From contig NZ_CP119423.1 of NCBI RefSeq assembly GCF_029223585.1, positions 1,798,001 through 1,862,000 of the forward strand: 64,000 bases of DNA, in the 5' to 3' direction. The position numbers and the translations under genes are program-made. Shown here in pieces: positions 1 to 64,000 of this stretch. This stretch comes from Photobacterium sp. DA100 (GTDB lineage Bacteria; Pseudomonadota; Gammaproteobacteria; Enterobacterales; Vibrionaceae). A model generated the notes under the pieces. The model did no database searches. It was not told the origin of the DNA and saw nothing but the letters and a program-made list of their open reading frames with translations. Within the stretch, counting starts at the first letter, position 1, and each line of letters opens with the position of its first letter.

Positions 1-195
1 ACTTGCCGTGAGACCAAAGAGCGCGCACTTCAACAAGCGGAACAAGTGATGTATCGATGTCTTGAATTAGGGATGAGTTTCAAAGTGTCACAGGGTAACG
101 TTCTGCAGTTAAGCCCACCATTGATTATCGAGCGTGATGATCTTGCTCGTGCGATGGATATGGTAGAGCAGGCCATCAGTGAAGTTCAAAGCTAG
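1..195 (+). CDS. Class III PLP-dependent aminotransferase-like enzyme, C-terminal end (partial)
   Basis: The frame is open from the left edge and gives the last 64 residues before a TAG at 193-195. The tail (QGNVLQLSPPLIIERDDLARAMD...) has the C-terminal pattern of class III (ornithine/GABA-type) aminotransferases: an xxLxLxPPLII strand followed by a helix. It lies 95 bp upstream of phnX on the same strand. In vibrios such a gene beside phnX can be PbfA, a lyase acting on hydroxylated 2-aminoethylphosphonate, so that role is likely but inferred from position. The catalytic lysine lies outside the window. Product family likely; exact substrate not shown. Confidence 0.75.
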   Translation, partial: TCRETKERALQQAEQVMYRCLELGMSFKVSQGNVLQLSPPLIIERDDLARAMDMVEQAISEVQS

Positions 196-290
196 TAGTT
201 AATGGCAATCACCATCTATTGAACCATTTGAGACCTTGCTGGCCGCCAAAGGTGTTGCCAGCAGGTAAAGAGATTTAAAAGGAAGAGAAA

Positions 291-1103
291 ATGACTAAAC
301 AAGTTCAGGCAGTAATTTTTGATTGGGCCGGCACCGTTGTAGATTTTGGCTCGTTCGCACCAACCACCATTTTTGTAGAAGCATTCCGGCGCGAATACGG
401 CTTTGATATTTCACTGACTGAAGCGCGTGTACCAATGGGGCTGGGTAAGTGGGATCACATAAAAGCGGTTGGTGAAATGCCTGAAGTCAGCCAACGTTGG
501 CAGGACAAGTTCGGCCAGCCAATGCAGAAAGAAGATATCGATAAAATCTACCAAACTTTCATGCCACTTCAGATTGCCAAAGTGGGTGAGCATGCTGATT
601 TGATCCCAGGGGCAAAAGCGGTGATTGATGGTCTTCGTGAAGAGGGGATCAAAATTGGTTCATGTACCGGTTACCCGCGAGAGGTACTTGATAAGTTGCT
701 CCCAGCGGCAAAAGACAAAGGCTATAGCCCTGATTGCGCAGTAGCAACCGATGACCTTGCTGCGGGAGGCCGTCCTGCACCATACATGGTACTGCAGAAC
801 ATGATCGAGCTTGCGGTAACTGATGTGAAAGCGTGCATCAAGGTTGATGACTCTGTGCCTGGTATTACTGAAGGCCTGAACGCAGGCATGTGGACCGTTG
901 CATTGTTGCTGTCTGGTAATGAGGCGGGCTTGACCCAGGCTGAGTTCGAACAAGCTGACGAAGCGACACTTGCTGGTGCACGAGCAAAAGCTATCGATGC
1001 CTTTGCCCATTCTGGTGCACATTACCAAATCGATACTATTGCGGATTTGCCGGAAGTGGTCGCAGATATCGAGCGTCGTTTGGCTGCGGGTGAGCGGCCA
1101 TAG
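291..1103 (+). CDS. phnX: Phosphonoacetaldehyde hydrolase (phosphonatase)
   Basis: Cleaves the C-P bond of phosphonoacetaldehyde to acetaldehyde and phosphate, the last step of 2-aminoethylphosphonate breakdown in the cytoplasm. The 270 residues match the family length. HAD motif I is visible as FDWAGT (residues 10-15), with the Gly/Ala pattern typical of PhnX rather than DxDGT. The helical cap follows, with the PMGLGKWDHI segment (about 48-57) seen in PhnX, where phosphonatases carry the Schiff-base lysine. KVDDSVPGI (about 184-192) is the acidic HAD motif. A good ribosome site (GGAAGAG) precedes the ATG. It probably forms an operon with the truncated PLP enzyme upstream and is followed by a terminator. 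Confidence 0.95.
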   Translation: MTKQVQAVIFDWAGTVVDFGSFAPTTIFVEAFRREYGFDISLTEARVPMGLGKWDHIKAVGEMPEVSQRWQDKFGQPMQKEDIDKIYQTFMPLQIAKVGEHADLIPGAKAVIDGLREEGIKIGSCTGYPREVLDKLLPAAKDKGYSPDCAVATDDLAAGGRPAPYMVLQNMIELAVTDVKACIKVDDSVPGITEGLNAGMWTVALLLSGNEAGLTQAEFEQADEATLAGARAKAIDAFAHSGAHYQIDTIADLPEVVADIERRLAAGERP

Positions 1104-1199
1104 CTGCCCATTGATAGTGCCTTGACGTCATAATAACGATGGTGGATAAACTGATCTCCTAGTGATGTTAAAATTGCACGATCTATCCCGGATATAAGT

Positions 1200-1239
1200 T
1201 GCCCTTTTGGTGCGGTCATACATCAAAAGGGCATTTTTT
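1200..1239 (+). terminator. Rho-independent terminator after phnX
   Basis: A perfect 10-bp stem (TGCCCTTTTG with CAAAAGGGCA) closes a 14-nt loop and is followed by TTTTTT. It lies 97 bp past the phnX stop and ends the phosphonate transcription unit. Confidence 0.85.
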
Positions 1240-1397
1240 GTGCAATGCTCTGAATCGCCTCCCCATTTTGGTGCGCAAAGGGATGTAAGTGTTTATTGAA
1301 TGAATTTAATCACTTTATTTCAATGCCTTGCTTATCGTCACTTATGGCGTGAATTTTGCTTTTAACTCTCTGTCGATTTTAGCGCTAGGGGGAGAAT

Positions 1398-2615
1398 ATG
1401 AAAAAGGAAGCGATCACCGTTATTTTGGCTGGTGGAGTAGGCTCAAGGCTGTCACCTTTAACTGACCATAGAGCCAAGCCAGCTGTACCATTTGGCGGAA
1501 AATACCGAATTATTGATTTTACACTGACCAACTGCCTGCATTCTGGTTTGCGTCGTGTGCTCGTGTTGACCCAATATAAGTCTCATTCCCTGCAAAAACA
1601 CCTGCGTGATGGTTGGTCGATATTCAACCCTGAGCTTGGTGAGTATATAACTGCAGTACCACCCCAGATGCGCACGGGTGAAAGCTGGTATCAAGGTACT
1701 GCTGATGCTATTTATCAGAATCTCTACTTGTTGACCCGCAGTGAAGCAAAATATGTAGTGGTACTATCTGGCGATCATATTTACCGTATGGACTACGAGC
1801 CAATGCTAAAGCAGCATGTTGAAAATGAAGCTGATTTGACCGTTGCCTGTATGGAAGTTCCCAAGTCTGAAGCTCATGCTTTCGGTGTAATGTCCATCGA
1901 TGAATACCAGCGCGTGTATTCATTTACCGAAAAACCAGAGGCTCCTCAATCACTTCCTAACAATCCTGATGCCTGTCTGGCATCAATGGGAATCTATATT
2001 TTTTCAATGAAAGCATTGGAAGAGGCGTTAGAAAAGGATGCACTTAATCCAACAAGTAGCCATGACTTCGGTAAAGATATTATTCCTGGCCTAATTGATG
2101 GTGAGCGGGTTTATGCCTATCAGTTCGGAGGCTCGGCGGGTAGGGTTAGCCAAGATGCCTACTGGCGAGATGTTGGGACTATTGATTCTTATTATCAGGC
2201 TAATATGGACTTATTGTCATATTATCCACCTATGGATTTATATCAAGAAGAGTGGCCAATTCGTACCTATGAGCAACAGTTGCCACCTGCCAGAACCGTC
2301 TCTTCACCTGCTGGAAATGAAGGTATTTTTATTAACTCTATTATTTCCAATGGGGTAGCGATAAAAGGTGGCTCGGCACAGAACTCGGTGCTATTTCCAA
2401 AAGTGAAAATCGAGAATGCCGCCGTTGTTATTAATAGCATTGTGTTTGAAGGGGTGGTCGTTGGCGAAGGGGCTCATATTGAGAACTGTATTATCGATAA
2501 AGATGTTGTCATTCCGCCCGGTGTAGAAATTGGTGTTAACCGGAAAAAGGATGCAGAACGGTTTGATATTTCACCAAAAGGGATTGTTGTCATTACTTCT
2601 GATCATCAATTTTAA
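1398..2615 (+). CDS. glgC: Glucose-1-phosphate adenylyltransferase (ADP-glucose pyrophosphorylase)
   Basis: Makes ADP-glucose from ATP and glucose-1-phosphate for glycogen synthesis. The 405 residues are the normal bacterial length. The N-terminal nucleotidyltransferase domain shows the activator/nucleotide motif LAGGVGSRLSPLT (10-22) and AKPAVPFGGKYRIIDF (26-41); the central GDHIYRMDYEPML follows. The C-terminal left-handed beta-helix has hexapeptide-like repeats (SIVFEGVVVGEGAHIENCIID). No glgA, glgB or glgP lies next to it, so this is a solitary glgC; vibrios often carry two copies. SD GGGGGAG precedes the ATG. Confidence 0.96.
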   Translation: MKKEAITVILAGGVGSRLSPLTDHRAKPAVPFGGKYRIIDFTLTNCLHSGLRRVLVLTQYKSHSLQKHLRDGWSIFNPELGEYITAVPPQMRTGESWYQGTADAIYQNLYLLTRSEAKYVVVLSGDHIYRMDYEPMLKQHVENEADLTVACMEVPKSEAHAFGVMSIDEYQRVYSFTEKPEAPQSLPNNPDACLASMGIYIFSMKALEEALEKDALNPTSSHDFGKDIIPGLIDGERVYAYQFGGSAGRVSQDAYWRDVGTIDSYYQANMDLLSYYPPMDLYQEEWPIRTYEQQLPPARTVSSPAGNEGIFINSIISNGVAIKGGSAQNSVLFPKVKIENAAVVINSIVFEGVVVGEGAHIENCIIDKDVVIPPGVEIGVNRKKDAERFDISPKGIVVITSDHQF

Positions 2616-2638
2616 CATTATTCTTAACAACTAAAATA

Positions 2639-2674
2639 AAAGGTCGACATTATTTGTCGGCCTTTGGGTTTTCA
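2639..2674 (+). terminator. Rho-independent terminator after glgC
   Basis: AAAGGTCGAC pairs with GTCGGCCTTT (one T-G wobble) around a 7-nt loop, followed by a short T-rich tract. It starts 24 bp after the glgC stop. Confidence 0.75.
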
Positions 2675-2986
2675 GTGTGTTGCAATTGTGTTGGTTTGTA
2701 TTAATCGGATGAATAATGTGATTCATCAATAGACAGGGATGAAAAAAATTTATTTATCAAGATGGTGATCACTATGTTCTTAAGGTTTTGTTGATGTTAA
2801 TCAATTGTTTTGTTGTTATTTCCACTTTGATTTTTTGCTTGTAAAAAGCAGATCAACGCCATATTTTCATAAATTAGACATAGCTCATGGTTAAGTTAGC
2901 CGTATAGTGGTTATTAGCTAACGGTATATTTAGCCAGATGCACATGAGTTATTAGCAACAGTGGTTATGTTTCTAAAGGGATGAAT
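2675..2986. other. AT-rich intergenic region
   Basis: About 310 bp between the glgC terminator and the next small gene. It is AT-rich and has T-tracts but I see no open frame with a ribosome site, no RNA gene and no clear operator. It presumably holds the promoter for the gene at 2987. Confidence 0.4.
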
Positions 2987-3385
2987 ATGGAAACATCAGT
3001 TGAATTCTCAAATCCGGACAATGTTGTTTTTGATTACACAACATTCTTGTCAGCATCATGCAAACAGAGAGTTACACTTGTCGATGCGTTAAAAGCGCTA
3101 ATTCCTGCATTTGAAATTACATGGACTTCTTCAATGCCACATGGAATGACAGACTCGGAGAAGTTGCAGCTGCAGGCACTGAAAGTGCTTTCAACCAATA
3201 TTAGCGACACGAACAATCTGATTCGTTTGTTACGACTTGCACGTGCAGAGCATATCGATGAGCTGATGATAAAGCTGCCATATGCATTGGAAGAACTGCA
3301 ACTAGTCGAAATTGAAAGCAAAGCAGGATGTAAAGTGATCAAGTTAGATGATGAGGGTGAGGTGCTAAGGGCACATATGATCTAA
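2987..3385 (+). CDS. Hypothetical protein, 132 aa
   Basis: I do not recognise this protein. It is soluble, mostly helical and acidic, with no signal peptide or membrane segment; a leucine-rich helical stretch (LQALKVLSTN...LIRLLRLARAEHIDEL) lies in the middle. I chose the ATG at 2987 rather than the one at 2981 because AAGGGA lies 6 nt before it. It stands alone between two terminators, so it is probably monocistronic. Confidence 0.65.
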   Translation: METSVEFSNPDNVVFDYTTFLSASCKQRVTLVDALKALIPAFEITWTSSMPHGMTDSEKLQLQALKVLSTNISDTNNLIRLLRLARAEHIDELMIKLPYALEELQLVEIESKAGCKVIKLDDEGEVLRAHMI

Positions 3386-3408
3386 CTGCTAACTTGTTCC
3401 GAAAAAAT

Positions 3409-3432
3409 AAAAGCCAGCTTCTGCTGGCTTTT
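3409..3432. terminator. Bidirectional terminator between convergent genes
   Basis: Perfect 10-bp stem AAAAGCCAGC / GCTGGCTTTT with a TTCT loop. It serves the rightward small gene and the leftward permease, whose stop is 7 bp away. Confidence 0.85.
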
Positions 3433-3438
3433 GCATTT

Positions 3439-4845
3439 CTACATCATACCTTTCCACAGCATTCCTACGGCTATGCAAGCTGCCGCAGTTAGTAGGCTTG
3501 CAGCGGTCATTTCTTTACCAACAAATGGTCGGGTCTGTTGTTCCCGTTTGGCTTTTACGTAGAAATACAGCCCCGGGACGTAAAGTAGTGCAGAGAGCAG
3601 CAAGTAGTTGAGACCTGATGCGTATAGCAGCCACAGGCCGTAGAGGCTCGCGCACAGACCCACGATGAACAGCGAGCCACGGTCCTTGCGTTCGATCGCC
3701 AATTTCAGTGTATATGCGCCAACCAAGAAGTAGGGGACAAGGATCATTTCTGATGCGATTGCCAATAGTGTGTCATAGGTACTCCCAGCAAACATTACAA
3801 AAATAAGGCTTACCTGGATACAGCTATTGGTGAGTAGTAATGAATTAACCGGGCTGCCGGCCTCATTTTGCTTGGCAAAGCTGATAGGGAACATTTTATC
3901 TCTAGCACCGAGGTATGGTGCTTCGGAGGCGAGTACAGTCCAGCTCAGGAAAGCCCCGCAGACAGAAATCAAAAGTCCGCACCCAATGATGTATTTACCC
4001 CATGGCCCAAGGATCTCGGTAAGTACCTTAGCCATGGATGGATTCTGGTAAGTTGCCAATTGCTCTGTGCTTACCACTCCCATCGAAAGCAGAGTTACGA
4101 AAACATAGATAGTCAAGGCGGTCAGCAAGCCCAGAATGGTGGCACGTCCGATATCCTTACGGTCTTTCGCTCGGTTTGAAACGACAACTGCGCCTTCGAT
4201 ACCGATGAAAACCCATACGGTAATCAGCATAGTGCTTTTTACTTGGGACAGTAAATCGTGCTGTTCACCGAAATGCAGCCCGGTGAAATCGAACACGAAC
4301 GTATCCCAGTGAAAAGCAATAAGGGCAGAGAAGATGAAGAGGAACAATGGGATCAGCTTGGCACATGTAGTGATCATATTGATCATTGCTGCTGTTTGTA
4401 CGCCACGTAGTACAAGCGCATGGACAAGCCAAAGTAAAACCGATGAACCAATAATAGAGATCCAGGTATTACCATTGCCAAATAGCACCATGTCAGGGCT
4501 GTCGAAGAGCATCCCCAATGTACTGAACACGATAACCAAGTAAGAGACATTGGCTAGCATAGCACTGAGCCAATAGCCCCATGCAGAGCAGAAGCCGACA
4601 AAATCGCCAAAGCCAGCTTGGGCGTAGCCAAAGACACCGCTTTCGATTTCAGGCTTGAGCTTCGAGAGGTGTTGGAAGGCAAGGGCAAGAAATATCATAC
4701 CAATACCTGTGATAGTCCAACCGATCATTACTGCTGCGGGACTGGCAACGGCAGCCATATTTTGGGGAAGGCTAAAGACCCCCGCCCCAATCATTGAGCC
4801 GATGACCAAGGCAGTAAGCGATCCTAATCCCAGTTTTTTTTCCAT
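3439..4845 (-). CDS. APC-family basic amino acid antiporter (arginine/ornithine type)
   Basis: Inner-membrane transporter of 468 residues with about 12 hydrophobic helices. The N-terminal GSMIGAGVFSLPQNMA is the APC signature for substrate binding in helix 1; VWVFIGIEGAVVVSNRAKDRKDIGRAT is characteristic of the arginine:ornithine/lysine exchanger branch (ArcD, HdcP, YjdE). No arginine deiminase or decarboxylase gene is adjacent, so the exact substrate pair is unknown. A CRP/FNR-like palindrome lies about 80 bp upstream of the start. Family assignment is strong, substrate less so. Confidence 0.88.
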   Translation of the reverse strand: MEKKLGLGSLTALVIGSMIGAGVFSLPQNMAAVASPAAVMIGWTITGIGMIFLALAFQHLSKLKPEIESGVFGYAQAGFGDFVGFCSAWGYWLSAMLANVSYLVIVFSTLGMLFDSPDMVLFGNGNTWISIIGSSVLLWLVHALVLRGVQTAAMINMITTCAKLIPLFLFIFSALIAFHWDTFVFDFTGLHFGEQHDLLSQVKSTMLITVWVFIGIEGAVVVSNRAKDRKDIGRATILGLLTALTIYVFVTLLSMGVVSTEQLATYQNPSMAKVLTEILGPWGKYIIGCGLLISVCGAFLSWTVLASEAPYLGARDKMFPISFAKQNEAGSPVNSLLLTNSCIQVSLIFVMFAGSTYDTLLAIASEMILVPYFLVGAYTLKLAIERKDRGSLFIVGLCASLYGLWLLYASGLNYLLLSALLYVPGLYFYVKAKREQQTRPFVGKEMTAASLLTAAACIAVGMLWKGMM

Positions 4846-4925
4846 TTTAACATCCGGTTATAACGACTGAATTTTTATAATTTTCAGGCGTATTATGATG
4901 GTTTTTTACTGTAATGCACGGCTAA

Positions 4926-4941
4926 AGTGATGTGGATCACG
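4926..4941. promoter_or_regulatory. CRP/FNR-like palindrome upstream of the antiporter
   Basis: AGTGATGTGGATCACG has GTGAT and ATCAC arms with a 5-nt centre, near the CRP consensus. It is 81 bp upstream of the antiporter start codon. Binding is inferred from sequence only. Confidence 0.5.
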
Positions 4942-4980
4942 TAATAAATGGTTAATTACACCATTCATTGTACTGGATCA

Positions 4981-5010
4981 AAAAAAGCCATCGGCACTGC
5001 TGATGGCTTT
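4981..5010 (-). terminator. Terminator of the SulA-like gene
   Basis: Stem AAAGCCATC / GATGGCTTT; read on the minus strand it is followed by a T-run (positions 4986-4981). It is 62 bp after the stop of the leftward SulA-like gene. Confidence 0.8.
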
Positions 5011-5072
5011 ATTAGTATAGGAAAGAATTATTTACTGGACTCGGCACATAATTTAAACAAATTACTGTGTAT

Positions 5073-5543
5073 TCAGTGGTATGTGATTTGAGACCTGTCG
5101 TTACGGTTAATGACAAATGCATAGCTGGCACCTGAATCTGAAGCTTCTCGCATGGTATAACTGGCAAAGTGCTGGATATCACCTGTGGCAATAACCGCAC
5201 TGCAATTACCACAACGGAGCGCTTTTTCCATCAGCTCCTGATCAGTTTTGCCTTTTTTGTTGGTCAAAACCAAAACCTTGTTCAAGTCTATACCTGCACT
5301 CTTCAATAGGTTTTTATCAATGAGTGCATTTTGGCCGATAAACATGATCCAGCGGTTTTGTTGACTGGCTTGCTTGAGGATACGTAGAAAATAGGCCAAT
5401 TGTGCCTGGCTCTCATCATTAAAAGAAACCTCGATAGGACAGCTTACTGTATGAGAAGAGGTACCTTCGGTTTGAGCGGCAAACGTCGCTTTGTAGACCT
5501 GTGAAGCAGAAACAGTGTTTTGGTGTTCAAAGTAAGCAGCCAT
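5073..5543 (-). CDS. sulA: SulA-like SOS cell division inhibitor
   Basis: Expected to block septation by binding FtsZ while DNA is being repaired. The 156 residues fit SulA length. The core [35 protein letters not shown] resembles the SulA/RecA-fold region (W...IGP...LxxxGxxxxKVLxV), and [14 protein letters not shown] matches the helix that follows. SD GAGGATG lies 9 nt before the ATG. A perfect LexA box lies 37 bp upstream, which supports the assignment. It is monocistronic with its own terminator. N-terminal and C-terminal ends diverge from E. coli SulA, so function is likely rather than certain. Confidence 0.8.
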
Positions 5544-5579
5544 AATCCATCATCCTCAAACAGTGTTTATTTATACATG

Positions 5580-5595
5580 CTGTATGTCTATACAG
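5580..5595. promoter_or_regulatory. LexA (SOS) box of the sulA-like gene
   Basis: CTGT-N8-ACAG exactly (CTGTATGTCTATACAG), with AT-rich centre, 37 bp upstream of the start codon on the minus strand. This is the canonical gammaproteobacterial LexA operator. Confidence 0.9.
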
Positions 5596-5969
5596 TAGTT
5601 GTATTCAGGTGCTGTTGCAAGTCTTTTTTAACAGTTGCTTGAGGTTTTATGAGCAAAAAGGATACGAAACTATACAGGTTAAGTTTTTAAGTGCATGAAT
5701 GTAAAGTAATTTATATGTTGTACTTCTTTTGAGTATATATTGGTGTTTTTTTGGTTTTAAGTGGTTATGAACCGGGTAAGTTATGGAGAACTACTGTATA
5801 AACTAGAAAACCACTGTGTATACAGTATTGTTTCATCATATACACAGGCTATCTCACAGATACTTGCATTAGTCTTTTTTGTGAAACTGATTGAATGTAT
5901 TCTTATTTAGACACTGATAATTAAAATTGTAGGCGTGGGGATTTAAATATCTTAGGCGGTAGCATACCG
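5596..5969. other. AT-rich region between sulA-like gene and integrase
   Basis: About 370 bp without an open frame. It contains several CTGT half-sites, including CTGTGTATACAG at 5814-5825, but none with the N8 spacing of a LexA box. No attC-like sequence is visible. It separates the SOS gene promoter from the 3' end of the broken integrase. Confidence 0.4.
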
Positions 5970-6862
5970 TTAAACCTGATCTAATGGACTTTTGACGCCG
6001 CTGAAATGCGTGCCTACGACATGGGTGTAGATTTGAGTCGTTTTTATATCGCTATGGCCAAGCAGTTCTTGGATATTCCGCAAGTCTGTACCGGACTCAA
6101 GTAAACGGGTAGCGAAAGAATGCCTAAAAGTGTGGCAGTTTGCTTTTTTTACTATTTTGGCCTGTTTGACTGCGGTTGCTACTTGCTGTTGCACACTACG
6201 GTCAGTTAAATGGTGGCGCATCAATTTGTTTGAGCATACACCTCACCATAACCATTTTTGGTATCCAGTTTGTACAGGGCTGTGACTGATTCTATTTGAT
6301 GTTTAAGATCTGCAATAATGTGCGGCGACAGTAGGGTCTTTCTATCTTTGTTTCCTTTACCATTTCTGACAGTAATACTTAAGGTATCAAAGTTAATGTC
6401 ATTAATCCTGAGCCGAAGCGCTTCGTTCACACGAAGCCCGCTGCCATACATTAACTGGGCCACAAGCCTGCATGGATATTGAAGCAGTCGGATTATCGAC
6501 ATGGCTTCTTCGTGGCTGAACACTTCTGGTAATTTTGTAGAACGTTTTGAGCGCTTGAAATTTAACAAACTAGTATCTTGATTAAGCATCTCCCTGCAGA
6601 GAAAGACAAGTGCGTTTAATGCTGTCCTTTGGGTGTTTGGTGAGACATTTTTAGTTGTCACCAAATGTTCGAGGAATAGTTGAATATCTCTTGCATTGAT
6701 TTGATTACGATGTCGGTAACGTGAGAATAGGATAAACCGTTTAATCCAACTGATGTAGGCTTTCTCGGTTGAATAGGATAGCCCCCTTGTACGAATGAAG
6801 GTGGTTACCTCTGCCAAAAAAGGACTTTTAATGCTTGATAGTGGCTGTGGGATATCTTTCAT
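5970..6862 (-). pseudogene. intI: Integron integrase IntI, disrupted by internal deletion and frameshift
   Basis: Tyrosine recombinase that inserts and excises gene cassettes at attI and attC. The upstream part (6862-6221, 213 codons) has the N-terminal SAM-like core-binding domain and catalytic Arg in YGSGLRVNEALRL (R144) and Lys in NGKGNKDR. The downstream part (6224-5970, other frame) has [18 protein letters not shown] and the tyrosine in QIYTHV. Between GEVY and MRHHLTD about 30 residues usual for IntI, in and just after the integron-specific insert, are missing and the frame changes; the TGA of part one overlaps a TTG-ATG of part two. All catalytic residues remain but on two frames. No SD is evident before the ATG. 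It reads away from the cassettes, as in chromosomal integrons. Confidence 0.9.
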
Positions 6863-7091
6863 ACAAATACTGTTTTCTAAATGTGTATATTACTTTATGA
6901 ACGTTTTTCACCGGACACCAAGTTATGCAGAACAGATTTCGGATATTTGCCGCTGATATCACAACATATAGAAAAGCAGTTGTTTGTCAGTATGTTACTA
7001 TTGATTGTTGAGGTGGGATATACGAATTAACTACGCACTATAAGCAAGAACAAACCAAGAAAAATTTAACTGGTTGATTTTTGGTAGTAGG

Positions 7092-7128
7092 GATAGTCGA
7101 AGTGGTTTCGACAAATAAAATGTTATGT
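7092..7128 (+). other. attI: attI-like recombination site at the start of the cassette array
   Basis: The core GTTATGT (7122-7128) is the first junction of the array: cassette 1 ends with the matching R'' ACATAAC at 7503. Ten nt before the core sits a hairpin, GTCGAA (7096-7101) pairing with TTCGAC (7107-7112), followed by AAATAAAAT. The site lies 230 bp upstream of the intI start, in the correct divergent position. A closely related sequence begins the second array at 60178. The identification as attI is by position and junction logic. Confidence 0.75.
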
Positions 7129-7242
7129 AGAGAAGCGGAATCAATAGAATACTGAACATAATCTAAGCTGCGATTAATGGTTCAGTTATGCTTGTAGATC
7201 TTGGTAAAAGGGAAATTAAGTCTAGCATTGGTAGGGGGTATA

Positions 7243-7476
7243 ATGAGTACAAAGGAATGCAAGCTATATTGTGAAACATGCCAAAAAACGACCATGCATT
7301 ACAAGAGAGTGGTTGTAGTTAATCCTGTAGCCCAGAAGTTACTTAACCTTAAGAGATTCTGCTTTGGTGAGCCAATGGTGAGTGTGGCAGACTCAGAAAT
7401 TAATGTTTGTTCGCAGTGTGGAGCGAAAGCTGGAGAAAACCATCCAGACTCAATTGATAGTATTGATAGTGATTAG
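7243..7476 (+). CDS. Small zinc-ribbon protein (cassette 1)
   Basis: 77 residues with two CxxC pairs, LYCETCQKT (about 6-14) and NVCSQCGAK (about 55-63), which together can bind one zinc. I chose the ATG at 7243 because GTAGGGGG precedes it by 5 nt; an upstream in-frame TTG at 7201 lacks a ribosome site. No specific function can be read. It is the first cassette after attI and so the most likely to be expressed from an integron promoter. The cassette runs from 7123 to attC1. Confidence 0.75.
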   Translation: MSTKECKLYCETCQKTTMHYKRVVVVNPVAQKLLNLKRFCFGEPMVSVADSEINVCSQCGAKAGENHPDSIDSIDSD

Positions 7477-7502
7477 GCATAAGTTGCTTACACCAAGTTT
7501 CT

Positions 7503-7619
7503 ACATAACAAGGCCATTAAGTTGACCCTTTTCACGGCACATTTTTGGTATGAATTGGCTTGTGTGTTTACGGTGGTCTGTCTAGTTTTGTGGCGGGCAA
7601 CTTATGGCAGGCGTTAGGG
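7503..7619 (+). repeat. attC: attC1
   Basis: 117 bp from ACATAAC (R'') to GTTAGGG (R'), with an imperfect inverted-repeat body. The R'' mirrors the GTTATGT core that starts cassette 1. Confidence 0.88.
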
Positions 7620-7639
7620 TTCTACAAAAGGAGAAATAG

Positions 7640-8341
7640 GTGGCAACAAGAAAGAATGACGTTCTGTCTAAACTCGATTATGCGAGCGATCGTTTTAACG
7701 CATTGATGACCGAGTTATTTACTGCGAAGAAGGAAGGACGGGATCCTAAAAGTCTTGTTCATGCTGCTGCAGATGTCTTAAGCAATAGTAGAGAATGCTT
7801 CGATTATTTAGGGCAGGATATACTCGAAACCTACATACTGCCCTTGAGCAGGAACAAGAAAATTTTGGATAATCATAGTCAAGGTAAGGTTAAAGCTTAT
7901 TTTCCTTTCTATGAGTCCCAACTAAAAAAGAACGCGATATATGCGGAATTACGCAATACAAACCCAGTTTTACATCAAAGGCTTTTAAAATTTGCAATTG
8001 ACATCAAAAATAACAAACGAATTTCAGATACATTGTTTGAATGTGGGATGTTTGAAGAGTTGAAAGATATTGTAAATCAAAAAAAACACGATCGTTTAGT
8101 TGCGTTAATATCTAAACAAGAAGCTGAGCTCTTCATAGAACAACCAGAGTCAACGATATTGATTCCACGGGATGGGCTGCAGGGAGGGAATATAGTGGCG
8201 GTTAACCCCGGAACTAAAATTTCGAAGGTTGTGGAATATCGTTTTGAGCATAATAAACGCGAAGTTGCGGAGTTTTGCATGTTTGCTCATCGAGCAACAA
8301 GCATCGTGGTTCGCGGAATCTATGACGATTTCTTCAACTAG
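7640..8341 (+). CDS. Hypothetical protein, 233 aa (cassette 2)
   Basis: Starts at GTG with AAGGAG 7 nt before it. The protein is charged and mostly helical, with no signal peptide or membrane segment. I do not recognise a domain; the C-terminal third (EYRFEHNKREVAEFCMFAHRATSIVVRGIYDDFF) is more beta-like. The stop codon directly abuts the attC, as is usual for cassettes. Confidence 0.75.
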   Translation: MATRKNDVLSKLDYASDRFNALMTELFTAKKEGRDPKSLVHAAADVLSNSRECFDYLGQDILETYILPLSRNKKILDNHSQGKVKAYFPFYESQLKKNAIYAELRNTNPVLHQRLLKFAIDIKNNKRISDTLFECGMFEELKDIVNQKKHDRLVALISKQEAELFIEQPESTILIPRDGLQGGNIVAVNPGTKISKVVEYRFEHNKREVAEFCMFAHRATSIVVRGIYDDFFN

Positions 8342-8447
8342 CCCTAACAATGCCATCAAGTGTGACGCGTTACACTCGGCAGTTTTGGTTTGAAGTTCAG
8401 TTGGCTTGGTGAGTTCAGTGGGGCGCACCTTATGGCTGGCGTTATGT
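8342..8447 (+). repeat. attC: attC2
   Basis: 106 bp, CCCTAAC to GTTATGT. Its body (ATCAAGTGTGACGCGTTACACTC...) belongs to the short class shared with attC6, attC9 and the first attC of the second array. Confidence 0.9.
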
Positions 8448-8478
8448 TTTTAATCAATTTTAAAAAAGGGATACATCG

Positions 8479-8871
8479 GTGTCAAAACAGAAAAGCGGTA
8501 AAGAATTACATTATGAAGCTCGTAAAGCGATACTAAAATATCTTGATGAAATTAGTACAAAGGACTCAACTAGGACTAAGTTTACCGGAACGGAAACGGA
8601 GTATGATATTAGTGATGTTCTCAGTGATTATGGCTGCGCTAAACGACAAATATTTTTCGATGCTCTTTCTGAACTTGAAGAAGAAGGGTTTGTGACAGCA
8701 TCATCTAGTTTAGACAACTTACCTATTCATGGACTCAAACTGACCCCAAAAGGTTTAAAGCGCCCAAGGAACCCAATTGAAGAATGGAAGGAAGAAGGGT
8801 TAAAGGCTGCCATAGCTGCATTTATGACGACAGTTGGTCGCTATTTGCTTAAAAAGTATGATCATCAATAA
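8479..8871 (+). CDS. Winged-helix-like hypothetical protein (cassette 3)
   Basis: 130 residues from a GTG start with AAAGGGA upstream. Residues about 12-100 look like a winged helix: a helical start (RKAILKYLDEI), DISDVLSDYGCAKRQIFFDALSELEEEGFVTAS as a possible recognition unit and wing, then GLKLTPKGLK. The C-terminus (EGLKAAIAAFMTTVGRYLLKKY) is an amphipathic helix. DNA binding is plausible but unproven; no named family recognised. Confidence 0.72.
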   Translation: MSKQKSGKELHYEARKAILKYLDEISTKDSTRTKFTGTETEYDISDVLSDYGCAKRQIFFDALSELEEEGFVTASSSLDNLPIHGLKLTPKGLKRPRNPIEEWKEEGLKAAIAAFMTTVGRYLLKKYDHQ

Positions 8872-8876
8872 AATGA

Positions 8877-8993
8877 ACATAACAAGGCCATTAAGTTGAC
8901 CCTTACCAAGTAGCTGTTTGAGCATGAATTGGCTTTTGTGTTTACGGTGGTCAGTATGGTTATGGGGCGGGCAACTTATGGCGGGCGTTATGC
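8877..8993 (+). repeat. attC: attC3
   Basis: 117 bp, ACATAAC to GTTATGC. Its body is very close to attC1 (GGCCATTAAGTTGACCCTT...), so cassettes 1 and 3 share an attC subtype. Confidence 0.9.
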
Positions 8994-9019
8994 GCTATAT
9001 CATTCAAAAAGGATATCGA

Positions 9020-9361
9020 ATGAATAAGTTACTAGAAGAGTTGCTAAAACGTGGCTTTAAAGCAAAAATACGTAATAAGAGCATATTTGTTAATCTTTCG
9101 CTGTTGTCATACCCAGTATCAATATCTCACAATACTGAACGAAACACCTACGAGTTAAATATTGAATACTGGCGCTATATTGTCGTAATGACAGCGTTAT
9201 TGATTAATGTAATAGTCGGCTTCGTTTACGGCAATGTCATTCTAAGCTCTATCATTTTGGTTATTGTATTTTTGCAGCCAGTAGGGCTATTTATATCAAA
9301 ATCTAGATCCAAAAAACTAGAAGAATATCTTGAATCACTTAATGGTGAAGTACGCGCATAA
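9020..9361 (+). CDS. Small membrane protein (cassette 4)
   Basis: 113 residues. A basic N-terminus (MNKLLEELLKRGFKAKIRN) is followed by a short beta region and two adjacent hydrophobic helices (about 56-98), then a charged tail. I chose the ATG at 9020, which has AAAAAGGA 6 nt upstream; an earlier in-frame start would lie inside attC3. Its stop TAA overlaps the R'' of attC4. Function unknown. Confidence 0.72.
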   Translation: MNKLLEELLKRGFKAKIRNKSIFVNLSLLSYPVSISHNTERNTYELNIEYWRYIVVMTALLINVIVGFVYGNVILSSIILVIVFLQPVGLFISKSRSKKLEEYLESLNGEVRA

Positions 9362-9480
9362 CAAACAATTCAAGCAGACCCTCAACGCTTGGCATTTTCA
9401 GTTTGCAGGTATTTCAGTGGTTATGGTGCTATGCAGAAACTATCGCTGTGCGTTTCGGGCTACTTAATTGGGCGTTAAAT
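9356..9480 (+). repeat. attC: attC4
   Basis: 125 bp, GCATAAC to GTTAAAT; R'' mirrors the GTTATGC at the start of cassette 4. It has the AACGCTTGGC motif of the long attC class. Confidence 0.88.
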
Positions 9481-9494
9481 TGCAATGGAGTGAT

Positions 9495-10190
9495 ATGAAA
9501 AACGTACTAATTACAGGAGCTAATCGTGGCTTAGGGTTAGCTCTAGCTCATGAGTTTGATAAACATGACTATTGTTTATACTTAGTTGTGCGTTCGAATA
9601 CCGCTAAGACTGAACTGGCTGTTGTTTTCCCGAAAGCTAAATTCCTAATAAGTGATGTTACATCTGATAGTTATGAATCAAAGTTAAGTGAGTGGTTGGA
9701 ACTAGTATCTCTAGACTTAGTTATTAATAACGCTGGCTCAGGTACAAAAGCGCCAACGCTAGAACTTACTCGTCCAGAGTACCTTCGAAAAGAATTTGAG
9801 ACTAACTGTATTGCAGTGTTGTCTACAGTGAAAGGTAGTTTAGATTCATTGCAACGTTCAGAAGAAGCATTAATCGTTAACATTAGCTCTCGGAGAGGGT
9901 CTCTTAAGATGCAATCTGAATTAGCTGCGAAAGGTTCAGGGTGTTCATATTCATATCGTATAAGCAAAGCAGCACAAAACATGCTGACCCTGTGTCTTGC
10001 TGATGATCTCGAAGATATAGGTATCAAAGTAGTAGCGATACATCCAGGTAGATTATTGACCACAATGGGTTCAAGTGATGCGCACATGTCACCAGCAGAG
10101 TCAGCTAGTCGAATTGTTCAATTGATAGAAAGTAAGCAATTAAAAAATCGTGACTATGTAAGTGTAGAAACTGGTTTATTGCCTTGGTAA
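9495..10190 (+). CDS. SDR-family NAD(P)-dependent oxidoreductase (cassette 5)
   Basis: 231 residues with a Rossmann fold. The cofactor motif TGANRGLG (7-14) is near the N-terminus, LVINNAGSG (about 75-83) is the NNAG motif, and the active site is NISSRRG...SYSYRISKAAQNM with Ser, Tyr and Lys (YxxxK, about 150-154). The later HPGRLLTTMG fits the P-G motif after the active site. Closest in style to C-factor-like short-chain dehydrogenases. The ATG at 9495 has GGAG 4 nt upstream. Substrate unknown. Confidence 0.88.
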   Translation: MKNVLITGANRGLGLALAHEFDKHDYCLYLVVRSNTAKTELAVVFPKAKFLISDVTSDSYESKLSEWLELVSLDLVINNAGSGTKAPTLELTRPEYLRKEFETNCIAVLSTVKGSLDSLQRSEEALIVNISSRRGSLKMQSELAAKGSGCSYSYRISKAAQNMLTLCLADDLEDIGIKVVAIHPGRLLTTMGSSDAHMSPAESASRIVQLIESKQLKNRDYVSVETGLLPW

Positions 10191-10194
10191 TGCA

Positions 10195-10315
10195 ATTTAA
10201 CAAGGCGTTTAAGGCGGACTCACAACGCTTTGCGCTCTCAGTTTAAGTTGAATTTAGTGTTTAAGGTACAATGGTTTAAGTTTGGTGGTTGGCGTTGTTC
10301 ACCACTTAACGCGGC
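10195..10315 (+). repeat. attC: attC5, interrupted by an IS1111-group element
   Basis: Starts with ATTTAAC, which mirrors GTTAAAT at the start of cassette 5, and runs normally to CACTTAACGCGGC. The expected R' core is missing here and reappears as GTTATGT at 11662-11668 on the far side of the insertion element. Confidence 0.85.
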
Positions 10316-10330
10316 TACATGGACTCCCCC

Positions 10331-10576
10331 GGTTGTCAACAATAGCGTCAGGTGCTGGAAGGTTGGGACTGCCGCTCTACATTCGGTCTGTTTACTGGCT
10401 TTCGATGCCATGACCCTGATGACACTACGCGGTTGCGGTTCCTCATTCGTTAGAAGGCATCTACAGTGCCCGCCGCATTATCAGGTTTTCCCGCAAAAGG
10501 TCTGAACCTTACATCATCATTGGCTATTGCAATGACCCGGTGAAGCTATTTATTCCTTTAGAAATTGGTTTGGCTT
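10331..10576 (-). ncRNA. Probable bridge/seeker RNA region of the IS1111 element
   Basis: This 246-bp segment lies between the transposase stop and the 3' inverted repeat, where IS1111-group elements encode the guide RNA that directs integration. It is noncoding in the transposase direction. TCATTCGTTA occurs here (10443-10452) and again exactly across the right IS-target junction (11656-11665); ACGCGG occurs here (10427-10432) and in the left target flank (10309-10314). RNA ends cannot be fixed by eye. Confidence 0.6.
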
Positions 10577-11601
10577 TTACATTGGTTGGTATTCGGTGTC
10601 GTTACTCAATAACGACCAGATAATTCTCGCGTTCTTGGCTGCAAGGGCAACAATGGCCCGCTTGAAGCCTCGTCGCTCGACCAGGTTTTTGCACCATAGG
10701 CTAAGCCGATCGGTTTTATTGCCAATGGCTGAGATAACAGCCCTGGCACCGTGAACCAATAATGTCCTGAGGTACTTGTCTCCTTTTTTGGTTATTCGGC
10801 CAAGTCTGGGTTTTCCACCGTTTGAATATTGTGACGGTACCAACCCGAGCCAAGCGGCAAAGTCTCGGCCTTTATCAAATTGTTCGCCTTTACCAATACT
10901 GGCGATAATGGCAGTGGCGGTAATTGGGCCGATACCTGCAACTTTCATGATTTTCTGTGCATTATGGCTGCGTGAAACAAGCATATTGAAGCAGTGTTCT
11001 TGGTCAGCAATACACTGGTTTATACTCAGTAAGTGCTCATAACTGTCGGAGATAATAGCTCTGGCTAAATCGGGCAGCTGGTTTTCTCCACCTTCAAGTG
11101 CTTCAGGGATGGCTGCTTGTAAGGCGTGTCGGCCTTTGGGTGCGATGATGCCAAATTCTGCCAGCATAGCTCTAATTTGATTGAGTAATGCTGTTCGCTC
11201 ATGCACCCAGTTATCACGTGCCCGGTGGAGGAAAAGGATGGCTTGTTGCTCTGGTGATTTGATTTTAACGAAGCGCGTTGAAGGGCGGGTGACAGCCACA
11301 CAAATAGCCACAGCATCGTTGAGATCGTTCTGGCACCCGTCCTGAAAGGTGCCACATATTTTGATGCCATTATCTTGGGAGTATGGCCGAGTTTTGCCAG
11401 TTCTCGACCCCAGTAATGGGAAGCCCCGCAGGCTTCCATCCCGATAATCGCCGGTGGAATGTTGGCAAACATAACAAGGACTTTTGAGCGAGTTATTGTT
11501 TTATGAATCAGTATCTTGCCTTGTTCATCTTCGCCGTGGATACTGAACGAATGTTTGGCTAAATCAATGCCATAAATTGATGGTGACATGGTGGCCTCCA
11601 A
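10577..11601 (-). pseudogene. IS110-family transposase (recombinase), frameshifted
   Basis: The N-terminal RuvC-like DEDD domain is read from 11601: YGIDLAKHSFSIHGED (first Asp), GMEACGASHYWGRELAKLGH (Glu). At TGCQNDLNDAVAI the frame shifts by an apparent 1-bp deletion near 11334-11339. The rest is read to 10577: the last two Asp in NDLNDA, a helical linker, and the Transposase_20 domain (MKVAGIGPITATAIIASIG, LGLVPSQYSNGGKPRLGRITKKG with the catalytic Ser region). About 340 codons in all, the usual length. Probably inactive unless a programmed frameshift is used, which is not usual for this family. Confidence 0.88.
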
Positions 11602-11661
11602 GGACTGTAGTCAGACTTACCAAGTGTGGCAGAGCCTGATGAGGGGGAGTCCATGTCATTC

Positions 11662-11668
11662 GTTATGT
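11662..11668 (+). repeat. Displaced R' core of attC5
   Basis: GTTATGT marks the start of cassette 6; cassette 6 ends with the mirror ACATAAC at 12188, which confirms the junction. Confidence 0.8.
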
Positions 11669-11680
11669 GCTCAGGAAGAA

Positions 11681-12193
11681 ATGGAACTTTTAATGATAAA
11701 AACAGATAGGCTAATACTAACTCCAGTTACTCACGAAGACATGGATATTTATACTGAGTTACTTACTAGTAAAGAAATAACAAAGTATCTACCTGGCGGT
11801 AAGCCTTTTAGTCCTGAGTATATTGAGCAGTATGTTCCAAAAAAAGTTGAGCATTGGGCTAAAGGCTTTGGTATGTTCATCGTTTCTCTCCGGGGCAATC
11901 CTGCGGTGAAAATTGGTTATGCTGGTGTTGAAGTAATCCCTGATGTAAATCTAAGTGACATTCGTTATGCCATTTCAAGCGAGTATCAAGGACTAGGTTA
12001 CGCATCTGAAGCGGCACAGGCAGCGATAGATTTTGTATTTTCAGCAGGGGCTTTGGATGCAATCTATGGCGTTGCGGTGGTAGACAATTTGCCATCGGTT
12101 AAGTTGCTTAGAAAATTAGGCATGCATGAGACAGATGTACGGCTTTACGATAGTGATGATTTAATCACCATGTTAATTCAAGCTCGCACATAA
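11681..12193 (+). CDS. GNAT-family N-acetyltransferase, RimJ/RimL type (cassette 6)
   Basis: 170 residues. MIKTDRLILTPVTHEDMDIYTELLTSKEITKYLPGG is the standard N-terminus of the RimJ/RimL branch. The acetyl-CoA loop is seen as SSEYQGLGYASEAAQAAIDF (Q-x-x-G-x-G/A), and VDNLPSVKLLRKLGM is the conserved C-terminal helix. I chose the ATG at 11681 behind AGGAAG; an ATG at 11693 is also possible. Upstream in-frame codons belong to the insertion element. Substrate unknown. Confidence 0.88.
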   Translation: MELLMIKTDRLILTPVTHEDMDIYTELLTSKEITKYLPGGKPFSPEYIEQYVPKKVEHWAKGFGMFIVSLRGNPAVKIGYAGVEVIPDVNLSDIRYAISSEYQGLGYASEAAQAAIDFVFSAGALDAIYGVAVVDNLPSVKLLRKLGMHETDVRLYDSDDLITMLIQART

Positions 12194-12292
12194 CAAGGCA
12201 ATCAAGGTGACCCATTACACTCTGCGGTTTTGATATGAAGTTCAGTGTGCTTTGCTAGTTCAGTATGGCATACCTTATGGCTGGCGTTATGT
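12188..12292 (+). repeat. attC: attC6
   Basis: 105 bp, ACATAAC to GTTATGT, of the short class (GGCAATCAAGGTGACCCATTACACTC...). Confidence 0.9.
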
Positions 12293-12316
12293 TTAATATG
12301 AATGTAAGGATTTAAA

Positions 12317-12577
12317 ATGGAAGTAATTTTCCTAATTGCAGCAATAATATCTTTTTTAAATCTTCTTCATGCCATTGTATATAAATCTATTTTCTTGCTG
12401 GCGGATGGATTGATTATTATGAAAATAGGTCATATTTTTGGGCAGGCTTTACCGCATTTCTTCTTTTCCTATTCTTTTATGGTGGGTTTTATTTCTTCAT
12501 CTTTCCAGAATTTTAGTGGCGATTGCTTGAGATATGGCAAACCCAGTCACTCTTTTGATGTACGTCTACAAACATAG
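12317..12577 (+). CDS. Small membrane protein (cassette 7)
   Basis: 86 residues. The first helix (VIFLIAAIISFLNLLHAIVY) is strongly hydrophobic, and the middle (LPHFFFSYSFMVGFISSSF) may form a second membrane segment. The last 20 residues are polar and end inside the R'' of attC7. The stop codon overlaps the attC start, as for cassette 4. No family recognised; the tail could be a frameshifted remnant. Confidence 0.55.
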   Translation: MEVIFLIAAIISFLNLLHAIVYKSIFLLADGLIIMKIGHIFGQALPHFFFSYSFMVGFISSSFQNFSGDCLRYGKPSHSFDVRLQT

Positions 12578-12699
12578 CAAGTCGCTTAGCAGGGACCCCT
12601 AACACTTGGCCACTTTCACTCAAATCTTTTTTGGTGTTTACGGCACAATTTTCGAGTTTGGTGATATGGCGTTGTTCACCCCTTAACGCGGTGTTAGCC
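12572..12699 (+). repeat. attC: attC7
   Basis: 128 bp, ACATAGC to GTTAGCC. R'' is one base away from the expected mirror ACATAAC of GTTATGT. Confidence 0.82.
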
Positions 12700-12733
12700 G
12701 CTCATATGTAACTTATGACAGTGGAGGTAAAAA

Positions 12734-13126
12734 ATGAATGAAAAGGAAGTTTATTTATCCGCGATGAAAAATCGAGAGCGAATTGATTTTTCATTAAAAG
12801 GTATTGAGCAATATGACTTGTTGCTAGCTGCTTATAGTAGCTGTGGTGACGGCTTTGCAAATGCTGTTGGTTATTGTCTTCAAATTAGAGAAGGTGATGG
12901 AGAGGTTGGTTCAGATAACCAAGTTTTCTTACGCCATGCCGATGGCTCTATTCGAGTTCATCATCAGCAAGCATTCTATCGTGTTGCAGATAAAGACAAA
13001 GCTCAGGTTTTATCATTTTTCGAAACTACACCGAAAGATGAGAGTACTGACCTTGAATTAACCTGTCCAAATGGCATCAATGAAGTGGGTTTCAGGGTTA
13101 AATTAAGAAATGACTGCTACTCATAA
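12734..13126 (+). CDS. Hypothetical protein, 130 aa (cassette 8)
   Basis: Soluble alpha/beta protein without signal peptide. A Trp-free core with YSSCGDGFANAVGYCLQIREGDG and a strand-rich C-terminus (TDLELTCPNGINEVGFRVKLRND). Good SD (GTGGAGGT) 6 nt before the ATG. I do not recognise the family. Cassette borders GTTAGCC and GGCTAAC match perfectly. Confidence 0.75.
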   Translation: MNEKEVYLSAMKNRERIDFSLKGIEQYDLLLAAYSSCGDGFANAVGYCLQIREGDGEVGSDNQVFLRHADGSIRVHHQQAFYRVADKDKAQVLSFFETTPKDESTDLELTCPNGINEVGFRVKLRNDCYS

Positions 13127-13132
13127 ATAAGC

Positions 13133-13258
13133 GGCTAACAAACGCTTCAAGTCGATTCGTAACGCTTGGCACTTTGGGTGTAAATGTTGGCTTTTGTGTT
13201 TACGGTGTTCAATTTAAGTTCAGTGGTGCGTCACTCACAACTTAAGTGGGCGTTTGGG
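13133..13258 (+). repeat. attC: attC8
   Basis: 126 bp, GGCTAAC to GTTTGGG; long class with AACGCTTGGCAC. The R' deviates from the usual GTTRRRY by a T at position 4. Confidence 0.82.
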
Positions 13259-13292
13259 GCTCAATCTAGTGTTCATTGAATAAGGAAATCAT

Positions 13293-13688
13293 ATGAAAAC
13301 GAAGGAATTATCTACGTGTTTTTGTACAACCGAAGTGGATTCGTGCCGTGAATACTACATAAAGTATTTTGCCGCAAAAGCGGTTTTTGATTGTGGTTGG
13401 TATGTCATGCTGAAAATTGATCAGGACGGCCCTGAAATATGCTTTATTCAACCACAAGAACAAATGCCTGTTTTTGACGGCAAAGGAGTGATGCTTAATT
13501 TCAAGGTTGATGATGTAGATGCTGAATATTCTCGTCTTAGTAAAGCAGGACTGCAAATTGCCATGCCGCTTGAAGACCATCCATGGGGTGACCGAGGTTT
13601 TTCTGTCATAGACCCAATAGGAAACTCTGTTTATATTTACTCAGAACGAGAGCCAAACGGAGAGTTCAAGCAATACTTCAGCGGCTAA
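13293..13688 (+). CDS. VOC (glyoxalase/bleomycin-resistance) superfamily protein (cassette 9)
   Basis: 131 residues with the two beta-alpha-beta-beta-beta modules of VOC proteins: an N-terminal FCTTEVDSCREYYIKYFAAKAVFDCGWYVMLKI and a C-terminal VMLNFKVDDVDAEYSRLSKAGLQIAMPLEDHPWGDRGFSVIDPIGNSVYIYSE. The DPWG...F.V.DP.GN pattern is typical of the single-domain resistance-like branch. The role could be metal-dependent catalysis or drug binding; the metal ligands cannot be assigned surely. Stop codon overlaps attC9. Confidence 0.87.
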   Translation: MKTKELSTCFCTTEVDSCREYYIKYFAAKAVFDCGWYVMLKIDQDGPEICFIQPQEQMPVFDGKGVMLNFKVDDVDAEYSRLSKAGLQIAMPLEDHPWGDRGFSVIDPIGNSVYIYSEREPNGEFKQYFSG

Positions 13689-13782
13689 CAAGGCCATCAA
13701 GGTGACGCTGGTTACACTCGGCGGTTTTGGTATGGAGTTCGGCGCGGTTGGTGAGTTAAGTGGGGCGCACCTTATGTTAGGT
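13683..13782 (+). repeat. attC: attC9
   Basis: 100 bp, GGCTAAC to GTTAGGT, short class. The R'' does not mirror GTTTGGG at the start of cassette 9, so one end has changed; the R' is confirmed by ACCTAAC at the end of cassette 10. Confidence 0.82.
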
Positions 13783-13813
13783 GCTATGCATAAAATAACT
13801 TTGGGAATAAGGA

Positions 13814-14356
13814 ATGTTAAAGAGAATTTTCAGTTTAATGTTAGTGGCTTTTCTAATTAGTGGGTGTGTAAATCGAGATGAAGTCTACGCTAATCCTCCG
13901 GTTGAACTCATTGAATACGTAAATGGAGTACTTCCTGCGGCAGAGCAGTTCGTTTACGAAAATGAGCGAAAAGCATTGGAGAATGGTATCAAGCTTAATG
14001 CTAATCAGGTGGATATCGCACGGAAGGTTGGCCTAAAACATCCAGAGAAAGTTAGGTTGTATTATGTTGATAGATTGCCATTCCCAGAAGAACCAGAACT
14101 AGCTAAATTAGCTAAAGAGCATGGGTATAGCTCCCCATTTATGGGCGCGTATACATATGGTTATGGCGTCTGGATAAAACGAGCAGAGTTTACCAATCAA
14201 GTTCTTTTATCGCACGAGCTGATACATGTAAGACAAGCAGAGCAAATGGGGTTAAAAGAGCAGACTAAACAATACCTATTGCAACTATTTATCTACGGGT
14301 ACGAAAATGCGCCAATGGAAAAAGAAGCGTACAGTGAGGCAAATAAATATACCTAA
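13814..14356 (+). CDS. Lipoprotein with HExxH metallopeptidase-like motif (cassette 10)
   Basis: 180 residues. The N-terminus MLKRIFSLMLVAFLISGC is a lipoprotein signal with lipobox LISGC (Cys18), so the protein is likely anchored to a membrane on the periplasmic side. Near residue 139 LLSHELIHVRQAEQMG carries HELIH, the zinc-binding HExxH motif, and a later Glu in a helix (NAPMEKEAYSEAN) could be the third ligand. This suggests a membrane-anchored gluzincin-like peptidase. I know no named family for it. Confidence 0.78.
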   Translation: MLKRIFSLMLVAFLISGCVNRDEVYANPPVELIEYVNGVLPAAEQFVYENERKALENGIKLNANQVDIARKVGLKHPEKVRLYYVDRLPFPEEPELAKLAKEHGYSSPFMGAYTYGYGVWIKRAEFTNQVLLSHELIHVRQAEQMGLKEQTKQYLLQLFIYGYENAPMEKEAYSEANKYT

Positions 14357-14478
14357 CAAGGCGTTCAAGAGGGACAGCCACCACGTGGCGAATTTAGCTC
14401 AAATTTTGGTATTGGTGTTTACGGCAGTCAATTGAAGTTGGGTGTTAGCGCGTTGCTGCCCCTTAACGCGCGTTTTAT
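14351..14478 (+). repeat. attC: attC10
   Basis: 128 bp, ACCTAAC (mirror of GTTAGGT at 13776) to GTTTTAT, long class. The R' is unusual for its T-run. Confidence 0.8.
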
Positions 14479-14504
14479 TGTTAAATTAAATTGGGAGTTT
14501 AGAA

Positions 14505-14795
14505 ATAGATTTTCTACTATCAACGTTATCTATAATTGGAGCAGGTGCATTTTACTATTTTGTTTTATATTCAAAGCCACAAGATGATGATTGGCACAAA
14601 CTACCATCGCTTTCTGAGTATCTAGCGAAGCATCCCGAGTGTAAGACAGAAGATCCCGAAAATGCAAAGTGTTATAGTTGTGGCTCAGACAAGGTTATTT
14701 TCCAACCATTGACCAGTCATGAAGATCCAAGATATAAGCATATTTGCTTATCATGCAAAAAAACTTTGTTCAAAAGTAAAGCGATCATGTCGTGA
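14505..14795 (+). CDS. Small membrane-anchored zinc-ribbon protein with apparent ATA start (cassette 11)
   Basis: An open frame of 96 codons that lacks ATG, GTG or TTG at the proper place. GGGAG (14493-14497) lies 7 nt before an ATA codon at 14505. The product begins (I/M)DFLLSTLSIIGAGAFYYFVLY, a single membrane helix, and continues with CYSCGSDKVIF...HICLSCKKTLF, two CxxC pairs as in a zinc ribbon. The reading frame is free of stops, so selection seems to have kept it. Either ATA is used as start or ATG has mutated to ATA. It fills the otherwise empty cassette between attC10 and attC11. Confidence 0.7.
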   Translation: MDFLLSTLSIIGAGAFYYFVLYSKPQDDDWHKLPSLSEYLAKHPECKTEDPENAKCYSCGSDKVIFQPLTSHEDPRYKHICLSCKKTLFKSKAIMS

Positions 14796-14804
14796 AAATT
14801 GCCA

Positions 14805-14926
14805 ACATAATAAATTGCTCAAATCTACAGCTAACGCTTGGCACTTCGGTTTGGTTGAGTTTTGTGTATAAGTTGGCTTTGTTTGAGTGTGGTGGTAGTT
14901 AGCTGCAACTTAGTCAGGCGTTATGT
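14805..14926 (+). repeat. attC: attC11 (degenerate R'')
   Basis: About 122 bp ending in GTTATGT. The body has the long-class motif AACGCTTGGCACTT, but the 5' repeat (ACATAAT) does not mirror the cassette start. Confidence 0.7.
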
Positions 14927-15215
14927 AGCTAGAGGAAATGTATTAGCTCGTATAGGTAGTCAGTTAGTCGGTCTAGGTAATGCTATCTCTGACGGTCATC
15001 TAGTTGTCTACTACCCTCATATGTTAGTTCATCCTGTTTTTCAAGGTTTAGGTGTCGGCAGAATGATGATGGATATTATGCTGTCTAGATACTCTGGTTT
15101 TCATCAGCAAATGTTAACTGCGGATGGTGAAGCGGTAGACTTTTATAAAGCTATGGGCTTTGAAAGAGCTGGGAAAACTGAACCCATGTGGATGTATTCT
15201 GGAGATGACCATTAG
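14921..15215 (+). pseudogene. 5'-truncated GNAT acetyltransferase (cassette 12)
   Basis: The frame gives YVARGNVLARIGSQLVGLGNAISDGHLVVYYPHMLVHPVFQGLGVGRMMMDIM..., the beta4-alpha3 acetyl-CoA-binding half of a GNAT (VHPVFQGLGVG), then DFYKAMGFERAGKTEPMWMY. The N-terminal 40 or so residues expected of this family are missing: the frame runs straight into the attC11 core and no start codon with a ribosome site exists. Probably the gene lost its 5' part when the cassette boundary was formed. Confidence 0.72.
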
Positions 15216-15229
15216 CAATGGCGTTGGCA
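15209..15229 (+). repeat. Collapsed attC12 remnant
   Basis: Only about 20 bp (CCATTAGCAATGGCGTTGGCA region) separate two cassette genes. GTTGGCA (15223-15229) is one base from GTTAGCA, the mirror of TGCTAAC that ends the next cassette, so a cassette boundary was once here and the attC body is gone. Confidence 0.55.
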
Positions 15230-15241
15230 TGTAGGAGCAGC

Positions 15242-15751
15242 ATGAAGAAAATTCTCATCATTGGCAATTCGGGAGCAGGAAAGAGCTGGTTGTCAGAGCA
15301 GTTGTCACGAAAGCTCCAGTTGCAAGAGGTTAACTTGGACTCGATTGTATGGGAGCCCGGTGGCTATAACCGGAAACGATCCTCTGAAGCAATTGAAAAT
15401 GAAATTGCTAGTTTGCGAACTCAACATAGTTGGGTGATTGAAGGGGTATTTGCTGCCTTAGCTGAGCAGCTTATACCTTCTGCTGATACGTTGTTGTTCT
15501 TGGATTTAGAGTGGTCTGTGTGTGAGAGCTCCCTTCGAGAGCGGGGTTCAGAGAGTTCGAAGCAACTTGATGAGGAGTTGGCGGAGAAAAATTTTAGCGA
15601 GCTATTGCAGTGGGCTTCTAAGTACTCGGAACGAGAGTCAAAAAGCTCATGGCAGTTTCATCAGCAGTTGTTCAATGATTTTCACGGTAAGAAAATACGT
15701 TTTGCTACACGCTCACAAGTCAACGCATTTGTTGCGGAAACAACATGCTAA
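15242..15751 (+). CDS. P-loop AAA/adenylate kinase-like protein (cassette 13)
   Basis: 169 residues starting MKKILIIGNSGAGKSWLSEQLS: Walker A is GNSGAGKS (8-15). LDSIVWEPGGYNRKR resembles the topology-modulation/FlaR-like small kinases, and TLLFLDLEWSVCESSLRERG is the Walker B strand and following lid region. The ATG at 15242 has TAGGAG 6 nt upstream. It likely phosphorylates a nucleotide or small substrate, but the substrate is unknown. It follows the truncated GNAT with only a vestigial attC between. Confidence 0.85.
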   Translation: MKKILIIGNSGAGKSWLSEQLSRKLQLQEVNLDSIVWEPGGYNRKRSSEAIENEIASLRTQHSWVIEGVFAALAEQLIPSADTLLFLDLEWSVCESSLRERGSESSKQLDEELAEKNFSELLQWASKYSERESKSSWQFHQQLFNDFHGKKIRFATRSQVNAFVAETTC

Positions 15752-15847
15752 CAATCAATTAAAGTCGGACTGCTAATCTGTGGCATTTGGGGATCTGGTT
15801 AGCAGCGGTGTATACGGTGGCCTAGTTTGAGTTTCGTTGCGTTAGGT
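15746..15847 (+). repeat. attC: attC13
   Basis: 102 bp, TGCTAAC to GTTAGGT. Confidence 0.82.
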
Positions 15848-15932
15848 GTTTTCGTCTCCAGTTGAGTTTTATCTTTTCAGTGAATCTTTTAGTTGTTAAC
15901 CTCGCTCCTGTATGAATGATTAGGTAATAGCT

Positions 15933-16223
15933 ATGAAAATCAGGCTTTTGAGTTTTGTTTATGCACTCTTCCTAAGTGGTTGTTCGTTGTTCGTGAGCGA
16001 AAGCTACTTTGGTGAAAGTTGGACTGGGCATCACATAGACGAACTTGTAGAACAATGGGGCGAACCCAATCAAATGAAGTCTAAAGAAGGCGGTGTTATT
16101 GAAGCTGAATATAGAATTTTCAGCGAAAGTTGTACGTACATTTTCATCACGGACGAACAAGGTGTGATCACATCTTATAAGTATGAAAGCACGTTTTTAG
16201 GAACATGCAAGCCCATAGGGTAA
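15933..16223 (+). CDS. Small lipoprotein (cassette 14)
   Basis: 96 residues with a lipoprotein signal MKIRLLSFVYALFLSGC (lipobox LSGC, Cys17). The mature part (SWTGHHIDELVEQWGEPN...IEAEYRIFSESCTYIFITDEQGVITSYKYE) resembles small outer-membrane lipoproteins of the SmpA/BamE-like fold, where W.G....L...GxPN is typical. The 85 bp between attC13 and the ATG hold no other gene. Function not known. Confidence 0.8.
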   Translation: MKIRLLSFVYALFLSGCSLFVSESYFGESWTGHHIDELVEQWGEPNQMKSKEGGVIEAEYRIFSESCTYIFITDEQGVITSYKYESTFLGTCKPIG

Positions 16224-16225
16224 AC

Positions 16226-16409
16226 ACCTAGCAAGCATTCAAGCTGGTTCGCAACGCTTGGCAGATTAACAGCATAGCCGCAATTAACGGTTACGAGGAT
16301 ATGTCATAACAATGCGCCTAACAAACGCTTAGAACGGATTCGCAACTAGCTCTGTTCTTGGTAAAAATGAGTTTTGGCGGGTTGCGCTCCGTTTTAGCTG
16401 GCGTTATGT
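16226..16409 (+). repeat. attC: attC14: orphan half-site followed by a complete attC
   Basis: ACCTAGC (16226) starts an attC (CAACGCTTGGCAGATT) that loses its 3' half; 40 bp later GCCTAAC (16316) starts a full 94-bp attC ending in GTTATGT (16403-16409). The stretch between may be the rest of a tiny cassette without a gene. Confidence 0.7.
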
Positions 16410-16429
16410 AAATGGAGTAAATATAAGCT

Positions 16430-16777
16430 ATGGAATACAAAGTCGTTAGAGAATATCAAGATGCTCCTGAATCACCTATTCAAATAGTAACAGGTGAAAA
16501 ATTACAGTTTGTGGAAGAGTCCAACCCAGCAGGAGATTGGGCCAACTGGATTTTCTGCCGAGGTGAAAACAAAGAAGGTTGGGTTCCTAAACAGATATTA
16601 GCGATTGATAGCATTGAAGTAACAGTGCTTGAAGACTATTTTGCCAAAGAACATAATTTGGTGGTTGGCGAGATTTTAGTAAAAGAACATGAGCTAAATG
16701 GTTGGATCTGGTGCAAGAAGTTAGGTAGTTCAGAAGAATTAGCTTGGGCACCTTTAAACCATCTAAGCGCCATTTGA
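16430..16777 (+). CDS. Tandem SH3-domain protein (cassette 16)
   Basis: 115 residues forming two SH3-like halves. Half one: YKVVREYQDAPESPIQIVTGEKLQFVEESNPAGDWANWIFCRGENKEGWVPKQIL; half two: VTVLEDYFAKEHNLVVGEILVKEHELNGWIWCKKL...LAWAPLNHL. Both show the ALYDY-like start, the WxWC/WIFC strand and the WVP motif of eukaryote-like SH3 folds. The type is known in cassettes and other small bacterial proteins and may bind peptides. No signal peptide. GGAG is 13 nt before the ATG, rather far. Confidence 0.82.
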   Translation: MEYKVVREYQDAPESPIQIVTGEKLQFVEESNPAGDWANWIFCRGENKEGWVPKQILAIDSIEVTVLEDYFAKEHNLVVGEILVKEHELNGWIWCKKLGSSEELAWAPLNHLSAI

Positions 16778-16781
16778 ATTC

Positions 16782-16982
16782 ATATAATAAGCGTTCAAGA
16801 CGGACTGCCAACACGTGGCATTTTAGGTTATGGTCGAGTTTGGCGTTTATGTTCGAAACAACGTAGAGATCAAGCTATAAAACTTGATTACGCGCCTAAC
16901 AAACTGTTCAAGAGCGGCTCACAACGCGTGGTTATTTACTGTGCGTTGGCTTATGTGATTAAGTGTATTGCAGGCGTTATGT
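16782..16982 (+). repeat. attC: attC15: degenerate half-site plus complete attC
   Basis: ATATAAT (16782) begins a long-class attC that breaks off near 16851. A 40-bp stretch follows, then GCCTAAC (16894) to GTTATGT (16976-16982) forms a complete 89-bp attC. The arrangement repeats that at 16226-16409. Confidence 0.7.
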
Positions 16983-16995
16983 GCATGGAGGCACA

Positions 16996-17574
16996 ATGAA
17001 CATTGGTATCTATATCTATCATCAGGCGGAAGTTTTGGATTTTTCCGGTCCTTTCGAAGTGTTCAGCACGGCGAAGCGATTAGGTGCTGAGGGTTTGAAT
17101 GTGTTTTTGGTTGCCGAAAATACGGCCCCTATTTTAGCTCGCGGGGATTTCAAGGTTTTGCCTGATTACTCGATACAAAATCACCCGGAAATAGATCTGC
17201 TAGTCGTTGCTGGTGGTGTTCATGCTGATGAGATGAGTAAACCTAATATACTTGCTTGGCTAGCATCAGTTGCACACTCAGCACAACAAGTTGCGTCGGT
17301 TTGCACAGGTGCGTTTTTGTTAGCACAAGCAGGTTTAATAAGAGGATTAATGGTCACCACTCATTGGGAAGATATTCCTGAATTAATTTCTCAGTTTCCA
17401 GATTTAAATGTAGTGAGTGATAAAAGGTGGGTTGCATCTGAGAAGTTTATAACTTCCGGGGGCATTTCTGCAGGTATAGATATGAGTTTGCATTTGGTAT
17501 CAGAACATTACGGTTTAGAATTTGCTAAGGCAGTAGCACGCCAAATGGAGTACAACTGGCTTAGAAGTACATAA
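16996..17574 (+). CDS. DJ-1/PfpI (GATase1-like) family protein (cassette 18)
   Basis: 192 residues. MNIGIYIYHQAEVLDFSGPFEVFSTA is the N-terminus of the GlxA/ThiJ branch, DLLVVAGGVHADE carries the conserved acidic strand, and VASVCTGAFLLAQAGLI is the nucleophile elbow with the reactive Cys. LITSGGISAGIDMSLHLV is the following conserved segment. It lacks the C-terminal AraC HTH found in GlxA regulators, so it is a stand-alone domain, possibly an isonitrile hydratase-like or stress enzyme. ATG at 16996 has ATGGAGG 5 nt upstream. Confidence 0.9.
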   Translation: MNIGIYIYHQAEVLDFSGPFEVFSTAKRLGAEGLNVFLVAENTAPILARGDFKVLPDYSIQNHPEIDLLVVAGGVHADEMSKPNILAWLASVAHSAQQVASVCTGAFLLAQAGLIRGLMVTTHWEDIPELISQFPDLNVVSDKRWVASEKFITSGGISAGIDMSLHLVSEHYGLEFAKAVARQMEYNWLRST

Positions 17575-17669
17575 CAAACTGTTCAAGAGAGATTCAGCAC
17601 GCGTGGCATTTCTGGGATGGAGTTTGGTGCACATTGTTTAGTGGTGCATACCTTAGTGCGGTGTTAGCC
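17569..17669 (+). repeat. attC: attC16
   Basis: 101 bp, ACATAAC (mirror of GTTATGT at 16976) to GTTAGCC. Confidence 0.87.
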
Positions 17670-17695
17670 GTCACTGCGAAAAAAGCAGTAACGGC
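17667..17695 (-). terminator. Possible terminator of the leftward cassette gene
   Basis: GCCGTCACTGC pairs with GCAGTAACGGC (one mismatch). It follows the stop of the leftward gene by 8 bp, but the T-run lies in the loop rather than after the stem. Confidence 0.4.
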
Positions 17696-17702
17696 ATAAA
17701 AT

Positions 17703-18047
17703 TTAGTTGTTTACGAACATGTGGTTAGCTTTGGTTACACCGCGGTCATAAGTACAAAAAGTGTCAGTCGCAGCTTCAGTTTTGCTGTGAATCTTGATGT
17801 TGGTAATAACTTCTACAGCTCCAGCGTCATAACAAGCCTGTTGAGCATCTTTCACAATCTCTAGCAGTTTGTTTAGTTCGCCTTTCATCGTCGTTTCCAT
17901 CGCACTGACCTGGAAAGGGACGCCAGAAGATTTAACAACTTCAATAGCCTTGTCTACGACTTCAAAGTTGTTTCCTGCCTTCAATCTAGGGATAACCTGA
18001 AAGGCAAGCATGACTTCATCAAGCAGTGGTTTTTGAGCTGACATCAA
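17703..18047 (-). CDS. Thiamine-binding (DUF77/MTH1187) family protein, reversed in its cassette (cassette 19)
   Basis: 114 residues. Core AFQVIPRLKAGNNFEVVDKAIEVVKSSGVPFQVSAMETTMKGELNKLLEIVKDAQQACYDAGAVEVITNIKIHSK matches the MTH1187/YkoF-like fold that binds thiamine pyrimidines: IxVIP strand, S-G-x-x-(Y/F)-x-V-x-xMxT, and xTxIKI. It is transcribed against the array direction, which is unusual for cassettes and implies its own promoter in 18048-18120 (TATACC/TATACG sequences there). A start at 18044 is equally possible. Confidence 0.85.
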   Translation of the reverse strand: MMSAQKPLLDEVMLAFQVIPRLKAGNNFEVVDKAIEVVKSSGVPFQVSAMETTMKGELNKLLEIVKDAQQACYDAGAVEVITNIKIHSKTEAATDTFCTYDRGVTKANHMFVNN

Positions 18048-18129
18048 TAATCTCTCATAAAATTTTGTCGGTATAGAATGGCGTATAGTAGCATGGTTTT
18101 TGAGCTTCGATACGGGCCTTGAGAATGCC

Positions 18130-18204
18130 AGCTAACAAAGTGTTTAAGAGGGACGCAAGACTTGTCGATTTTGTTTTAACGCTTGGTTTATGGCGGCGTT
18201 AGGC
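18130..18204 (+). repeat. attC: attC17 (short)
   Basis: 75 bp, AGCTAAC (one base from the expected GGCTAAC) to GTTAGGC. This is the shortest complete site of the array. Confidence 0.78.
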
Positions 18205-18219
18205 ATCAAGGAGAGTTCA

Positions 18220-18897
18220 GTGAAAGCGATATCAGTATTGCCTCCATTACGTGGAGTTTGGAAGGCGGTAAATACCCCTGGCGATCGTATCCCAAGTCAT
18301 GGAACCCACGAGTTTGGACAGACCTTCGCATATGATTTTGTCAGATTTAAATCTTTAAAGCACAAAGGTAGCTTTCATACACGGTCACATTTTAGCTATT
18401 TGATGGCTCAAGTGAAGGTATCGGATTGTCACGGTTGGGGCGCGTCAATCTATTCACCTATAGATGGTGTTGTGCGTGAAGTGGTCAATTCTGTCAAAGA
18501 GCGAGAGCGACTACATTTGGTAAGCGATTTAGGACTCGCCATTTACAATGGATTATTTTATTCCTTTGAAAAGGATGAAATTCATAAAATTGGTGGCAAC
18601 TACTTAATCATTGAAGGCTCGGAGTGCTGTGCATGGATAGCACATGCTAAAACGGGCTCTATTTCTCCTCAAGTGGGTGACATTGTAAAAGCAGGGGAAG
18701 TCGTTGCAAAGCTAGGGCATTCCGGAAATTCAACAGCTCCGCATTTACATTTTCAACTGATGGAGCGAGTGGATATCAGAACAGCTAAAGGAGTGCCATG
18801 TTGCTTCACTGACTATGAAGTTTTATCTGATGGTAATTGGTGTTCTGTGACTAATGGTATTCCCACAAGTGATCAAACGATCCGCTATAATGATTAA
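18220..18897 (+). CDS. M23-family peptidase (LytM/lysostaphin-like) domain protein (cassette 20)
   Basis: 225 residues from a GTG start with AAGGAG 6 nt upstream. Zinc ligands of M23 are visible: PSHGTHEFGQTFAYDF (H and D of the first motif) and STAPHLHFQL (HxH, second motif); NYLIIEGSECCAWIAHAKTGSISPQVGDIVKAGEVVAKLGHSGNS is the typical beta core before HxH. There is no signal peptide, so it either acts in the cytoplasm or is not exported by Sec. Such proteins normally cut peptidoglycan cross-bridges. The R'' expected for its cassette start is not present downstream. Confidence 0.87.
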   Translation: MKAISVLPPLRGVWKAVNTPGDRIPSHGTHEFGQTFAYDFVRFKSLKHKGSFHTRSHFSYLMAQVKVSDCHGWGASIYSPIDGVVREVVNSVKERERLHLVSDLGLAIYNGLFYSFEKDEIHKIGGNYLIIEGSECCAWIAHAKTGSISPQVGDIVKAGEVVAKLGHSGNSTAPHLHFQLMERVDIRTAKGVPCCFTDYEVLSDGNWCSVTNGIPTSDQTIRYND

Positions 18898-18903
18898 CAA
18901 ATT

Positions 18904-18983
18904 ACTTAACAACTGCTCCTAGCGCTTGGTGAGCTTATCTCACCGTTTAGCCCTCGTGTTTGGGGAGCAATATAACGTTGGGT
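18904..18983 (+). repeat. attC: Weak attC-like site (attC18)
   Basis: ACTTAAC to GTTGGGT, 80 bp, with AGCGCTTGG inside. Neither end mirrors the neighbouring cassette, so it is degenerate. Confidence 0.45.
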
Positions 18984-19038
18984 GGCAATGCGCTACAAGC
19001 TAATGCAACAATAAGTATTGCAGGTACAAGGGAAAATA

Positions 19039-19284
19039 ATGGAAGAGTTTATTTCTGGGATATTAAGGCTTCTTCTTTCGTTTGTGAGATTCATGTTAGA
19101 TCAATGGTTTGTTGAAGCATCCTGCTTTCAAACAGGGCGAGTAATCATAGCTGGAGTTACTTTTGGGCATTACCCTCGTTCACCTATTAGCGAAGACACC
19201 AGGTTCAAAATTAGCATTTTGGGGCTTGTTATCATTTTTTGTATTTTGCTGGCTATAGGAATTTACAACACAAGTGCATCTTAA
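19039..19284 (+). CDS. Small membrane protein
   Basis: 81 residues. A hydrophobic N-terminal helix (FISGILRLLLSFVRFML) and a C-terminal helix (ISILGLVIIFCILLAIGIYN) flank a short loop. The ATG at 19039 has AAGGGA 6 nt upstream. No family recognised. No attC follows it. Confidence 0.6.
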   Translation: MEEFISGILRLLLSFVRFMLDQWFVEASCFQTGRVIIAGVTFGHYPRSPISEDTRFKISILGLVIIFCILLAIGIYNTSAS

Positions 19285-19354
19285 TCATGGGTATTCTGAA
19301 AGATGACTTAGGCAAATCGGTTTTATTAATAAGATTGAAAATATGGAGAGATAA

Positions 19355-19789
19355 GTGGTAATAATTCGAGAAATGGACATCTCTGATTATCGAGATGTCC
19401 TCAACCTGTGGACTCAATCAGAAGGCATGACTCTCCGTGACGCAGATTCAGAGGAAAATATTACAGCGTACTTAAAACGTAATCAGGGGTTGAGCTTTGT
19501 TGCTTGCGATAATGATAAAATTGTCGGTGCTGTTCTTGTCGGGACCGATGGTCGAAGAGGCTATTTACAGCACCTTACCGTTTCACCGAGTCATCAATCT
19601 CAAGGCATAGGACGTCAATTAGTTGAGAATGTTGTGTCTGCTTTGAGTTGTATCGGAATATCGAAAACCCATCTGTTTGTTCATAGTGGCAATGTAAATG
19701 CACAACAGTTTTATCTAAATATGGGGTGGCTTCCCCGAGATGAAGTTAGAATGTTTTCGTTCAATTCATCTAAAAATCTAGATGTCTAG
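19355..19789 (+). CDS. GNAT-family N-acetyltransferase
   Basis: 144 residues from a GTG start behind GGAGAG. IIREMDISDYRDVLNLW is the GNAT N-terminus; LQHLTVSPSHQSQGIGRQLVENVV holds the Q-x-x-G-I/V-G acetyl-CoA loop, and VHSGNVNAQQFYLNMGW is the final conserved helix and strand. Close in style to YpeA/RimI-like single-domain enzymes. No attC separates it from its neighbours. Substrate unknown. Confidence 0.9.
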   Translation: MVIIREMDISDYRDVLNLWTQSEGMTLRDADSEENITAYLKRNQGLSFVACDNDKIVGAVLVGTDGRRGYLQHLTVSPSHQSQGIGRQLVENVVSALSCIGISKTHLFVHSGNVNAQQFYLNMGWLPRDEVRMFSFNSSKNLDV

Positions 19790-19836
19790 TTCGTTTTATA
19801 AAAAAACAATGTGTACTATCAATTTAGGGATTTGAA

Positions 19837-20313
19837 ATGAGTAAATATGACGATGCAATAAAACTGATGGAAGAGCGTTGTGGTAATGGTAAAGAGGTAA
19901 TTATGGCGCTCGCGACTATCTCACTATCGGGTAATGCTGTTGGCAGTCCAACGCCTGCGGTGCGAATGGTGTGTGCTTATTATGAAGACGGGGTGTTTTA
20001 TGTGTCTACAGATGCGACAACAGATAAGATGAGGCAAATTGAGAAGAACAATGAGGTCTCTATAGGAGGGTTAGATTGGTATTCTCTTCAAGGTAAGGCA
20101 GAGAACTTAGGCTGGGTCAAAGACGAACACAACGCAGGAATAAGATCAAAGTTTAAGACGGTGTTTGATTGGTTCACTGAGCATGGTGATGAAGAAAACC
20201 CCAATTCAATTGTATTGCGCATCACACCGACAAGGGGGACAATTATTGACAACGAGAGAAAGTATGGTGAATTGAAGTACGAGATTGATTTCGTAAATAG
20301 AGTTGTGCACTAA
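19837..20313 (+). CDS. Pyridoxamine 5'-phosphate oxidase-like flavin-binding protein
   Basis: 158 residues of the split-barrel FMN-binding type. IMALATISLSGNAVGSPTPAVRMVCAYYEDGVFYVSTDATTDKMRQIEKNNEVSIGG shows the conserved strands and the STxxTxKxxQI phosphate-binding signature. It may reduce or bind a flavin, F420 or haem-like ligand; the branch is not the biosynthetic PdxH. AGGGA precedes the ATG. It follows the GNAT by 47 bp and may be co-transcribed. Confidence 0.85.
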   Translation: MSKYDDAIKLMEERCGNGKEVIMALATISLSGNAVGSPTPAVRMVCAYYEDGVFYVSTDATTDKMRQIEKNNEVSIGGLDWYSLQGKAENLGWVKDEHNAGIRSKFKTVFDWFTEHGDEENPNSIVLRITPTRGTIIDNERKYGELKYEIDFVNRVVH

Positions 20314-20444
20314 ATTGTTTGAGCATGTCAATTACAACCAATCTGGAAATATTAATTGTCGTATAAAAAAGCAACCTGTTGGTAAAGTAACAAAGTAATC
20401 CGTATCAAGTCATCTATCAGGACTGTTTATTCGAGGAGCAGTAA

Positions 20445-20912
20445 ATGGAGTTATTGAATGCAGAAAAAGAGCATTATCAACAGATCGGACGTTTAGTTAA
20501 CTCAGCCGAAGAGCTTTACACTATATGTCCAAGTGGTTCGTACCCTTGGGATGAGGAGCAGCTTTCAGAAATAGCAGAGACTAGGCTCAATTTAACCATA
20601 TGTAGTGTAGAAGGTTGTGTGGCAGCCTTTGGCAACATTTACAATGTTGTACCGGGTGAAAGTGCGTTTATTGGCAATATTATCGTTGGTGATAACTACA
20701 AAGGACAAGGTATAGGGAAAAAGCTCATCCAATATTTGTCAGAATTGTGTGAGGAGTCATACGACGCTATACCTCATATATCTGTTTTCGGCTTCAATAC
20801 CCGTGCACTTTTGCTCTATACCAGATTGGGCTTTGTGCCCTATGCAATTGAAGAGAGGACATCTCCCAACGGTGAAACCGTAGCTTTGATTCACATGCAT
20901 TTGGACTCCTGA
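20445..20912 (+). CDS. GNAT-family N-acetyltransferase
   Basis: 155 residues. The segment FIGNIIVGDNYKGQGIGKKLIQYLSELCEESYD carries the acetyl-CoA loop (K-G-Q-G-I-G), and VFGFNTRALLLYTRLGFVPYAIEERTSPNGETVALIHMHL the C-terminal conserved part. Good SD (GAGGAG). An attC relic begins a few bases after its stop, so it was probably once the cargo of a cassette. Confidence 0.9.
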   Translation: MELLNAEKEHYQQIGRLVNSAEELYTICPSGSYPWDEEQLSEIAETRLNLTICSVEGCVAAFGNIYNVVPGESAFIGNIIVGDNYKGQGIGKKLIQYLSELCEESYDAIPHISVFGFNTRALLLYTRLGFVPYAIEERTSPNGETVALIHMHLDS

Positions 20913-20913
20913 A

Positions 20914-20965
20914 CAGGACAAGCAAATAAAGGTGACGATTTACACACGTCAGCTGCATCGTGAAG
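20914..20965 (+). repeat. attC relic at the right end of the array
   Basis: ACAAGCAAATAAAGGTGACG and the following TTTACACACGTCAGC match the 5' half of short-class attC sites (ACAAAGCAATCAAGGTGATG, GTTACACTCGGCGG) with substitutions. The R'' is lost (GAACAGG) and no R' is found. It marks the likely old end of the array. Confidence 0.6.
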
Positions 20966-21002
20966 GGATCAGATGACAGTGTCAAAAATGAGAACGTAAT
21001 AA

Positions 21003-21812
21003 ATGACCGAACAAGGGAATAAAGGCGATGCGTTGCACTCGATGGTACATCGGCTAGAGGATAAGGTCTATCGGCCAAGCGGATACTGGTCCTATTCTGT
21101 TCACCAGCTACTTATGCATTTAAAAAGAGAGAAGTTCGACTCGGCTCCCAGGGCATTGGGATTTGATACTGAAGGCAATGAGATCCTGTCCTATGTTACG
21201 GGTGATGTGTATAACTACCCATTGGTCGGTGCTATCGCCACCACGGAAGCGCTTTGCTCCGCCGCAGAACTGTTACGTGATTATCACGATGCGACAGCAT
21301 CATTTGTGCAAAGTGATCAATTCGGAACTTTGAGATGGCTGTTGCCGAACCGTGAGCCCCGCGAAGTTGTCTGCCATGGAGATTATGCACCTTATAATGT
21401 GGCACTGAATGGCAGTAAGGTGGTGGGTGTCTTTGATTTCGACACCGCGCACCCCGCTCCAAGAGTTTGGGATGTTGCTTATGCTGTATACTGCTGGGCA
21501 CCTTTCAAAACTAATTCCAGTGATTCGTTGGGTGACTTAGCGGAGCAAACAATGCGCGCAAGACTATTTTGCGATGCTTATGGTTTATTACATGAAGATC
21601 GAGTTTGTTTGGTTGAGACCATGATATCTAGGATACAAACATTGGTTGAGTTCATGCACGAGCAAGCGGCTAAAGGTCATGAAGGGTTTATTGCCAATCT
21701 TAAGGATGGTCATGATGTGGCGTACATTGCGGATATTGAGTACTTGAGGTGTCATAAAAAACCAATAACGGATTATTTAATCTTGTCCGCAGACCATTCC
21801 ACACACAGGTAA
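21003..21812 (+). CDS. Aminoglycoside phosphotransferase (APH)-family kinase-like protein
   Basis: 269 residues with the protein-kinase-like fold. VCHGDYAPYNVALNGSKVVGVFDFDTAHPAPRVWDVAYAVYCW contains the catalytic loop (HGDYAPYN, Asp as base) and the metal-binding DFD. The N-terminus VYRPSGYWSYSVHQLLMHLKREKFDSAPRALGFDTEGNEILSYVTGD has the V.RP lysine-equivalent region and the E.L.Y.xG hinge. Likely phosphorylates a small hydroxyl or amine substrate; antibiotic resistance is not implied. It lies just after the attC relic, so it may be the first chromosomal gene. Confidence 0.87.
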   Translation: MTEQGNKGDALHSMVHRLEDKVYRPSGYWSYSVHQLLMHLKREKFDSAPRALGFDTEGNEILSYVTGDVYNYPLVGAIATTEALCSAAELLRDYHDATASFVQSDQFGTLRWLLPNREPREVVCHGDYAPYNVALNGSKVVGVFDFDTAHPAPRVWDVAYAVYCWAPFKTNSSDSLGDLAEQTMRARLFCDAYGLLHEDRVCLVETMISRIQTLVEFMHEQAAKGHEGFIANLKDGHDVAYIADIEYLRCHKKPITDYLILSADHSTHR

Positions 21813-21932
21813 ACCGCCAGAAAAGGGCGTTAATACCGACCTCAACGGCGAGTTAGTGGTCGGAATATACTCGCTAAGTTATAAGATACCTATTACCATA
21901 CACAGCAAACCAATTGAAATAAGTAGTGTTGT

Positions 21933-22268
21933 ATGTCTCTTCCTCCTTGCCCTCAATGTGGATCTGAGTTTGTTTATCCAGATCAAAACCATCTCGTTTG
22001 TCCGGAATGTGCCTATGAATGGAATCCTTCGGAAGCAGCAGATCAAGATACCTTGTCCATCAAGGATGCCAACGGAACTTTATTGGCAGAAGGTGACAAG
22101 GTCACGTTAGCCAAAGATCTGAAGGTGAAAGGTAGTTCTCTGGTGCTTAAAATAGGAACAAAAGCCGTTATCCGACGAATAGTCGAAGGGAAAGATCATC
22201 AACTGGACTGCAAAGTCGACGGTGCCGGTGAGATGATGGTGACTGCGAAGTTTGTGAAGAAAGCTTAA
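21933..22268 (+). CDS. yjdM: PhnA/YjdM family zinc-ribbon protein
   Basis: 111 residues. [30 protein letters not shown] is the N-terminal zinc ribbon (two CxxC pairs, 6-9 and 23-26). The SH3-like C-terminal domain is [43 protein letters not shown]...[20 protein letters not shown], nearly universal in PhnA/YjdM. Despite its historical name it is not needed for phosphonate uptake; function is unclear. Confidence 0.95.
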
Positions 22269-22380
22269 ATACTGTTCACAATTGAATTTCTCTAATTCGT
22301 AGATGGCTTTAGCAATGTACTAAATAATGACTTCAAAGCGCCAAGGATGGCTTTTATTGCATATAAACTTTGGAGTCTTT

Positions 22381-23421
22381 ATGAAAGCAAAAGCTGTAGG
22401 AACATTTATTACTGCATTGGCCCTGAGTATTTCAGCATCTATTGCATCAGCCAATACAGCCCTTTCGGAGCGCTTAATACCGAACCCGGTAGGCGTGTCT
22501 GAAGAGTTTGCGAAGTTTGTTGAAAGCAAACAGCCCGCCAAATCGGTTTCATCGCCTCAAACGACGGAGGAGTGGATTGCACTGCAGACGCAATTTGATG
22601 CCGCGATGAGCGAGGTTACTCGATTGGGTATGAAGAAACACGGGGTAACGTTTGAAAAGAAAAGCATCGGCGGGGTAGACACTTTTCTTGTAATGCCTAA
22701 GAACGTTTCACCCGAATTCGAAGGAGTGCGCTTTGTTCATATCCATGGTGGAGCCTTTGTTTTCGGTGGTGGCGAAGCTGGTCTAGGCGAAGCTGCATGG
22801 ATTGCAAATGGTCTTGGTGTTGAAGTGATTTCAATCGATTACCGCCAGCCACCCTTGCATCCGTACCCTGCCGCACTGGAAGATACCGTCGCAGTATGGA
22901 AAGAGCTGATCAAAACGCAATCCCCTAATGCAACGGCTCTTTTTGGCTCTTCTGCGGGTGGTAACTTAACGCTTACCACTACGCTGAAACTACAGCAACA
23001 AGGTTTGCCAACACCTGGCGTATTGTTTGCCGGCACACCGGCAACGGATCTAAAATATACCTCTGATACTTGGCATACGTTACAAGGGCTTGATCCACTC
23101 GGTGCTCGAGAAGGGGTAATTGATGGAACATTTGCGCTCTATTCAAATGGCGCTGATTTGGCACACCCACTGATGTCGCCAGTTTATGCTGAAATTAAGG
23201 ATTTTCCGCCAACGATTTTTATTTCAGGCACTCGTGACTTATTGCTCAGTGATACCGTTCGCATGCACAGGGTATTGAGAACCGCTAATATTGAAACCGA
23301 TCTTCATATATATGATGGACAGTCGCACGGTGATTACGTGCGGGGCTTAAATTATGATTTTCCAGAATCTGATGATGCTTTGAGGGAAATCCGGATGTTT
23401 TTTGACAAGCATTTGAATTAA
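22381..23421 (+). CDS. Secreted alpha/beta-hydrolase, HSL-type esterase
   Basis: 346 residues. Start at 22381 gives a Sec signal (MKAKAVGTFITALALSISASIASA). The oxyanion motif HGGAFVFGGG and the nucleophile GSSAGG (Ser in the elbow) are those of the hormone-sensitive lipase group; the catalytic Asp is in SGTRDLLLSD and the His in YDGQSHGDY. It probably hydrolyses short acyl esters in the periplasm or outside. A longer frame begins upstream at 22327 but would hide the signal peptide. Confidence 0.9.
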   Translation: MKAKAVGTFITALALSISASIASANTALSERLIPNPVGVSEEFAKFVESKQPAKSVSSPQTTEEWIALQTQFDAAMSEVTRLGMKKHGVTFEKKSIGGVDTFLVMPKNVSPEFEGVRFVHIHGGAFVFGGGEAGLGEAAWIANGLGVEVISIDYRQPPLHPYPAALEDTVAVWKELIKTQSPNATALFGSSAGGNLTLTTTLKLQQQGLPTPGVLFAGTPATDLKYTSDTWHTLQGLDPLGAREGVIDGTFALYSNGADLAHPLMSPVYAEIKDFPPTIFISGTRDLLLSDTVRMHRVLRTANIETDLHIYDGQSHGDYVRGLNYDFPESDDALREIRMFFDKHLN

Positions 23422-23435
23422 TAACCCTCGCTATT

Positions 23436-23460
23436 AAAGCGCTCAGATGAGCGCTTTTTT
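23436..23460 (+). terminator. Rho-independent terminator after the esterase
   Basis: AAAGCGCTC pairs with GAGCGCTTT over an AGAT loop, followed by T6. It lies 14 bp past the esterase stop and 28 bp before the MscS gene. Confidence 0.85.
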
Positions 23461-23487
23461 AATGTTTACCTTTATACAGTATTGGAT

Positions 23488-25284
23488 ATGAAAATCAGCA
23501 CTAAATTAAAGCATCTATTTGTTTTCTATTTGATGACTTTTGGTTTGCATGTCTCCGCATCTACCACCTTTACCCTGTCTGATACATCAAGCCCTAGAGC
23601 AACGCTCGATAGCTTTTTGCTGGCATCAGATATCGTTATCGCCCACTGGCAAGGTGAAACACTTGAGACCCAAGAAGCTCAGCATGCCATTGCACAAGCA
23701 ATAAGAACGATGGATATGTCATTGGTTACCAATCGGAATCGTACCGTCGTTGTGATGGAGCGTATTTTACTATTGCGCGAAATTTTGGAACGGTTTGAGT
23801 TGTCTGTTTTAGAGAGTACACCCGATAACCATCAGATCGGTGACCGTCTGTTTTGGCGTTTTGGCCAGTCGGACATTGCTATCACACGGATAGAAAATGG
23901 TGACAAGCAGGGGCAATTTGTTTTTGCCGCGACATCGGTACAGCAACTGCATCGTTGGTATCGAAAGATGCAGCCTATCCCCTATAGAAATGAGGCTCGA
24001 AAAGACTATTACCATGACTTTCTGATAGGTCCTGGTCCATTGTTTTCCAAGAATCTGATTTATTCCGGTCCGCCTGAGCTGACCAAGCTTTATGGCTCTC
24101 TACCTCTTTGGCAATGGATCGCTCTGCTATTAGTATTTTTGCTGTGCAAGATACTTATCAAGTTGAGCTTTATCGCGGGACAGTGCTGGAACAACCGTTG
24201 GGAGGGGCGGGGGCAGCGTTGGCAGGTTGGTACGCTGCTATCGTTAGTTGTGGCGGGTTTAATTGTCTTGGTTACCCGACGGGTTATTGATGATGGTATT
24301 TGGATAACCGGAGGGGTCTATCAGTTCCTCTCGACCGCATTCCTTATTTGGCAGTTTATCTTTGTTGCCTGGTTCATTATGGCGCTGTTTAATTATTTTG
24401 CTACGGTATACGCCAGCAATAAACATGATGGGAAGCATGTTGACTCATCGTTAATCAGAGTGCTTGCGCGTATTTTTGGCGGCCTTACGATTGCGACACT
24501 GGCAATATATGTTGTTGAGTTTATGGGGTTCTCAATTTCTCCTATTTTGGCTGGTCTCGGTGTGGGTGGTTTGGCCGTAGCCCTGGCGATACGGCCTGTA
24601 TTGGAGAATGTGATTAATGGGTTAACGCTCTACGCTGACGGAGGAATAAAAATTGGCGAGCTGTGCCGTTACGGCGATAAGCTCGGTACGATAGAGAGTA
24701 TCGGCTTGCGCTCGACCCGGATCAGAACACTGGAGCGTTCATTGATTACCATTCCTAATTCAGAATTTGCGAATATGGAAATTGATAATCTCGAGCGTCG
24801 TGATAAGCGTCGAATGGAGCACACTTTTCGGGTAAGAGCCGAGCTAACCGGAGAGCAGCTAAAACTGCTGGTGGTCAATATCCGGAGGGTGTTACTACAA
24901 CATCCCCAACTAGAGGAAGAGCCACTCCGAGCTCGGTTCATGGGGGTGGGAGAGTATGCTATTTTGGTCAATGTGCTTGCCTATATTAAGTGTCGTGATC
25001 ACGACGAATTCATGGCTATCCAAGAAGACGTGCTGTTTATGGTGATGCAGCAGATAGAGAAAGTCGGCGTACAGTTGGCCTTTTCCACCCAGTATCAATT
25101 TGCCGGAAAACTGAGCACAGTTGATGACGAGCTGAAAAAGAAAGCGGCCCAAACAGTTCAGAAATGGCATGACACAAATAATTATCCGTTTCCTGATTTT
25201 GGCTCTGAATATAAATATGAGATAAAAGATTCGATTATGTATCCCGCCAAAACATCGGCCACACGACTGAATTTTGTGAGTTAA
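23488..25284 (+). CDS. MscS-family mechanosensitive ion channel with periplasmic N-terminal domain
   Basis: 598 residues. A signal peptide (LFVFYLMTFGLHVSAS) leads into a periplasmic domain of about 190 residues. Four or five membrane helices follow (LWQWIALLLVFLLCKILIK and later). The pore helix is SISPILAGLGVGGLAVALAIRPVLENVINGLTLYADGGIKIGE, with Gly/Ala packing as in MscS TM3, then the beta domain TRIRTLERSLITIPNSEFANMEIDNLERRDKRR and the C-terminal alpha/beta. Protects against osmotic downshock. The in-frame TTG at 23482 is a possible alternative start. Confidence 0.92.
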   Translation: MKISTKLKHLFVFYLMTFGLHVSASTTFTLSDTSSPRATLDSFLLASDIVIAHWQGETLETQEAQHAIAQAIRTMDMSLVTNRNRTVVVMERILLLREILERFELSVLESTPDNHQIGDRLFWRFGQSDIAITRIENGDKQGQFVFAATSVQQLHRWYRKMQPIPYRNEARKDYYHDFLIGPGPLFSKNLIYSGPPELTKLYGSLPLWQWIALLLVFLLCKILIKLSFIAGQCWNNRWEGRGQRWQVGTLLSLVVAGLIVLVTRRVIDDGIWITGGVYQFLSTAFLIWQFIFVAWFIMALFNYFATVYASNKHDGKHVDSSLIRVLARIFGGLTIATLAIYVVEFMGFSISPILAGLGVGGLAVALAIRPVLENVINGLTLYADGGIKIGELCRYGDKLGTIESIGLRSTRIRTLERSLITIPNSEFANMEIDNLERRDKRRMEHTFRVRAELTGEQLKLLVVNIRRVLLQHPQLEEEPLRARFMGVGEYAILVNVLAYIKCRDHDEFMAIQEDVLFMVMQQIEKVGVQLAFSTQYQFAGKLSTVDDELKKKAAQTVQKWHDTNNYPFPDFGSEYKYEIKDSIMYPAKTSATRLNFVS

Positions 25285-25338
25285 CTATATTGATTACCCG
25301 TATGGTTGAGGCGTTAACAATAACCGCAGTTGGAGGAA

Positions 25339-25362
25339 GGGTCCCTAGCACGTTAGGGACCC
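25339..25362. terminator. Bidirectional terminator between the MscS and LysR genes
   Basis: GGGTCCCTA / TAGGGACCC, a perfect 9-bp stem with a 6-nt loop, between convergent genes. T-tracts are weak on both sides. Confidence 0.65.
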
Positions 25363-25368
25363 ATAAAG

Positions 25369-26313
25369 TTACTTCGTATCAAAGCTGATCTCTGGTTGAG
25401 CAACACTGTCGAAAAAGCTTTGCATGGTTTGGTGCAGGAGCTGATAGAGCGGATAACCACGTTTGGTCTGCAAATAACCGCCGTTGATACTTACCGAACG
25501 CATTTCTTTGGGGATCGGAGGGAGTGGGTAAGTGCCAATATCGGGATTAATGGTGGTCATAAGGTTGCTACCGAACATGATTGTGTCGGAGTTCTGAACC
25601 TTGCTCAGCAGAACCCTGACGCTGTGGGTGACTAAGGTGCAGTTTGCCTGATACCCCTTGGAGATATAGAGATCTTCAACTGGAGATCGCTTTGAATTCA
25701 CCCCATCGATAACCAAACGAGTAATGGGTAAGTGGTGGATTGCCTCCCAATCGCTGGTCTTTGTTAATACCGGGTGATCTTTGCGCGCCACCAAGCATAG
25801 TGTGAATTCTTGTAATTTATGCAGATACACTTCTTGCGGTAGCGGAAACGCCCCAAAATGGATCATATAATCGACATTACCGTTGAGCATTTCGGCCAAA
25901 GTGTCATCCTGCCAATAAATAAGCTTGAAGTTGGCCTTGGGCAGTACCGTTTTGAGCGCCTGATAAATTCCATCCCCGAGAAGTTCAAGGAAGAAGATAT
26001 TCATGGCGATGCTGATATTGCCATCAAACTTTTCCGGATCGAAATCTTGATATGACTCCACTACTTTAACCAAGGGGGTGAACATCTCATTGATGGCTTC
26101 ATCAAGTTTTTCTGCCAACTCCGAAGGTTCAACCCCATGGGCCTTTCTGATAAAAAGCTGCTCGCCGAAAGCCTCTTTTAGTTTTGCCATCCCACGGCTC
26201 ACACTGGTTTGCGAAATACCAAGCATATCCGCAGCTGCGTGAGTATTGCGCGTTTTCACAACCGCTTGCAGTAGCTTGAGCAAGTTTAAATCTAAGTCAC
26301 GAAACTCTTTCAC
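25369..26313 (-). CDS. LysR-family transcriptional regulator
   Basis: 314 residues. The N-terminal HTH is DLNLLKLLQAVVKTRNTHAAADMLGISQTSVSRGMAKLKEAFGEQLFIRKAHGVEPSELA, the classic LysR layout. The substrate-binding domain follows (FDGNISIAMNIFFLELLGDGIYQALKTVLPKANFKLIYW...). The F.P..FDG.I.IA pattern is typical of the LeuO/NodD-like branch. No divergent target gene lies close upstream; MarC upstream is leftward too. Target not known. Confidence 0.93.
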   Translation of the reverse strand: MKEFRDLDLNLLKLLQAVVKTRNTHAAADMLGISQTSVSRGMAKLKEAFGEQLFIRKAHGVEPSELAEKLDEAINEMFTPLVKVVESYQDFDPEKFDGNISIAMNIFFLELLGDGIYQALKTVLPKANFKLIYWQDDTLAEMLNGNVDYMIHFGAFPLPQEVYLHKLQEFTLCLVARKDHPVLTKTSDWEAIHHLPITRLVIDGVNSKRSPVEDLYISKGYQANCTLVTHSVRVLLSKVQNSDTIMFGSNLMTTINPDIGTYPLPPIPKEMRSVSINGGYLQTKRGYPLYQLLHQTMQSFFDSVAQPEISFDTK

Positions 26314-26473
26314 TGCACACTCCTGTATCTGATTGGCATGAGAACGTCCTTCTACTCTTAGCTATAAGAATATTGGAAAAAAACGGAGATTCCAATGCTG
26401 GCAGAAAGGAATGGCTGTAGCGGGAAAAGGGATGGAGATGAATTTGCCTATCTCGAAGTGCTAGAGACGACTT

Positions 26474-26509
26474 ACCTGTCGCTCCAGCAGTCATGTTGGG
26501 GCGACAGGT
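26474..26509. terminator. Hairpin in the marC-LysR intergenic region
   Basis: ACCTGTCGC (26474-26482) pairs with GGCGACAGGT (26500-26509), with CCA/TTGG extending the stem. No strong T-tract, so it may be a terminator or a structured leader. Confidence 0.4.
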
Positions 26510-26576
26510 GTTGATTGATTTTCTAGAAACTATGCTCTACATCGAGAGGTTGCAATTATTGCTAGGTACGGTAGGC

Positions 26577-27227
26577 CTATAACAGTTGATGGATTACTTG
26601 AACGGTTTCTTCAATGCCAAGAGTAAAGAACTGGACGCCCATACATATCAGCAGGAAGCCCATAATTCGCGTAAAAGCATTGATGCCATTTTGCCCGAGA
26701 GCTTTCAGAAGAGGGTATGCCATGCTTAGTGTAAAAGCCGCAATGAGCGAAACAATCATAAAGCCTATCACCACCCCGCTGTAGACGCTCGTCATACTGA
26801 CATGATTTTCATAGGAGGCGATCTGTGCAGCCAGGCTAATGATCAGTGCCATTGTACCTGGCCCACATAATGACGGAATGGTTAATGGCACCAGTGCGAT
26901 AGATTCCTGGCCCGGGTCATTGTTGTTAGTTTCAGGGCGGGGGAAGAGCATATTGAAGCCAATTGCAACGATGATGATACCGCCGCCTAAGCGCAGGCTG
27001 GGAATTGAGATATTGAAAAGCTCTAAAACGGATGAACCGATAAAGAAGGTAGTACACAGGGCAACGAACAGGTTAATACCGACTGATTTTGCCTGTGTGA
27101 CGATATATTTCTTGTCTTTGCCTTTGCTTAATCCAAGCAAGACGGTTGCGGCAGCGGGTGGGTTCATCATTGGAAGCAGGCCGATAACGGTCAGAGTCAA
27201 GTAGGTTAAAAGAGTTTCATAATGCAT
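26577..27227 (-). CDS. MarC-family integral membrane protein
   Basis: 216 residues with six hydrophobic helices. The MarC/UPF0056 hallmarks are visible: LTVIGLLPMMNPPAAATVLLGLS near the N-terminus and VPLTIPSLCGPGTMALIISLAAQI in the middle (P-x-x-x-GPG). Start chosen at 27227, with GAGGATG 6 nt upstream; ATG 27236 is alternative. It is the last gene of the leftward chaA-dedA-mgtE-marC cluster. The transport substrate of MarC proteins is unknown. Confidence 0.92.
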   Translation of the reverse strand: MHYETLLTYLTLTVIGLLPMMNPPAAATVLLGLSKGKDKKYIVTQAKSVGINLFVALCTTFFIGSSVLELFNISIPSLRLGGGIIIVAIGFNMLFPRPETNNNDPGQESIALVPLTIPSLCGPGTMALIISLAAQIASYENHVSMTSVYSGVVIGFMIVSLIAAFTLSMAYPLLKALGQNGINAFTRIMGFLLICMGVQFFTLGIEETVQVIHQLL

Positions 27228-27251
27228 GGTTGTCATCCTCAAGCGATTAAT

Positions 27252-28643
27252 TTAAAGCAAGAATGTTTGCGCTAGATACAGCACGCTAAAAAAAGAGATG
27301 GCATCGGTTAAGGTGGTTAATACCGGGCTTGAGAGCATCGCAGGGTCGAGACTAATGCGCTTCAGCAGTAAAGGTAATGCCCCGCCAATCATAACGGCCA
27401 GCATTGATGAAACTGTGTAGGCCGCGCCGATAAGCAAAGGCAGGCCGATGTATTCACTGCCATGATTGAACAAGGTCAGCAATGTGATCACTCCGCCTAT
27501 CAACAGGCCATTGAGGGCGCCAATAGGGAGCTCTTTTGCAATGACATACAAGCTGTCCTTCGATGAAATGTGGCCGACGGTGAGTTCGCGAATAGATACA
27601 GCAACGGCCTGGTTACCTGCGGCTCCGGATAGGTTGGCAACCAAAGGCAAGACAGCCGCCAGCACGGCGATTTGCTCAATGATTGGTTCAAAAGCGGCAA
27701 TAATCGAAACTGCGGCGTAGCTCAATACTACCGAGGGGAGCAGGAAGGCCAGCCGGCGCAGATTGCGTGAGAGAATTGACATATTGCGAAATTCCTCTCC
27801 CCCGAATACGCCAGACTGCTCTAGCAGTTGCTGATTGGAGTAATCATATAGCGCCTTGTTTAATTGAGTGGTCCCGATGACCCCGATTTGAAACCCTTGT
27901 TCGCTAACAACCGGGATAACGGGGTGCAAGGTGGTATCGAGGATACTTTTCAATGAATGAATATCTTGCTCTGGCAATGCAGCCGGAATAGTTCGGTCAA
28001 GATGATTGATGAGTTTTTCATCATAAGTAAGAAGCAGTACATCTCTAATTTTCACGGCGCCAAGGTAGCAGCCCTGGGCATCATGCAAATAGACATAGCG
28101 CCACTCCAATAGCTCAGAATCCTGCTCTTCTGTATGGAGCATATTGGCCAAGTCAGCGACACTAGCGTCCTCGCTGAGCTTTAATATTTCGCTTTTACAG
28201 ATCCCGCCAACAGTGTCGGGTGAATAAAATAATGCGGCATTTTCTTCATTGCGCCAGCTGTCCGGCACAGCCTGCTTTAATTGAAGCTTTATCTCCGACG
28301 GAAGTTCATTGATGAGCCGGCGTCTGTCTGCTGAGCGCAAATATCGAAACATGCTCACAATGACGTGGGTGGGAAGAAGGCTGACAAGAAGGCGCTGTTC
28401 ATCTTCCGTAAAAAGATCGAGCAAATTAGCCGCAACTTGGGAGGCGCCTTGGTTAAGTAGAACCCACGTTACGACGCGTTCCTTGTCCGTCAGTTTCCTG
28501 AACACAGACGGCAGGACAGTAGGATCCGCGTTTTGAATGCTATCAAGCAGTCTGTCAGTGTCATTTGTCGCAATACAATGAAGAAATTGATCGTATAGCT
28601 TCTCGGCCGCCGCTGAATGCAGTGGCGTTGAAATAAGTGCCAT
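27252..28643 (-). CDS. mgtE: MgtE-family magnesium transporter (copy 1)
   Basis: 463 residues. Cytoplasmic MgtE_N repeats (about 10-130; LPTHVIVSMFRYLRSADRRRLINELP), a CBS pair (about 135-255; SVADLANMLHTEEQDSELLEWRYVYLHDAQGCYLGAVKIRDVLLL), then five membrane helices starting about 310. ANLSGAAGNQAVAVSIRELTVG is the conserved pore segment (MgtE usually has GGNAGSQ), here GAAGNQ, and the C-terminal Pro/Asp-Pro pattern RISLDPAMLSSPVLTTLTDAISFFSVLYLAQ is intact. Mg2+ gating by CBS is known for the family. Start 3 bp after the dedA stop: an operon. Confidence 0.9.
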   Translation of the reverse strand: MALISTPLHSAAAEKLYDQFLHCIATNDTDRLLDSIQNADPTVLPSVFRKLTDKERVVTWVLLNQGASQVAANLLDLFTEDEQRLLVSLLPTHVIVSMFRYLRSADRRRLINELPSEIKLQLKQAVPDSWRNEENAALFYSPDTVGGICKSEILKLSEDASVADLANMLHTEEQDSELLEWRYVYLHDAQGCYLGAVKIRDVLLLTYDEKLINHLDRTIPAALPEQDIHSLKSILDTTLHPVIPVVSEQGFQIGVIGTTQLNKALYDYSNQQLLEQSGVFGGEEFRNMSILSRNLRRLAFLLPSVVLSYAAVSIIAAFEPIIEQIAVLAAVLPLVANLSGAAGNQAVAVSIRELTVGHISSKDSLYVIAKELPIGALNGLLIGGVITLLTLFNHGSEYIGLPLLIGAAYTVSSMLAVMIGGALPLLLKRISLDPAMLSSPVLTTLTDAISFFSVLYLAQTFLL

Positions 28644-28646
28644 AAT

Positions 28647-29321
28647 TTATCCCTTGTGATTAACAGAGTTTGGTGTTCTTCGAGAGTCGTTGAGCGTTAT
28701 CCTGCGTAACAACAGGGTAATCAATGCCGTAACCATCAGGAGAAAACTGCTGATTAAGAACCACCGGGTGATTGACTCTTGATAGACAATTAGGTGAGGC
28801 TTTTGCATAAACCAACCGCCAATTTTGAGCAGGGTCATGGACCATATTATTGAGCTGGTAACGCTAATTAATACCGTGCGAGTAAAACTCAATTGGGTCG
28901 CCCCCATTAACAGCGGGGTTATTACCCGCATGTACGGCATAAAGAGGGAGACGAAAAGAAGGAGAAATCCATATTTATCCAGGTACTTTTTTACTCTTGC
29001 TAGGGCATTCTCTGGCAGGGGCTTTGGGGCCCGGCTTATTAGCATGCTGTTAAGCAGCCAATATCCTTGAAGATAAGCGAATAAGGTACCTAGAGAGCTG
29101 GCAGTTGTTAAAAGGGCCACCGCACTGTAAAAGTCAACCGCTCCTGTGCTAACCAGACCACCAACGAAGAGTCCCAAGCCGACTCCTGGGAGCGGTAAAA
29201 GCACAAAACTGGACTCTATAAATAACACCATTCCAAGTAGTAATAACAAGATGTTTATTGGGTTGACTACCTGCAGAGAATCAAAATCTTGTAGCCAGAT
29301 AGCTGTGATTATTTGTTGCAT
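28647..29321 (-). CDS. DedA-family membrane protein
   Basis: 224 residues from the ATG at 29321. LFIESSFVLLPLPGVGLGLFVGGLVSTGAVDFYSAVALLTTASSLGTLFAYLQGYW is the DedA N-terminal half (E...P.PG......G), and KKYLDKYGFLLLFVSLFMPYMRVITPLLMGATQLSFTRTVLISVTSSIIWS the conserved F.P..R...P..AG.. half, with F..P..R kept. These proteins are linked to lipid flipping and membrane homeostasis. An earlier in-frame start overlaps chaA. Confidence 0.9.
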   Translation of the reverse strand: MQQIITAIWLQDFDSLQVVNPINILLLLLGMVLFIESSFVLLPLPGVGLGLFVGGLVSTGAVDFYSAVALLTTASSLGTLFAYLQGYWLLNSMLISRAPKPLPENALARVKKYLDKYGFLLLFVSLFMPYMRVITPLLMGATQLSFTRTVLISVTSSIIWSMTLLKIGGWFMQKPHLIVYQESITRWFLISSFLLMVTALITLLLRRITLNDSRRTPNSVNHKG

Positions 29322-29358
29322 AATAGAGTCCTGAGCTCGCGCTGGTGAACGAGGTCGC

Positions 29359-30450
29359 TCAATCAAACATCAAGATGAGATAAGCGAAGAAGAGGATGAG
29401 GTGAGTTGCGCCGTTGAGTGAGTTAGTTCTTCCGCTGCTGAAACTGACACTGGTCATCAATAGGGTGGCTACCAGCAGAACCATTTCAGCCGGCTCCAAC
29501 CCTAGACGTATCGGCTCATTGATTATGGTTGAAATCAATAGTACTGCCGGGACGGTCAGGGCAATGCTGGCCAACACCGAGCCAAAGAATAGGTTCATGG
29601 CACGTTGGAGGTGGTTGCTAACTGCCGCCTTAATTGCCCCTACAGCTTCTGGAGCCAAGATGATCAAGGCAACGACCAAGCCGCCCAGTGCAGCTGGCGC
29701 ACCAAGCTCGGTTATTCCGTCATTAATCGGAATGGCTAAGCTTTTAGCCAGCAAAATAACGACAACCAGGTAGCCTACCAGCATGATGGTATGGTAGGTA
29801 CCGCTTTGCGGTGGGCACTGGCTATCACGATTATCATTGCGATCGGCATCGATGAAAAAGTGGGTATGGCTTCGCGTTTGAATAAATAGGAATAATGCGT
29901 ATAAGGCAATTGAGGCAAGAACCAGAGTCCAGGTTAGAATTGCCGACATGTTGCCAAATGCGTCCATGCTGGTGAAATTCGGTAGGACCAAGCTCAGCAT
30001 TGCCAGTGGAATTATCGCAACCAGGTAAGCTTTTAACCCCTCGAGATTGTATGTTTGGGTATGGTACTTCATCCCACCAATCAGAAGCGTAATACCGACA
30101 AAGCCATTTAGAACGGCCATGACAACAGCAAACATGGTATCTCTAGCCAGTACCGGGTTTGATTCGCCAGTAAGCATGACCGAGGAGATCATAATCACTT
30201 CAAGCAAGATGACTGACAAGGTTAGTATCAGGGTGCCAAAGGGGTCCCCGAGCTTAATTGCAAGCACATCTGAGTGGCGGACAACGGCAAAGATCGTTGT
30301 CATGGCCACATAAAATAAAATACCTGTTGTGAGCATATATGGCGCTGGGGATAACCCATTACTTAGCAGCTCATCACCGATGAGCTGGAAAAAAATAATG
30401 GCAAGAATACCAACAGGCATGGTGTATTCCTGCTTGAGAAGCTTGAACAT
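29359..30450 (-). CDS. chaA: Calcium/sodium:proton antiporter, ChaA type
   Basis: 363 residues, about 11 hydrophobic helices. Both CaCA alpha motifs are visible: FGTLILTLSVILLEVIMISSVML (first G-x-x-x-x-x-x-x-E, Glu at about 84) and ALGGLVVALIILAPEAVGAIKAAVSNHLQRAMNLFFGSVLASIALTVPAVLL (second, with APE). Exports Ca2+, and in homologues Na+ or K+, against H+ at alkaline pH. It is the first gene of the leftward cation cluster. A CTCGTTA/TAACGAG hairpin lies about 30 bp upstream of its start. Confidence 0.92.
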   Translation of the reverse strand: MFKLLKQEYTMPVGILAIIFFQLIGDELLSNGLSPAPYMLTTGILFYVAMTTIFAVVRHSDVLAIKLGDPFGTLILTLSVILLEVIMISSVMLTGESNPVLARDTMFAVVMAVLNGFVGITLLIGGMKYHTQTYNLEGLKAYLVAIIPLAMLSLVLPNFTSMDAFGNMSAILTWTLVLASIALYALFLFIQTRSHTHFFIDADRNDNRDSQCPPQSGTYHTIMLVGYLVVVILLAKSLAIPINDGITELGAPAALGGLVVALIILAPEAVGAIKAAVSNHLQRAMNLFFGSVLASIALTVPAVLLISTIINEPIRLGLEPAEMVLLVATLLMTSVSFSSGRTNSLNGATHLILFFAYLILMFD

Positions 30451-30478
30451 ATTGAGACGTTTGAATTATTCCTAATGG

Positions 30479-30500
30479 CTCGTTATGGTCCTTTAACGAG
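30479..30500 (-). promoter_or_regulatory. Hairpin in the chaA leader
   Basis: CTCGTTA (30479-30485) and TAACGAG (30494-30500) with an 8-nt loop, 29 bp before the start codon. Role unknown; too small for a known metal riboswitch. Confidence 0.35.
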
Positions 30501-30568
30501 GATTTGGTCACTGAAATTCTACCTGTTCCTTTGTGGTAGTACTGATGGTAGTGAGCAACTGCTTTTAA

Positions 30569-31525
30569 TTAAAATTGGTAATTGAGGCCCACAGTCATTA
30601 GAAAATTATTGCTTTTATAAAAGTCGATATTCGAGCTTGTTACCGTGCTGCCAGCGAGTGAGGTAACGCTCCAGTTGTCCCAGCCTGGAATGTCTTTGTA
30701 CTCGTAAGCCAAAAACAAACGCATTACATCATCATTACGCTGTGTGTCAAAAAGAGGGTTTACTGCATCAAATTGACGGTAAGCATAACTTCCCGTTAGC
30801 GCTAAAGAGTAAGCGGACGAATGAAGGAAGTAAGTCATCTCAACCTTATACTTGTTGTATGAAGCGGCTTTACCCTCTGCGTTATGATCGGTGTAGCTGA
30901 ACGCTGTAATTAATCCTGAACGTTGATCGAGCATGGAAAGGTGCTGGCCTTTTAGATAGAAAGTTGCACTGTCACGGAATAAGGTGCTTTCTGTGATTTG
31001 CTCATCATCAATTGTTGCAGTGGCGTATGCCATATCAAGCGATACGCCGGTGTTAAGCAGGTTCGATAACTTCAAACGGTATGCATTGCCGTCGATATCC
31101 GTAGTTTGCCTTTCTTCACCGGTTAAGTACGGGTTAGCCCATACCTCGTCTGGCAGTACGGTTGGAAGGTAAGCAATATCTAGCTGTGTGCCGTTGGTGA
31201 AGTTATATTGATAGCCAAGCTCGAATGCCAGGGTACCGACGGCGAGGTCATCGCGAGATGTACCAAGATAAACAGCATGAGTATGGTTGCTATCTAAGGC
31301 ATAACGAATATTCCCCAGTGGTGCTGCGAAATAGTTATTGGTATGAGATACCCGATCATCTAGGCTGCTTAGCGTTTTATCGCCGTTTGGATTCAAGTTT
31401 GAGTTTGAGGTCGCATAACCCGTATTGATTGAGATGTCGCCGTTGATGCGTGAGTTGTCAAGCGCGTAGGCAGATGTCGTAAAGCCAGCAAACAATGCAA
31501 TGACAAAGATATTTAGGTTTCTCAT
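30569..31525 (-). CDS. DUF2860-like outer-membrane protein
   Basis: 318 residues. Signal peptide MRNLNIFVIALFAGFTTSAYA is followed by alternating hydrophobic/polar strands and a C-terminal aromatic residue (VGLNYQF), as in beta-barrels. The segments HAVYLGTSRDDLAVGTLAFELGYQYNF, LPTVLPDEVWANPYLTGEERQTTD and NIDFYKSNNFLMTVGLNYQF match the pattern I know for the DUF2860 family of vibrios. Substrate or function unknown. It is separated from chaA by 118 bp and probably has its own promoter. Confidence 0.8.
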   Translation of the reverse strand: MRNLNIFVIALFAGFTTSAYALDNSRINGDISINTGYATSNSNLNPNGDKTLSSLDDRVSHTNNYFAAPLGNIRYALDSNHTHAVYLGTSRDDLAVGTLAFELGYQYNFTNGTQLDIAYLPTVLPDEVWANPYLTGEERQTTDIDGNAYRLKLSNLLNTGVSLDMAYATATIDDEQITESTLFRDSATFYLKGQHLSMLDQRSGLITAFSYTDHNAEGKAASYNKYKVEMTYFLHSSAYSLALTGSYAYRQFDAVNPLFDTQRNDDVMRLFLAYEYKDIPGWDNWSVTSLAGSTVTSSNIDFYKSNNFLMTVGLNYQF

Positions 31526-31753
31526 TTAAATTCCGCTCAGTATATTTACCCAACTGACTTGGAGTCACGCAGGTATAAAGGGCTTCTTTCCTGAATCAGT
31601 TATCCTTTTGATGGCGGTAGAATAGGTTTATGTATGTGCCAAAACCATGGGTTAGAGAAATTCATATTTGTCGCTAGGTTATTTTATGTTAATAGTGGTG
31701 GACGTTTTACGAGAAGCATAAATTGGCTGTGATGGTTAAATAGGCGGTATGGG

Positions 31754-32089
31754 ATGCAAGATAATATTGAAACGGAAAGGTTGATATTAAGACCGTTTCG
31801 GATTGGAGACTGCAAGCGAGTGGCCGCCCTCGCAGGAAATAAACTGATTGCTGAAATGACCGCCAATATTCCTCATCCTTACGAGTTAGAAATGGCCGTT
31901 AGCTGGATTCAGTCTCATGAAACACAATTTATTGAAAAAAAAGGGATTGTTTATGCAATCACGGAAAAGGGCAATGACGATATCATTGGCGCTGTCAGTT
32001 TTCCTAATTTTGAAGATAGCGTAGGGCTGTTAGGGTACTGGTTGGGTGTCGAAGTCTGTGATTATGAAATTGGGCCTGAGCTATATTGA
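31754..32089 (+). pseudogene. RimJ/RimL-type GNAT, C-terminally truncated
   Basis: 111 codons. NIETERLILRPFRIGDCKRVAALAGNKLIAEMTANIPHPYELEMAVSWI is a normal RimJ/RimL N-terminus and IIGAVSFPNFEDSVGLLGYWLGVE the central strands. The acetyl-CoA loop and C-terminal half (expected W-x-x-G-x-A onward, about 70 residues) are absent; after YWLGVE the sequence CDYEIGPELY is unrelated and stops. The following 110 bp in other frames do not restore it. Probably a decayed gene. Confidence 0.7.
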
Positions 32090-32230
32090 AAATAGGACCA
32101 TTCATATACAGGGCCGGGAACGAGAAGTCTGTTTTTACGAATCATTATTGTGTCAAGAGAACCGGTAGCAACGGGAATTACCCTAAGCCGTCATAGCGGG
32201 TAATTGCGACACGGGAAAAGGAGTTTCCAT

Positions 32231-32860
32231 ATGGTAGGTGAAGTCTGGGTATATTATGTGCTGGCCGTGTTGGTGCTTACTGCCTCACCAGGACCGAGTT
32301 CGTTATTATGCATGACGAGAGGAGTCACAAGTGGCTGGATGGTCGGTGCTTATACCGCGCTTGGCAGCCTTACGGCGATAACTTTAATATTGACCCTGTC
32401 GTTTACTGGGTTAGGTGTGATTATCGCGTCTTCAGAAGTTATCTTTAGTCTCATCAAATGGGTAGGCGCGGGCTACTTAGTTTATCTCGGTATAAAGGCG
32501 CTAGTATCCAAGCAAGACAGTTACTCAGAGCTGGAGGCGGGCACCGTCTCAAGTCGCAGATTCCCTCATCACTTTGCTAGTGGCTTTATTGTCGGTGCCA
32601 GTAATCCCAAAGCGATTTTATTCTTTACCGCTCTTTTTCCTCAGTTCATCAATCCATCAGAAGATCTGTTTTTGCAATATGCCGTCTTTGCTTCGACATT
32701 TGTTGTTTTGGAGCTTTCTTGGCTTCTGTTCTATGCCTATTTGGGGGCGAAATCATCTAGTTGGATATTTGCCTCTGGCAGGGCTAGGTTATTTAACCGG
32801 TTAACTGGTGGTGTCTTTATCGGGGCCGGTGCCTGGCTATCGACGGCAAGCCGTGCCTAG
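32231..32860 (+). CDS. LysE/RhtB-family amino acid exporter
   Basis: 209 residues, six membrane helices. VLTASPGPSSLLCMTRGVTSGWMVGAYTALGSLTA is the characteristic N-terminus (P-G-P, G...G), and ASGFIVGASNPKAILFFTALFPQFI the second signature (NPKAxxFF). Exports amino acids such as threonine, homoserine or lysine in family members. ATG at 32231 has AAAAGGAG 7 nt upstream. Substrate not determined. Confidence 0.92.
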   Translation: MVGEVWVYYVLAVLVLTASPGPSSLLCMTRGVTSGWMVGAYTALGSLTAITLILTLSFTGLGVIIASSEVIFSLIKWVGAGYLVYLGIKALVSKQDSYSELEAGTVSSRRFPHHFASGFIVGASNPKAILFFTALFPQFINPSEDLFLQYAVFASTFVVLELSWLLFYAYLGAKSSSWIFASGRARLFNRLTGGVFIGAGAWLSTASRA

Positions 32861-32948
32861 AAGTTGTAATGTGGCAGATGTGGGGTGAAGGGGCGCAGTT
32901 TGCGACCCTTCGAGGATAACTAGCCGTGATGGTGATTGGCAATAACGG

Positions 32949-34235
32949 TCAAGCAAGTTTCCTAACAGCGATGGTACTCCCAAGAACACATAGGTATGTG
33001 TGCTTAGCTGGACTTCTAGTTGAGGCCCTGCTAGAAATTGTGATCTTAATTTGGCAGCTATTATCTAGCCTAGCTTTGTAGCTGTTTCCTTGATCGTCAA
33101 TAACCCTGAAATGCGAAGTCCTCTTGAAGATGTTCAAAACATCTAAATGAATATGAGTTTCTGTATATAGAGTAGAATGCCGTAACTTCAAGTTGCTGGC
33201 GACCAGATCATCTTTCACTTCAAATCCACTTACCTTCATATTTTGTTCTATGTCACTGTATTGTCCCGTGCTCCTATTCTGTCCGAAGAATGCGAAGAGG
33301 GTACGGTACTCTCCTCGTTTAACGTGTTGTCGGCCACCGTAGATTTTATATCGTTGTTCCGGCCGAATCGCAGAGAAAAGCTTGTACAAGTTTTCCTTGA
33401 GTATGTCTTTGATTACATCTCTTATGCCATATGTGATACATATGGCAAACACCAACCCAGCAGACAAACTCGGTGCGGAATAATGTAATTGATATGTCGC
33501 AATGGTAACCAGGCTCATCACACACATACTGCTTAGCGCAATACCGCTATACTTCATCCATGGATTATGCCGTTGACTTGAGAGCACTTGATTTCGGTAT
33601 GGCACCCAGTTGGGAGCAAATTCAATAATTTCGTTATCTATCATCTCTTCTGAGAAAGCTCTCGGATAGCGCCATATTGACACTTGGTCCCTTTTATTTA
33701 TCAAACTGATGATTGTCTTATAAACCTGGAGACAGTTCTGAGTGTCATCGTTTAGTTTCAGCCTCTCGTACAGTTTTAATAACTCTTGATATGTCACGAC
33801 GATCAGTTGCTTGTAAATAGCAGATACCTGAGGGTTGTGAATATTGAGTTGCTCAAATTTGTTACAAATTTTCTCAACCTGCCAGCAAACAAGAGATAGC
33901 TTTGTGGTTGAGCTATCACATATTGTTTCCAAACAAGATTTTCGAAGACTGCCATGGTATTCGGAGAGCCAAGCCAATAACTGGTGTTTAGCAAGATTCC
34001 ATTGATGGTATTCTATCGAAATATGACTTAATTGGTTTTCAATTTCTAACAAGCTAATACTATCGTTGCAAATAAAGAGCCTAGATATCAGGCTCTTTTT
34101 TTGTTCTTCTGTTAGCTGTTCAAGCTCATAATTAGTATTCTGACATTCGAACCTAATATTTACTTCTGTAGACTGATGAGCAAAGAGAGCTTGAGAAATT
34201 ACCAATGTATCATTGTTTCTTAATTCAATGTGCAT
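32949..34235 (-). CDS. Hypothetical membrane protein, 428 aa
   Basis: I do not recognise a family. Residues 1-200 are helical and cytoplasmic-like; two hydrophobic helices (GIALSSMCVMSLVTIATYQL and LSAGLVFAICITYGIRDVI, about 230-275) follow; the rest is soluble and partly beta (KIYGGRQHVKRGEYRTLFAFFGQN...). It lies 23 bp downstream of the second mgtE gene on the same strand and may be co-transcribed. A link to Mg2+ transport is only a guess from position. Confidence 0.7.
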   Translation of the reverse strand: MHIELRNNDTLVISQALFAHQSTEVNIRFECQNTNYELEQLTEEQKKSLISRLFICNDSISLLEIENQLSHISIEYHQWNLAKHQLLAWLSEYHGSLRKSCLETICDSSTTKLSLVCWQVEKICNKFEQLNIHNPQVSAIYKQLIVVTYQELLKLYERLKLNDDTQNCLQVYKTIISLINKRDQVSIWRYPRAFSEEMIDNEIIEFAPNWVPYRNQVLSSQRHNPWMKYSGIALSSMCVMSLVTIATYQLHYSAPSLSAGLVFAICITYGIRDVIKDILKENLYKLFSAIRPEQRYKIYGGRQHVKRGEYRTLFAFFGQNRSTGQYSDIEQNMKVSGFEVKDDLVASNLKLRHSTLYTETHIHLDVLNIFKRTSHFRVIDDQGNSYKARLDNSCQIKITISSRASTRSPAKHTYLCVLGSTIAVRKLA

Positions 34236-34258
34236 GGTTATTCCGTCTTTTCTATTTA

Positions 34259-35512
34259 TTAAACTAATCCCAGTAGTTTAGTTGTACAGAAGAAATAGAT
34301 GATTAAGCCCGAAATATCCACAATAGTTGTAATTGCTGGGCTGGCAACAACGGCAGGGTCTAGGTTCATCCGCTTGCTAAGAAGCGGTAATAGTGCCCCG
34401 ATAAGGGTGGATGAAATCACTTGGAAGAACAACGCGAGGCCAATCGCAGCAGCCAGCATGCTGAGAGTTTGATTAGCAGGCAGCTCAAGTCCTCTCGAGA
34501 GGAATATAACTTTGGCAATACTTACTGCGGCTAATGCTGACCCGATAATGATCGCGATACGTGTTTCTTTCCAAACGACTTTGAGCCAATCTCGGATATT
34601 GATGTTGCCAAGTGCCAGTGCTCGAACGATAAGCGTAGCTGACTGACTGCCGGCATTGCCACCGGTATCGGCGATCATCGGCATGTATAGCGCCAAAATG
34701 GTGAAGGCAGCAATGGCATCCTCGTAGCTATGAATGATCATTCCTGAAAACAGCCCCATTACAGCAAGTCCGAGTATCCATACTATGCGCTTCTTTACAT
34801 GGCCCAAGACCGAGAGGTTGATGTAATCCAATTCGTTTTTTTCTTGTTGGATCCCCATAAACCTTTCCATGTCTTCGGTTTGCTCATCCATGACAATATC
34901 GATGGCTGCCTTTGCCTCTAGAAGGCCCAAAGGCTCTCCTGTGCTGGTAAGGACGGGCAATACATCAAACTGGCTTTTTTGAAGCAGTTTGACAGCATCC
35001 TCTTGGTCCAGACTGAAGTGACAAGTTTCTGCATAGCTTTGGATGCTTTTTAGCTTCAGCCGTGGGGGGGCATAGAATAATTTGTTAAGGGTTACAATGC
35101 CGGAATATCTTCCATGGTCATCGGTTGTAATGATATATAAAGAGTTTAACAATGATGTCTTTAATTCATTCTTAAGCTCTGCAACAGAGGTGTTGTGGCT
35201 AACAATCGTTGCTGCCGATGCGTTTATCGAGCTTAAAACAGGATCAATTGAGTTACTGAATAGTTCAATATCTTGTTGATAGTGAAACCCACTGAGTGTA
35301 GAAAGATCTTTATATTGCTTTTTTGAAACTTGACGTAGAAAAGTAATACTTTGCTGAATAAATTGCGCAGAAAAACACTGGTTGAGCGCATCATGATTAC
35401 TGTCTGAAATGTATTTTTTAAACGACATTAAATCATTATGAAAAATGTCTAGCTTGTCTTCTGTAGTCGAGTGCTTAATGTTTTGATTTAGAATAAGGTT
35501 GTTGAATGTCAT
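34259..35512 (-). CDS. MgtE-family transporter (copy 2, divergent)
   Basis: 417 residues. The N-terminal MgtE_N domain is short or divergent; the CBS pair (about 95-215; SLLNSLYIITTDDHGRYSGIVTLNKLFY, KLLQKSQFDVLPVLTSTGEPLGLLEAKAA) is recognisable. Membrane domain: LYMPMIADTGGNAGSQSATLIVRALALG (the GGNAGSQ signature intact) and MNLDPAVVASPAITTIVDISGLIIYF. The canonical signature makes it the better MgtE of the two in the window. It precedes the unknown 428-residue gene. Confidence 0.88.
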   Translation of the reverse strand: MTFNNLILNQNIKHSTTEDKLDIFHNDLMSFKKYISDSNHDALNQCFSAQFIQQSITFLRQVSKKQYKDLSTLSGFHYQQDIELFSNSIDPVLSSINASAATIVSHNTSVAELKNELKTSLLNSLYIITTDDHGRYSGIVTLNKLFYAPPRLKLKSIQSYAETCHFSLDQEDAVKLLQKSQFDVLPVLTSTGEPLGLLEAKAAIDIVMDEQTEDMERFMGIQQEKNELDYINLSVLGHVKKRIVWILGLAVMGLFSGMIIHSYEDAIAAFTILALYMPMIADTGGNAGSQSATLIVRALALGNINIRDWLKVVWKETRIAIIIGSALAAVSIAKVIFLSRGLELPANQTLSMLAAAIGLALFFQVISSTLIGALLPLLSKRMNLDPAVVASPAITTIVDISGLIIYFFCTTKLLGLV

Positions 35513-36029
35513 TGTAACACACCATTATATTATTGTATTGGGATAGCTTGCCGGTTAAGGCAATAACTGAGAATATAATCTGTGTGAGTTACTAACGAGG
35601 GGAAGGGCAGGTAATTTCGCTATGCTGATGACCAGAGTTCAAAATTACTGATTGCGCGGGGGATGTATTTTAAATACTGTTATCAATTCATTCCAGCTTT
35701 ACATTCCCGATTTCGTTAATAACCCACCGTCTACTGTCGTTATCCATAATTAATCTCCTATCTAATGTGTAGGGGCATGTTAGGTTTCAATTTCTTAATA
35801 GTCAATACAGTGTTTTTTATTTTATTGAACCATGTGTTACAAAATATATGGACTGTACCTTTTTGTATTTTTATCAATTTTAGCGTGATAGTTAATTTAT
35901 AACCATAATGGTTGTGTTGTTTGCGTTGTATTTTTTGAGTGAATGGAAAGGCTGCCGGAGTTAACCTAATGGCAAAATAAAATATGAGCAAAAGCAATCC
36001 CATTCAATTGCTTTTGCCCTGTTTTATTA
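35513..36029. other. 517-bp intergenic region
   Basis: AT-rich, with short open stretches but no convincing gene. An 81-codon leftward frame (36003-35758) has no ribosome site and no recognisable domain. No hairpin-plus-T-tract is obvious at the ends. Confidence 0.35.
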
Positions 36030-37547
36030 CTAATACTCTTCCACTTTCAGTGTTACGTATCCGCGATTGTTACCATAGAATCCCCATGCGTCATTTGGGA
36101 AGCAATACAGGTATCCCGATTTTTTCACAGTGATAGTGGTACCTGCCCCTATCGAAAACTCTCTGAGTGGGCTATGTGTACCATCGGTATTTGGGTTACC
36201 ACCATTGGCAATTGCTCCCATCAAACAGAAGTAGGGGGCATCTTCATTTCGTTTGGTTAACATGAAGTTTGCATCAGGTTTGTCCAGTAACCTTTTGTAG
36301 GCTTTTTCTAGTACGCCTAATGCTTCGCTGGCTAGATGGGCCAGTTCGCCAAAGTAAAACTTCCCGTCATTGGTTCCGGCTGGACCGCAAGAGATATTTT
36401 TATCCACCCACTGTCCCCGGGCAGTAAAGCGATAGGATTTGCCCTCCTCAAGGTAGATGCCTGTCCATGACCACGGATGTTTGGCGTAGATATCCAGTGT
36501 TACCGGGCTGCCGGGCGAAATCGGGCGGGTGGTGCGGTAAGATCCCTGCTTGCGCGGAGGGTTTTCACGCCTTGATAGTGCTGATTCATGGAAGCTGGCT
36601 GCTTGTTGAGCAAAACACGGAATGTTTCTAGGCGCTGTGACCAGGACCTTCATCATGCCGACATGGGAATTGTGTAGTTCATCGGCGGGATTAGGTATCA
36701 CTTGCGCGATCATATTGCTGTGCCATTGCAGATCGGTTGCGACTTTTTGCAGCTCATCGATCATCCATATCAGAGCGATATTAGATAGCCCGTCTTCTTT
36801 ATACCCACCACCAATATCGCTGTGTACGCCAGGGAACCATAGCTGGCTCATGGAAGGGTGAGGATCAGCTACATCATCTTTCCATAACGTTGGGGTGAAG
36901 CTACCACGTTGCTCATCGATCGCAACAGCATGGCGGGCGTGTGCAACATTGTGGCTGAGTTTGACATCATGGAATTGATATTTTTTGGGGTTATCAAAAA
37001 GATTTGCAATTGCTTTGTCGTCCGGGATCCCCAGTGCGCCAACGGTATCCCAAACGCCCAGGAAGAAGACCTTATCTGAGTGGGGCAGAAATTCAATGTC
37101 GTGATGAGCTCTTAAAAAAATCGCGGACTCTTTGTTTCTGTATCCCTCCTTGTATATGGTTTTAATGATTTCATCCCAATCGGACTCGCTGTGGCGGTGC
37201 AGGTCTACGATGCCGAGCTGGCAGATTATTCCTGCAAGACTTCGAGCGGTATATGCACCTCGGCTAAACCCGGTTAATACGATTTTATCTCCGGGCTTAT
37301 ATTTGTCAGCAATCCATTGGTAACAGTCACGAATGTCTTCGGAAATACCAAAACCGAAGATTCCGCCGGTAATTTTATCGAGGCCGCCATCGGTGCCCAC
37401 ACCTGCTTGGTAGCGCGTATATTGGGTATCGGGTATCTCCGGGATAAAGTCGAAAAATTGCTTTACGTTAGTTGGAGACAGCACGTCACCGTCCCTGTTG
37501 TCTGGATCGTTCCAGGTTCCATCACAGCAGACAATTAAATAAGCCAT
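36030..37547 (-). CDS. DUF2235 (Tle1-like) alpha/beta-hydrolase fused to a LecA-like lectin domain
   Basis: 505 residues from the ATG at 37547 (AGGAGGG upstream). Residues 3-330 are a DUF2235 domain: VCCDGTWND near the start, nucleophile elbow TGFSRGAYTARSLAG (Ser95), and FPGVHSDIGGGY with the catalytic Asp. This family includes type VI phospholipase effectors (Tle1). Residues about 345-505 resemble the LecA (PA-IL) galactose lectin: strands with SWTGIYLEEGKSYRFTARGQW, GPAGTNDG, PYFCLMGAIANGG, and YCFPNDAWGFYGNNRGYVTLKVEEY. The fusion would bring a lipase-like enzyme to glycans. No signal peptide; no VgrG or immunity gene adjacent. Confidence 0.85.
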   Translation of the reverse strand: MAYLIVCCDGTWNDPDNRDGDVLSPTNVKQFFDFIPEIPDTQYTRYQAGVGTDGGLDKITGGIFGFGISEDIRDCYQWIADKYKPGDKIVLTGFSRGAYTARSLAGIICQLGIVDLHRHSESDWDEIIKTIYKEGYRNKESAIFLRAHHDIEFLPHSDKVFFLGVWDTVGALGIPDDKAIANLFDNPKKYQFHDVKLSHNVAHARHAVAIDEQRGSFTPTLWKDDVADPHPSMSQLWFPGVHSDIGGGYKEDGLSNIALIWMIDELQKVATDLQWHSNMIAQVIPNPADELHNSHVGMMKVLVTAPRNIPCFAQQAASFHESALSRRENPPRKQGSYRTTRPISPGSPVTLDIYAKHPWSWTGIYLEEGKSYRFTARGQWVDKNISCGPAGTNDGKFYFGELAHLASEALGVLEKAYKRLLDKPDANFMLTKRNEDAPYFCLMGAIANGGNPNTDGTHSPLREFSIGAGTTITVKKSGYLYCFPNDAWGFYGNNRGYVTLKVEEY

Positions 37548-37725
37548 CACACCCTCCTTGTATAGGTTGTTGAGTGTACAAAAAGCTTAGTGGTCAGGAT
37601 GTGCAACCTGTGTGATATTGCTCCAAGATATTTCCAGCAAGGATTGATAAAAATCAAAAGGCAGCAAAGTAGAGGGTGATGTTAAAGCTGAGAGCAAAAA
37701 AGAGGGATTTACCGATAAGTAAGAT

Positions 37726-37812
37726 TGGTGCGGAGGGAGGGACTTGAACCCTCACGTCCTTGCGGACACTAGCACCTGAAGCTAGCGCGTCTACCAATTC
37801 CGCCACCACCGC
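37726..37812 (-). tRNA. tRNA-Leu (anticodon CAG)
   Basis: 87 nt including an encoded CCA end. Read on the minus strand it starts GCGGTGGTGGCGG, has the class II long variable arm (GTGTCCGCAAGGACGT), the anticodon loop TTCAGGT, and the T-loop GTTCAAGTC. One T-T mismatch is present in the acceptor stem. Confidence 0.95.
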
Positions 37813-37844
37813 ATGTCATCTTACTTCACAGTGTCAAAGTGATT

Positions 37845-37918
37845 TGGAGCGAACAACGGGAATCGAACCCGTGTCATCAGCTTGGGAAGCTGAGGTAATA
37901 CCATTATACGATGCTCGC
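37845..37918 (-). tRNA. tRNA-Gly (anticodon CCC)
   Basis: 74 nt with encoded CCA. Acceptor GCGAGCA pairs with TGTTCGC (one G-T), the anticodon loop is TTCCCAA, and the T-arm has GGGTTCGATTCCC. It lies 32 bp upstream of tRNA-Leu and is probably in one transcript with it. Confidence 0.93.
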
Positions 37919-38257
37919 CTAGTGTTTTTATAGTTACTATAAAAGTCTAGTCAACTAAGTCACTGATTACAAAGCAACGATAAGCCCGCGCAGCTTTTCT
38001 CGCAATGCTAAATGAACATTTTTGCTGGCTTTGTCACATTTTAAGTCGGGATGCAGGATTAATTGCTTGTTTAATAAGCAAATATTGCGTTCTTCACCGT
38101 CTGATTTGTGCGGCCTAACTTGTCGGGATTCCTCTCGGTATATACTTATAGCCAAGTTACCTCAAGGTGTAGGATTCAGAGGGCTGACACCCTCCCGAAG
38201 GTCTCTGGATCTTGAACTTGCTTGGGGATAATCATAATGATCTCTTGGAGCTTGTGT
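37919..38257. other. Intergenic region upstream of the small lipoprotein
   Basis: About 340 bp. It holds a repeat-like stretch (TATAGCCAAGTTACCTCAAG then GTGTAGGATTCAGAGG, 38149-38182) that resembles dispersed intergenic repeats of the family; I cannot confirm copies elsewhere in the window. A 62-codon leftward frame at 38155-37967 has no support. Confidence 0.35.
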
Positions 38258-38518
38258 ATGACGTATCGTTTTTTAACTCGTTCGCGAGTGGGGATAGTGT
38301 TGTTGTTTGGCAGTGTTCTATTTGCTGGCTGCAATGATTCTTCCGAGTCGGTTATGGGGGCTGATGAGGATGAGCATGGTTGTAAGAGCTCTGCAGGATA
38401 TGTCTGGTGTGCAAAAACCGCTCAGTGCGAAAGACCGTGGGAATTGGCTGAACGCGAAGGGATAGACAGCACAGAAGAGGCCTTTGAAGCTTATTGCGCC
38501 ATTGACGATGAAAACTAG
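38258..38518 (+). CDS. Small Cys-rich lipoprotein
   Basis: 86 residues. The N-terminus MTYRFLTRSRVGIVLLFGSVLFAGC is a lipoprotein signal (lipobox LFAGC). The mature part is acidic with GCKSSAGYVWCAKTAQCERPWELAEREGIDSTEEAFEAYC; the CxxSxGYxWCxxxxxCxRPWE pattern recurs in small periplasmic lipoproteins and domains, and four Cys could form two disulfides. TGGAG lies 7 nt before the chosen ATG. Function unknown. Confidence 0.78.
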   Translation: MTYRFLTRSRVGIVLLFGSVLFAGCNDSSESVMGADEDEHGCKSSAGYVWCAKTAQCERPWELAEREGIDSTEEAFEAYCAIDDEN

Positions 38519-38552
38519 TTTTTTCTCCCGCTACATAGTTTATATCCTTTAG

Positions 38553-38577
38553 AAACGCCCGAAAGAGAGGGCGTTTT
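38553..38577 (+). terminator. Terminator after the small lipoprotein
   Basis: AAACGCCC / GGGCGTTT with an 8-nt loop and a short T tail, 35 bp past the stop. Confidence 0.8.
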
Positions 38578-38863
38578 ATGCACTGGATGCTGATCAGAAA
38601 GGCCCGGTACATAGCTTTATACTACATAAATTATGTCTCTCAGGTTTTTATGGTCTAATTATTTATACAGCTGTGCAGAAAATTGAACACAGCCTTCATG
38701 GTATGGCTTTTTTGTAAAATGACGGATTGTATTTGCACAGGGATAGTTTGATATTGCTCGGTATTTCAGAAAAGAATAATTACAATTGGCAATATTTTGT
38801 GATTTTATTGACAGGATTGTAAATTGTTCTCGACAAAATTGTGCGTGGCACAGGGAGATATTA
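38578..38863. other. Promoter region of the aminotransferase gene
   Basis: About 285 bp, AT-rich. No gene seen. It must hold the promoter for the aminotransferase gene at 38864; no operator recognised. Confidence 0.35.
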
Positions 38864-40279
38864 ATGAGTCATTCAGATACTGATCTGACAAATTACAAGC
38901 GCAGACAATTTTTGAAAACCACCACCGGGCTTGCCGTTGCAGGGGTTGGCAGTACGCTTTTTAGCGGACAGGCAAGCGCTACTGAAGAAACCACTGACTG
39001 GTCTTCGTTTCACTCTGGTGGTAACGAGGCTGATTTTTGGCGGGAAGTGAAGCGTCAGTTTATCCTTGACGATAACTCGACCTACATGAATATAGGGACA
39101 ACGGGGTCGATGCCTAAGCCGGTGCTGCAGGCCTATGATAAGAATAACAGGACTGTGGCTAAACACCCCTGGGATATGGACGGTAAGTTTGGTGGTTGGC
39201 CGTATGTTTCAGAAATGGTGGAAAGTATCGCCGCAGGTTTCGGTGCTGATCCGCACGAGATAATCTTAAGTCGTAACACCACAGACGGCATGTGCTCGAT
39301 TATCAACGGCCTTCATTTTGAGCCGGGTGATGTGATTCTGACAACCCATCATGAACACGTTGCAGCCACGTCTCCGTTGAATGTTGTCAAGCAGCGTTAT
39401 GGCGTAGAGGTGGTTGAGGTTGAGTTGCCGGCATACACAGGCACTGAAACCGTTTCAGAGCAGGATTATGTTAGGGCGTTCAGAAAAGCACTTAATGCGT
39501 ACAGCAATGTAAGGCTGATTGTTTTCTCTCATATCACTTACAAGACCGGTACACGCCTTCCGGCCAAGAAAATTTGCAAGCTGGCGAAAAAATATGCGGT
39601 GCCGACGCTGGTGGATGGTGCACATACCATTGGGATGCTGGATCTCGACTTCCATGATATTGATTGTGACTTTTATGCGGGCTCAGGCCATAAGTGGCAG
39701 TGTGGTCCCGGAGCAACGGGAATTTTGTATGTGAGGGATAATGCGACAAGGCTGGATGAATATTGGCCAGACTGTGACAATCCACTTTGGTATGTTAATT
39801 CCTCGCTTTCCCATGCCGGCTACCTCGGTACTCAATTGCAGATGCAGTATATCGGTAATGATAATTATCCGGCCAAACAAGCGTTGGCGGACAGCTGCAA
39901 AATGTGGGACGAAATTGGTCGTCGCCGCATTGAGTCTCGTGTGTTGTACTTGAGTAAGCTATGCAAAAGCCAACTCTCCGATGCCTTACCCCAGGCTCTT
40001 ATTTTCTCTCCGGATGTTGAAGGGCTAGACAGTGGCTTAACGACTTTTAATCCGTTTCCGTTAGATGTGAATAACGGTGATCGCTTGACTTTGTTCCGGG
40101 ACAGGCTGCGCGAAGAGTATGGTTACATTATCAGGACGACCAACTTCAAGCTGTATCTAGAGGATGATGAGGCGACCCAGGCGTTGCGGATTTCGACCCA
40201 CTTATTCCATGACGAGAAAGACGTAAAGGGGCTGGTCAAGGCGATTAAGCACTTATACAAAGATATGATTCAGGCTTAA
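38864..40279 (+). CDS. Tat-exported class V aminotransferase-like enzyme (isopenicillin N epimerase type)
   Basis: 471 residues. The N-terminus has a twin-arginine signal, NYKRRQFLKTTTGLAVAGVGSTLFSGQASA, so the folded, cofactor-loaded enzyme is exported to the periplasm. The class V PLP fold follows: NTTDGMCSIINGLHFEPGDVILTTHHEHVAA, VDGAHTIGMLDLDFHDIDCDFYAGSGHKWQCGPGATGILYV with the PLP Asp/His and the Schiff-base Lys in SGHKW. Family members are isopenicillin N epimerase-like or cysteine desulfurase-like; substrate unknown. ATG at 38864 has CAGGGA upstream; an earlier in-frame start would bury the Tat motif. Confidence 0.9.
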   Translation: MSHSDTDLTNYKRRQFLKTTTGLAVAGVGSTLFSGQASATEETTDWSSFHSGGNEADFWREVKRQFILDDNSTYMNIGTTGSMPKPVLQAYDKNNRTVAKHPWDMDGKFGGWPYVSEMVESIAAGFGADPHEIILSRNTTDGMCSIINGLHFEPGDVILTTHHEHVAATSPLNVVKQRYGVEVVEVELPAYTGTETVSEQDYVRAFRKALNAYSNVRLIVFSHITYKTGTRLPAKKICKLAKKYAVPTLVDGAHTIGMLDLDFHDIDCDFYAGSGHKWQCGPGATGILYVRDNATRLDEYWPDCDNPLWYVNSSLSHAGYLGTQLQMQYIGNDNYPAKQALADSCKMWDEIGRRRIESRVLYLSKLCKSQLSDALPQALIFSPDVEGLDSGLTTFNPFPLDVNNGDRLTLFRDRLREEYGYIIRTTNFKLYLEDDEATQALRISTHLFHDEKDVKGLVKAIKHLYKDMIQA

Positions 40280-40283
40280 GCTC

Positions 40284-40311
40284 AAACGCCCAGTTCGCTG
40301 GGCGTTTTTTT
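40284..40311 (+). terminator. Terminator after the class V aminotransferase gene
   Basis: AAACGCCCAG / CTGGGCGTTT with a TTCG tetraloop and T7: a strong terminator. Confidence 0.92.
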
Positions 40312-40340
40312 GTACTTCACGGATGAAAGGATGGGGTTTA

Positions 40341-41279
40341 ATGACAAAGGCGAAGCACTATTTACGCTGCTTGCTTGTAGCAACAGCTACAGCGATGGGA
40401 GCGATGCTGAGCTCATTGGCTTTGGCCGGTGATCTGGCTGAAATCAAAGAGCGGGGCGTAATACGACACATTGGCGTTCCGTATGCAAACTTCGTTTCTT
40501 ATATTAAAACGGATGATTTTGAATCACTTAGCGGCTTAGATGTCGAGATCGTAAAAGGGTTTGCTGACTTCCTTGGGGTCAAATATGAGTATGTGCCCGC
40601 ACAATGGAATGATGTGGTCGGAAAGTTGACCGGCCAAGATGCCCTTTATTTGAATAACAGGATAGAGCTTGGCGAAAAGGTATCCATTCAAGGCGATATT
40701 ATTGCTAACGGGGCGACAGTATTAGACTGGCGCGAAGAGTTGGTGGATTTTTCTGTTGATTACTTTCCTTCAGCGGTTTGGCTGGTGGCTAGGGCGGATT
40801 CGACATTAACGCCCATCAAGCCAACCGGCGATATAAACAAAGATATTAATATCGTTAAGGACTTGATTGACGAGAAAGATGTGCTGGCGATGGAACATTC
40901 TTGTTTAGACCCGAATTTATATAATTTGTACGAGACAGGGGCAAATATCATTCTTCCTGAACCTGGTCGAAAGTTAAATGAAATGGTCCCGGCCATTTTA
41001 AATAATGATGCCGAAACGACACTATTGGATGTCGCTGATACGTTAATTGCGCTTGAAAAGTGGCCTGGGGATATCAAAGTTATTGGACCAATATCACAAG
41101 AGCAAAGAATGGCTGCAGCATTTAGGAAAAATAGCCCTGAATTACGCCATGCATTTAATGAATATTTAACTAAGATTAGAAATGATGGTACTTTTCATAA
41201 GCTTATAGAAAAGCATTATCCATCAGTGTTTTATTTTTATGGCGACTATTTTAGTAAAAGCAATGAAGCTGATTTATGA
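40341..41279 (+). CDS. Periplasmic solute-binding protein, family 3 (amino-acid-type)
   Basis: 312 residues. Signal peptide CLLVATATAMGAMLSSLALA, then LAEIKERGVIRHIGVPYANFVSY...LSGLDVEIVKGFADFLGVKYEYVPAQW, the standard SBP_bac_3 opening. No ABC permease is adjacent; instead the stop overlaps the ATG of the GGDEF-EAL gene (ATGA). This suggests it presents a ligand to the sensor domain of that protein rather than feeding a transporter. The ATG at 40341 has AAGGATGGGG upstream; ATG 40323 is an alternative. Confidence 0.87.
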   Translation: MTKAKHYLRCLLVATATAMGAMLSSLALAGDLAEIKERGVIRHIGVPYANFVSYIKTDDFESLSGLDVEIVKGFADFLGVKYEYVPAQWNDVVGKLTGQDALYLNNRIELGEKVSIQGDIIANGATVLDWREELVDFSVDYFPSAVWLVARADSTLTPIKPTGDINKDINIVKDLIDEKDVLAMEHSCLDPNLYNLYETGANIILPEPGRKLNEMVPAILNNDAETTLLDVADTLIALEKWPGDIKVIGPISQEQRMAAAFRKNSPELRHAFNEYLTKIRNDGTFHKLIEKHYPSVFYFYGDYFSKSNEADL

Positions 41280-43579
41280 ATAAACGGATACAAAAACTGT
41301 CAAGTAGTAATCTGATCATTATCGCTGCAGTCTTGCTAGCGGCATATTTGATGTTGATTTTGGCGGTTACCAACCTCGGTCAAACAAGGCTCAATGAGTC
41401 TCAGCACCGTGAATTGACGCTTAAAGTACAAAGCTATGCCAGCATACTTGAGTATTTTTTCAGCGTTACCAGTGAGGAAGTGTCTGATTTAACGACAGAC
41501 CGAGCCATGACGACCTTCTTTGCTAACTTGGCATCGGGAATGTCGATGGAGTATGGGCTTGGCGCAAGTTTGATGAAACTTGATTATGAACTAAATAAAT
41601 TGATCAAAACCAAGTTGGTCAATAAGATACCAGTATATGAGCGCTTTATATTGGCTGGGTACGATGGGGACGTGATTGTCGATACGGCTGAAAATATTCA
41701 ATTGCAGGTTGATGTTGACAGGCTTCAAAACTCAGCAGAAGGAACGCATGTAATACATAGCCGCAAGGAACAAAATAACCCCCGCATTGAAGTATACCAA
41801 CCTGTGTACTATTCAGGCAGGCCTGTTGCCTACCTGATTGCCGATATTAATATTTCAGTTATTATTGAGCAACTTACTGCGCAAGAATATGAAGGAAGCC
41901 AAAGCCGTATGCTGCTTTCTTCTGCGTCTGATGATATTTTGGTGTGGAACTCAATTAGCGAAGAAAATATTGAGCAGTCGAATATTATTTTTTTCGAGTT
42001 ACCTATCGAAAACACACCTTACCAACTAAAAGGGTGGTTTTCCCCGGTCAATGATAAAGATATTTTTACGTCCGGATGGTTTGTTGCAGGCATTTCTTTC
42101 CTTGCTGTACCTGTTATCGTGGGGTTGTTTTACACGTTTAATATAAATAACGCGAATGTGATTTTAAGAACAAAGTTTGAAGAATCCCATAAACAGCAGC
42201 GGGTGCTTGCTGTGAAGAACGAGAGATTAGTAGAAGAAATTGACCTGAGAAAGGCGTCCGAACAGAAATTAGCTTACCAAGCGACTCATGATGCACTCAC
42301 GGGGCTTCCCAACCGCAAGTATGGCAATGAGCAACTAGAGCGGATTATTGCAGATGCAATCGAGAATGACAGCAAGGTGCTCGTCATGTTCATTGACCTC
42401 GATAATTTCAAACAAATCAATGATACATTGGGGCACTTGGCCGGTGACTCTATTTTGATAGAGAGCAGCCAGCGTCTGCTGTCGGCGATTGAAGATTCAA
42501 GTGTCTTGGCCCGTTTGGGAGGAGATGAGTTCCTACTGATTATTCCTAATCTTAGCGACGAGAACTATGCTCAAGCATTATCATCGATAATTCTGTCGTT
42601 GTTTGATCATCCTTTCACCTGGAAGAATCAAGAGTTCTTCATCACAGCCAGTATCGGCATGTCAATTTACCCGCAAGACGGTGCCAATACCCACCAATTG
42701 CTGGCCGCTGCAGATACGGCGATGTATTGGGTGAAGCAGGATGGCCGTAATGCCTATCGGTTTTACGAAACCAGTATGATGACAGATGCCCTGCGGACGT
42801 TGGATCTGGACGGGCGGCTTCGCCAGGCTATCAACAACGACGATATCGTCATGTATTATCAGCCCATCTTTGATTTGGTAACGAATCGGATCATTGGGGC
42901 GGAAGCCCTCATGCGCTGGCATGACGAAAAACTTGGCTTTATCTCGCCGGAAGAATTCATTCCATTGGCAGAAAAGAATGGCCTGATCCACCGGCTGGGT
43001 GAGATTGCGATCTCCCAGGCTTGTCAACAAGCGGCTCGTTGGCAGAGTATTATGCCAATGAAGATATCGATTAACTTTTCTAGCATACAGTTCAGGTACT
43101 GCGACAAGCTGTTTTCTCAACTCAAGCAGGGGTTAATTGCTTCGGGGTTGCCTGCCAATCGGTTGGATATCGAAGTGACGGAGAGCCTGCTCTTCAATCA
43201 TACCCAAGAGGTTGTCACCTTGCTTAATGCGTTACGGGAAGAAGGGGTCGAGCTAACGATTGATGACTTTGGTACAGGATATTCTGCATTGAGTTACTTG
43301 CAAAAGTTTCCATTCGACAAGCTCAAGATAGATCGATCTTTTTTGATCGACATTGATCAGAACGAGCCGAACCGCGAACTGGTAAGTGCCATCATTGCAA
43401 TGGCCAAAGCGTTAAATATTCAAGTGGTTGCGGAAGGGGTTGAAACAAAGTGGCATACCGACTTTTTAATTCAGAACGGGTGTGACTACGGTCAGGGCTA
43501 TTACTACAGCAAGCCTTTGCCTGCAGACGTCTTCGAACGTCTTCTTTATAAGTCTAGGGTTCCGCAGTCAGTGGCCTGA
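41276..43579 (+). CDS. Membrane-bound GGDEF-EAL c-di-GMP turnover protein
   Basis: 767 residues. N-terminal helix (NLIIIAAVLLAAYLMLILAVT), a periplasmic sensor of about 230 residues, and a second helix (WFVAGISFLAVPVIVGLFYTF). GGDEF domain about 335-500: THDALTGLPNR, DLDNFKQINDTLGHLAGD, and the intact active site RLGGDEFLLI. EAL domain about 510-760: IIGAEALMRW (EAL), INFSSIQFR, EVTESLL, DDFGTGYSALSYLQKFPFDKLKIDRSFL, VAEGVET: catalytic residues present. Both making and breaking of c-di-GMP are possible. It overlaps the binding-protein gene by 4 bp. Confidence 0.94.
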   Translation: MNKRIQKLSSSNLIIIAAVLLAAYLMLILAVTNLGQTRLNESQHRELTLKVQSYASILEYFFSVTSEEVSDLTTDRAMTTFFANLASGMSMEYGLGASLMKLDYELNKLIKTKLVNKIPVYERFILAGYDGDVIVDTAENIQLQVDVDRLQNSAEGTHVIHSRKEQNNPRIEVYQPVYYSGRPVAYLIADINISVIIEQLTAQEYEGSQSRMLLSSASDDILVWNSISEENIEQSNIIFFELPIENTPYQLKGWFSPVNDKDIFTSGWFVAGISFLAVPVIVGLFYTFNINNANVILRTKFEESHKQQRVLAVKNERLVEEIDLRKASEQKLAYQATHDALTGLPNRKYGNEQLERIIADAIENDSKVLVMFIDLDNFKQINDTLGHLAGDSILIESSQRLLSAIEDSSVLARLGGDEFLLIIPNLSDENYAQALSSIILSLFDHPFTWKNQEFFITASIGMSIYPQDGANTHQLLAAADTAMYWVKQDGRNAYRFYETSMMTDALRTLDLDGRLRQAINNDDIVMYYQPIFDLVTNRIIGAEALMRWHDEKLGFISPEEFIPLAEKNGLIHRLGEIAISQACQQAARWQSIMPMKISINFSSIQFRYCDKLFSQLKQGLIASGLPANRLDIEVTESLLFNHTQEVVTLLNALREEGVELTIDDFGTGYSALSYLQKFPFDKLKIDRSFLIDIDQNEPNRELVSAIIAMAKALNIQVVAEGVETKWHTDFLIQNGCDYGQGYYYSKPLPADVFERLLYKSRVPQSVA

Positions 43580-43608
43580 GGCGGGCGCCAAACTGTCGGC
43601 TCTAATCA

Positions 43609-43648
43609 CAATCAACGCAGGTCAACTGAGGTATAACTGCGTTGATTG
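43609..43648. terminator. Hairpin between the GGDEF-EAL gene and pdxY
   Basis: A perfect 12-bp stem, CAATCAACGCAG / CTGCGTTGATTG, with a 16-nt loop between convergent genes. Weak T-tract on the plus side (TTGTTGTTGG). Confidence 0.65.
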
Positions 43649-43663
43649 TTGTTGGATAGGCCG

Positions 43664-44518
43664 TTATAGCGCTTCTAGAGGGAAGTGCTCACAAGGGGCG
43701 ACAATCTCGTTCTGCGCGGCAATCGTCTGCAGTTCCCATTCCCCGCGTTGCGAGGTTTCTTTTAGCACGGCATAGCAGGCGTCATTGCAATGGCTGAATG
43801 CCGCCTCAGCATTACCTTTTGCCAGGTATTGGCCAGTAAATAGGGCGGAAATAAGATCGCCGACACCAACAGGTTGCTTGTCAAACTCAAGGTGAGGACG
43901 TTGGGCAAGCCAGCAGCCTTCCTGGGTGGCTAGCATCATCGAGAAACTCTCGTTTGAAATGCTATGCAGGTGTTTGACCAAAACCATTTTAGGGCCTTTT
44001 TCAAGTGCTACTTGGCAAGCTTTAATCGCGTCTTCCAGAGAATTTATCTTCATCCCCGCAAATTGGCTCAGTTCGAACTGGTTAGGCACAATAATGTCAG
44101 CCATAGGCATCAAGGTATTGATCAGGTGCTCGGCAATCCCCGGGGCCACGATACAGCCTTTGTCTGGTGCACCCATGACAGGGTCACAAACATACAGTGC
44201 CTTAGGGTTGGCCGCTTTAACTTTTTTGACGGTATCAACGATGGCAAGGCACTGTTCTGCACTGCCTTGATAGCCACTGAGCACAGCCTCGCAGTTTTCT
44301 AGCTGTCCAATGGCAGCCATGCCAGATACTAGGCTGGTGATATCTTCTGCAGCAAATGCTCGTCCAGTCCAGCCTTCTTTATACTGGGTGTGGTTTGAAA
44401 ATTGGACGGTATGAATTGGCCAAACTTCAAATCCCATACGTTGAAGGGGAAATACGGCGGAGCTGTTTCCTGCGTGCCCATAAACGACATGTGACTGAAC
44501 AGAAAGAATACCTTTCAT
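43664..44518 (-). CDS. pdxY: Pyridoxal kinase PdxY
   Basis: 284 residues, the usual length. [46 protein letters not shown] is the ribokinase-fold N-terminus typical of PdxY/Pdx[17 protein letters not shown] and [15 protein letters not shown] are conserved, and [17 protein letters not shown] holds the anion hole and catalytic Asp. Phosphorylates pyridoxal in the B6 salvage route. It is monocistronic and convergent with the GGDEF-EAL gene. Confidence 0.95.
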
Positions 44519-44730
44519 TATTTTTATCCTGTTGGGGTATGTGTACGATGCCGATGATAATGTGATAGACCACGTATCACAATGAATTAATAAGCCGTTG
44601 TTATACTCCCTTTGCCGATAAAGCTACAGTGGGAAGTAAGGATTGTGCTTGTCAGTAACGCGATGTCATGTCAGATTGGTTATTATCCATTCTATTGGAC
44701 AGCTAGTGGATAGCATTGGGAGAAGGTTGC

Positions 44731-45240
44731 ATGGATGTTCAGGAGATATATACAACCACAGAGGTTGAACAAGGGCTCATCGAATTATTAATTGAATGTG
44801 TTAATGATGGTGCCTCAATCGGATTTCTACCCCCATTAAAAAAAGTGGAAGCTATTTCTTATTGGCATAGTGTCGAAGAGGAGATAGCAAAAGGCGAGCG
44901 ACGTCTATTTATTGCCAAACAGGGCGAGAAAGTTGTTGGTGTGGTCCAACTGGCACTGTGTCAGAAAGCAAATGGCAGCCATCGAGCAGAAATAGAAAAG
45001 TTGATGGTTTTACCTCAGCAAAGAGGCAACGGGGTAGGAAGGGCCCTGATGGACTGTGTGGAAAAGATGGCGGTTAAACTTGGCCGAAGTCTATTGGTAT
45101 TAGATACACGCAAAGGCGATGTCGCCGCGAAGTTGTATACCGCGCTGGGCTTCCAACTCGCTGGCGAAATACCAGCCTTTGCGATGAGTGCGGCAGGTCA
45201 ATTGGACGCGACGCTTTTGTTTTATAAACAGTTGCCATAG
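44731..45240 (+). CDS. GNAT-family N-acetyltransferase
   Basis: 169 residues. IEKLMVLPQQRGNGVGRALMDCVEKMAVKLGRSLLVLDTRKGDVAAKLYTALGFQLAGEIPAFAMSAAGQLDATLLFYKQL has the Q-R-G-N-G-V-G acetyl-CoA loop and the ending typical of the group that acts on small amines or antibiotics. The ATG at 44731 is behind GGGAGAAGG; an earlier TTG at 44716 is in frame. Substrate unknown. Confidence 0.9.
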   Translation: MDVQEIYTTTEVEQGLIELLIECVNDGASIGFLPPLKKVEAISYWHSVEEEIAKGERRLFIAKQGEKVVGVVQLALCQKANGSHRAEIEKLMVLPQQRGNGVGRALMDCVEKMAVKLGRSLLVLDTRKGDVAAKLYTALGFQLAGEIPAFAMSAAGQLDATLLFYKQLP

Positions 45241-45263
45241 TCTTTTGGGCGCCGAATTAAAAT

Positions 45264-45288
45264 AGCTAGCATATTGCTAGCTTTTTTT
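45264..45288 (+). terminator. Terminator after the GNAT gene
   Basis: AGCTAGC / GCTAGCT stem over an ATATT loop, followed by T7. Confidence 0.85.
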
Positions 45289-45595
45289 CTTTGTAGCCAC
45301 TCCGCCACATGAAAATACTGTCCTGAGTGCATCTTGGTCAATAAATGCGCTGTTAGTTAGCTGAAAGTAATATTCATCATACAAAAAGCACTTAGATAGA
45401 GAACAAAAAATACACCAATGGTTTATTTATTTCTTTCTTAATCAACATGTTAGTGACCATTCTTATATCAATATCACAGATATGCAAAAAAGTGCGCACG
45501 CCATAGGTAATTTGTTGAATAAGTTGCTTTTGATCATGAAATTAATAGTTGCAAATTGCTAGTTTGTGCAGTGCATAATATTGAAGGAGTATAAT
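45289..45595. other. Promoter region of the POT transporter
   Basis: About 307 bp of AT-rich sequence with no gene. A run of A/T blocks around 45360-45480 is suitable for a regulated promoter, but I cannot assign an operator. Confidence 0.35.
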
Positions 45596-47104
45596 ATGCA
45601 AGACGCAAATTCTAGATTCCCTTTTATTGCCAGAGTACTTATCTTAAGGCAGTTCCTTTGGGGCGCTGCTTTCTATGGCACCTACGTTCTACTTACTAAG
45701 TTTTTCCTTGATGAGCTCAATTACAGTGAGGCGGAAACCATCATGATGATGGGTGCCTTCGGTGCTGTTGGGCCTGTTTTCTCAGCCGTAGGTGGTTTTG
45801 TCGCTGACCGGTATATTGGCTCATTCCGCGCGGTATATATTGGTTATACCGTCTATACCATCGGTTTCTTTACACTTGGTACCGGTGCAAGTACTTTGAA
45901 TGTCCCTTTGAGTATTTTTGCTATCGCGCTTATTGGTTATGCAAGGGGCCTTTCCGCAACCAGCCCAACGGTCTTACTGGGGAATTCCTATGCTGCAGAT
46001 AACCGTGATGCATTCCAGCAAGGCCTGACAGTCAATTATTCGATCAATAACTTAGGTTCGTTCGCGTCAAAATACCTTTTCCCCTTTATGGTGGCTTTCC
46101 TGGCCTACCAAGGGAACTTTTATATTGCCTCTGGGCTGATGTCGATCACTCTTGTACTTTTCGTGCTTTTCCGTCACCGCTTTGTGGCTGTCGGTAATGA
46201 TATTGACCGTCGTTCTGTATCAATCAAGGTATGGGCTGCTTTTGTACTTGGGTCGGCAGTGATGTTGGGCTTGGTATTCTGGGTATTCTCGAACCTCGAT
46301 GAAGGTAAATACCTATTGTACGCATTAGGTATTGGTGCCATTGGCTATTTCATTTTCGAAATTACCCGAGCCTCAACAGCCTTCAAATACAAAATGTGTG
46401 GAGTGTTGATCCTTATTTTCATCATGATCGTGTTCTATTTCTACTACGGTCAGATGTTAACGTCGATGAACATCTATGCCATCAACTTGATGGGTGATCA
46501 TCTATTTGGTTTGATCCCAATTCGCCCTGAATCAAATGCAGCATTCAACCCGCTATGGTGTTTTGTATTGGGCGGTCCGGTAATTTTTATTTATGGTTGG
46601 CTAGAGAAAAAAGGTATCTCACCATCAATTCCAACTAAGTTCTCTGCGGCATTCATCTTCAGTGCCATTGCTTTCTCGCTGTTAGGGTTATCAACGAATT
46701 TTGTAGGTGACAATGGCAAGATTTCGGCTGATTGGATCTTGTGGGTGCACTTCTTCCAGTCATTGGCAGAATTGATTGTCGGTGCGCTGGGTGCTGGCTT
46801 TATCTTTGAGATGGTTCCACGTTACCTGTCTGCATTCTCTATCGGCCTGCGTTCTGTTGCGTTGTCACTCAGTGGTATTTTGGCAGCGGTTATCTCTACC
46901 CGCATAGCCTTGCCAAAGGATGTGGAGCTCACCCAGGAGCTGATTGAGAATGTTTATGCCAGCTACTTCTTTAACCTTGCGGTACTGGCGGTTGTGATGG
47001 CGTTTGTCACTTTGGCCCTGTCGAAAGTGATTGCCAAACTGATCAACAAAGGTGAAGAGTTGGAAAAGGAAGAAGAGGCGAAGTCTCTAACACCGCAGCA
47101 CTAA
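45596..47104 (+). CDS. POT-family (PTR2) proton-coupled oligopeptide transporter
   Basis: 502 residues, about 12-14 membrane helices. The first helix LRQFLWGAAFYGTYVLLTKFFLDELNYSE and the following GAFGAVGPVFSAVGGFVADRYIGSFRAVYIGY match the POT signature region (G-G-x-x-A-D-R-x-x-G). FFQSLAELIVGALGAGFIFEMVPRYLSAFSIGLRSVALSLSG matches the helix 10 region (S.GE......P). The ExxERxxYY motif is altered to QFLWGAAFYG, so substrate coupling may differ. Start chosen behind AAGGAG. Confidence 0.85.
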   Translation: MQDANSRFPFIARVLILRQFLWGAAFYGTYVLLTKFFLDELNYSEAETIMMMGAFGAVGPVFSAVGGFVADRYIGSFRAVYIGYTVYTIGFFTLGTGASTLNVPLSIFAIALIGYARGLSATSPTVLLGNSYAADNRDAFQQGLTVNYSINNLGSFASKYLFPFMVAFLAYQGNFYIASGLMSITLVLFVLFRHRFVAVGNDIDRRSVSIKVWAAFVLGSAVMLGLVFWVFSNLDEGKYLLYALGIGAIGYFIFEITRASTAFKYKMCGVLILIFIMIVFYFYYGQMLTSMNIYAINLMGDHLFGLIPIRPESNAAFNPLWCFVLGGPVIFIYGWLEKKGISPSIPTKFSAAFIFSAIAFSLLGLSTNFVGDNGKISADWILWVHFFQSLAELIVGALGAGFIFEMVPRYLSAFSIGLRSVALSLSGILAAVISTRIALPKDVELTQELIENVYASYFFNLAVLAVVMAFVTLALSKVIAKLINKGEELEKEEEAKSLTPQH

Positions 47105-47137
47105 TTCTCTGAACCATCCAAGCTATAGACAGGATAA

Positions 47138-47166
47138 AAGGCGTCAGTTTTAACTGGCGCTTTTTT
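47138..47166 (+). terminator. Terminator after the POT transporter gene
   Basis: GCGTCAGT/ACTGGCGC stem (one G-T) with A- and T-tracts (T6), 34 bp past the stop. Confidence 0.85.
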
Positions 47167-47276
47167 ATTGGTGGCTAATGGCTTGCGGCTATAAGCTTTG
47201 GCAAGTCACGGCTTGCACTTTGGTAATTATTGATGTGATATTCATGGTGTGAAAGGTAAAAGTTAACGGAGGGTGT

Positions 47277-47639
47277 GTGAAACGAATGATGTTGGCCGCA
47301 ATGGTTGGTGCGGCAATGCTGGCAGGGTGTGGTGAAGAACTGCAGATCACGGCGCAGCCGATAAAGAACGTAGAAAATGTGCACTACCAAGACGGAAGCT
47401 TGGATGTGTATTGCCTGACCGGTATTTGCCAGTTCGAGTTGTCAGCCAACCAAGACGTGGACTTGACCGTTGTCATGCATTACAGCGAGTCACGAACCTT
47501 CGATAAGATTGAGGGGGTGAGTGTAACGGGACGCGGTGGTTCATCTGTAGAGATGCATGGCGGCAATAGTTTTCAACTGTCTCTGGCAGCCAATGAACCA
47601 CCTAGTACTATTCAGGTGGTTGATTACTACCGTAACTAG
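47277..47639 (+). CDS. Small lipoprotein
   Basis: 120 residues from a GTG start with GGAGG 4 nt upstream. MKRMMLAAMVGAAMLAGCGEE is a lipoprotein signal (lipobox MLAGC). The mature domain is beta-rich (VYCLTGICQFELSANQDVDLTVVMHYSESRTFDKIEGVSVTGRGG) with a Cys pair. No family recognised. It is convergent with ygbA. Confidence 0.8.
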   Translation: MKRMMLAAMVGAAMLAGCGEELQITAQPIKNVENVHYQDGSLDVYCLTGICQFELSANQDVDLTVVMHYSESRTFDKIEGVSVTGRGGSSVEMHGGNSFQLSLAANEPPSTIQVVDYYRN

Positions 47640-47643
47640 CAGG

Positions 47644-48045
47644 CTAGCGGTTTAGTGATTTTCGCTTGTGGCGGTTAGAAGCGTTAGGCGCTGGCTTGGC
47701 GGGTACCGGCTTTTTGCCGGCGACAAGATGCCGAATAGCCAGGATAGGGTGGCGGAGTAACATTTTGGGGCCGCTATAGCGCATAATGATGCGGGAGCGC
47801 TCCTTGTACTCTGCTTTGTAGCAGTGAATTGGGCATAGCTTGCAGGTGGGTTTTTCCTCGCCATATGGGCAGCGATCGAGCTTTGTCAGCGCATAGTGCA
47901 AAAAGTCGGCGCACTCGTCGCACAGTGCTCTGGTGCCATGATGATCCTTGCAGTAGATCTTCACCATTGCCTCAAGGGTTTTATACTCTGTCCTCAGGCT
48001 GCCGATTAAGATCGAGGTGTCTATTTCTTGGTCACACATGGTCAT
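47644..48045 (-). CDS. ygbA: YgbA, nitrous oxide-stimulated promoter family protein
   Basis: 133 residues. LRTEYKTLEAMVKIYCKDHHGTRALCDECADFLHYALTKLDRCPYGEEKPTCKLCPIHCYKAEYKERSRIIMRYSGPKMLLRHPILAIRHL is the YgbA/NosR-stimulated family (PF11756) with its conserved Cys pairs (C..C, CPYG, CKLCPIHCY) that can bind metal. Enterobacterial ygbA is induced by nitric oxide via NsrR and helps growth under nitrosative stress. A palindrome of NsrR type lies just upstream and supports the same control here. Confidence 0.93.
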   Translation of the reverse strand: MTMCDQEIDTSILIGSLRTEYKTLEAMVKIYCKDHHGTRALCDECADFLHYALTKLDRCPYGEEKPTCKLCPIHCYKAEYKERSRIIMRYSGPKMLLRHPILAIRHLVAGKKPVPAKPAPNASNRHKRKSLNR

Positions 48046-48077
48046 TTCTCTTGCTTGAAATCAAGGCGCTACAAATA

Positions 48078-48100
48078 AAGTTATATTTTAAATGTAACTT
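48078..48100. promoter_or_regulatory. NsrR-type operator upstream of ygbA
   Basis: Arms AAGTTATATTT and AAATGTAACTT flank a central T; 10 of 11 positions pair. This matches the known NsrR palindrome form (AAGATGCATTT-N-AAATGCATCTT). It is 33 bp upstream of the ygbA start. Confidence 0.8.
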
Positions 48101-48270
48101 ATTGGCAAGGTGAAAAATATGACATAAATCGTCATTTTCCTTATAAATGGCCTGGATCATGTTAAGAGAACGAAAAAATTACAAATTTCTGCCAAGAATA
48201 GGCCCCGGGTGGGTTGATTTCGGCGAGTATGAGCAGTAGTATCCGCACCTCTTTTTTTGTGGTGGTGTAT

Positions 48271-48564
48271 ATGAGCAGATTTGAGTGCCTAGAAAGAATC
48301 GTCGAAGAATATCGCAAGAAGGTTCGCGACGCGGAGTTTAATAAACAGAATGACAGTGAAGTCGCTAAAGTGTTGGTTCTGCTTGTTGGAAACTCTATGT
48401 TCAGCTTGGCAGATGAATTTGCAGATTGGGTAAATCGTGGTGGTGATCGTAGCTACGGCGGTAAGTTTTTCGTTTCAAAGCAACTGATGACGCTGCTTGA
48501 GCCGGTAACTTTCCGTGGTGTGACTGTTCGCCGTGACTCGATTAAGCTGTTCCGAATTTCTTAA
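48271..48564 (+). CDS. Hypothetical protein, 97 aa
   Basis: MSRFECLERIVEEYRKKVRDAEFNKQNDSEVAKVLVLLVGNSMFSLADEFADWVNRGGDRSYGGKFFVSKQLM...: soluble, charged, with a helical first half. I do not recognise it. An in-frame ATG at 48229 is a possible start; both ribosome sites are weak. Rightward, divergent from ygbA. Confidence 0.6.
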   Translation: MSRFECLERIVEEYRKKVRDAEFNKQNDSEVAKVLVLLVGNSMFSLADEFADWVNRGGDRSYGGKFFVSKQLMTLLEPVTFRGVTVRRDSIKLFRIS

Positions 48565-49064
48565 TTCGGTAGCATTTATCGTTTATTCAATGACTCTCAT
48601 AAAAGAAAATTGAAGAACAGATTTTATACCACGCTACATAACTCGTTGTTCGGTATTACTGTTTAAAATGGTTGCTCGCTAGGCGATGACAAACATTTTT
48701 CCGGCGTAGTACAGAAGAACAAGGATTTATACCAGATTGGTATTAGCTGGATTTGCCTTTGAAATCTAGCTAACGAAAAAAGATGCTTCGGCATCTTTTT
48801 TTGTATCCGTGCCCTTGTGACCCTAGCGGGTGATAATCCAAGTGGACTGGATGTGTGTTTTTTATCCTCTGTGATTGTTTTCTGTGCGTCGTTTTGCCGC
48901 GTTAAATCATCAAGCAATACCTTCGCTTGATTGTGACAGGGAACACCTCCCTGAATGCCTTACAGCGCCTTCTACGAGCATGCGTTTAATACGGCTCGAT
49001 TAGCTATATCATGGCAAGTTTGATATAAAGCCAATCAGTCGGTCTAAAAAAGAGAAAATGATTA
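48565..49064. other. 500-bp intergenic region ending in an orphan terminator
   Basis: No gene is seen. A strong terminator at 48776-48802 lies 212 bp after the nearest rightward stop, so the stretch 48600-48775 may encode a small RNA or a long 3' UTR. The part after 48803 leads to the tpm promoter. Confidence 0.4.
48776..48802 (+). terminator. Strong rho-independent terminator
   Basis: A-tract, AGATGC / GCATCT stem with a TTCG tetraloop, T7. See the surrounding intergenic entry. Confidence 0.88.
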
Positions 49065-49709
49065 ATGGATGCAGAATTTTGGCATAGCCGTTGGGCCGAA
49101 AACCGAATCGGTTTTCATCTTGATGATACCAACCCAATGCTGGAAAAATACTGGTCGGAGGTAAAGCCTACCCGTGAGGATGCGGTGCTGGTGCCGATGT
49201 GCGGTAAATCCGTCGACCTGACCTGGCTTGCGACTAAGCACAACAAAGTGGTTGGTATCGAGCTGAGTGAAATTGCCGTTCGCGCATACTTTGCCGAGCA
49301 CTTCTACACGCCGCTTGTTATCCCGATGGGCAATGGCCAGTCTATTTACGAGTTTGATGAAATCACCATCCATTGTGGTGACTTCTTTATGGCTAAAGTC
49401 GAGCCGGTCGATATTGTCTACGATCGCGCTGCGCTGATCGCGATGCCGCAGGAAATGCGCCAGAGCTATACCCAGAAGCTGTTGTCCATGGTCAAGCCGG
49501 GTGGGCGTATTCTGTTAATTACTCTTGATTACCCGCAGCATGAAATGGACGGTCCTCCATTCTCGGTGGTCAAGGAGGAAATTGAGGCCCTGTTTGCCGG
49601 GTGCGATATCCGCCACTTGGCGCGTGACGAAGCTGATGAGTCTCACCCTCGCCGTAAGCGTGGTTTAACCCGCTTTGCCGAAGAGACATGGGTGATCACT
49701 GTGGCATAA
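49065..49709 (+). CDS. tpm: Thiopurine S-methyltransferase
   Basis: 214 residues. MDAEFWHSRWAENRIGFHLDDTNPMLEKYW is the TPMT N-terminus (W...W....FH...N..L..Y). VLVPMCGKSVDLTWLATKHNKVVGIELSEIAVRAYF is the SAM motif I, and YDRAALIAMPQEMRQSYTQKLLSMVKPGGRILLITLDYPQHEMDGPPFSV matches motifs II-III. In bacteria it methylates selenite, tellurite or thiopurines. Strong terminator follows. Confidence 0.96.
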   Translation: MDAEFWHSRWAENRIGFHLDDTNPMLEKYWSEVKPTREDAVLVPMCGKSVDLTWLATKHNKVVGIELSEIAVRAYFAEHFYTPLVIPMGNGQSIYEFDEITIHCGDFFMAKVEPVDIVYDRAALIAMPQEMRQSYTQKLLSMVKPGGRILLITLDYPQHEMDGPPFSVVKEEIEALFAGCDIRHLARDEADESHPRRKRGLTRFAEETWVITVA

Positions 49710-49731
49710 AGCCCTGGTGAGCATAGACGAC

Positions 49732-49757
49732 AAAAAGGAGCCGTAGGCTCCTTTTTT
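49732..49757. terminator. Bidirectional terminator between tpm and purT
   Basis: AAAAAGGAGCC / GGCTCCTTTTT with a GTA loop, between convergent genes. Confidence 0.9.
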
Positions 49758-49782
49758 GATCGGTCTGCGCTAGCGAAAGATA

Positions 49783-50958
49783 TCAGTAAACGACTTTGAT
49801 ATCAGCGGCAGTGGCGATGGCATCTTCAACGGCGCTCTCAATGCTATTACGGCGGGTCAGGGCGACCCCGAGGCGACGGCGGCCATTGATTTCTGGCTTA
49901 CCAAACAGGCGAGCTTGCGTGTTCGGGCGAGCAAGCGCAGTAGCAAGGTTATCGAAGCGGATGTTGTTGGATACGCCTTCTCCCAGCACGACCGCGGAAG
50001 CCGACGGACCGTACTGTTGAATGGTGTTGATTGGCATACCAAGGAAAGCTCTGACGTGCAGGGCAAATTCAGACAGCTCCTGAGAGATCAGCGTGACCAT
50101 GCCGGTATCGTGTGGGCGAGGGGAGACTTCATTGAAGATCACTTGGTCGCCTTTGACGAACAACTCCACGCCGAAGATACCGTAGCCGCCCAGAGCGTTT
50201 ACCACTTTCCCGGCGGCGTACTCAGCTGCCTTGATAGCTTCTGCTGACATGACCTGCGGCTGCCATGATTCGCGATAGTCACCATCTTCCTGGCGGTGGC
50301 CGATTGGCGCACAGAAGTGGGTTCCGTCGACAGCGCGTACCGTCAGTAGGGTAATTTCATAATCAAAGTCGATAAAACCCTCGACAATAACGCGTCCGGC
50401 ACCGGTGCGACCACCTTCCTGGGCATAGCTCCAGGCTTTCTCTACGTCTTGCTGCGACTTGATAACACTTTGGCCTTTGCCAGACGAACTCATTACAGGT
50501 TTCACGACACAAGGAATACCGACGTGCTCTACCGCAGCTTTGAAATCGTCATAGTTGTCGGCAAAACGGTAAGGGGAAGTCGTCAGGCCAAGTTCTTCTG
50601 CGGCCAGGCGACGGATACCCTCACGGTTCATGGTTAGCTTGGTTGCGTTGGCGGTCGGTACGACATTCAGGCCGTCGGCTTCCAGCTCAACCAGGGTATC
50701 AGTGGCAATCGCTTCGATTTCAGGAACAACGTAATCGGGTTTCTCATCGGCAATCAACTGCTTCAGGGCCTCACCATCTAACATGTCAATAACATGGCTG
50801 CGATGGGCAACTTGCATTGCCGGTGCATCGGCATAACGGTCAACGGCAATAACTTCCAGACCAAGGCGTTGGCATTCAATGGCGACTTCTTTGCCAAGCT
50901 CGCCAGAGCCAAGAAGAAGTACACGCGTTGCGTTTAAGCGGGTGGCAGATCCTAACAT
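49783..50958 (-). CDS. purT: Formate-dependent phosphoribosylglycinamide formyltransferase (PurT)
   Basis: 391 residues, the standard length. ATP-grasp enzyme that formylates GAR using formate and ATP in purine synthesis. [51 protein letters not shown] is the N-terminal nucleotide fold; [18 protein letters not shown] is the ATP-grasp phosphate loop; [34 protein letters not shown] holds the Mg-binding Glu and substrate residues. A near-perfect PurR box lies 62 bp upstream. AAGGAA precedes the ATG. Confidence 0.97.
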
Positions 50959-51019
50959 TGGAATTCCTTTACTGGAGGTGACGTGAAACTAGTGCGGATC
51001 ATACAGCAATCACCCATCA

Positions 51020-51035
51020 ACGCAAACGTTTGCGC
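51020..51035. promoter_or_regulatory. PurR operator of purT
   Basis: ACGCAAACGTTTGCGC differs from the PurR consensus (ACGCAAACGTTTNCGT type) only at the last base. Position upstream of purT fits purine repression. Confidence 0.9.
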
Positions 51036-51282
51036 GTGGTTTTTTAGCGATAGCATAAAATCGTTTTCTATTGGCTAACTCGTTATCAAGCATAGTGTTT
51101 GTTGTTGATGCGAACTGGTGGCTTTTTGCTCGCCTTGGCCGGGCGGGAGGAGACAACGAAATCTCAGCAATATTCTGTCATGATTGTCAAAGTTATGTCA
51201 TTAGTCTGCTTTAGGCTCGAATTTGCCCCGTTTTACCGTTAGATTAGCCGCAGTTTTGTTTGGCAACGACATTGATTACATC

Positions 51283-51687
51283 ATGAAAAAATATCTGCTA
51301 GCTCTCGGACTGATGATGGCGGTTCCATTTTCAGCTCAGGCGTCACAAGCTGTCGGCATCTTCTTTGGTAGCCCTATGTCTGGTATCCAGTATAAGCACC
51401 ATGATTTGCGCTTCTCGCTAGGTATCGACGATTTTGGTCTGGCTTTCGATAAAACCTTTAACCTAGGTTCGCTAACCAAAGATCCAGGTATGAATAACCT
51501 TTACACCTTTGTTGGTGCTCAGTACGTAGATAATAAATACAACAAGCTTGGTGTACGCGGCGGGATTGGTTTCCAAGTGCCGGTTGACAGCTTTGAGTTC
51601 TATGGCGAGGTCGGCCCAACACTTTACGTGGTTGAAGATGTCGATCTTGAGTTGGAAGGCCAGCTAGGCTTCCGTATTCGCTTCTAA
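51283..51687 (+). CDS. Small outer-membrane beta-barrel-like protein
   Basis: 134 residues. Signal peptide MKKYLLALGLMMAVPFSAQASQA, then short alternating strands (GIQYKHHDLRFSLGIDDFGLAFDKTF, YTFVGAQYVDNKYNKLGVRGGIGFQV, FYGEVGPTLYVVEDVDLELEGQLGFRIRF) ending in Phe, as in small barrels. Family not recognised with certainty. The ATG at 51283 was chosen since the longer frame hides the signal peptide. Confidence 0.8.
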   Translation: MKKYLLALGLMMAVPFSAQASQAVGIFFGSPMSGIQYKHHDLRFSLGIDDFGLAFDKTFNLGSLTKDPGMNNLYTFVGAQYVDNKYNKLGVRGGIGFQVPVDSFEFYGEVGPTLYVVEDVDLELEGQLGFRIRF

Positions 51688-51710
51688 GCGAAATCCCAAG
51701 ATGCAATTAG

Positions 51711-51737
51711 CGAGGAGCCATATCGGCTCCTCGTTTT
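51711..51737. terminator. Terminator after the small barrel protein
   Basis: CGAGGAGCC / GGCTCCTCG with an ATATC loop and T4, between convergent genes. Confidence 0.82.
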
Positions 51738-51781
51738 GTTTGGTGTTCTGTTGGGAGTATGGTGGATTACTGGTTGCAGGG

Positions 51782-52756
51782 TTATTCTTTTTCGATTAAA
51801 TCGGCCTCTAGGTAATACTTCCTCGCACCATCATGGAGTGGAGCGGTGAGCCCATCCGACACCATCTCCTCTTTCTCTAGGAGGGAAAAAGCGGGATGGA
51901 GCTTTTTGAAGGTATCGAAATTTTCGAAAACCGACTTCACCATCTCGTAGACAATCCTCTCGTCCACTGCCGCTGATGACACAAGGGTGGCACCGACCCC
52001 GAAGGTTTGCACGTCGTGGTTGTTACCGCGATACATTCTCCCCGGTATGGTTGTCGTGCGATAGAAACTGTTCTCCTCAACCAATCGGTCCACCACAGGG
52101 CCAGAGACATCGACAATCACACTCTCGCAGGCTGTCGTCGCTTCCTTGATTGCACCGCTAGGGTGGCCAACGGTATAGACGATGGCATCGATTTTGTTAT
52201 CGCACAGGGCGTGTGACTGGTAAGACGCCTTTAATTCGCTAACCTGGGCAAAGTCTTTTTTCGTCCAGCCATAGGCTTTCATCAGCATTTCCATCGTATT
52301 GCGTTGACCCGAGCCCGGGTTGCCGATGTTCACCCGTTTGCCCTTGAGATCTTCAAAGCGTTTGATGCCCGAGTCGGCACGGGCAACCACGGTAAAGGGT
52401 TCGGGATGGATGGAAAATACCGAGCGCAGTGACTTGAACGGGCCTCTGTTTTTAAACTTGCTGGTACCGTTGTAGGCGTGATACTGCCAGTCTGACTGGG
52501 CGATTCCCAGATCGAGTTCACCGGTGCGGATGCTGTTAATGTTAAAAATCGATCCTCCGGTAGATTCGACCGAACATCTTATACCGTGTTGACTCCTGCC
52601 ATTGTTGACCAATCGGCAAATGGCGCCTCCTGTCGGGTAGTAAACGCCGGTTACACCGCCAGTACCGATCGTGACAAAGGATTGGGCATGAGACAGCAAG
52701 GAGAGCGATAGCAGAACGCCGCAGAGAAATGAGAAAGTTAAAGCACGCCAAGACAT
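51782..52756 (-). CDS. TAXI-family TRAP transporter solute-binding protein
   Basis: 324 residues. Signal peptide FSFLCGVLLSLSLLSHAQS, then FVTIGTGGVTGVYYPTGGAICRLVN, the TAXI signature (IGTGGxTGVYYPxGxAI). GELDLGIAQSDWQYHAYNGT, RVNIGNPGSGQRNTMEMLM and VGHPSGAIKEATTACE are further conserved parts. Binds a solute (glutamate or other carboxylates in some homologues) in the periplasm. No TRAP membrane subunit is adjacent, so its partner lies elsewhere. GAGG precedes the ATG. Confidence 0.93.
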   Translation of the reverse strand: MSWRALTFSFLCGVLLSLSLLSHAQSFVTIGTGGVTGVYYPTGGAICRLVNNGRSQHGIRCSVESTGGSIFNINSIRTGELDLGIAQSDWQYHAYNGTSKFKNRGPFKSLRSVFSIHPEPFTVVARADSGIKRFEDLKGKRVNIGNPGSGQRNTMEMLMKAYGWTKKDFAQVSELKASYQSHALCDNKIDAIVYTVGHPSGAIKEATTACESVIVDVSGPVVDRLVEENSFYRTTTIPGRMYRGNNHDVQTFGVGATLVSSAAVDERIVYEMVKSVFENFDTFKKLHPAFSLLEKEEMVSDGLTAPLHDGARKYYLEADLIEKE

Positions 52757-52918
52757 TCCGTAAACCTCATATATGGTTGGTTATATACCCCAGTAACTTC
52801 AAAAGGCTTGGTTTAGGGAGAGTGTAGACGGTGGCGATGTGAGACTTGTCGTGGGAATAAGACACCCCAAGCGCATAATGATGTTATGCAGGCTTGGGGG
52901 CTTGAGTGCAGAGCAGGG

Positions 52919-53809
52919 TTAGCTTTCTGCGGGGGCAGCTTTTTTATTTTCCCATTGGGTGATAAAGGCAACGGAGGTAATGATAATCGCAGCGCCAAGC
53001 CACAGCCTTCCTGGCGGAACCCAGCCAAATACCAGCCAACCGCCAAGCACGTTCAGGGGTAGCTTCGCGTGATCGAACGGTTGGACAAACGAGGCATCGG
53101 CGACAGCATAAGCTTTCGCGATAGCCCATTGGGCCAGTGCCGTTAGCAAGCCAGCTGCGCCAAGCAGCAGCCAGGTGAACCCGGTTTGTGGCAGGGTGAA
53201 TTCCGGAACGGCCAGGAACAGGTTATACGGGGTAATGAGGATCAGCAGGTATACCACAATGGTGGTTGGTGATTCGCTGGCCGACATTTTCTTTACCATC
53301 AATGAGTAGCACGCCCAGAAAAAGGCGGCGGCTACGGGCAGTAATGTCGCCCAGCTGAACCCATCTGACCATGGCTCAAGAATTATCATGGCACCGCTGA
53401 AGCCCGCAAGGGTTGCGATCCAGCGTGCAGTGCCGACCTTCTCTTTTAAGAACATGCCTGCGCCAATCGTAGCAAAGAGCGGAGAGGTCATAAGCAGCGC
53501 GATCCCTTGCCAGATAGGCACTGGGTAGGCCAGGGCCCAGAGCCAAAGCTGAATACCGACAACCGCTAGCAAGACGCGAAAACAGTGCTGGCCGAAATAT
53601 TGGGTGCGAAGTGCGTTACGGAGACCGAGGGTTCTTAGCCAGGGAAAAATGGCCACCAAGGCAATGAAATACTGGAATAGGGCAACAGTGGTCGATGGAA
53701 TGTGGAGAACCATGCTGAGATACTGTGCCAGGCTGTTGACTATCGCAAAAGCCAAGCCGGCAGTAATCATCCAGCTTGCCCCTTGAATCGGGTTGTGTTG
53801 ATGAGACAT
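52919..53809 (-). CDS. EamA/DMT-family transporter
   Basis: 296 residues, ten membrane helices in two EamA repeats (about 15-145 and 160-290). GASWMITAGLAFAIVNSLAQYLSMVLHIPSTTVALFQYFIALVAIFPWL and VGTARWIATLAGFSGAMIILEP are the first repeat; AAFFWACYSLMVKKMSASESPTTIVVYLLI opens the second. Exporter or importer of metabolites; substrate unknown. Its terminator is not obvious. It lies to the left of the IS4-family element. Confidence 0.9.
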   Translation of the reverse strand: MSHQHNPIQGASWMITAGLAFAIVNSLAQYLSMVLHIPSTTVALFQYFIALVAIFPWLRTLGLRNALRTQYFGQHCFRVLLAVVGIQLWLWALAYPVPIWQGIALLMTSPLFATIGAGMFLKEKVGTARWIATLAGFSGAMIILEPWSDGFSWATLLPVAAAFFWACYSLMVKKMSASESPTTIVVYLLILITPYNLFLAVPEFTLPQTGFTWLLLGAAGLLTALAQWAIAKAYAVADASFVQPFDHAKLPLNVLGGWLVFGWVPPGRLWLGAAIIITSVAFITQWENKKAAPAES

Positions 53810-53912
53810 GAATTAATGTTTTATTGAGTTTATAACTTGAAAATCATACACCTACCCATAGAAAGAAAAAACTGCTTTCTGCCCGCCAAGGGTTCACAAA
53901 TACAAAAAAACC

Positions 53913-53922
53913 GCCCGTAGGC
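53913..53922. repeat. Left 10-bp target duplication of the IS4-family element
   Basis: GCCCGTAGGC, repeated at 55353-55362. Confidence 0.85.
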
Positions 53923-55352
53923 TAACTCCTATCAATTAAGATGCTTGGAGCGAACCACATAGCGAGTTTTACTGATACGAACGGTCCTTGATTTGGGCCG
54001 TTTTTTTCGCTCAGGCAAAATATAACGTTTTACTCGCTCTCGCATTGCCCTTAACTTCTTGGGTATTGAGCCGGGCGATGCGATTGCACACCACATTAAT
54101 TCATCCTGGATATCCCTCAAAGCCATCATAAAACTGATCCGTAAAGGCGACACTTTAGCTTCTTTCGCTATTCGGCTTATTTCCAACCGGACTAGATTAT
54201 AGGCAATTAAGGTGCCCCAGATCTCCTGCTCAACACCTTCGATTGATTGACTGCGAAGTAGGATCTCATCCTCAAGCATGTCGTGTTTTATCTCCCCGTA
54301 ACTGTTTTCGATTTCCCATCGTTCGAAGTAAACATTAAGCAAGGATTGCAGGTCATATTTTTTGTCTGTTAGGGACGTCAAAACCCCTTTGATATGATTG
54401 GGTTGATCTTTTTCTGGATAAAGCGCAAGTCTAGCCTGCCACTTTTCAGGCAGATGAGGATCTTTTTTGCGAGCTTGTTGAGAAACATTCATTTCTACTA
54501 TCAAGTCACGCCCGTCTTCATCTAACTGCTCTATGATTGTGTACTTTGTATTGGATTTAATGGGAGTCATCCAGTGGCTAGAACCATGTTGGTTTTGCCA
54601 GTTAATCATCAACTCTGCACCTAAATAGCATCGGTCGAAAATAGTAAGGGAGTTGGCTGTTGCAGAGGAAATGAGTTGCTTGGCGTAGCTTTCTTCACCC
54701 TTGTAGCTAGGACCAAAAGCGACATTATGGATTAGCCGACTTCGGAGGGAGCAGAGTGCACATAGCCTTACAACTGGGTATTCAGTATGGCGAGTTTTAC
54801 TGTGCTTAACGTATTGAAAATGCTCTGCAAGGGCTGGGGTATCGTGGGTCCTAAATTGCGTGCCATCTACAGAGAAAAGCTTTAACCCGAACCATGTATC
54901 TTCACTATCCTCTGTTTGTACCCAATGCTGTGAAGTTAATGTAAATAGGGCTTCGAGAGGCTTAGCTGTTAACCGTTTTCTTGCTTGGGGGATCGCACTC
55001 GGAGCAATGGACTCACCTAGAGAACTGGAAAGCTTAAGGTCTAGCTTATCAAGTACATCGGTAATCGGTCTATCACGGTATAAACCAATCCCAACAACAA
55101 GCCAGACCACAAGCTCAGCAGGTAGCTTCCGTCGCCTTAAACTTGCCTTGTTGGTGTCATCGAGTGCTTGTTGAATCCACTCAAGAGGCAACTCTTTTTG
55201 AAACAAAGAGAGTGAGTCAGGTGAAGCAAAATCATCAACATCGATCAGCCAATGTGCCAACATAAAAAATACCCTCATACTTAATGTCTGAGGGTATTTT
55301 CACTCAACCGTAGGATCATTCAACTGATCAATGGCTTAACTGATCGGTGTTA
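53923..55352 (-). mobile_element. IS4-family insertion sequence
   Basis: 1430 bp. Imperfect terminal repeats: TAACTCCTATCAATTAAG at the left and the reverse complement TAACACCGATCAGTTAAG at the right (15 of 18 match). A 10-bp duplication GCCCGTAGGC flanks it. It carries one transposase gene, intact, whose stop lies in the left repeat. It is inserted in the terminator of cdd. Confidence 0.92.
53932..55278 (-). CDS. IS4-family transposase
   Basis: 448 residues, intact. The N-terminal IS4 domain (LPLEWIQQALDDTNKASLRRRKLPAELVVWLVVGIGLYRDRPI) is followed by the DDE domain: LFSVDGTQFRTHDTP (first Asp), LTIFDRCYLGAELM (second Asp), and YFERWEIENSYGEIKHDML, which has the IS4 YREK signature (Y-x2-R-x3-E-x6-K) with the catalytic Glu. 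Length and motifs suggest it could be active. Confidence 0.94.
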   Translation of the reverse strand: MRVFFMLAHWLIDVDDFASPDSLSLFQKELPLEWIQQALDDTNKASLRRRKLPAELVVWLVVGIGLYRDRPITDVLDKLDLKLSSSLGESIAPSAIPQARKRLTAKPLEALFTLTSQHWVQTEDSEDTWFGLKLFSVDGTQFRTHDTPALAEHFQYVKHSKTRHTEYPVVRLCALCSLRSRLIHNVAFGPSYKGEESYAKQLISSATANSLTIFDRCYLGAELMINWQNQHGSSHWMTPIKSNTKYTIIEQLDEDGRDLIVEMNVSQQARKKDPHLPEKWQARLALYPEKDQPNHIKGVLTSLTDKKYDLQSLLNVYFERWEIENSYGEIKHDMLEDEILLRSQSIEGVEQEIWGTLIAYNLVRLEISRIAKEAKVSPLRISFMMALRDIQDELMWCAIASPGSIPKKLRAMRERVKRYILPERKKRPKSRTVRISKTRYVVRSKHLN

Positions 55353-55362
55353 GCCCGTAGGC
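55353..55362. repeat. Right 10-bp target duplication of the IS4-family element
   Basis: GCCCGTAGGC; joined with the left copy it restores a hairpin CCGCC-TAC-GGGCGG with A and T tracts, the original cdd terminator. Confidence 0.85.
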
Positions 55363-55382
55363 GGTTTTTTAATACGATGCGC

Positions 55383-56270
55383 TTATGCTGCCACATAAGA
55401 CAACGGAATATCCGGATTCAGCGCTTCTAGTGTCGTCTGCGTATCAGACAGGTGGCTGATAGTACTGTCAGCTTTTTCCACCAGTGCCGCTTCTTCAATG
55501 TCAGCCAGTGAATAGCCCGCCATATTCATGTTAACCAGTGCAACCTGAAGAGGAGGAAGGCTAGGGTTGAATGCTGCGTTTTCAGCATACATACCAATGA
55601 ACGTTTTACCGTCTTTGGCTTTTAGTGCCACACCACTGAAGTTCTTGGTGTAAGGCGCATGAGCACGGTTTGCAGCCTGGCAAGCTAGTTGAACAAGGGC
55701 TTCTGTAGCTTCGGTTGTAACGCCATTATCAACTTTAGCCAGCAGTGCATCGGTAATATTCAGATCGGCCGGGCCGAAAGATTCAGGCAAGTATTCCTGT
55801 AGCGACTTAGCAGCGCGCTCAGGCAACTGAACGACGAGTTCTTTGGCCGTAGTCAGTTCGTTCATGAACTGGCGGCAGTGGCCACATGGGCTGTAGTTGA
55901 TGGTGATATCTGAAATGCCGGTTTCGCCTTTCACCCAAGCATGACTGATGGCGGATTGTTCTGCGTGAATCGTTTGGGAAAGGCAAGCACCAACAAATTC
56001 CATGTTAGCACCGAAATAAAGCGTACCAGATTGACCACGAACAATCGCGCCAACATAGAAATTAGAGATAGGTGCAACAGAATAAGCGGCCGCAAGCGGA
56101 AGTAATGCTACACGCAATTCACTGTCAGTCATGTTGGTTTTCGACATTAACTGAGCAAACACCTCAGGGCTTAAGGTGGCATCGAAATTCTCGGCTTCTA
56201 GCACAGGTTTGATTGCAGAAGCTAGATCAGTGGGTAGAGCGCCTAAAGCATCCATTACTTTAGTGTGCAT
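55383..56270 (-). CDS. cdd: Cytidine deaminase
   Basis: 295 residues, the length of the dimeric enterobacterial type with two CDA domains. The N-terminal catalytic domain has [17 protein letters not shown] (HAE with the zinc His and catalytic Glu) and [14 protein letters not shown] (PCxxC). The C-terminal domain lacks zinc ligands ([37 protein letters not shown]). Salvages cytidine and deoxycytidine to uridine forms. Preceded by a CRP site and CytR-like repeats. The yohK-yohJ genes follow on the same strand upstream, the same order as in E. coli. Confidence 0.96.
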
Positions 56271-56329
56271 GAGTTTTCACTCCGTCTTGTGTATGGAGAA
56301 ACATTGTAGGCTTGCTAATCCTATAATTG

Positions 56330-56345
56330 AGTGATCTCGATCACA
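56330..56345. promoter_or_regulatory. CRP site of cdd
   Basis: AGTGATCTCGATCACA is one or two bases from the consensus TGTGATCTAGATCACA. It lies 60 bp upstream of the cdd start. Confidence 0.82.
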
Positions 56346-56350
56346 CTTAA

Positions 56351-56383
56351 CAATGAATCGTTTCATTGTTTGCATTAATGCGA
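56351..56383. promoter_or_regulatory. Possible CytR operator of cdd
   Basis: AATGAATCG, TTTCATTG and TTTGCATT/AATGCGA octamer-like repeats next to the CRP site resemble the CytR GTTGCATT half-sites. E. coli cdd is under CRP-CytR control; this is by analogy. Confidence 0.5.
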
Positions 56384-56459
56384 GTCGGGTCACACAGGTT
56401 ATAAAAAAATTATAGATTATTATCAGTCATTTAGTTTTGTATTCGATTACCAGCACAGC

Positions 56460-57140
56460 TTAGCTAAACACAGCTATGATGAGCGGAAACAATATTGGCG
56501 CCAAAATAGAGGTGATCACACCACAGATCACCAGGGCCAACGAGCTAAATGCCCCTTCCTGATAATTCTCCTCCGCGGCTTTTGCCGTACCCAAAGCATG
56601 GGATACCGTACCCATGGTAAGCCCCTTGGCAATTGGCGCTTTGACGCCGATAAGACGAAATAGGGGGTAACCCAGTACCGCGCCAAATAAGCCAGCGATA
56701 ATTACCATAATAGCGGCAACCGAAGGGAGTCCGCCAACTTGTTCGGCCACCGCCATCGCAATAGGCGTTGTCACCGATTTAGGCAGGATAGATGCCGTCA
56801 GCTGCGCATCTGCGCCGAGCGCAAGGGCAATACCGGCGCCGGTGATCATCGACAGTACGCTGCCGATTAAACAGGTAGAGAAAATCACCTTCCACTTTTG
56901 GCGGATCTGGCTAAGTTGCTCATACAGAGGGAACGCCAAAGCAACGACTGCGGGCTCGAGTAGGGCATTGATCCATTTGTTCTGCTCAAAATAGGTTTCA
57001 TAAGGTACCTCCAGCCACATGAGTAGCGGGATGATCACAACCAGGCAGATCAGAAGCGGGTTAACAATCGGATGCTGGATATGTTTTGAAATATAGCGTG
57101 CCGTGTAGAACACGACCAAGGTAGTCAGCAGCCAGATCAT
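56460..57140 (-). CDS. yohK: LrgB/CidB-family membrane protein (YohK)
   Basis: 226 residues, several membrane helices. NPLLICLVVIIPLLMWLEVPYETYFEQNKWINALLEPAVVALAFPLYEQLSQIRQKW and KSVTTPIAMAVAEQVGGLPSVAAIMVIIAGLFGAVLGYPLFRLIGVKAPIAKGLTMGTVSHALGTAKAAE are conserved LrgB parts. These proteins act with LrgA/CidA partners in murein hydrolase export control or pyruvate/glycolate uptake in other bacteria. Overlaps yohJ (ATGA). Confidence 0.95.
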   Translation of the reverse strand: MIWLLTTLVVFYTARYISKHIQHPIVNPLLICLVVIIPLLMWLEVPYETYFEQNKWINALLEPAVVALAFPLYEQLSQIRQKWKVIFSTCLIGSVLSMITGAGIALALGADAQLTASILPKSVTTPIAMAVAEQVGGLPSVAAIMVIIAGLFGAVLGYPLFRLIGVKAPIAKGLTMGTVSHALGTAKAAEENYQEGAFSSLALVICGVITSILAPILFPLIIAVFS

Positions 57141-57478
57141 TGGTTTTCCTTATAGTGTGTTGCCAAGCCAATAACCACGAATACCACCACGCTACTGCCG
57201 ATAGTGCTGAGAAGAATGGTAAGGGTGTTGTTGGTGAGAAGATCGAGGTAGTTCATTAGGCCGACGCCAACAGGAACGAACAGCAGTGCCATATGGCGAA
57301 TAAGCAAATGGCAGCCTTGCATTGCCCAGTGGGCGGGGATAATGCCCATTGAGAGAGCGGTGAACAAAATCAGCATGCCGATAATGCTACCGGGAATGGC
57401 TAAACCTGTAAGGTGTTGGATGCCTTTGCCTATCATCAGGCAGATAAATATGATGAAAAAAGATCGTAGATAAGCCAT
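57137..57478 (-). CDS. yohJ: LrgA/CidA-family membrane protein (YohJ)
   Basis: 113 residues, four helices. FIICLMIGKGIQHLTGLAIPGSIIGMLILFTALSMGIIP is the LrgA signature (G-x-x-L...LPGSIIGxxLLF), and HMALLFVPVGVGLMNYLDLL the second conserved part. Overlaps yohK by 4 bp, so the two are translationally coupled. A strong CRP site lies 49 bp upstream. Confidence 0.95.
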   Translation of the reverse strand: MAYLRSFFIIFICLMIGKGIQHLTGLAIPGSIIGMLILFTALSMGIIPAHWAMQGCHLLIRHMALLFVPVGVGLMNYLDLLTNNTLTILLSTIGSSVVVFVVIGLATHYKENQ

Positions 57479-57526
57479 GAGCCCTTCAGGTGTGGTAGAA
57501 GAAACTCATTTATCATACAAAATAAA

Positions 57527-57542
57527 TGTGATCTAAGCCACA
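57527..57542. promoter_or_regulatory. CRP site of yohJK
   Basis: TGTGATCTAAGCCACA has perfect TGTGA and near-perfect TCACA (CCACA) arms at the right spacing, upstream of yohJ. Confidence 0.85.
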
Positions 57543-57565
57543 CTTAGTTGCCGGTTTTAAGAGGT

Positions 57566-58105
57566 TTATAAATAGCCGGTAAATGAAGCGACAATGACGG
57601 CAAAAGCCATCAATGCCAACACAGCAACAGAGATTTTGTGCACCACACTGGTTTTGACTATTTCTTCTGTGGCAGATCTGAACTCGTGATTGTCGTGCTC
57701 TGGTGAAGGCAGGGCTTCTTTCTTTTCGGCTTTGTCAGGTTCATGGACGAGTCGACACATTTTCTCGGGCAGCGGCACCCTGAAGCCGTATTGTGGGACA
57801 ACCTCAATGGGAATGGCCATTTTCCCCTGGCGCTCGAGTTTTGCGGCCAACGGCTTGAGAATGGTGTTGAGATCGTAATGCTGATTGGTGCCATCCTCAT
57901 AGGGATCAAGCTGGCTGAACGTTTTGTTATGCAACTGCTCATGGCTGATCACTTCGCCGGCACAATAGCACAGTGCCTCGAGTAATCGAGACTCATGCAA
58001 AGTGAGCGGTGTTTCCGTTTTGTCGCGCCATACCAGCAGGTGTACATCTGGCTCGAAGTCGACCTCGGGAAAGCGGAAGCAGCGTGTTAAAGATTGTGTT
58101 GTCAT
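57566..58105 (-). CDS. ToxR/CadC-like transmembrane winged-helix regulator
   Basis: 179 residues. N-terminal Trans_reg_C winged helix: FRFPEVDFEPDVHLLVWRDKTETPLTLHESRLLEALCYCAGEVISHEQLHNKTF, with the L.LT..E..LL..L pattern and SHEQLHNKTF in place of the usual R..L. A single membrane helix (VVHKISVAVLALMAFAVIVASFTGYL) is at the C-terminus, with almost no periplasmic part. Thus it is like TfoS/ToxR-type one-component regulators with the sensor lost. A GTG at 58114 is an alternative start. Its targets are not seen. Confidence 0.82.
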   Translation of the reverse strand: MTTQSLTRCFRFPEVDFEPDVHLLVWRDKTETPLTLHESRLLEALCYCAGEVISHEQLHNKTFSQLDPYEDGTNQHYDLNTILKPLAAKLERQGKMAIPIEVVPQYGFRVPLPEKMCRLVHEPDKAEKKEALPSPEHDNHEFRSATEEIVKTSVVHKISVAVLALMAFAVIVASFTGYL

Positions 58106-58221
58106 ATCAATCACTACAATTCATCGTTCGAATCCATGAATGACAATTTCAAATCCATCACTATTTAGTGTTGGTGTTCATGCGGTGTTGCGCAATCTCA
58201 CAACGAAGAATCATTGGCGAT

Positions 58222-58255
58222 AAAAAGCCCCTTGGCGGCGTGCGCGCAAGGGGCT
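58222..58255 (-). terminator. Terminator of sbcB
   Basis: AGCCCCTTG / CAAGGGGCT with a 12-nt loop; on the minus strand a T-run follows (from positions 58226-58222). It is 64 bp after the sbcB stop. Confidence 0.8.
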
Positions 58256-58318
58256 AATTTTTTCTACATTTATTTCAGTCAGCTAGTGACAGAATCAAAC
58301 AACAGCAAAGTGCCTAAT

Positions 58319-59740
58319 TTACACCAGTGTTTGTACGTAATCGTAGACAGCTTTTAGGATCTTCATATTCTTCTCGCTCGATTGGTGCTCCATGGCAACG
58401 GCTTCGAGGTTTTGAATATACCCTGGAAGGTTCTCTTCGAAGAAATCCTGGCAATGGTGCTTCCAGCGCTGTTGCTCTTGGTAATCCAGTGTCATCGGGA
58501 AATTACGGGCACGGTAGCGGAACAGCAGCGGCTTGATGCGCTTGTCGCTGACGTTTAGTTCCAGCTTGCCCAGTTCATCCTCAGGGGTCTTCTGGATGAT
58601 ATCGATGGTTGAGCGATCGGCGTTGGAGAAAAAGCCGTCGTACAGCATGGCGTCGACGTTGTCATGTTTTTCAAACTCTCGCTCGACACTGTATATCGCC
58701 AACAGCTTCTCACGGATTTCCGGATGCGCTTTCAAGGTCGCCAGGTTCTTCAGGCAAGCTTCGCGGTCGATACCGATACGGGCGGCATCTTCGGCGCGTA
58801 GCGTTTTCGCCGGCGCAAGGACCGGGCATTTATTCAAGTGCACCAGTTTCAGCGGAACAGGCAGTTCATCCGGGCCGAGATCAACCCGTTTGGTGTAGAG
58901 CCGTTCGCGCAGCTCATCGGCAGGGAGCTCGATCAGCGGGGTCGGATCCATGGCCAGGTTCACAGTAATTACCGCATTCTTGTTATCAGGGTGCCATGCC
59001 ATCGGTACGATCCAGCTGGTGTTGCCGCACTCGACACCGAACATGCCAGAGACATGCATCAGCGGGGTCATTTCCACGATATCTACCAGCTCTTGCAGCT
59101 TACGCTTATTACGCAGCTTGAAGAAGTAGTCAAACAGCTTTGGCTGGTTCTGCTTAACGATTTTTGCCAATTCAATAGTGGCATACACATCGGCCATCGC
59201 ATCGTGCGCATTGGCGTGTTCAATACCGTTGGCAACCGATAGGTGTTCCAGCTTAAAGCTCGGCAGGCCGTCCTCATTGGTCGGCCAGTTCATGCCGTCC
59301 GGACGAAGCGCATAGCACGTACGCATGATATCCAGCAAATCCCAGCGTGAGTTGCCGTTTTGCCAGCTCCAGGCGTATGGGTCGTAGAAATTGCGGTAAA
59401 GGGTATAGCGGGTCACTTCATCATCGAAGCGTACGTTGTTGTAGCCGATCACACAGGTATTGGGCTTCGACAGCTCCTGGTGAATACGGGCAATGAACTC
59501 AGGCTCAGGCAAGCCTTTCTCATGGGCTTCCTGCGGTGTGATCCCGGTGATAAGGCAAGCTTCAGGTGAAGGCAGGTAGTCCACCGGTGGCTTGCAGTAG
59601 ATCACCAGCGGCTCACCGATAATGTTCATGTCCATGTCGGTACGCACCCCGGCAAACTGGCACGGGCGATCTAGCGCCGGATTGGCACCGAAGGTTTCAT
59701 AATCCAGCCAAAACAGGGTTGGCTCATTGGTTTCATTCAT
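58319..59740 (-). CDS. sbcB: Exodeoxyribonuclease I
   Basis: 473 residues. Degrades single-stranded DNA 3' to 5' in repair and recombination. The DnaQ-like domain shows LFWLDYETFGANPALDRPCQFAGVRTD (ExoI: D-x-E), VIGYNNVRFDDEVTRYTLYRNFYDPYAW (ExoII) and NAHDAMADVYATI (ExoIII, H-D-A). The SH3-like and helical C-terminal parts follow to IQNLEAVAMEHQSSEKNMKILKAVYDYVQ. Monocistronic; the second cassette array begins about 440 bp beyond its promoter. Confidence 0.97.
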   Translation of the reverse strand: MNETNEPTLFWLDYETFGANPALDRPCQFAGVRTDMDMNIIGEPLVIYCKPPVDYLPSPEACLITGITPQEAHEKGLPEPEFIARIHQELSKPNTCVIGYNNVRFDDEVTRYTLYRNFYDPYAWSWQNGNSRWDLLDIMRTCYALRPDGMNWPTNEDGLPSFKLEHLSVANGIEHANAHDAMADVYATIELAKIVKQNQPKLFDYFFKLRNKRKLQELVDIVEMTPLMHVSGMFGVECGNTSWIVPMAWHPDNKNAVITVNLAMDPTPLIELPADELRERLYTKRVDLGPDELPVPLKLVHLNKCPVLAPAKTLRAEDAARIGIDREACLKNLATLKAHPEIREKLLAIYSVEREFEKHDNVDAMLYDGFFSNADRSTIDIIQKTPEDELGKLELNVSDKRIKPLLFRYRARNFPMTLDYQEQQRWKHHCQDFFEENLPGYIQNLEAVAMEHQSSEKNMKILKAVYDYVQTLV

Positions 59741-60177
59741 AGTGTTTTCCAGAAGCCACCGTGTTGATATTAAGTGTTAGTTCTCACGGTAGCTTTTTAA
59801 AATTGGTTGGAATTTAAGCACTGATACAACACATATTTTTAGCTGTTCAACACTTAAAAACTCAGATTAGTTAAGTATCCCGCAACTCGCCGCAAAGAGG
59901 CAAGGTGCAAAGGTAAATTCATGATGGAATTGAGCTCGACAGGCCAAAACACCAGATTGGCGGATGGAAGGTTGACAGATTTTCTAGACATCATTGTCAG
60001 TTAAACTATTTACACCATCAATAACATATGGTTACATACAGAACGTTGTGCTGAAGGATTGAGCGAGAGTGGTTTGATTAGCTACTGGCTGCATTTTAAA
60101 TGAACTCGTTTCGTTAATCTTCTTCGTCTATTCAGCGGTACCCGGAAGATATACGAACGGTGTTCGTGAAATAAAAT
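59741..60177. other. sbcB promoter and approach to the second attI-like site
   Basis: 437 bp, no gene seen. It holds the sbcB promoter (leftward) and, at its right end, the sequence related to attI at 7092. A segment CAATAACATATGGTTACATACAGAACGTTGT (here shown in parts) around 60017-60048 is only loosely like the sequence before the first attI. Confidence 0.4.
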
Positions 60178-60184
60178 GTTATAA
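60148..60184 (+). other. Second attI-like site
   Basis: Core GTTATAA (60178-60184) starts the second array; the first cassette ends with the mirror TTATAAC at 60734. Just before it, ACGAAC (60153-60158) pairs with GTTCGT (60162-60167), followed by GAAATAAAAT. Across 35 nt it matches 27 bases of the attI-like site at 7092-7126 without gaps, with paired changes in the stem. Confidence 0.65.
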
Positions 60185-60200
60185 GTGAGAGGTAGACGAA

Positions 60201-60704
60201 ATGATTATATCTCCAAATGATTGGATGATTAAAGCTGGTGCAAAAATTGTTGGCGATAATCAATTGGCTCTTCCCTTGAATTGTTTATTGGTACCAATGG
60301 GGCTAGCTAGTGAAGCGATTGTCTCGTATAGGCAATCTGAAGCACTAAATGAACGGATAAAACATGGTTTAGTTGTAGTGACTATGGTTCGTGTAGCCGA
60401 TACAGCTTACTTTTCTCGTGTGGCAAAGATGTTGTATGAACATAATGGGAAAAAAATTAAGATATGTGAACATTGCATTAGAGGGCAACTCTGGCCCACA
60501 AAAATTAAGGAATATCGCCAAAAAGCGAACAAAAATATTATCCACAAAATGGAACAGGGATTACCTATCAACAATATTGATTTAGAAGTGGTTGAAAAAT
60601 ACTACGAGGAAATGTTCCAGCACCCTTTAACGAACCCTATACATTGGCCAGCAGTAAATGGATTGCAGCGTTGTAACAAGTGTACTCAAAAAAGAAAAAG
60701 ATAG
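60201..60704 (+). CDS. Hypothetical protein with CxxC pairs (array 2, cassette A)
   Basis: 167 residues. Two CxxC pairs, KICEHCIRGQLWP (about 91-100) and RCNKCTQKRKR (C-terminus), could bind zinc. AGAGGTAG lies 4 nt before the ATG. Soluble, basic at the end; no family recognised. It is the first gene after the second attI-like site. Confidence 0.72.
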   Translation: MIISPNDWMIKAGAKIVGDNQLALPLNCLLVPMGLASEAIVSYRQSEALNERIKHGLVVVTMVRVADTAYFSRVAKMLYEHNGKKIKICEHCIRGQLWPTKIKEYRQKANKNIIHKMEQGLPINNIDLEVVEKYYEEMFQHPLTNPIHWPAVNGLQRCNKCTQKRKR

Positions 60705-60733
60705 GGCATTCCTCACAAGTCAGGCGTGTTCAC

Positions 60734-60838
60734 TTATAACAAAGCAATCAAGGTGATGCGTTACACTCGGCGGTTTTGGTATGGAGTTTGGTGCGCTTTG
60801 CTGGTTCAGTGGGGCACACCTTATTGCCGGCGTTATGT
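60734..60838 (+). repeat. attC: attC A of array 2
   Basis: 105 bp, TTATAAC to GTTATGT. Nearly the same body as the short-class attC sites of the first array (GCGTTACACTCGGCGG and TTTTGGTATGGAGTTTGG). Confidence 0.9.
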
Positions 60839-60867
60839 AAATCTCAATAATTTGGAGTAATTTAAAC

Positions 60868-61953
60868 TTGGACAGTCTGCTAGAGCCAACTCTACCTGTA
60901 AATATACAGTCGTTTTACGCAATGCTAGTTTCTGTAGCAGGAGTTTTGCTTGGTATTGGTTTTGCAGCAATGCTATTCATTTTGCAAAGTGGGTTTACCT
61001 CCTTCAAGTATTCGCGACGAATGTATGTCTTGCTTTATTTGTATTTTGGTAAGCAAGTTTTGCTTTCGTTGGCGTATCTTACTTTACTTCCTTTTTTGGT
61101 TCTGTATTTACCTGATAGTAATCAGGTGACAGCATTTGTTCAGTTCGCCTTTTGCATTTTCTTTCTGGTTAATACACTCGATTATGCGCGAGAAGAGGGG
61201 TATATAATCACTCTCAACTCGCACAAGTTTGTACCTCGACAATACGGTTCAATTCGTCGCTACTTTCGATATATAAGTAATCGAGGTACATTACGAAATG
61301 CTGTGCATTTGGTGCCACCTTTCTTTGTTGTCTTGTATCCTTATATGCTTTCTTCAAAAAATGGGCTGACTCTAGAACTCAGTGAAGTAGCAATGTTTTA
61401 TTCCTGTTTACTTGTGCTTTGCTATACCCTGTTTAAGCTTACAATGTTTATTCCGGAGTTTTTCTCATTCACGGACACTGAGTTTAAATTAACGCATAAA
61501 CTGGACACTGATGAGCCGAAAGAGGATGACAGAAGCTATGAAATAGAGCGTTCGCACCTCAAAGAATATCTTGTAAATCATGGGTATCATGAGTTGGATC
61601 CAATGACTCCATCGAGCTTTCTCGATGGTGAGCTTAAAATGTATTTATTCCCTTCTAAAGGAAACCTAGCACATTTCAATATCTATGTTGAAATTAATAA
61701 TACTACGCCAGAACAGCTCAAAGAAGAGGTTGCGAAGTATGGGTATAGTTTTGCTAAAGTTCTAATGAACTCAAAGTCTGACATCACTCAATTCGTTCTG
61801 TCATTTCACGTTACTATCTCTGGAGATAAACAGAGAAATTTGTTTTTTAGGTTCGATACTGGCGATATTCATGCACTTAACGAACATTCAATAAATGGTC
61901 ATATGTCTATGTTTGATCTCAAAAATGTTTGTGTTGATGAACTCTTCAGGTAA
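60868..61953 (+). CDS. Membrane protein, 361 aa (array 2, cassette B)
   Basis: Starts at TTG with GGAG about 10 nt upstream; no better start is near. Four to six hydrophobic helices in the first 205 residues (FYAMLVSVAGVLLGIGFAAMLFILQSG, LSLAYLTLLPFLVLYL, FVQFAFCIFFLVNTL, VPPFFVVLYPYMLSS, MFYSCLLVLCYTLFKLTMF), then a soluble C-terminal domain of about 150 residues. The layout resembles membrane-anchored effector proteins, but I recognise no family. Confidence 0.75.
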   Translation: MDSLLEPTLPVNIQSFYAMLVSVAGVLLGIGFAAMLFILQSGFTSFKYSRRMYVLLYLYFGKQVLLSLAYLTLLPFLVLYLPDSNQVTAFVQFAFCIFFLVNTLDYAREEGYIITLNSHKFVPRQYGSIRRYFRYISNRGTLRNAVHLVPPFFVVLYPYMLSSKNGLTLELSEVAMFYSCLLVLCYTLFKLTMFIPEFFSFTDTEFKLTHKLDTDEPKEDDRSYEIERSHLKEYLVNHGYHELDPMTPSSFLDGELKMYLFPSKGNLAHFNIYVEINNTTPEQLKEEVAKYGYSFAKVLMNSKSDITQFVLSFHVTISGDKQRNLFFRFDTGDIHALNEHSINGHMSMFDLKNVCVDELFR

Positions 61954-61956
61954 TTT

Positions 61957-62082
61957 ACATAACAAAGCATTTAAGAGTGATTCCCAACGCTTGGCATTTT
62001 TCATTCCATCGTTGGGTTTTATGTTTACGGTGGTATGGTTGGGTTTCGTGGTAGCGTTGCTCACACCTTTATGCGGCTAAGC
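61957..62082 (+). repeat. attC: attC B of array 2
   Basis: 126 bp, ACATAAC to GCTAAGC. The R' has GC in place of GT at the crossover bases; R'' of the next cassette (GCTTAAC) predicts GTTAAGC. Confidence 0.82.
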
Positions 62083-62106
62083 AGCTAGGTGATTTGGTAA
62101 GAAGAA

Positions 62107-63345
62107 ATGAATTTTAATCAAAGATTTGAATGTACAACTTGTGAAAGTTTGGTTGATTGTAGAATCGGAATGTCTAACAGAGATGTTCAACCAATAAGGT
62201 TTTGCTGCCCAAGTTGTGGCGAGGCCATCCATATTGATATTGAAAATGGAAAAGGCGTAAAAGTAAAAGGGGCTAAAGCAGTTGAGTTTGAGGGACCTTT
62301 TACCAACGAGTATCCATTTGTCGATCTACACCTAGATTTTCCTGTTACTTTTGGTGAATATCAAATGGGTCATACACCATTTTTGAAAGCTATAGGCCGA
62401 ATTGGGCATGAAAACTTCGGTATTCACAATGCCAGATTGAATGGCTTGAACATATTACATTCGAAAACTGAAGAATTAGAACGTGTTCTACGTTTGTACT
62501 CAAAAAATGTGAATTTATTTGGACGGTTATGTAAAAAAGAGTTTGGAGAAACTCTAAGGTCTGAAAAGCCTCAAGATGTAAACTTAGCCCTATATTGCGT
62601 CATAGCGAAAGTGTTTGCCCCTTTTTCAATGCCATCTGAAAACGCAGAGTCTGTTGCTATTCATATGAAAGGTATTAATGATGCATTATCTTCTGATGCT
62701 GAGGCATTTGATGCACTTTTTGAGGAGATTATTGGAACCGATTTTTTAAAGAATACACAACACGATTGCATAGAAATTTACCCGCAAATTTTGGCAGGAG
62801 AGTTGGCATTTAGACCAGCACTATTTCTGGACTTTGACACCGATTACGATAAAGAGTTGGTAGCTTTTAGGGTGTCTACAGATGACTTTAATAAGTACAA
62901 AGATCTATACAAAGATATCTCTGAAATTTTATCTCGTCAGCTCATTTTGGTCGCAGGGATTAACAACGTTATTCATCGTAAAGATCATAATAAGTTCAAA
63001 GATGTTGGCAAGGCAACGCCGAAGTCACTCAGCCACTTTGCAGACTTACCTTATGGATTTAAAGTCAGTCATTTAGATGAGTGCTGGTACCAAATTGGTG
63101 AAGATGCAATTAATAACCAGTTGCGTAACTCAATTGCACATGTCAAAGCGGAATATGATGATACAACTCAAGTTATCACTTATTACCCCAAGAAAGAAGG
63201 TATAAAGCAAGAGAAAGCAAAGTCAATGTACTTCATTGATTTTATGAGAAAAATACTCATGTCATACCGTGAAATGCATCGACTACATCAATTAATTAAA
63301 TGCCTGTTTAACTATGAGCATTTGATTCGCCAAAAAGCTGCTTAA
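62107..63345 (+). CDS. Zinc-finger and HEPN-motif hypothetical protein (array 2, cassette C)
   Basis: 412 residues. The N-terminus has CTTCESLVDC and RFCCPSCGEAIHI, which could form a zinc ribbon. The C-terminal region is helical and contains NNQLRNSIAHVKAEYDD (about 337-353), an R-x4-H motif (RNSIAH) as in HEPN ribonucleases. Many HEPN proteins act in phage defence or toxin systems; here the role is inferred from the motif only. No antitoxin-like gene is seen in the same cassette. AGAAG precedes the ATG. Confidence 0.75.
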   Translation: MNFNQRFECTTCESLVDCRIGMSNRDVQPIRFCCPSCGEAIHIDIENGKGVKVKGAKAVEFEGPFTNEYPFVDLHLDFPVTFGEYQMGHTPFLKAIGRIGHENFGIHNARLNGLNILHSKTEELERVLRLYSKNVNLFGRLCKKEFGETLRSEKPQDVNLALYCVIAKVFAPFSMPSENAESVAIHMKGINDALSSDAEAFDALFEEIIGTDFLKNTQHDCIEIYPQILAGELAFRPALFLDFDTDYDKELVAFRVSTDDFNKYKDLYKDISEILSRQLILVAGINNVIHRKDHNKFKDVGKATPKSLSHFADLPYGFKVSHLDECWYQIGEDAINNQLRNSIAHVKAEYDDTTQVITYYPKKEGIKQEKAKSMYFIDFMRKILMSYREMHRLHQLIKCLFNYEHLIRQKAA

Positions 63346-63464
63346 CAAACTGTTGAAGAGTGATTCTACAACGCGTGGCATTTTTACTATGCGTTGCGTT
63401 TAGTGTTTAAGGTGGTATGCGGCGGCATCGGTATTCCGTTGCTCACACCTTAACAGGGCTAAGT
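63340..63464 (+). repeat. attC: attC C of array 2
   Basis: 125 bp, GCTTAAC to GCTAAGT, again with GC instead of GT in the crossover core. Confidence 0.8.
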
Positions 63465-63513
63465 GCTCTTAGATTATTGAAATAATTTAAGTTATGAGGA
63501 TGAAAAATGAAAA

Positions 63514-63969
63514 ATGAGTAATGTTGCAGACAGCAATGCTAATGTTGTGACGCAGACTGATACTGGGGTTGACGCATTTGAAGCCTTGACTGTTCGAGAA
63601 GATGTCGCTGTCAAACAACCAGTAGCTGATAAGAAAGATTTTTTTGTCCAAACTAGAGCAAGCACATTAAATAAGTGTAGAGAAAAACTTAATAAAATTA
63701 AAAATCATAGTTTTACCTATGGTGAAATACTACTGAGTATTTGTTCTGTCGGAATAGGTGTTATTGCGAGTGCTTACTTCTCAAATGTTCAATTAAACAA
63801 AGATGCTTTGTTTCCGTATGTAATAACTCCTGTTGTAAGCTCAGTTTGTGGAGTGTGGTATTTTATAAAGAGAAAGGACAGCCATAAAGCAGCTAGTGAT
63901 TTAGCTGAAGAAATACTTGATGAATTACCAAATCCAGCAGAAACTGTTGATGTTAAGGTTAAACAATGA
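63514..63969 (+). CDS. Membrane protein, first gene of a two-gene cassette (array 2, cassette D)
   Basis: 151 residues. A polar N-terminal region of about 65 residues is followed by two membrane helices (YGEILLSICSVGIGVIASAYF and FPYVITPVVSSVCGVWYFI) and a charged tail. GAGGA lies 13 nt before the ATG at 63514; the nearer ATG at 63507 is out of frame and stops after four codons. A 7-bp tandem duplication (TGAAAAA) at the start region explains the odd spacing. Its stop overlaps the next start (ATGA). Confidence 0.65.
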   Translation: MSNVADSNANVVTQTDTGVDAFEALTVREDVAVKQPVADKKDFFVQTRASTLNKCREKLNKIKNHSFTYGEILLSICSVGIGVIASAYFSNVQLNKDALFPYVITPVVSSVCGVWYFIKRKDSHKAASDLAEEILDELPNPAETVDVKVKQ

Positions 63970-64000
63970 ACATTAATGATATCTACACTCAATTATTATA
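63966..64000 (+). CDS. Second gene of cassette D (partial, cut by the window edge)
   Basis: Starts ATG at 63966, overlapping the TGA of the previous gene, with frame MNINDIYTQLL open to the edge. The overlap implies coupling and a joint function of the two products. No family can be read from 11 residues. Confidence 0.55.
   Translation, partial: MNINDIYTQLL

Follow-up and report, generated by a model that had tools for sequence, protein, structure and literature searches.

The integron attachment site attI is usually located beside the integrase gene intI, according to the available text of PMC12901181. In the window, i.e. the whole 64,000-nucleotide stretch of Photobacterium sp. DA100 DNA that was analysed, two cassette arrays are present, and the site that heads the second of them (attI2) does not adjoin intI, a trait that is usual for an attI and not a strict one; the gene lies 53 kb off and is broken. 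This raises the question of what attI2 is and which enzyme placed cassettes behind it. Features of the locus are collected in Table 1.

Table 1. Features of the attI2 locus and of the related intI-linked site (window coordinates)
Feature	Position	Strand	Remarks
intI, broken	5970..6862	-	residues 211-241 of 328 missing, frame change
attI1, intI-linked attI	7092..7126	+	96-97% identity in sisters G012 and G024 up to crossover
sbcB-like gene (exonuclease I domains)	58319..59740	-	chromosomal landmark adjoining attI2
Tyrosine-recombinase gene remnant	59844..59934	+	between sbcB and attI2
Leader	60097..60147	+	more ATACGAA/TTCGTAT boxes, partly decayed; common to sbcB-linked attIs of other species
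attI2	60148..60182	+	left half of orphan attI (inverted repeat and core AAATAAAATG) and first bases of first cassette
Inverted repeat ACGAAC-GGT-GTTCGT	60153..60167	+	adjoining presumed L box
Cassette array 2	60179..64000, on past window	+	
Array 2 attCs in window	60737-60835, 61960-62070, 63343-63459	+	
Array 2 attCs beyond window	64710, 65625, 65797		65797 weak

The earlier note had matched attI2 to the intI-linked attI1, and this match stands: 27 of 35 positions are identical without a gap, and the core AAATAAAATGTTAT is indeed the same at 7113-7126 and 60169-60182. Even with up to two mismatches AAATAAAATGTTAT occurs in the window only at these two places; a shuffled window holds a mean of 1.38 such matches, so that the 14-mer by itself is no proof. 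Each site carries a hairpin as described earlier, ACGAAC/GTTCGT with a loop of 3 in attI2 and GTCGAA/TTCGAC with a loop of 5 in attI1, the two having a common axis of symmetry, and the stem-pair changes noted between them (T-A to A-T and G-T to C-G) are correct; among 200 shuffles of the + strand, 3 folded as well as attI2 and none as well as attI1. That the likeness goes beyond chance follows from other genomes. The match of attI1 to the sister genomes G012 and G024 stops at GTTA(T), beyond which the first cassettes differ, and in other species the BLAST relatives of 60097-60186 mostly stop within a few bases of the core (in the G045 relative the core has decayed and the match stops five bases before it). 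Chance likeness of the two sites is ruled out by these relatives, by the sister comparison and by a search of the genus with a covariance model, R1, under which the two window sites have E-values of 1.1e-5 and 4.1e-5 that are not independent, since both are among its 23 training sites. The core and the ATACGAA boxes are conserved at sites of the attI2 type and are candidates for L and R boxes and direct repeats; by analogy with known attI sites, crossover at attI2 would fall between the G and the TTA at 60178/60179. A generic terminator, the other identity considered for 60148-60182, was not found there; the site sits ahead of cassettes and has no terminator-like pattern.

As expected of an attI, attI2 is followed by attC-bearing cassettes in a single orientation. 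With five clear attCs, array 2 belongs to the CALINs (at least two attCs and no intI nearby), the only intI-like matches in its own genome being the broken gene 54 kb from the array and weaker ones far off. The readable parts of the broken gene correspond to residues 1-210 and 242-328 of a 328-residue relative, in two frames with no DNA between them, which points to a deletion of ~94 nt with a frame change; the frame is unbroken in both sisters. Since IntI is broken in this strain, the content of its arrays has probably ceased to change. Two neighbouring array 2 attCs (62060-62080 and 63450-63470) have right ends that read GGCTAAG, versus GGCGTTA in relatives, and among 181 distinct attC matches the ending GCTAA is found only in those two (GTTA in 141, 38 not classified); it may be that the cassette which they flank can no longer move.

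Past array 2, from 66557 on, the sequence is again syntenic with G012, and in G012 the slot beside sbcB is occupied by other genes, the first of which consists of pieces of a tyrosine recombinase gene. In G026 and G032 the interval from sbcB to attI contains a long open recombinase gene whose domains are of phage-integrase and arm-binding type. Judged by position, an attI-type site occurs near sbcB in eight genomes (the window's own, G008, G022, G026, G027, G028, G032 and G045), and sites in G001 and G033 have a leader of the sbcB-locus family, the G001 site being ~46 kb away from the gene and close to a second copy of the stretch upstream of sbcB. Because such sites and leaders recur in several genomes, attI2 is probably an old resident of the sbcB locus and not a recent copy of attI1. 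In G024 (G024:C12) a stretch like window 59695-59934, from sbcB to the recombinase gene, is present three times in ~17 kb, at least two of the copies being followed by recombinase ORFs, as in a stacked integration hot spot.

The earlier note suggested a duplicated attI as the seed of a second array, and this is supported, in that a search for the element in related genomes reveals sites ahead of cassettes throughout the genus and not a single duplication. R1 comprises 34 positions, near-duplicates and three poor or unlike sites having been left out of its training rows, and at E <= 0.01 per genome it finds 93 sites, the 23 training sites included, in 30 of 52 Photobacterium genomes; this count is a lower bound owing to strict filters, and about half a chance match is expected overall. 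Fifteen sites are intI-linked and 75 of the 78 others were read, those left unread being G043:C218, G027:C45 and G001:C135. Two of the 75 proved to be intI-linked after all: in G049 other DNA (a transposase, by eye) lies between intI and attI, and at G032:C3:1353998 an intI remnant is beside the attI. There remain 73 strict orphan attIs in 28 genomes, with up to 7 per genome (G015), and in G012, G016, G032, G035 and G044 they are found on two large contigs. The genome of the window has a third site with its own attCs at C1:1927205-1927238 (-), ~69 kb beyond attI2; an ORF upstream of it resembles, by eye, a filamentous-phage assembly protein.

Hardly any site of this type lies outside the genus. 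When 84,980 species genomes were scanned for the exact pattern, the 18 stretches returned were all from Photobacterium, and a scan of the family found a site in 31 of 296 genomes, 30 within the genus and one outside. The latter, G238:C2:1065791, has no attC by profile in the 12 kb around it. Another genus is represented by G111, which carries three integron integrase genes of equal score (C1:1891505, C3:25065 and C3:47511), possibly recent copies.

A number of features indicate that the orphan sites behave as attI. An iterated nhmmer profile, whose 14 window matches all lie within the two arrays, was used to detect attCs in place of an arm-pairing attC finder that failed to separate arrays from background. 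By this profile a same-strand attC is present in the 4-4.5 kb read downstream of 49 of the 73 strict orphans and an opposite-strand attC at none, and within 1 kb an attC occurs upstream of 1/75 sites and downstream of 29/75. The profile detects no attC at 24 of the 75 (19 with at least 4 kb read and five with less). Over 90 sites (the 75 together with the 15 intI-linked ones) the information content is 1.9-2.0 bits through TTA and drops to 0.26 one base further on; the sites have the left side conserved up to the G and TT of the crossover and the variable right side that distinguish an attI. Comparable evidence comes from leaders, paired when they belong to different genomes and run for at least 500 nt to the crossover at 82% identity or more. 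In 25 of the 26 pairs nothing detectable is common to the next 1 kb, and the remaining pair has the same first cassette; without three pairs that involve an intI-linked site or remnant, 22 of 23 differ after the crossover, although pairs share sites and are not independent.

First cassettes are in a few cases common to more than one site. The first cassette of a G038 orphan is 705 bp long, ends exactly at its attC, and is also first at the intI-attI of G038 (88%) and of G050 (89%); orphan sites of G013 and G018 likewise have a first cassette in common (81%). The differing arrays behind matching leaders, together with the shared cassette, argue that cassettes have been inserted at the orphan attIs, probably through IntI acting in trans. 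In G037, G038 and G050 every one of the seven sites, whether intI-linked or orphan, has the derived core variant GAAGAAAATGTTA, versus 0/83 others. A second variant, AAATAAAATGTTA, occurs in 5/90, i.e. at the three sites of the window's own genome and at the intI-linked sites of G012 and G024, and is absent from the orphans of the latter two. Agreement of cores within a genome is the trace that one integrase acting on all sites would be expected to leave, and is not proof of it. A 1.37-kb segment that array 1 has in common with orphan arrays of G016, G035 and G050 was rejected as a cassette since it encodes an IS110-type transposase, and its presence at 100% identity in two G050 arrays does not argue for exchange of cassettes. 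In the window this insertion sequence occupies 10313-11666, starting at the end of an array 1 attC, and relatives of it (~80%) lie in orphan arrays of other species.

It thus appears likely that attI2 is an integrase-less attI copy beside sbcB, one of a family scattered through the genus and recognised in trans by IntI. According to this explanation, the integron integrase of each genome would recognise the scattered Photobacterium copies, each made up of an inverted repeat (arms of 6 bp, centre of 3 nt) and, after it, a core GAATAAAATGTTA that presumably is the L-R region, and cassettes inserted between the G and the TTA of attI2 would have built up array 2. The inverted repeat is taken to belong to the sequence that is recognised, as a symmetrical site, by the integrase or a partner protein. 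The data themselves show the copies, the sharp boundary at GTTA, attC arrays on one side only, differing array content past the boundary of matching leaders, the cassette common to an orphan and an intI-linked site, and the covariation; insertion by IntI in trans, reading of the repeat by IntI and any route by which the copies spread are inferred. A broader proposal, which we hold only tentatively, is that of a distributed integron, in which one integrase serves several attIs over two chromosomes and recognition of attI depends in part on a palindromic or folded element, free to change in sequence as long as its halves match.

What the inverted repeat is for bears on this proposal. The earlier note had taken the paired changes in the stem to mean that a folded structure is selected. 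Covariation was weak on the first 23 sites and was analysed again on 58 distinct ones, where 290 of 348 stem cells (six pairs) are Watson-Crick. The pair next to the innermost (A-T 19, C-G 18, T-A 8) is Watson-Crick in 45 sites versus 20.3 expected if independent, and the innermost pair in 42 versus 24.1; sliding the partner by 1 to 4 columns reduces pairing from 0.83 to at most 0.34. Permutation of the 3' arms within genomes (22 genomes, 71 sites), which counters clade relatedness, gives 355 pairs seen and 343.6 expected over all six (P = 0.00035) and 103 seen and 97.2 expected over the inner two (P = 0.054). Clade history therefore does not account for all of the covariation, but what is left after its removal is modest. 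The hairpin is conserved at the attI position in that most intI-linked attIs of this type have it, three of the six pairs being broken in G037, G038 and G050.

Inverted repeats with unrelated stems (e.g. CGGGCA/TGCCCG, ACACCA/TGGTGT and ACAGAA/TTCTGT) are often found at the same place in the other attIs of the Vibrionaceae scan. A perfect stem of at least 4 bp is present in 18 of 32 such attIs versus 10.8% of random windows from the same loci, and one of at least 5 bp in 8 of 32 versus 2.4% of windows; for these attIs, which are related to one another, the cores were picked by eye, and 6/29 other-genera loci without a visible core were left out. The stems of 4 bp or more divide into 15/23 in other genera and 3/9 at Photobacterium loci with another attI type. 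The attI1 of the literature, not to be confused with window 7092-7126, has a similar short repeat, GGGC/GCCC, to the left of its L box.

Of the claim that folding is selected, the part that stands is that the repeat and its covariation are real and that similar repeats occur at many attIs. What does not follow is the step to a fold, since the ATACGAA box is also found single and as direct repeats nearby, the inner pairs are broken in many sites, and the data do not separate a hairpin from a palindromic duplex site. It is possible, at somewhat less than even chance, that the repeat is kept because one strand folds, either as a hairpin of single-stranded attI or as one in the 5' leader of cassette mRNA. 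The Watson-Crick excess at the inner two pairs, the six-pair permutation within genomes and the unrelated stems at the same place in other attIs are consistent with this, as are the occurrence of several stem sequences within one genome (e.g. G018, with one intI) and the distribution of non-Watson-Crick cells (G-T on the + strand 27, A-C 4, other 27). However, the G-T excess may only mirror weaker conservation of the 5' arm, little comes from the inner two pairs taken alone or from the first 23 sites, stems are imperfect in many sites and a perfect 4-bp stem is lacking in 14 of the 32 other attIs, and the sites are related, so that the counts are not independent. A duplex site is favoured by the single and directly repeated boxes and by the strong conservation of CGA and TCG, the most conserved part of the arms. 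In the available portions of PMC8191803 and PMC8946536, the integrase is described as recognising its cognate attI by sequence, as duplex, and the latter has attI recombining as duplex.

Recognition in trans by IntI has also to be weighed against the reading that the orphans are relics of complete integrons that each lost intI, which is unlikely. The intI remnant beside attI in G032, a possible one elsewhere in G028, the decay of the window's own intI and the leader of one large family, which by eye is like an intI-attI intergenic region, all speak for relics. Reading in trans has against it that 10 of the 30 site-bearing genomes give no intI match at 1e-30. By tblastn at 1e-6, G016 and G035 (6 sites each) show only more distant recombinases (43% identity over part), presumably of Xer type, so that their arrays are now without a known integrase; where intI is missing, either the arrays predate its loss or they are served by another enzyme. 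Against the relic reading, the same tblastn search detected no other remnant in the 10 intI-less genomes, though more decayed ones would escape it; up to 7 losses per genome would be needed; and in G037, G038 and G050 the orphan and intI-linked sites have the same core variant.

The leaders of the sites bear on how the copies arose. Some copies have leaders of 0.1-1 kb in common; the large family of 29 clustered sites, mostly from G007, G013, G015, G016, G035, G041 and G044, and a G050 pair with a leader common over 661 nt at 97% suggest that leader and attI were duplicated as a unit. No empty site with clear ends was found, and comparison of G050 with G038 shows the leader at both loci. The orphan leaders of G007, G015, G016 and G035 contain a conserved block of ~130 nt several hundred nt before attI, which is repeated further upstream in some copies.

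The remaining alternatives fare less well. Template switching in replication can correct imperfect palindromes to perfect ones, and it would yield pair-wise changes of arbitrary sequence, so that the covariation could be mutational and owe nothing to selection for structure; this is improbable, as it leaves unexplained the fixed distance between repeat and core and the conserved CGA/TCG. Action on the site by the neighbouring tyrosine recombinase of phage-integrase type, instead of IntI, is suggested by the open gene at the sbcB locus of G026 and G032 and by its remnant in the window, and is very improbable: by eye, the 1 kb ahead of non-sbcB orphans has no such gene among its two longest ORFs, and G012 and G024 have the recombinase gene beside sbcB without an adjoining R1 site. 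Least credible of all is that the array 2 cassettes entered an ordinary genomic site (attG), as IntI is known to do according to the available text of PMC12901181, with a merely coincidental likeness to attI, a reading refuted by the BLAST relatives and R1 sites, i.e. by a target that resembles attI, by conservation of 34 bases to the left of the crossover across 93 sites, and by a leader at sbcB common to several species.

The attI copies recognised in trans share features with several known systems. As in the sedentary chromosomal integron of Vibrio cholerae (attIA, intIA), there are VCR-like attC arrays, a core with a GTTA boundary and a LexA-like box near intI. V. cholerae has one attI, beside intI, whereas a genome here can have as many as 7 more at a distance from the gene. 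The CALINs of Xanthomonas are likewise intI-less cassette arrays at recurrent chromosomal loci, put down to ancestral integron activity, but the available text of PMC12444791 names no attI for them, while the arrays here are headed by attI copies. At attG sites cassettes are also inserted away from intI; attG diverges from classical att sites in the available text of PMC12901181, unlike the attI-like left half found here. The same portion of that source describes Delta-attI-type cassettes of class 1 and 2 integrons, which likewise have extra attI sequence off its place beside intI; there, pieces of attI replace the attC of a cassette inside an array, whereas here attI copies head separate arrays. 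The attI1 of the literature has two direct repeats upstream of its L and R boxes and attIA has none, as given in the accessible parts of PMC4792948 and PMC8946536. In the mostly open-access literature, as far as its available text extends, dispersed attI copies in Photobacterium or at the head of CALINs are not described, nor is an inverted repeat as a general part of attI.

CALINs are known from many genomes and their origin is a live question. That many such arrays in this genus are headed by attI copies points to insertion in trans and supplies a mark that can be searched for. The genus also offers tens of natural attI variants, several of them per genome, from which it may be learned what an integrase reads, including the inverted repeat. 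If the distributed integron is real, cassettes can be placed at many loci.
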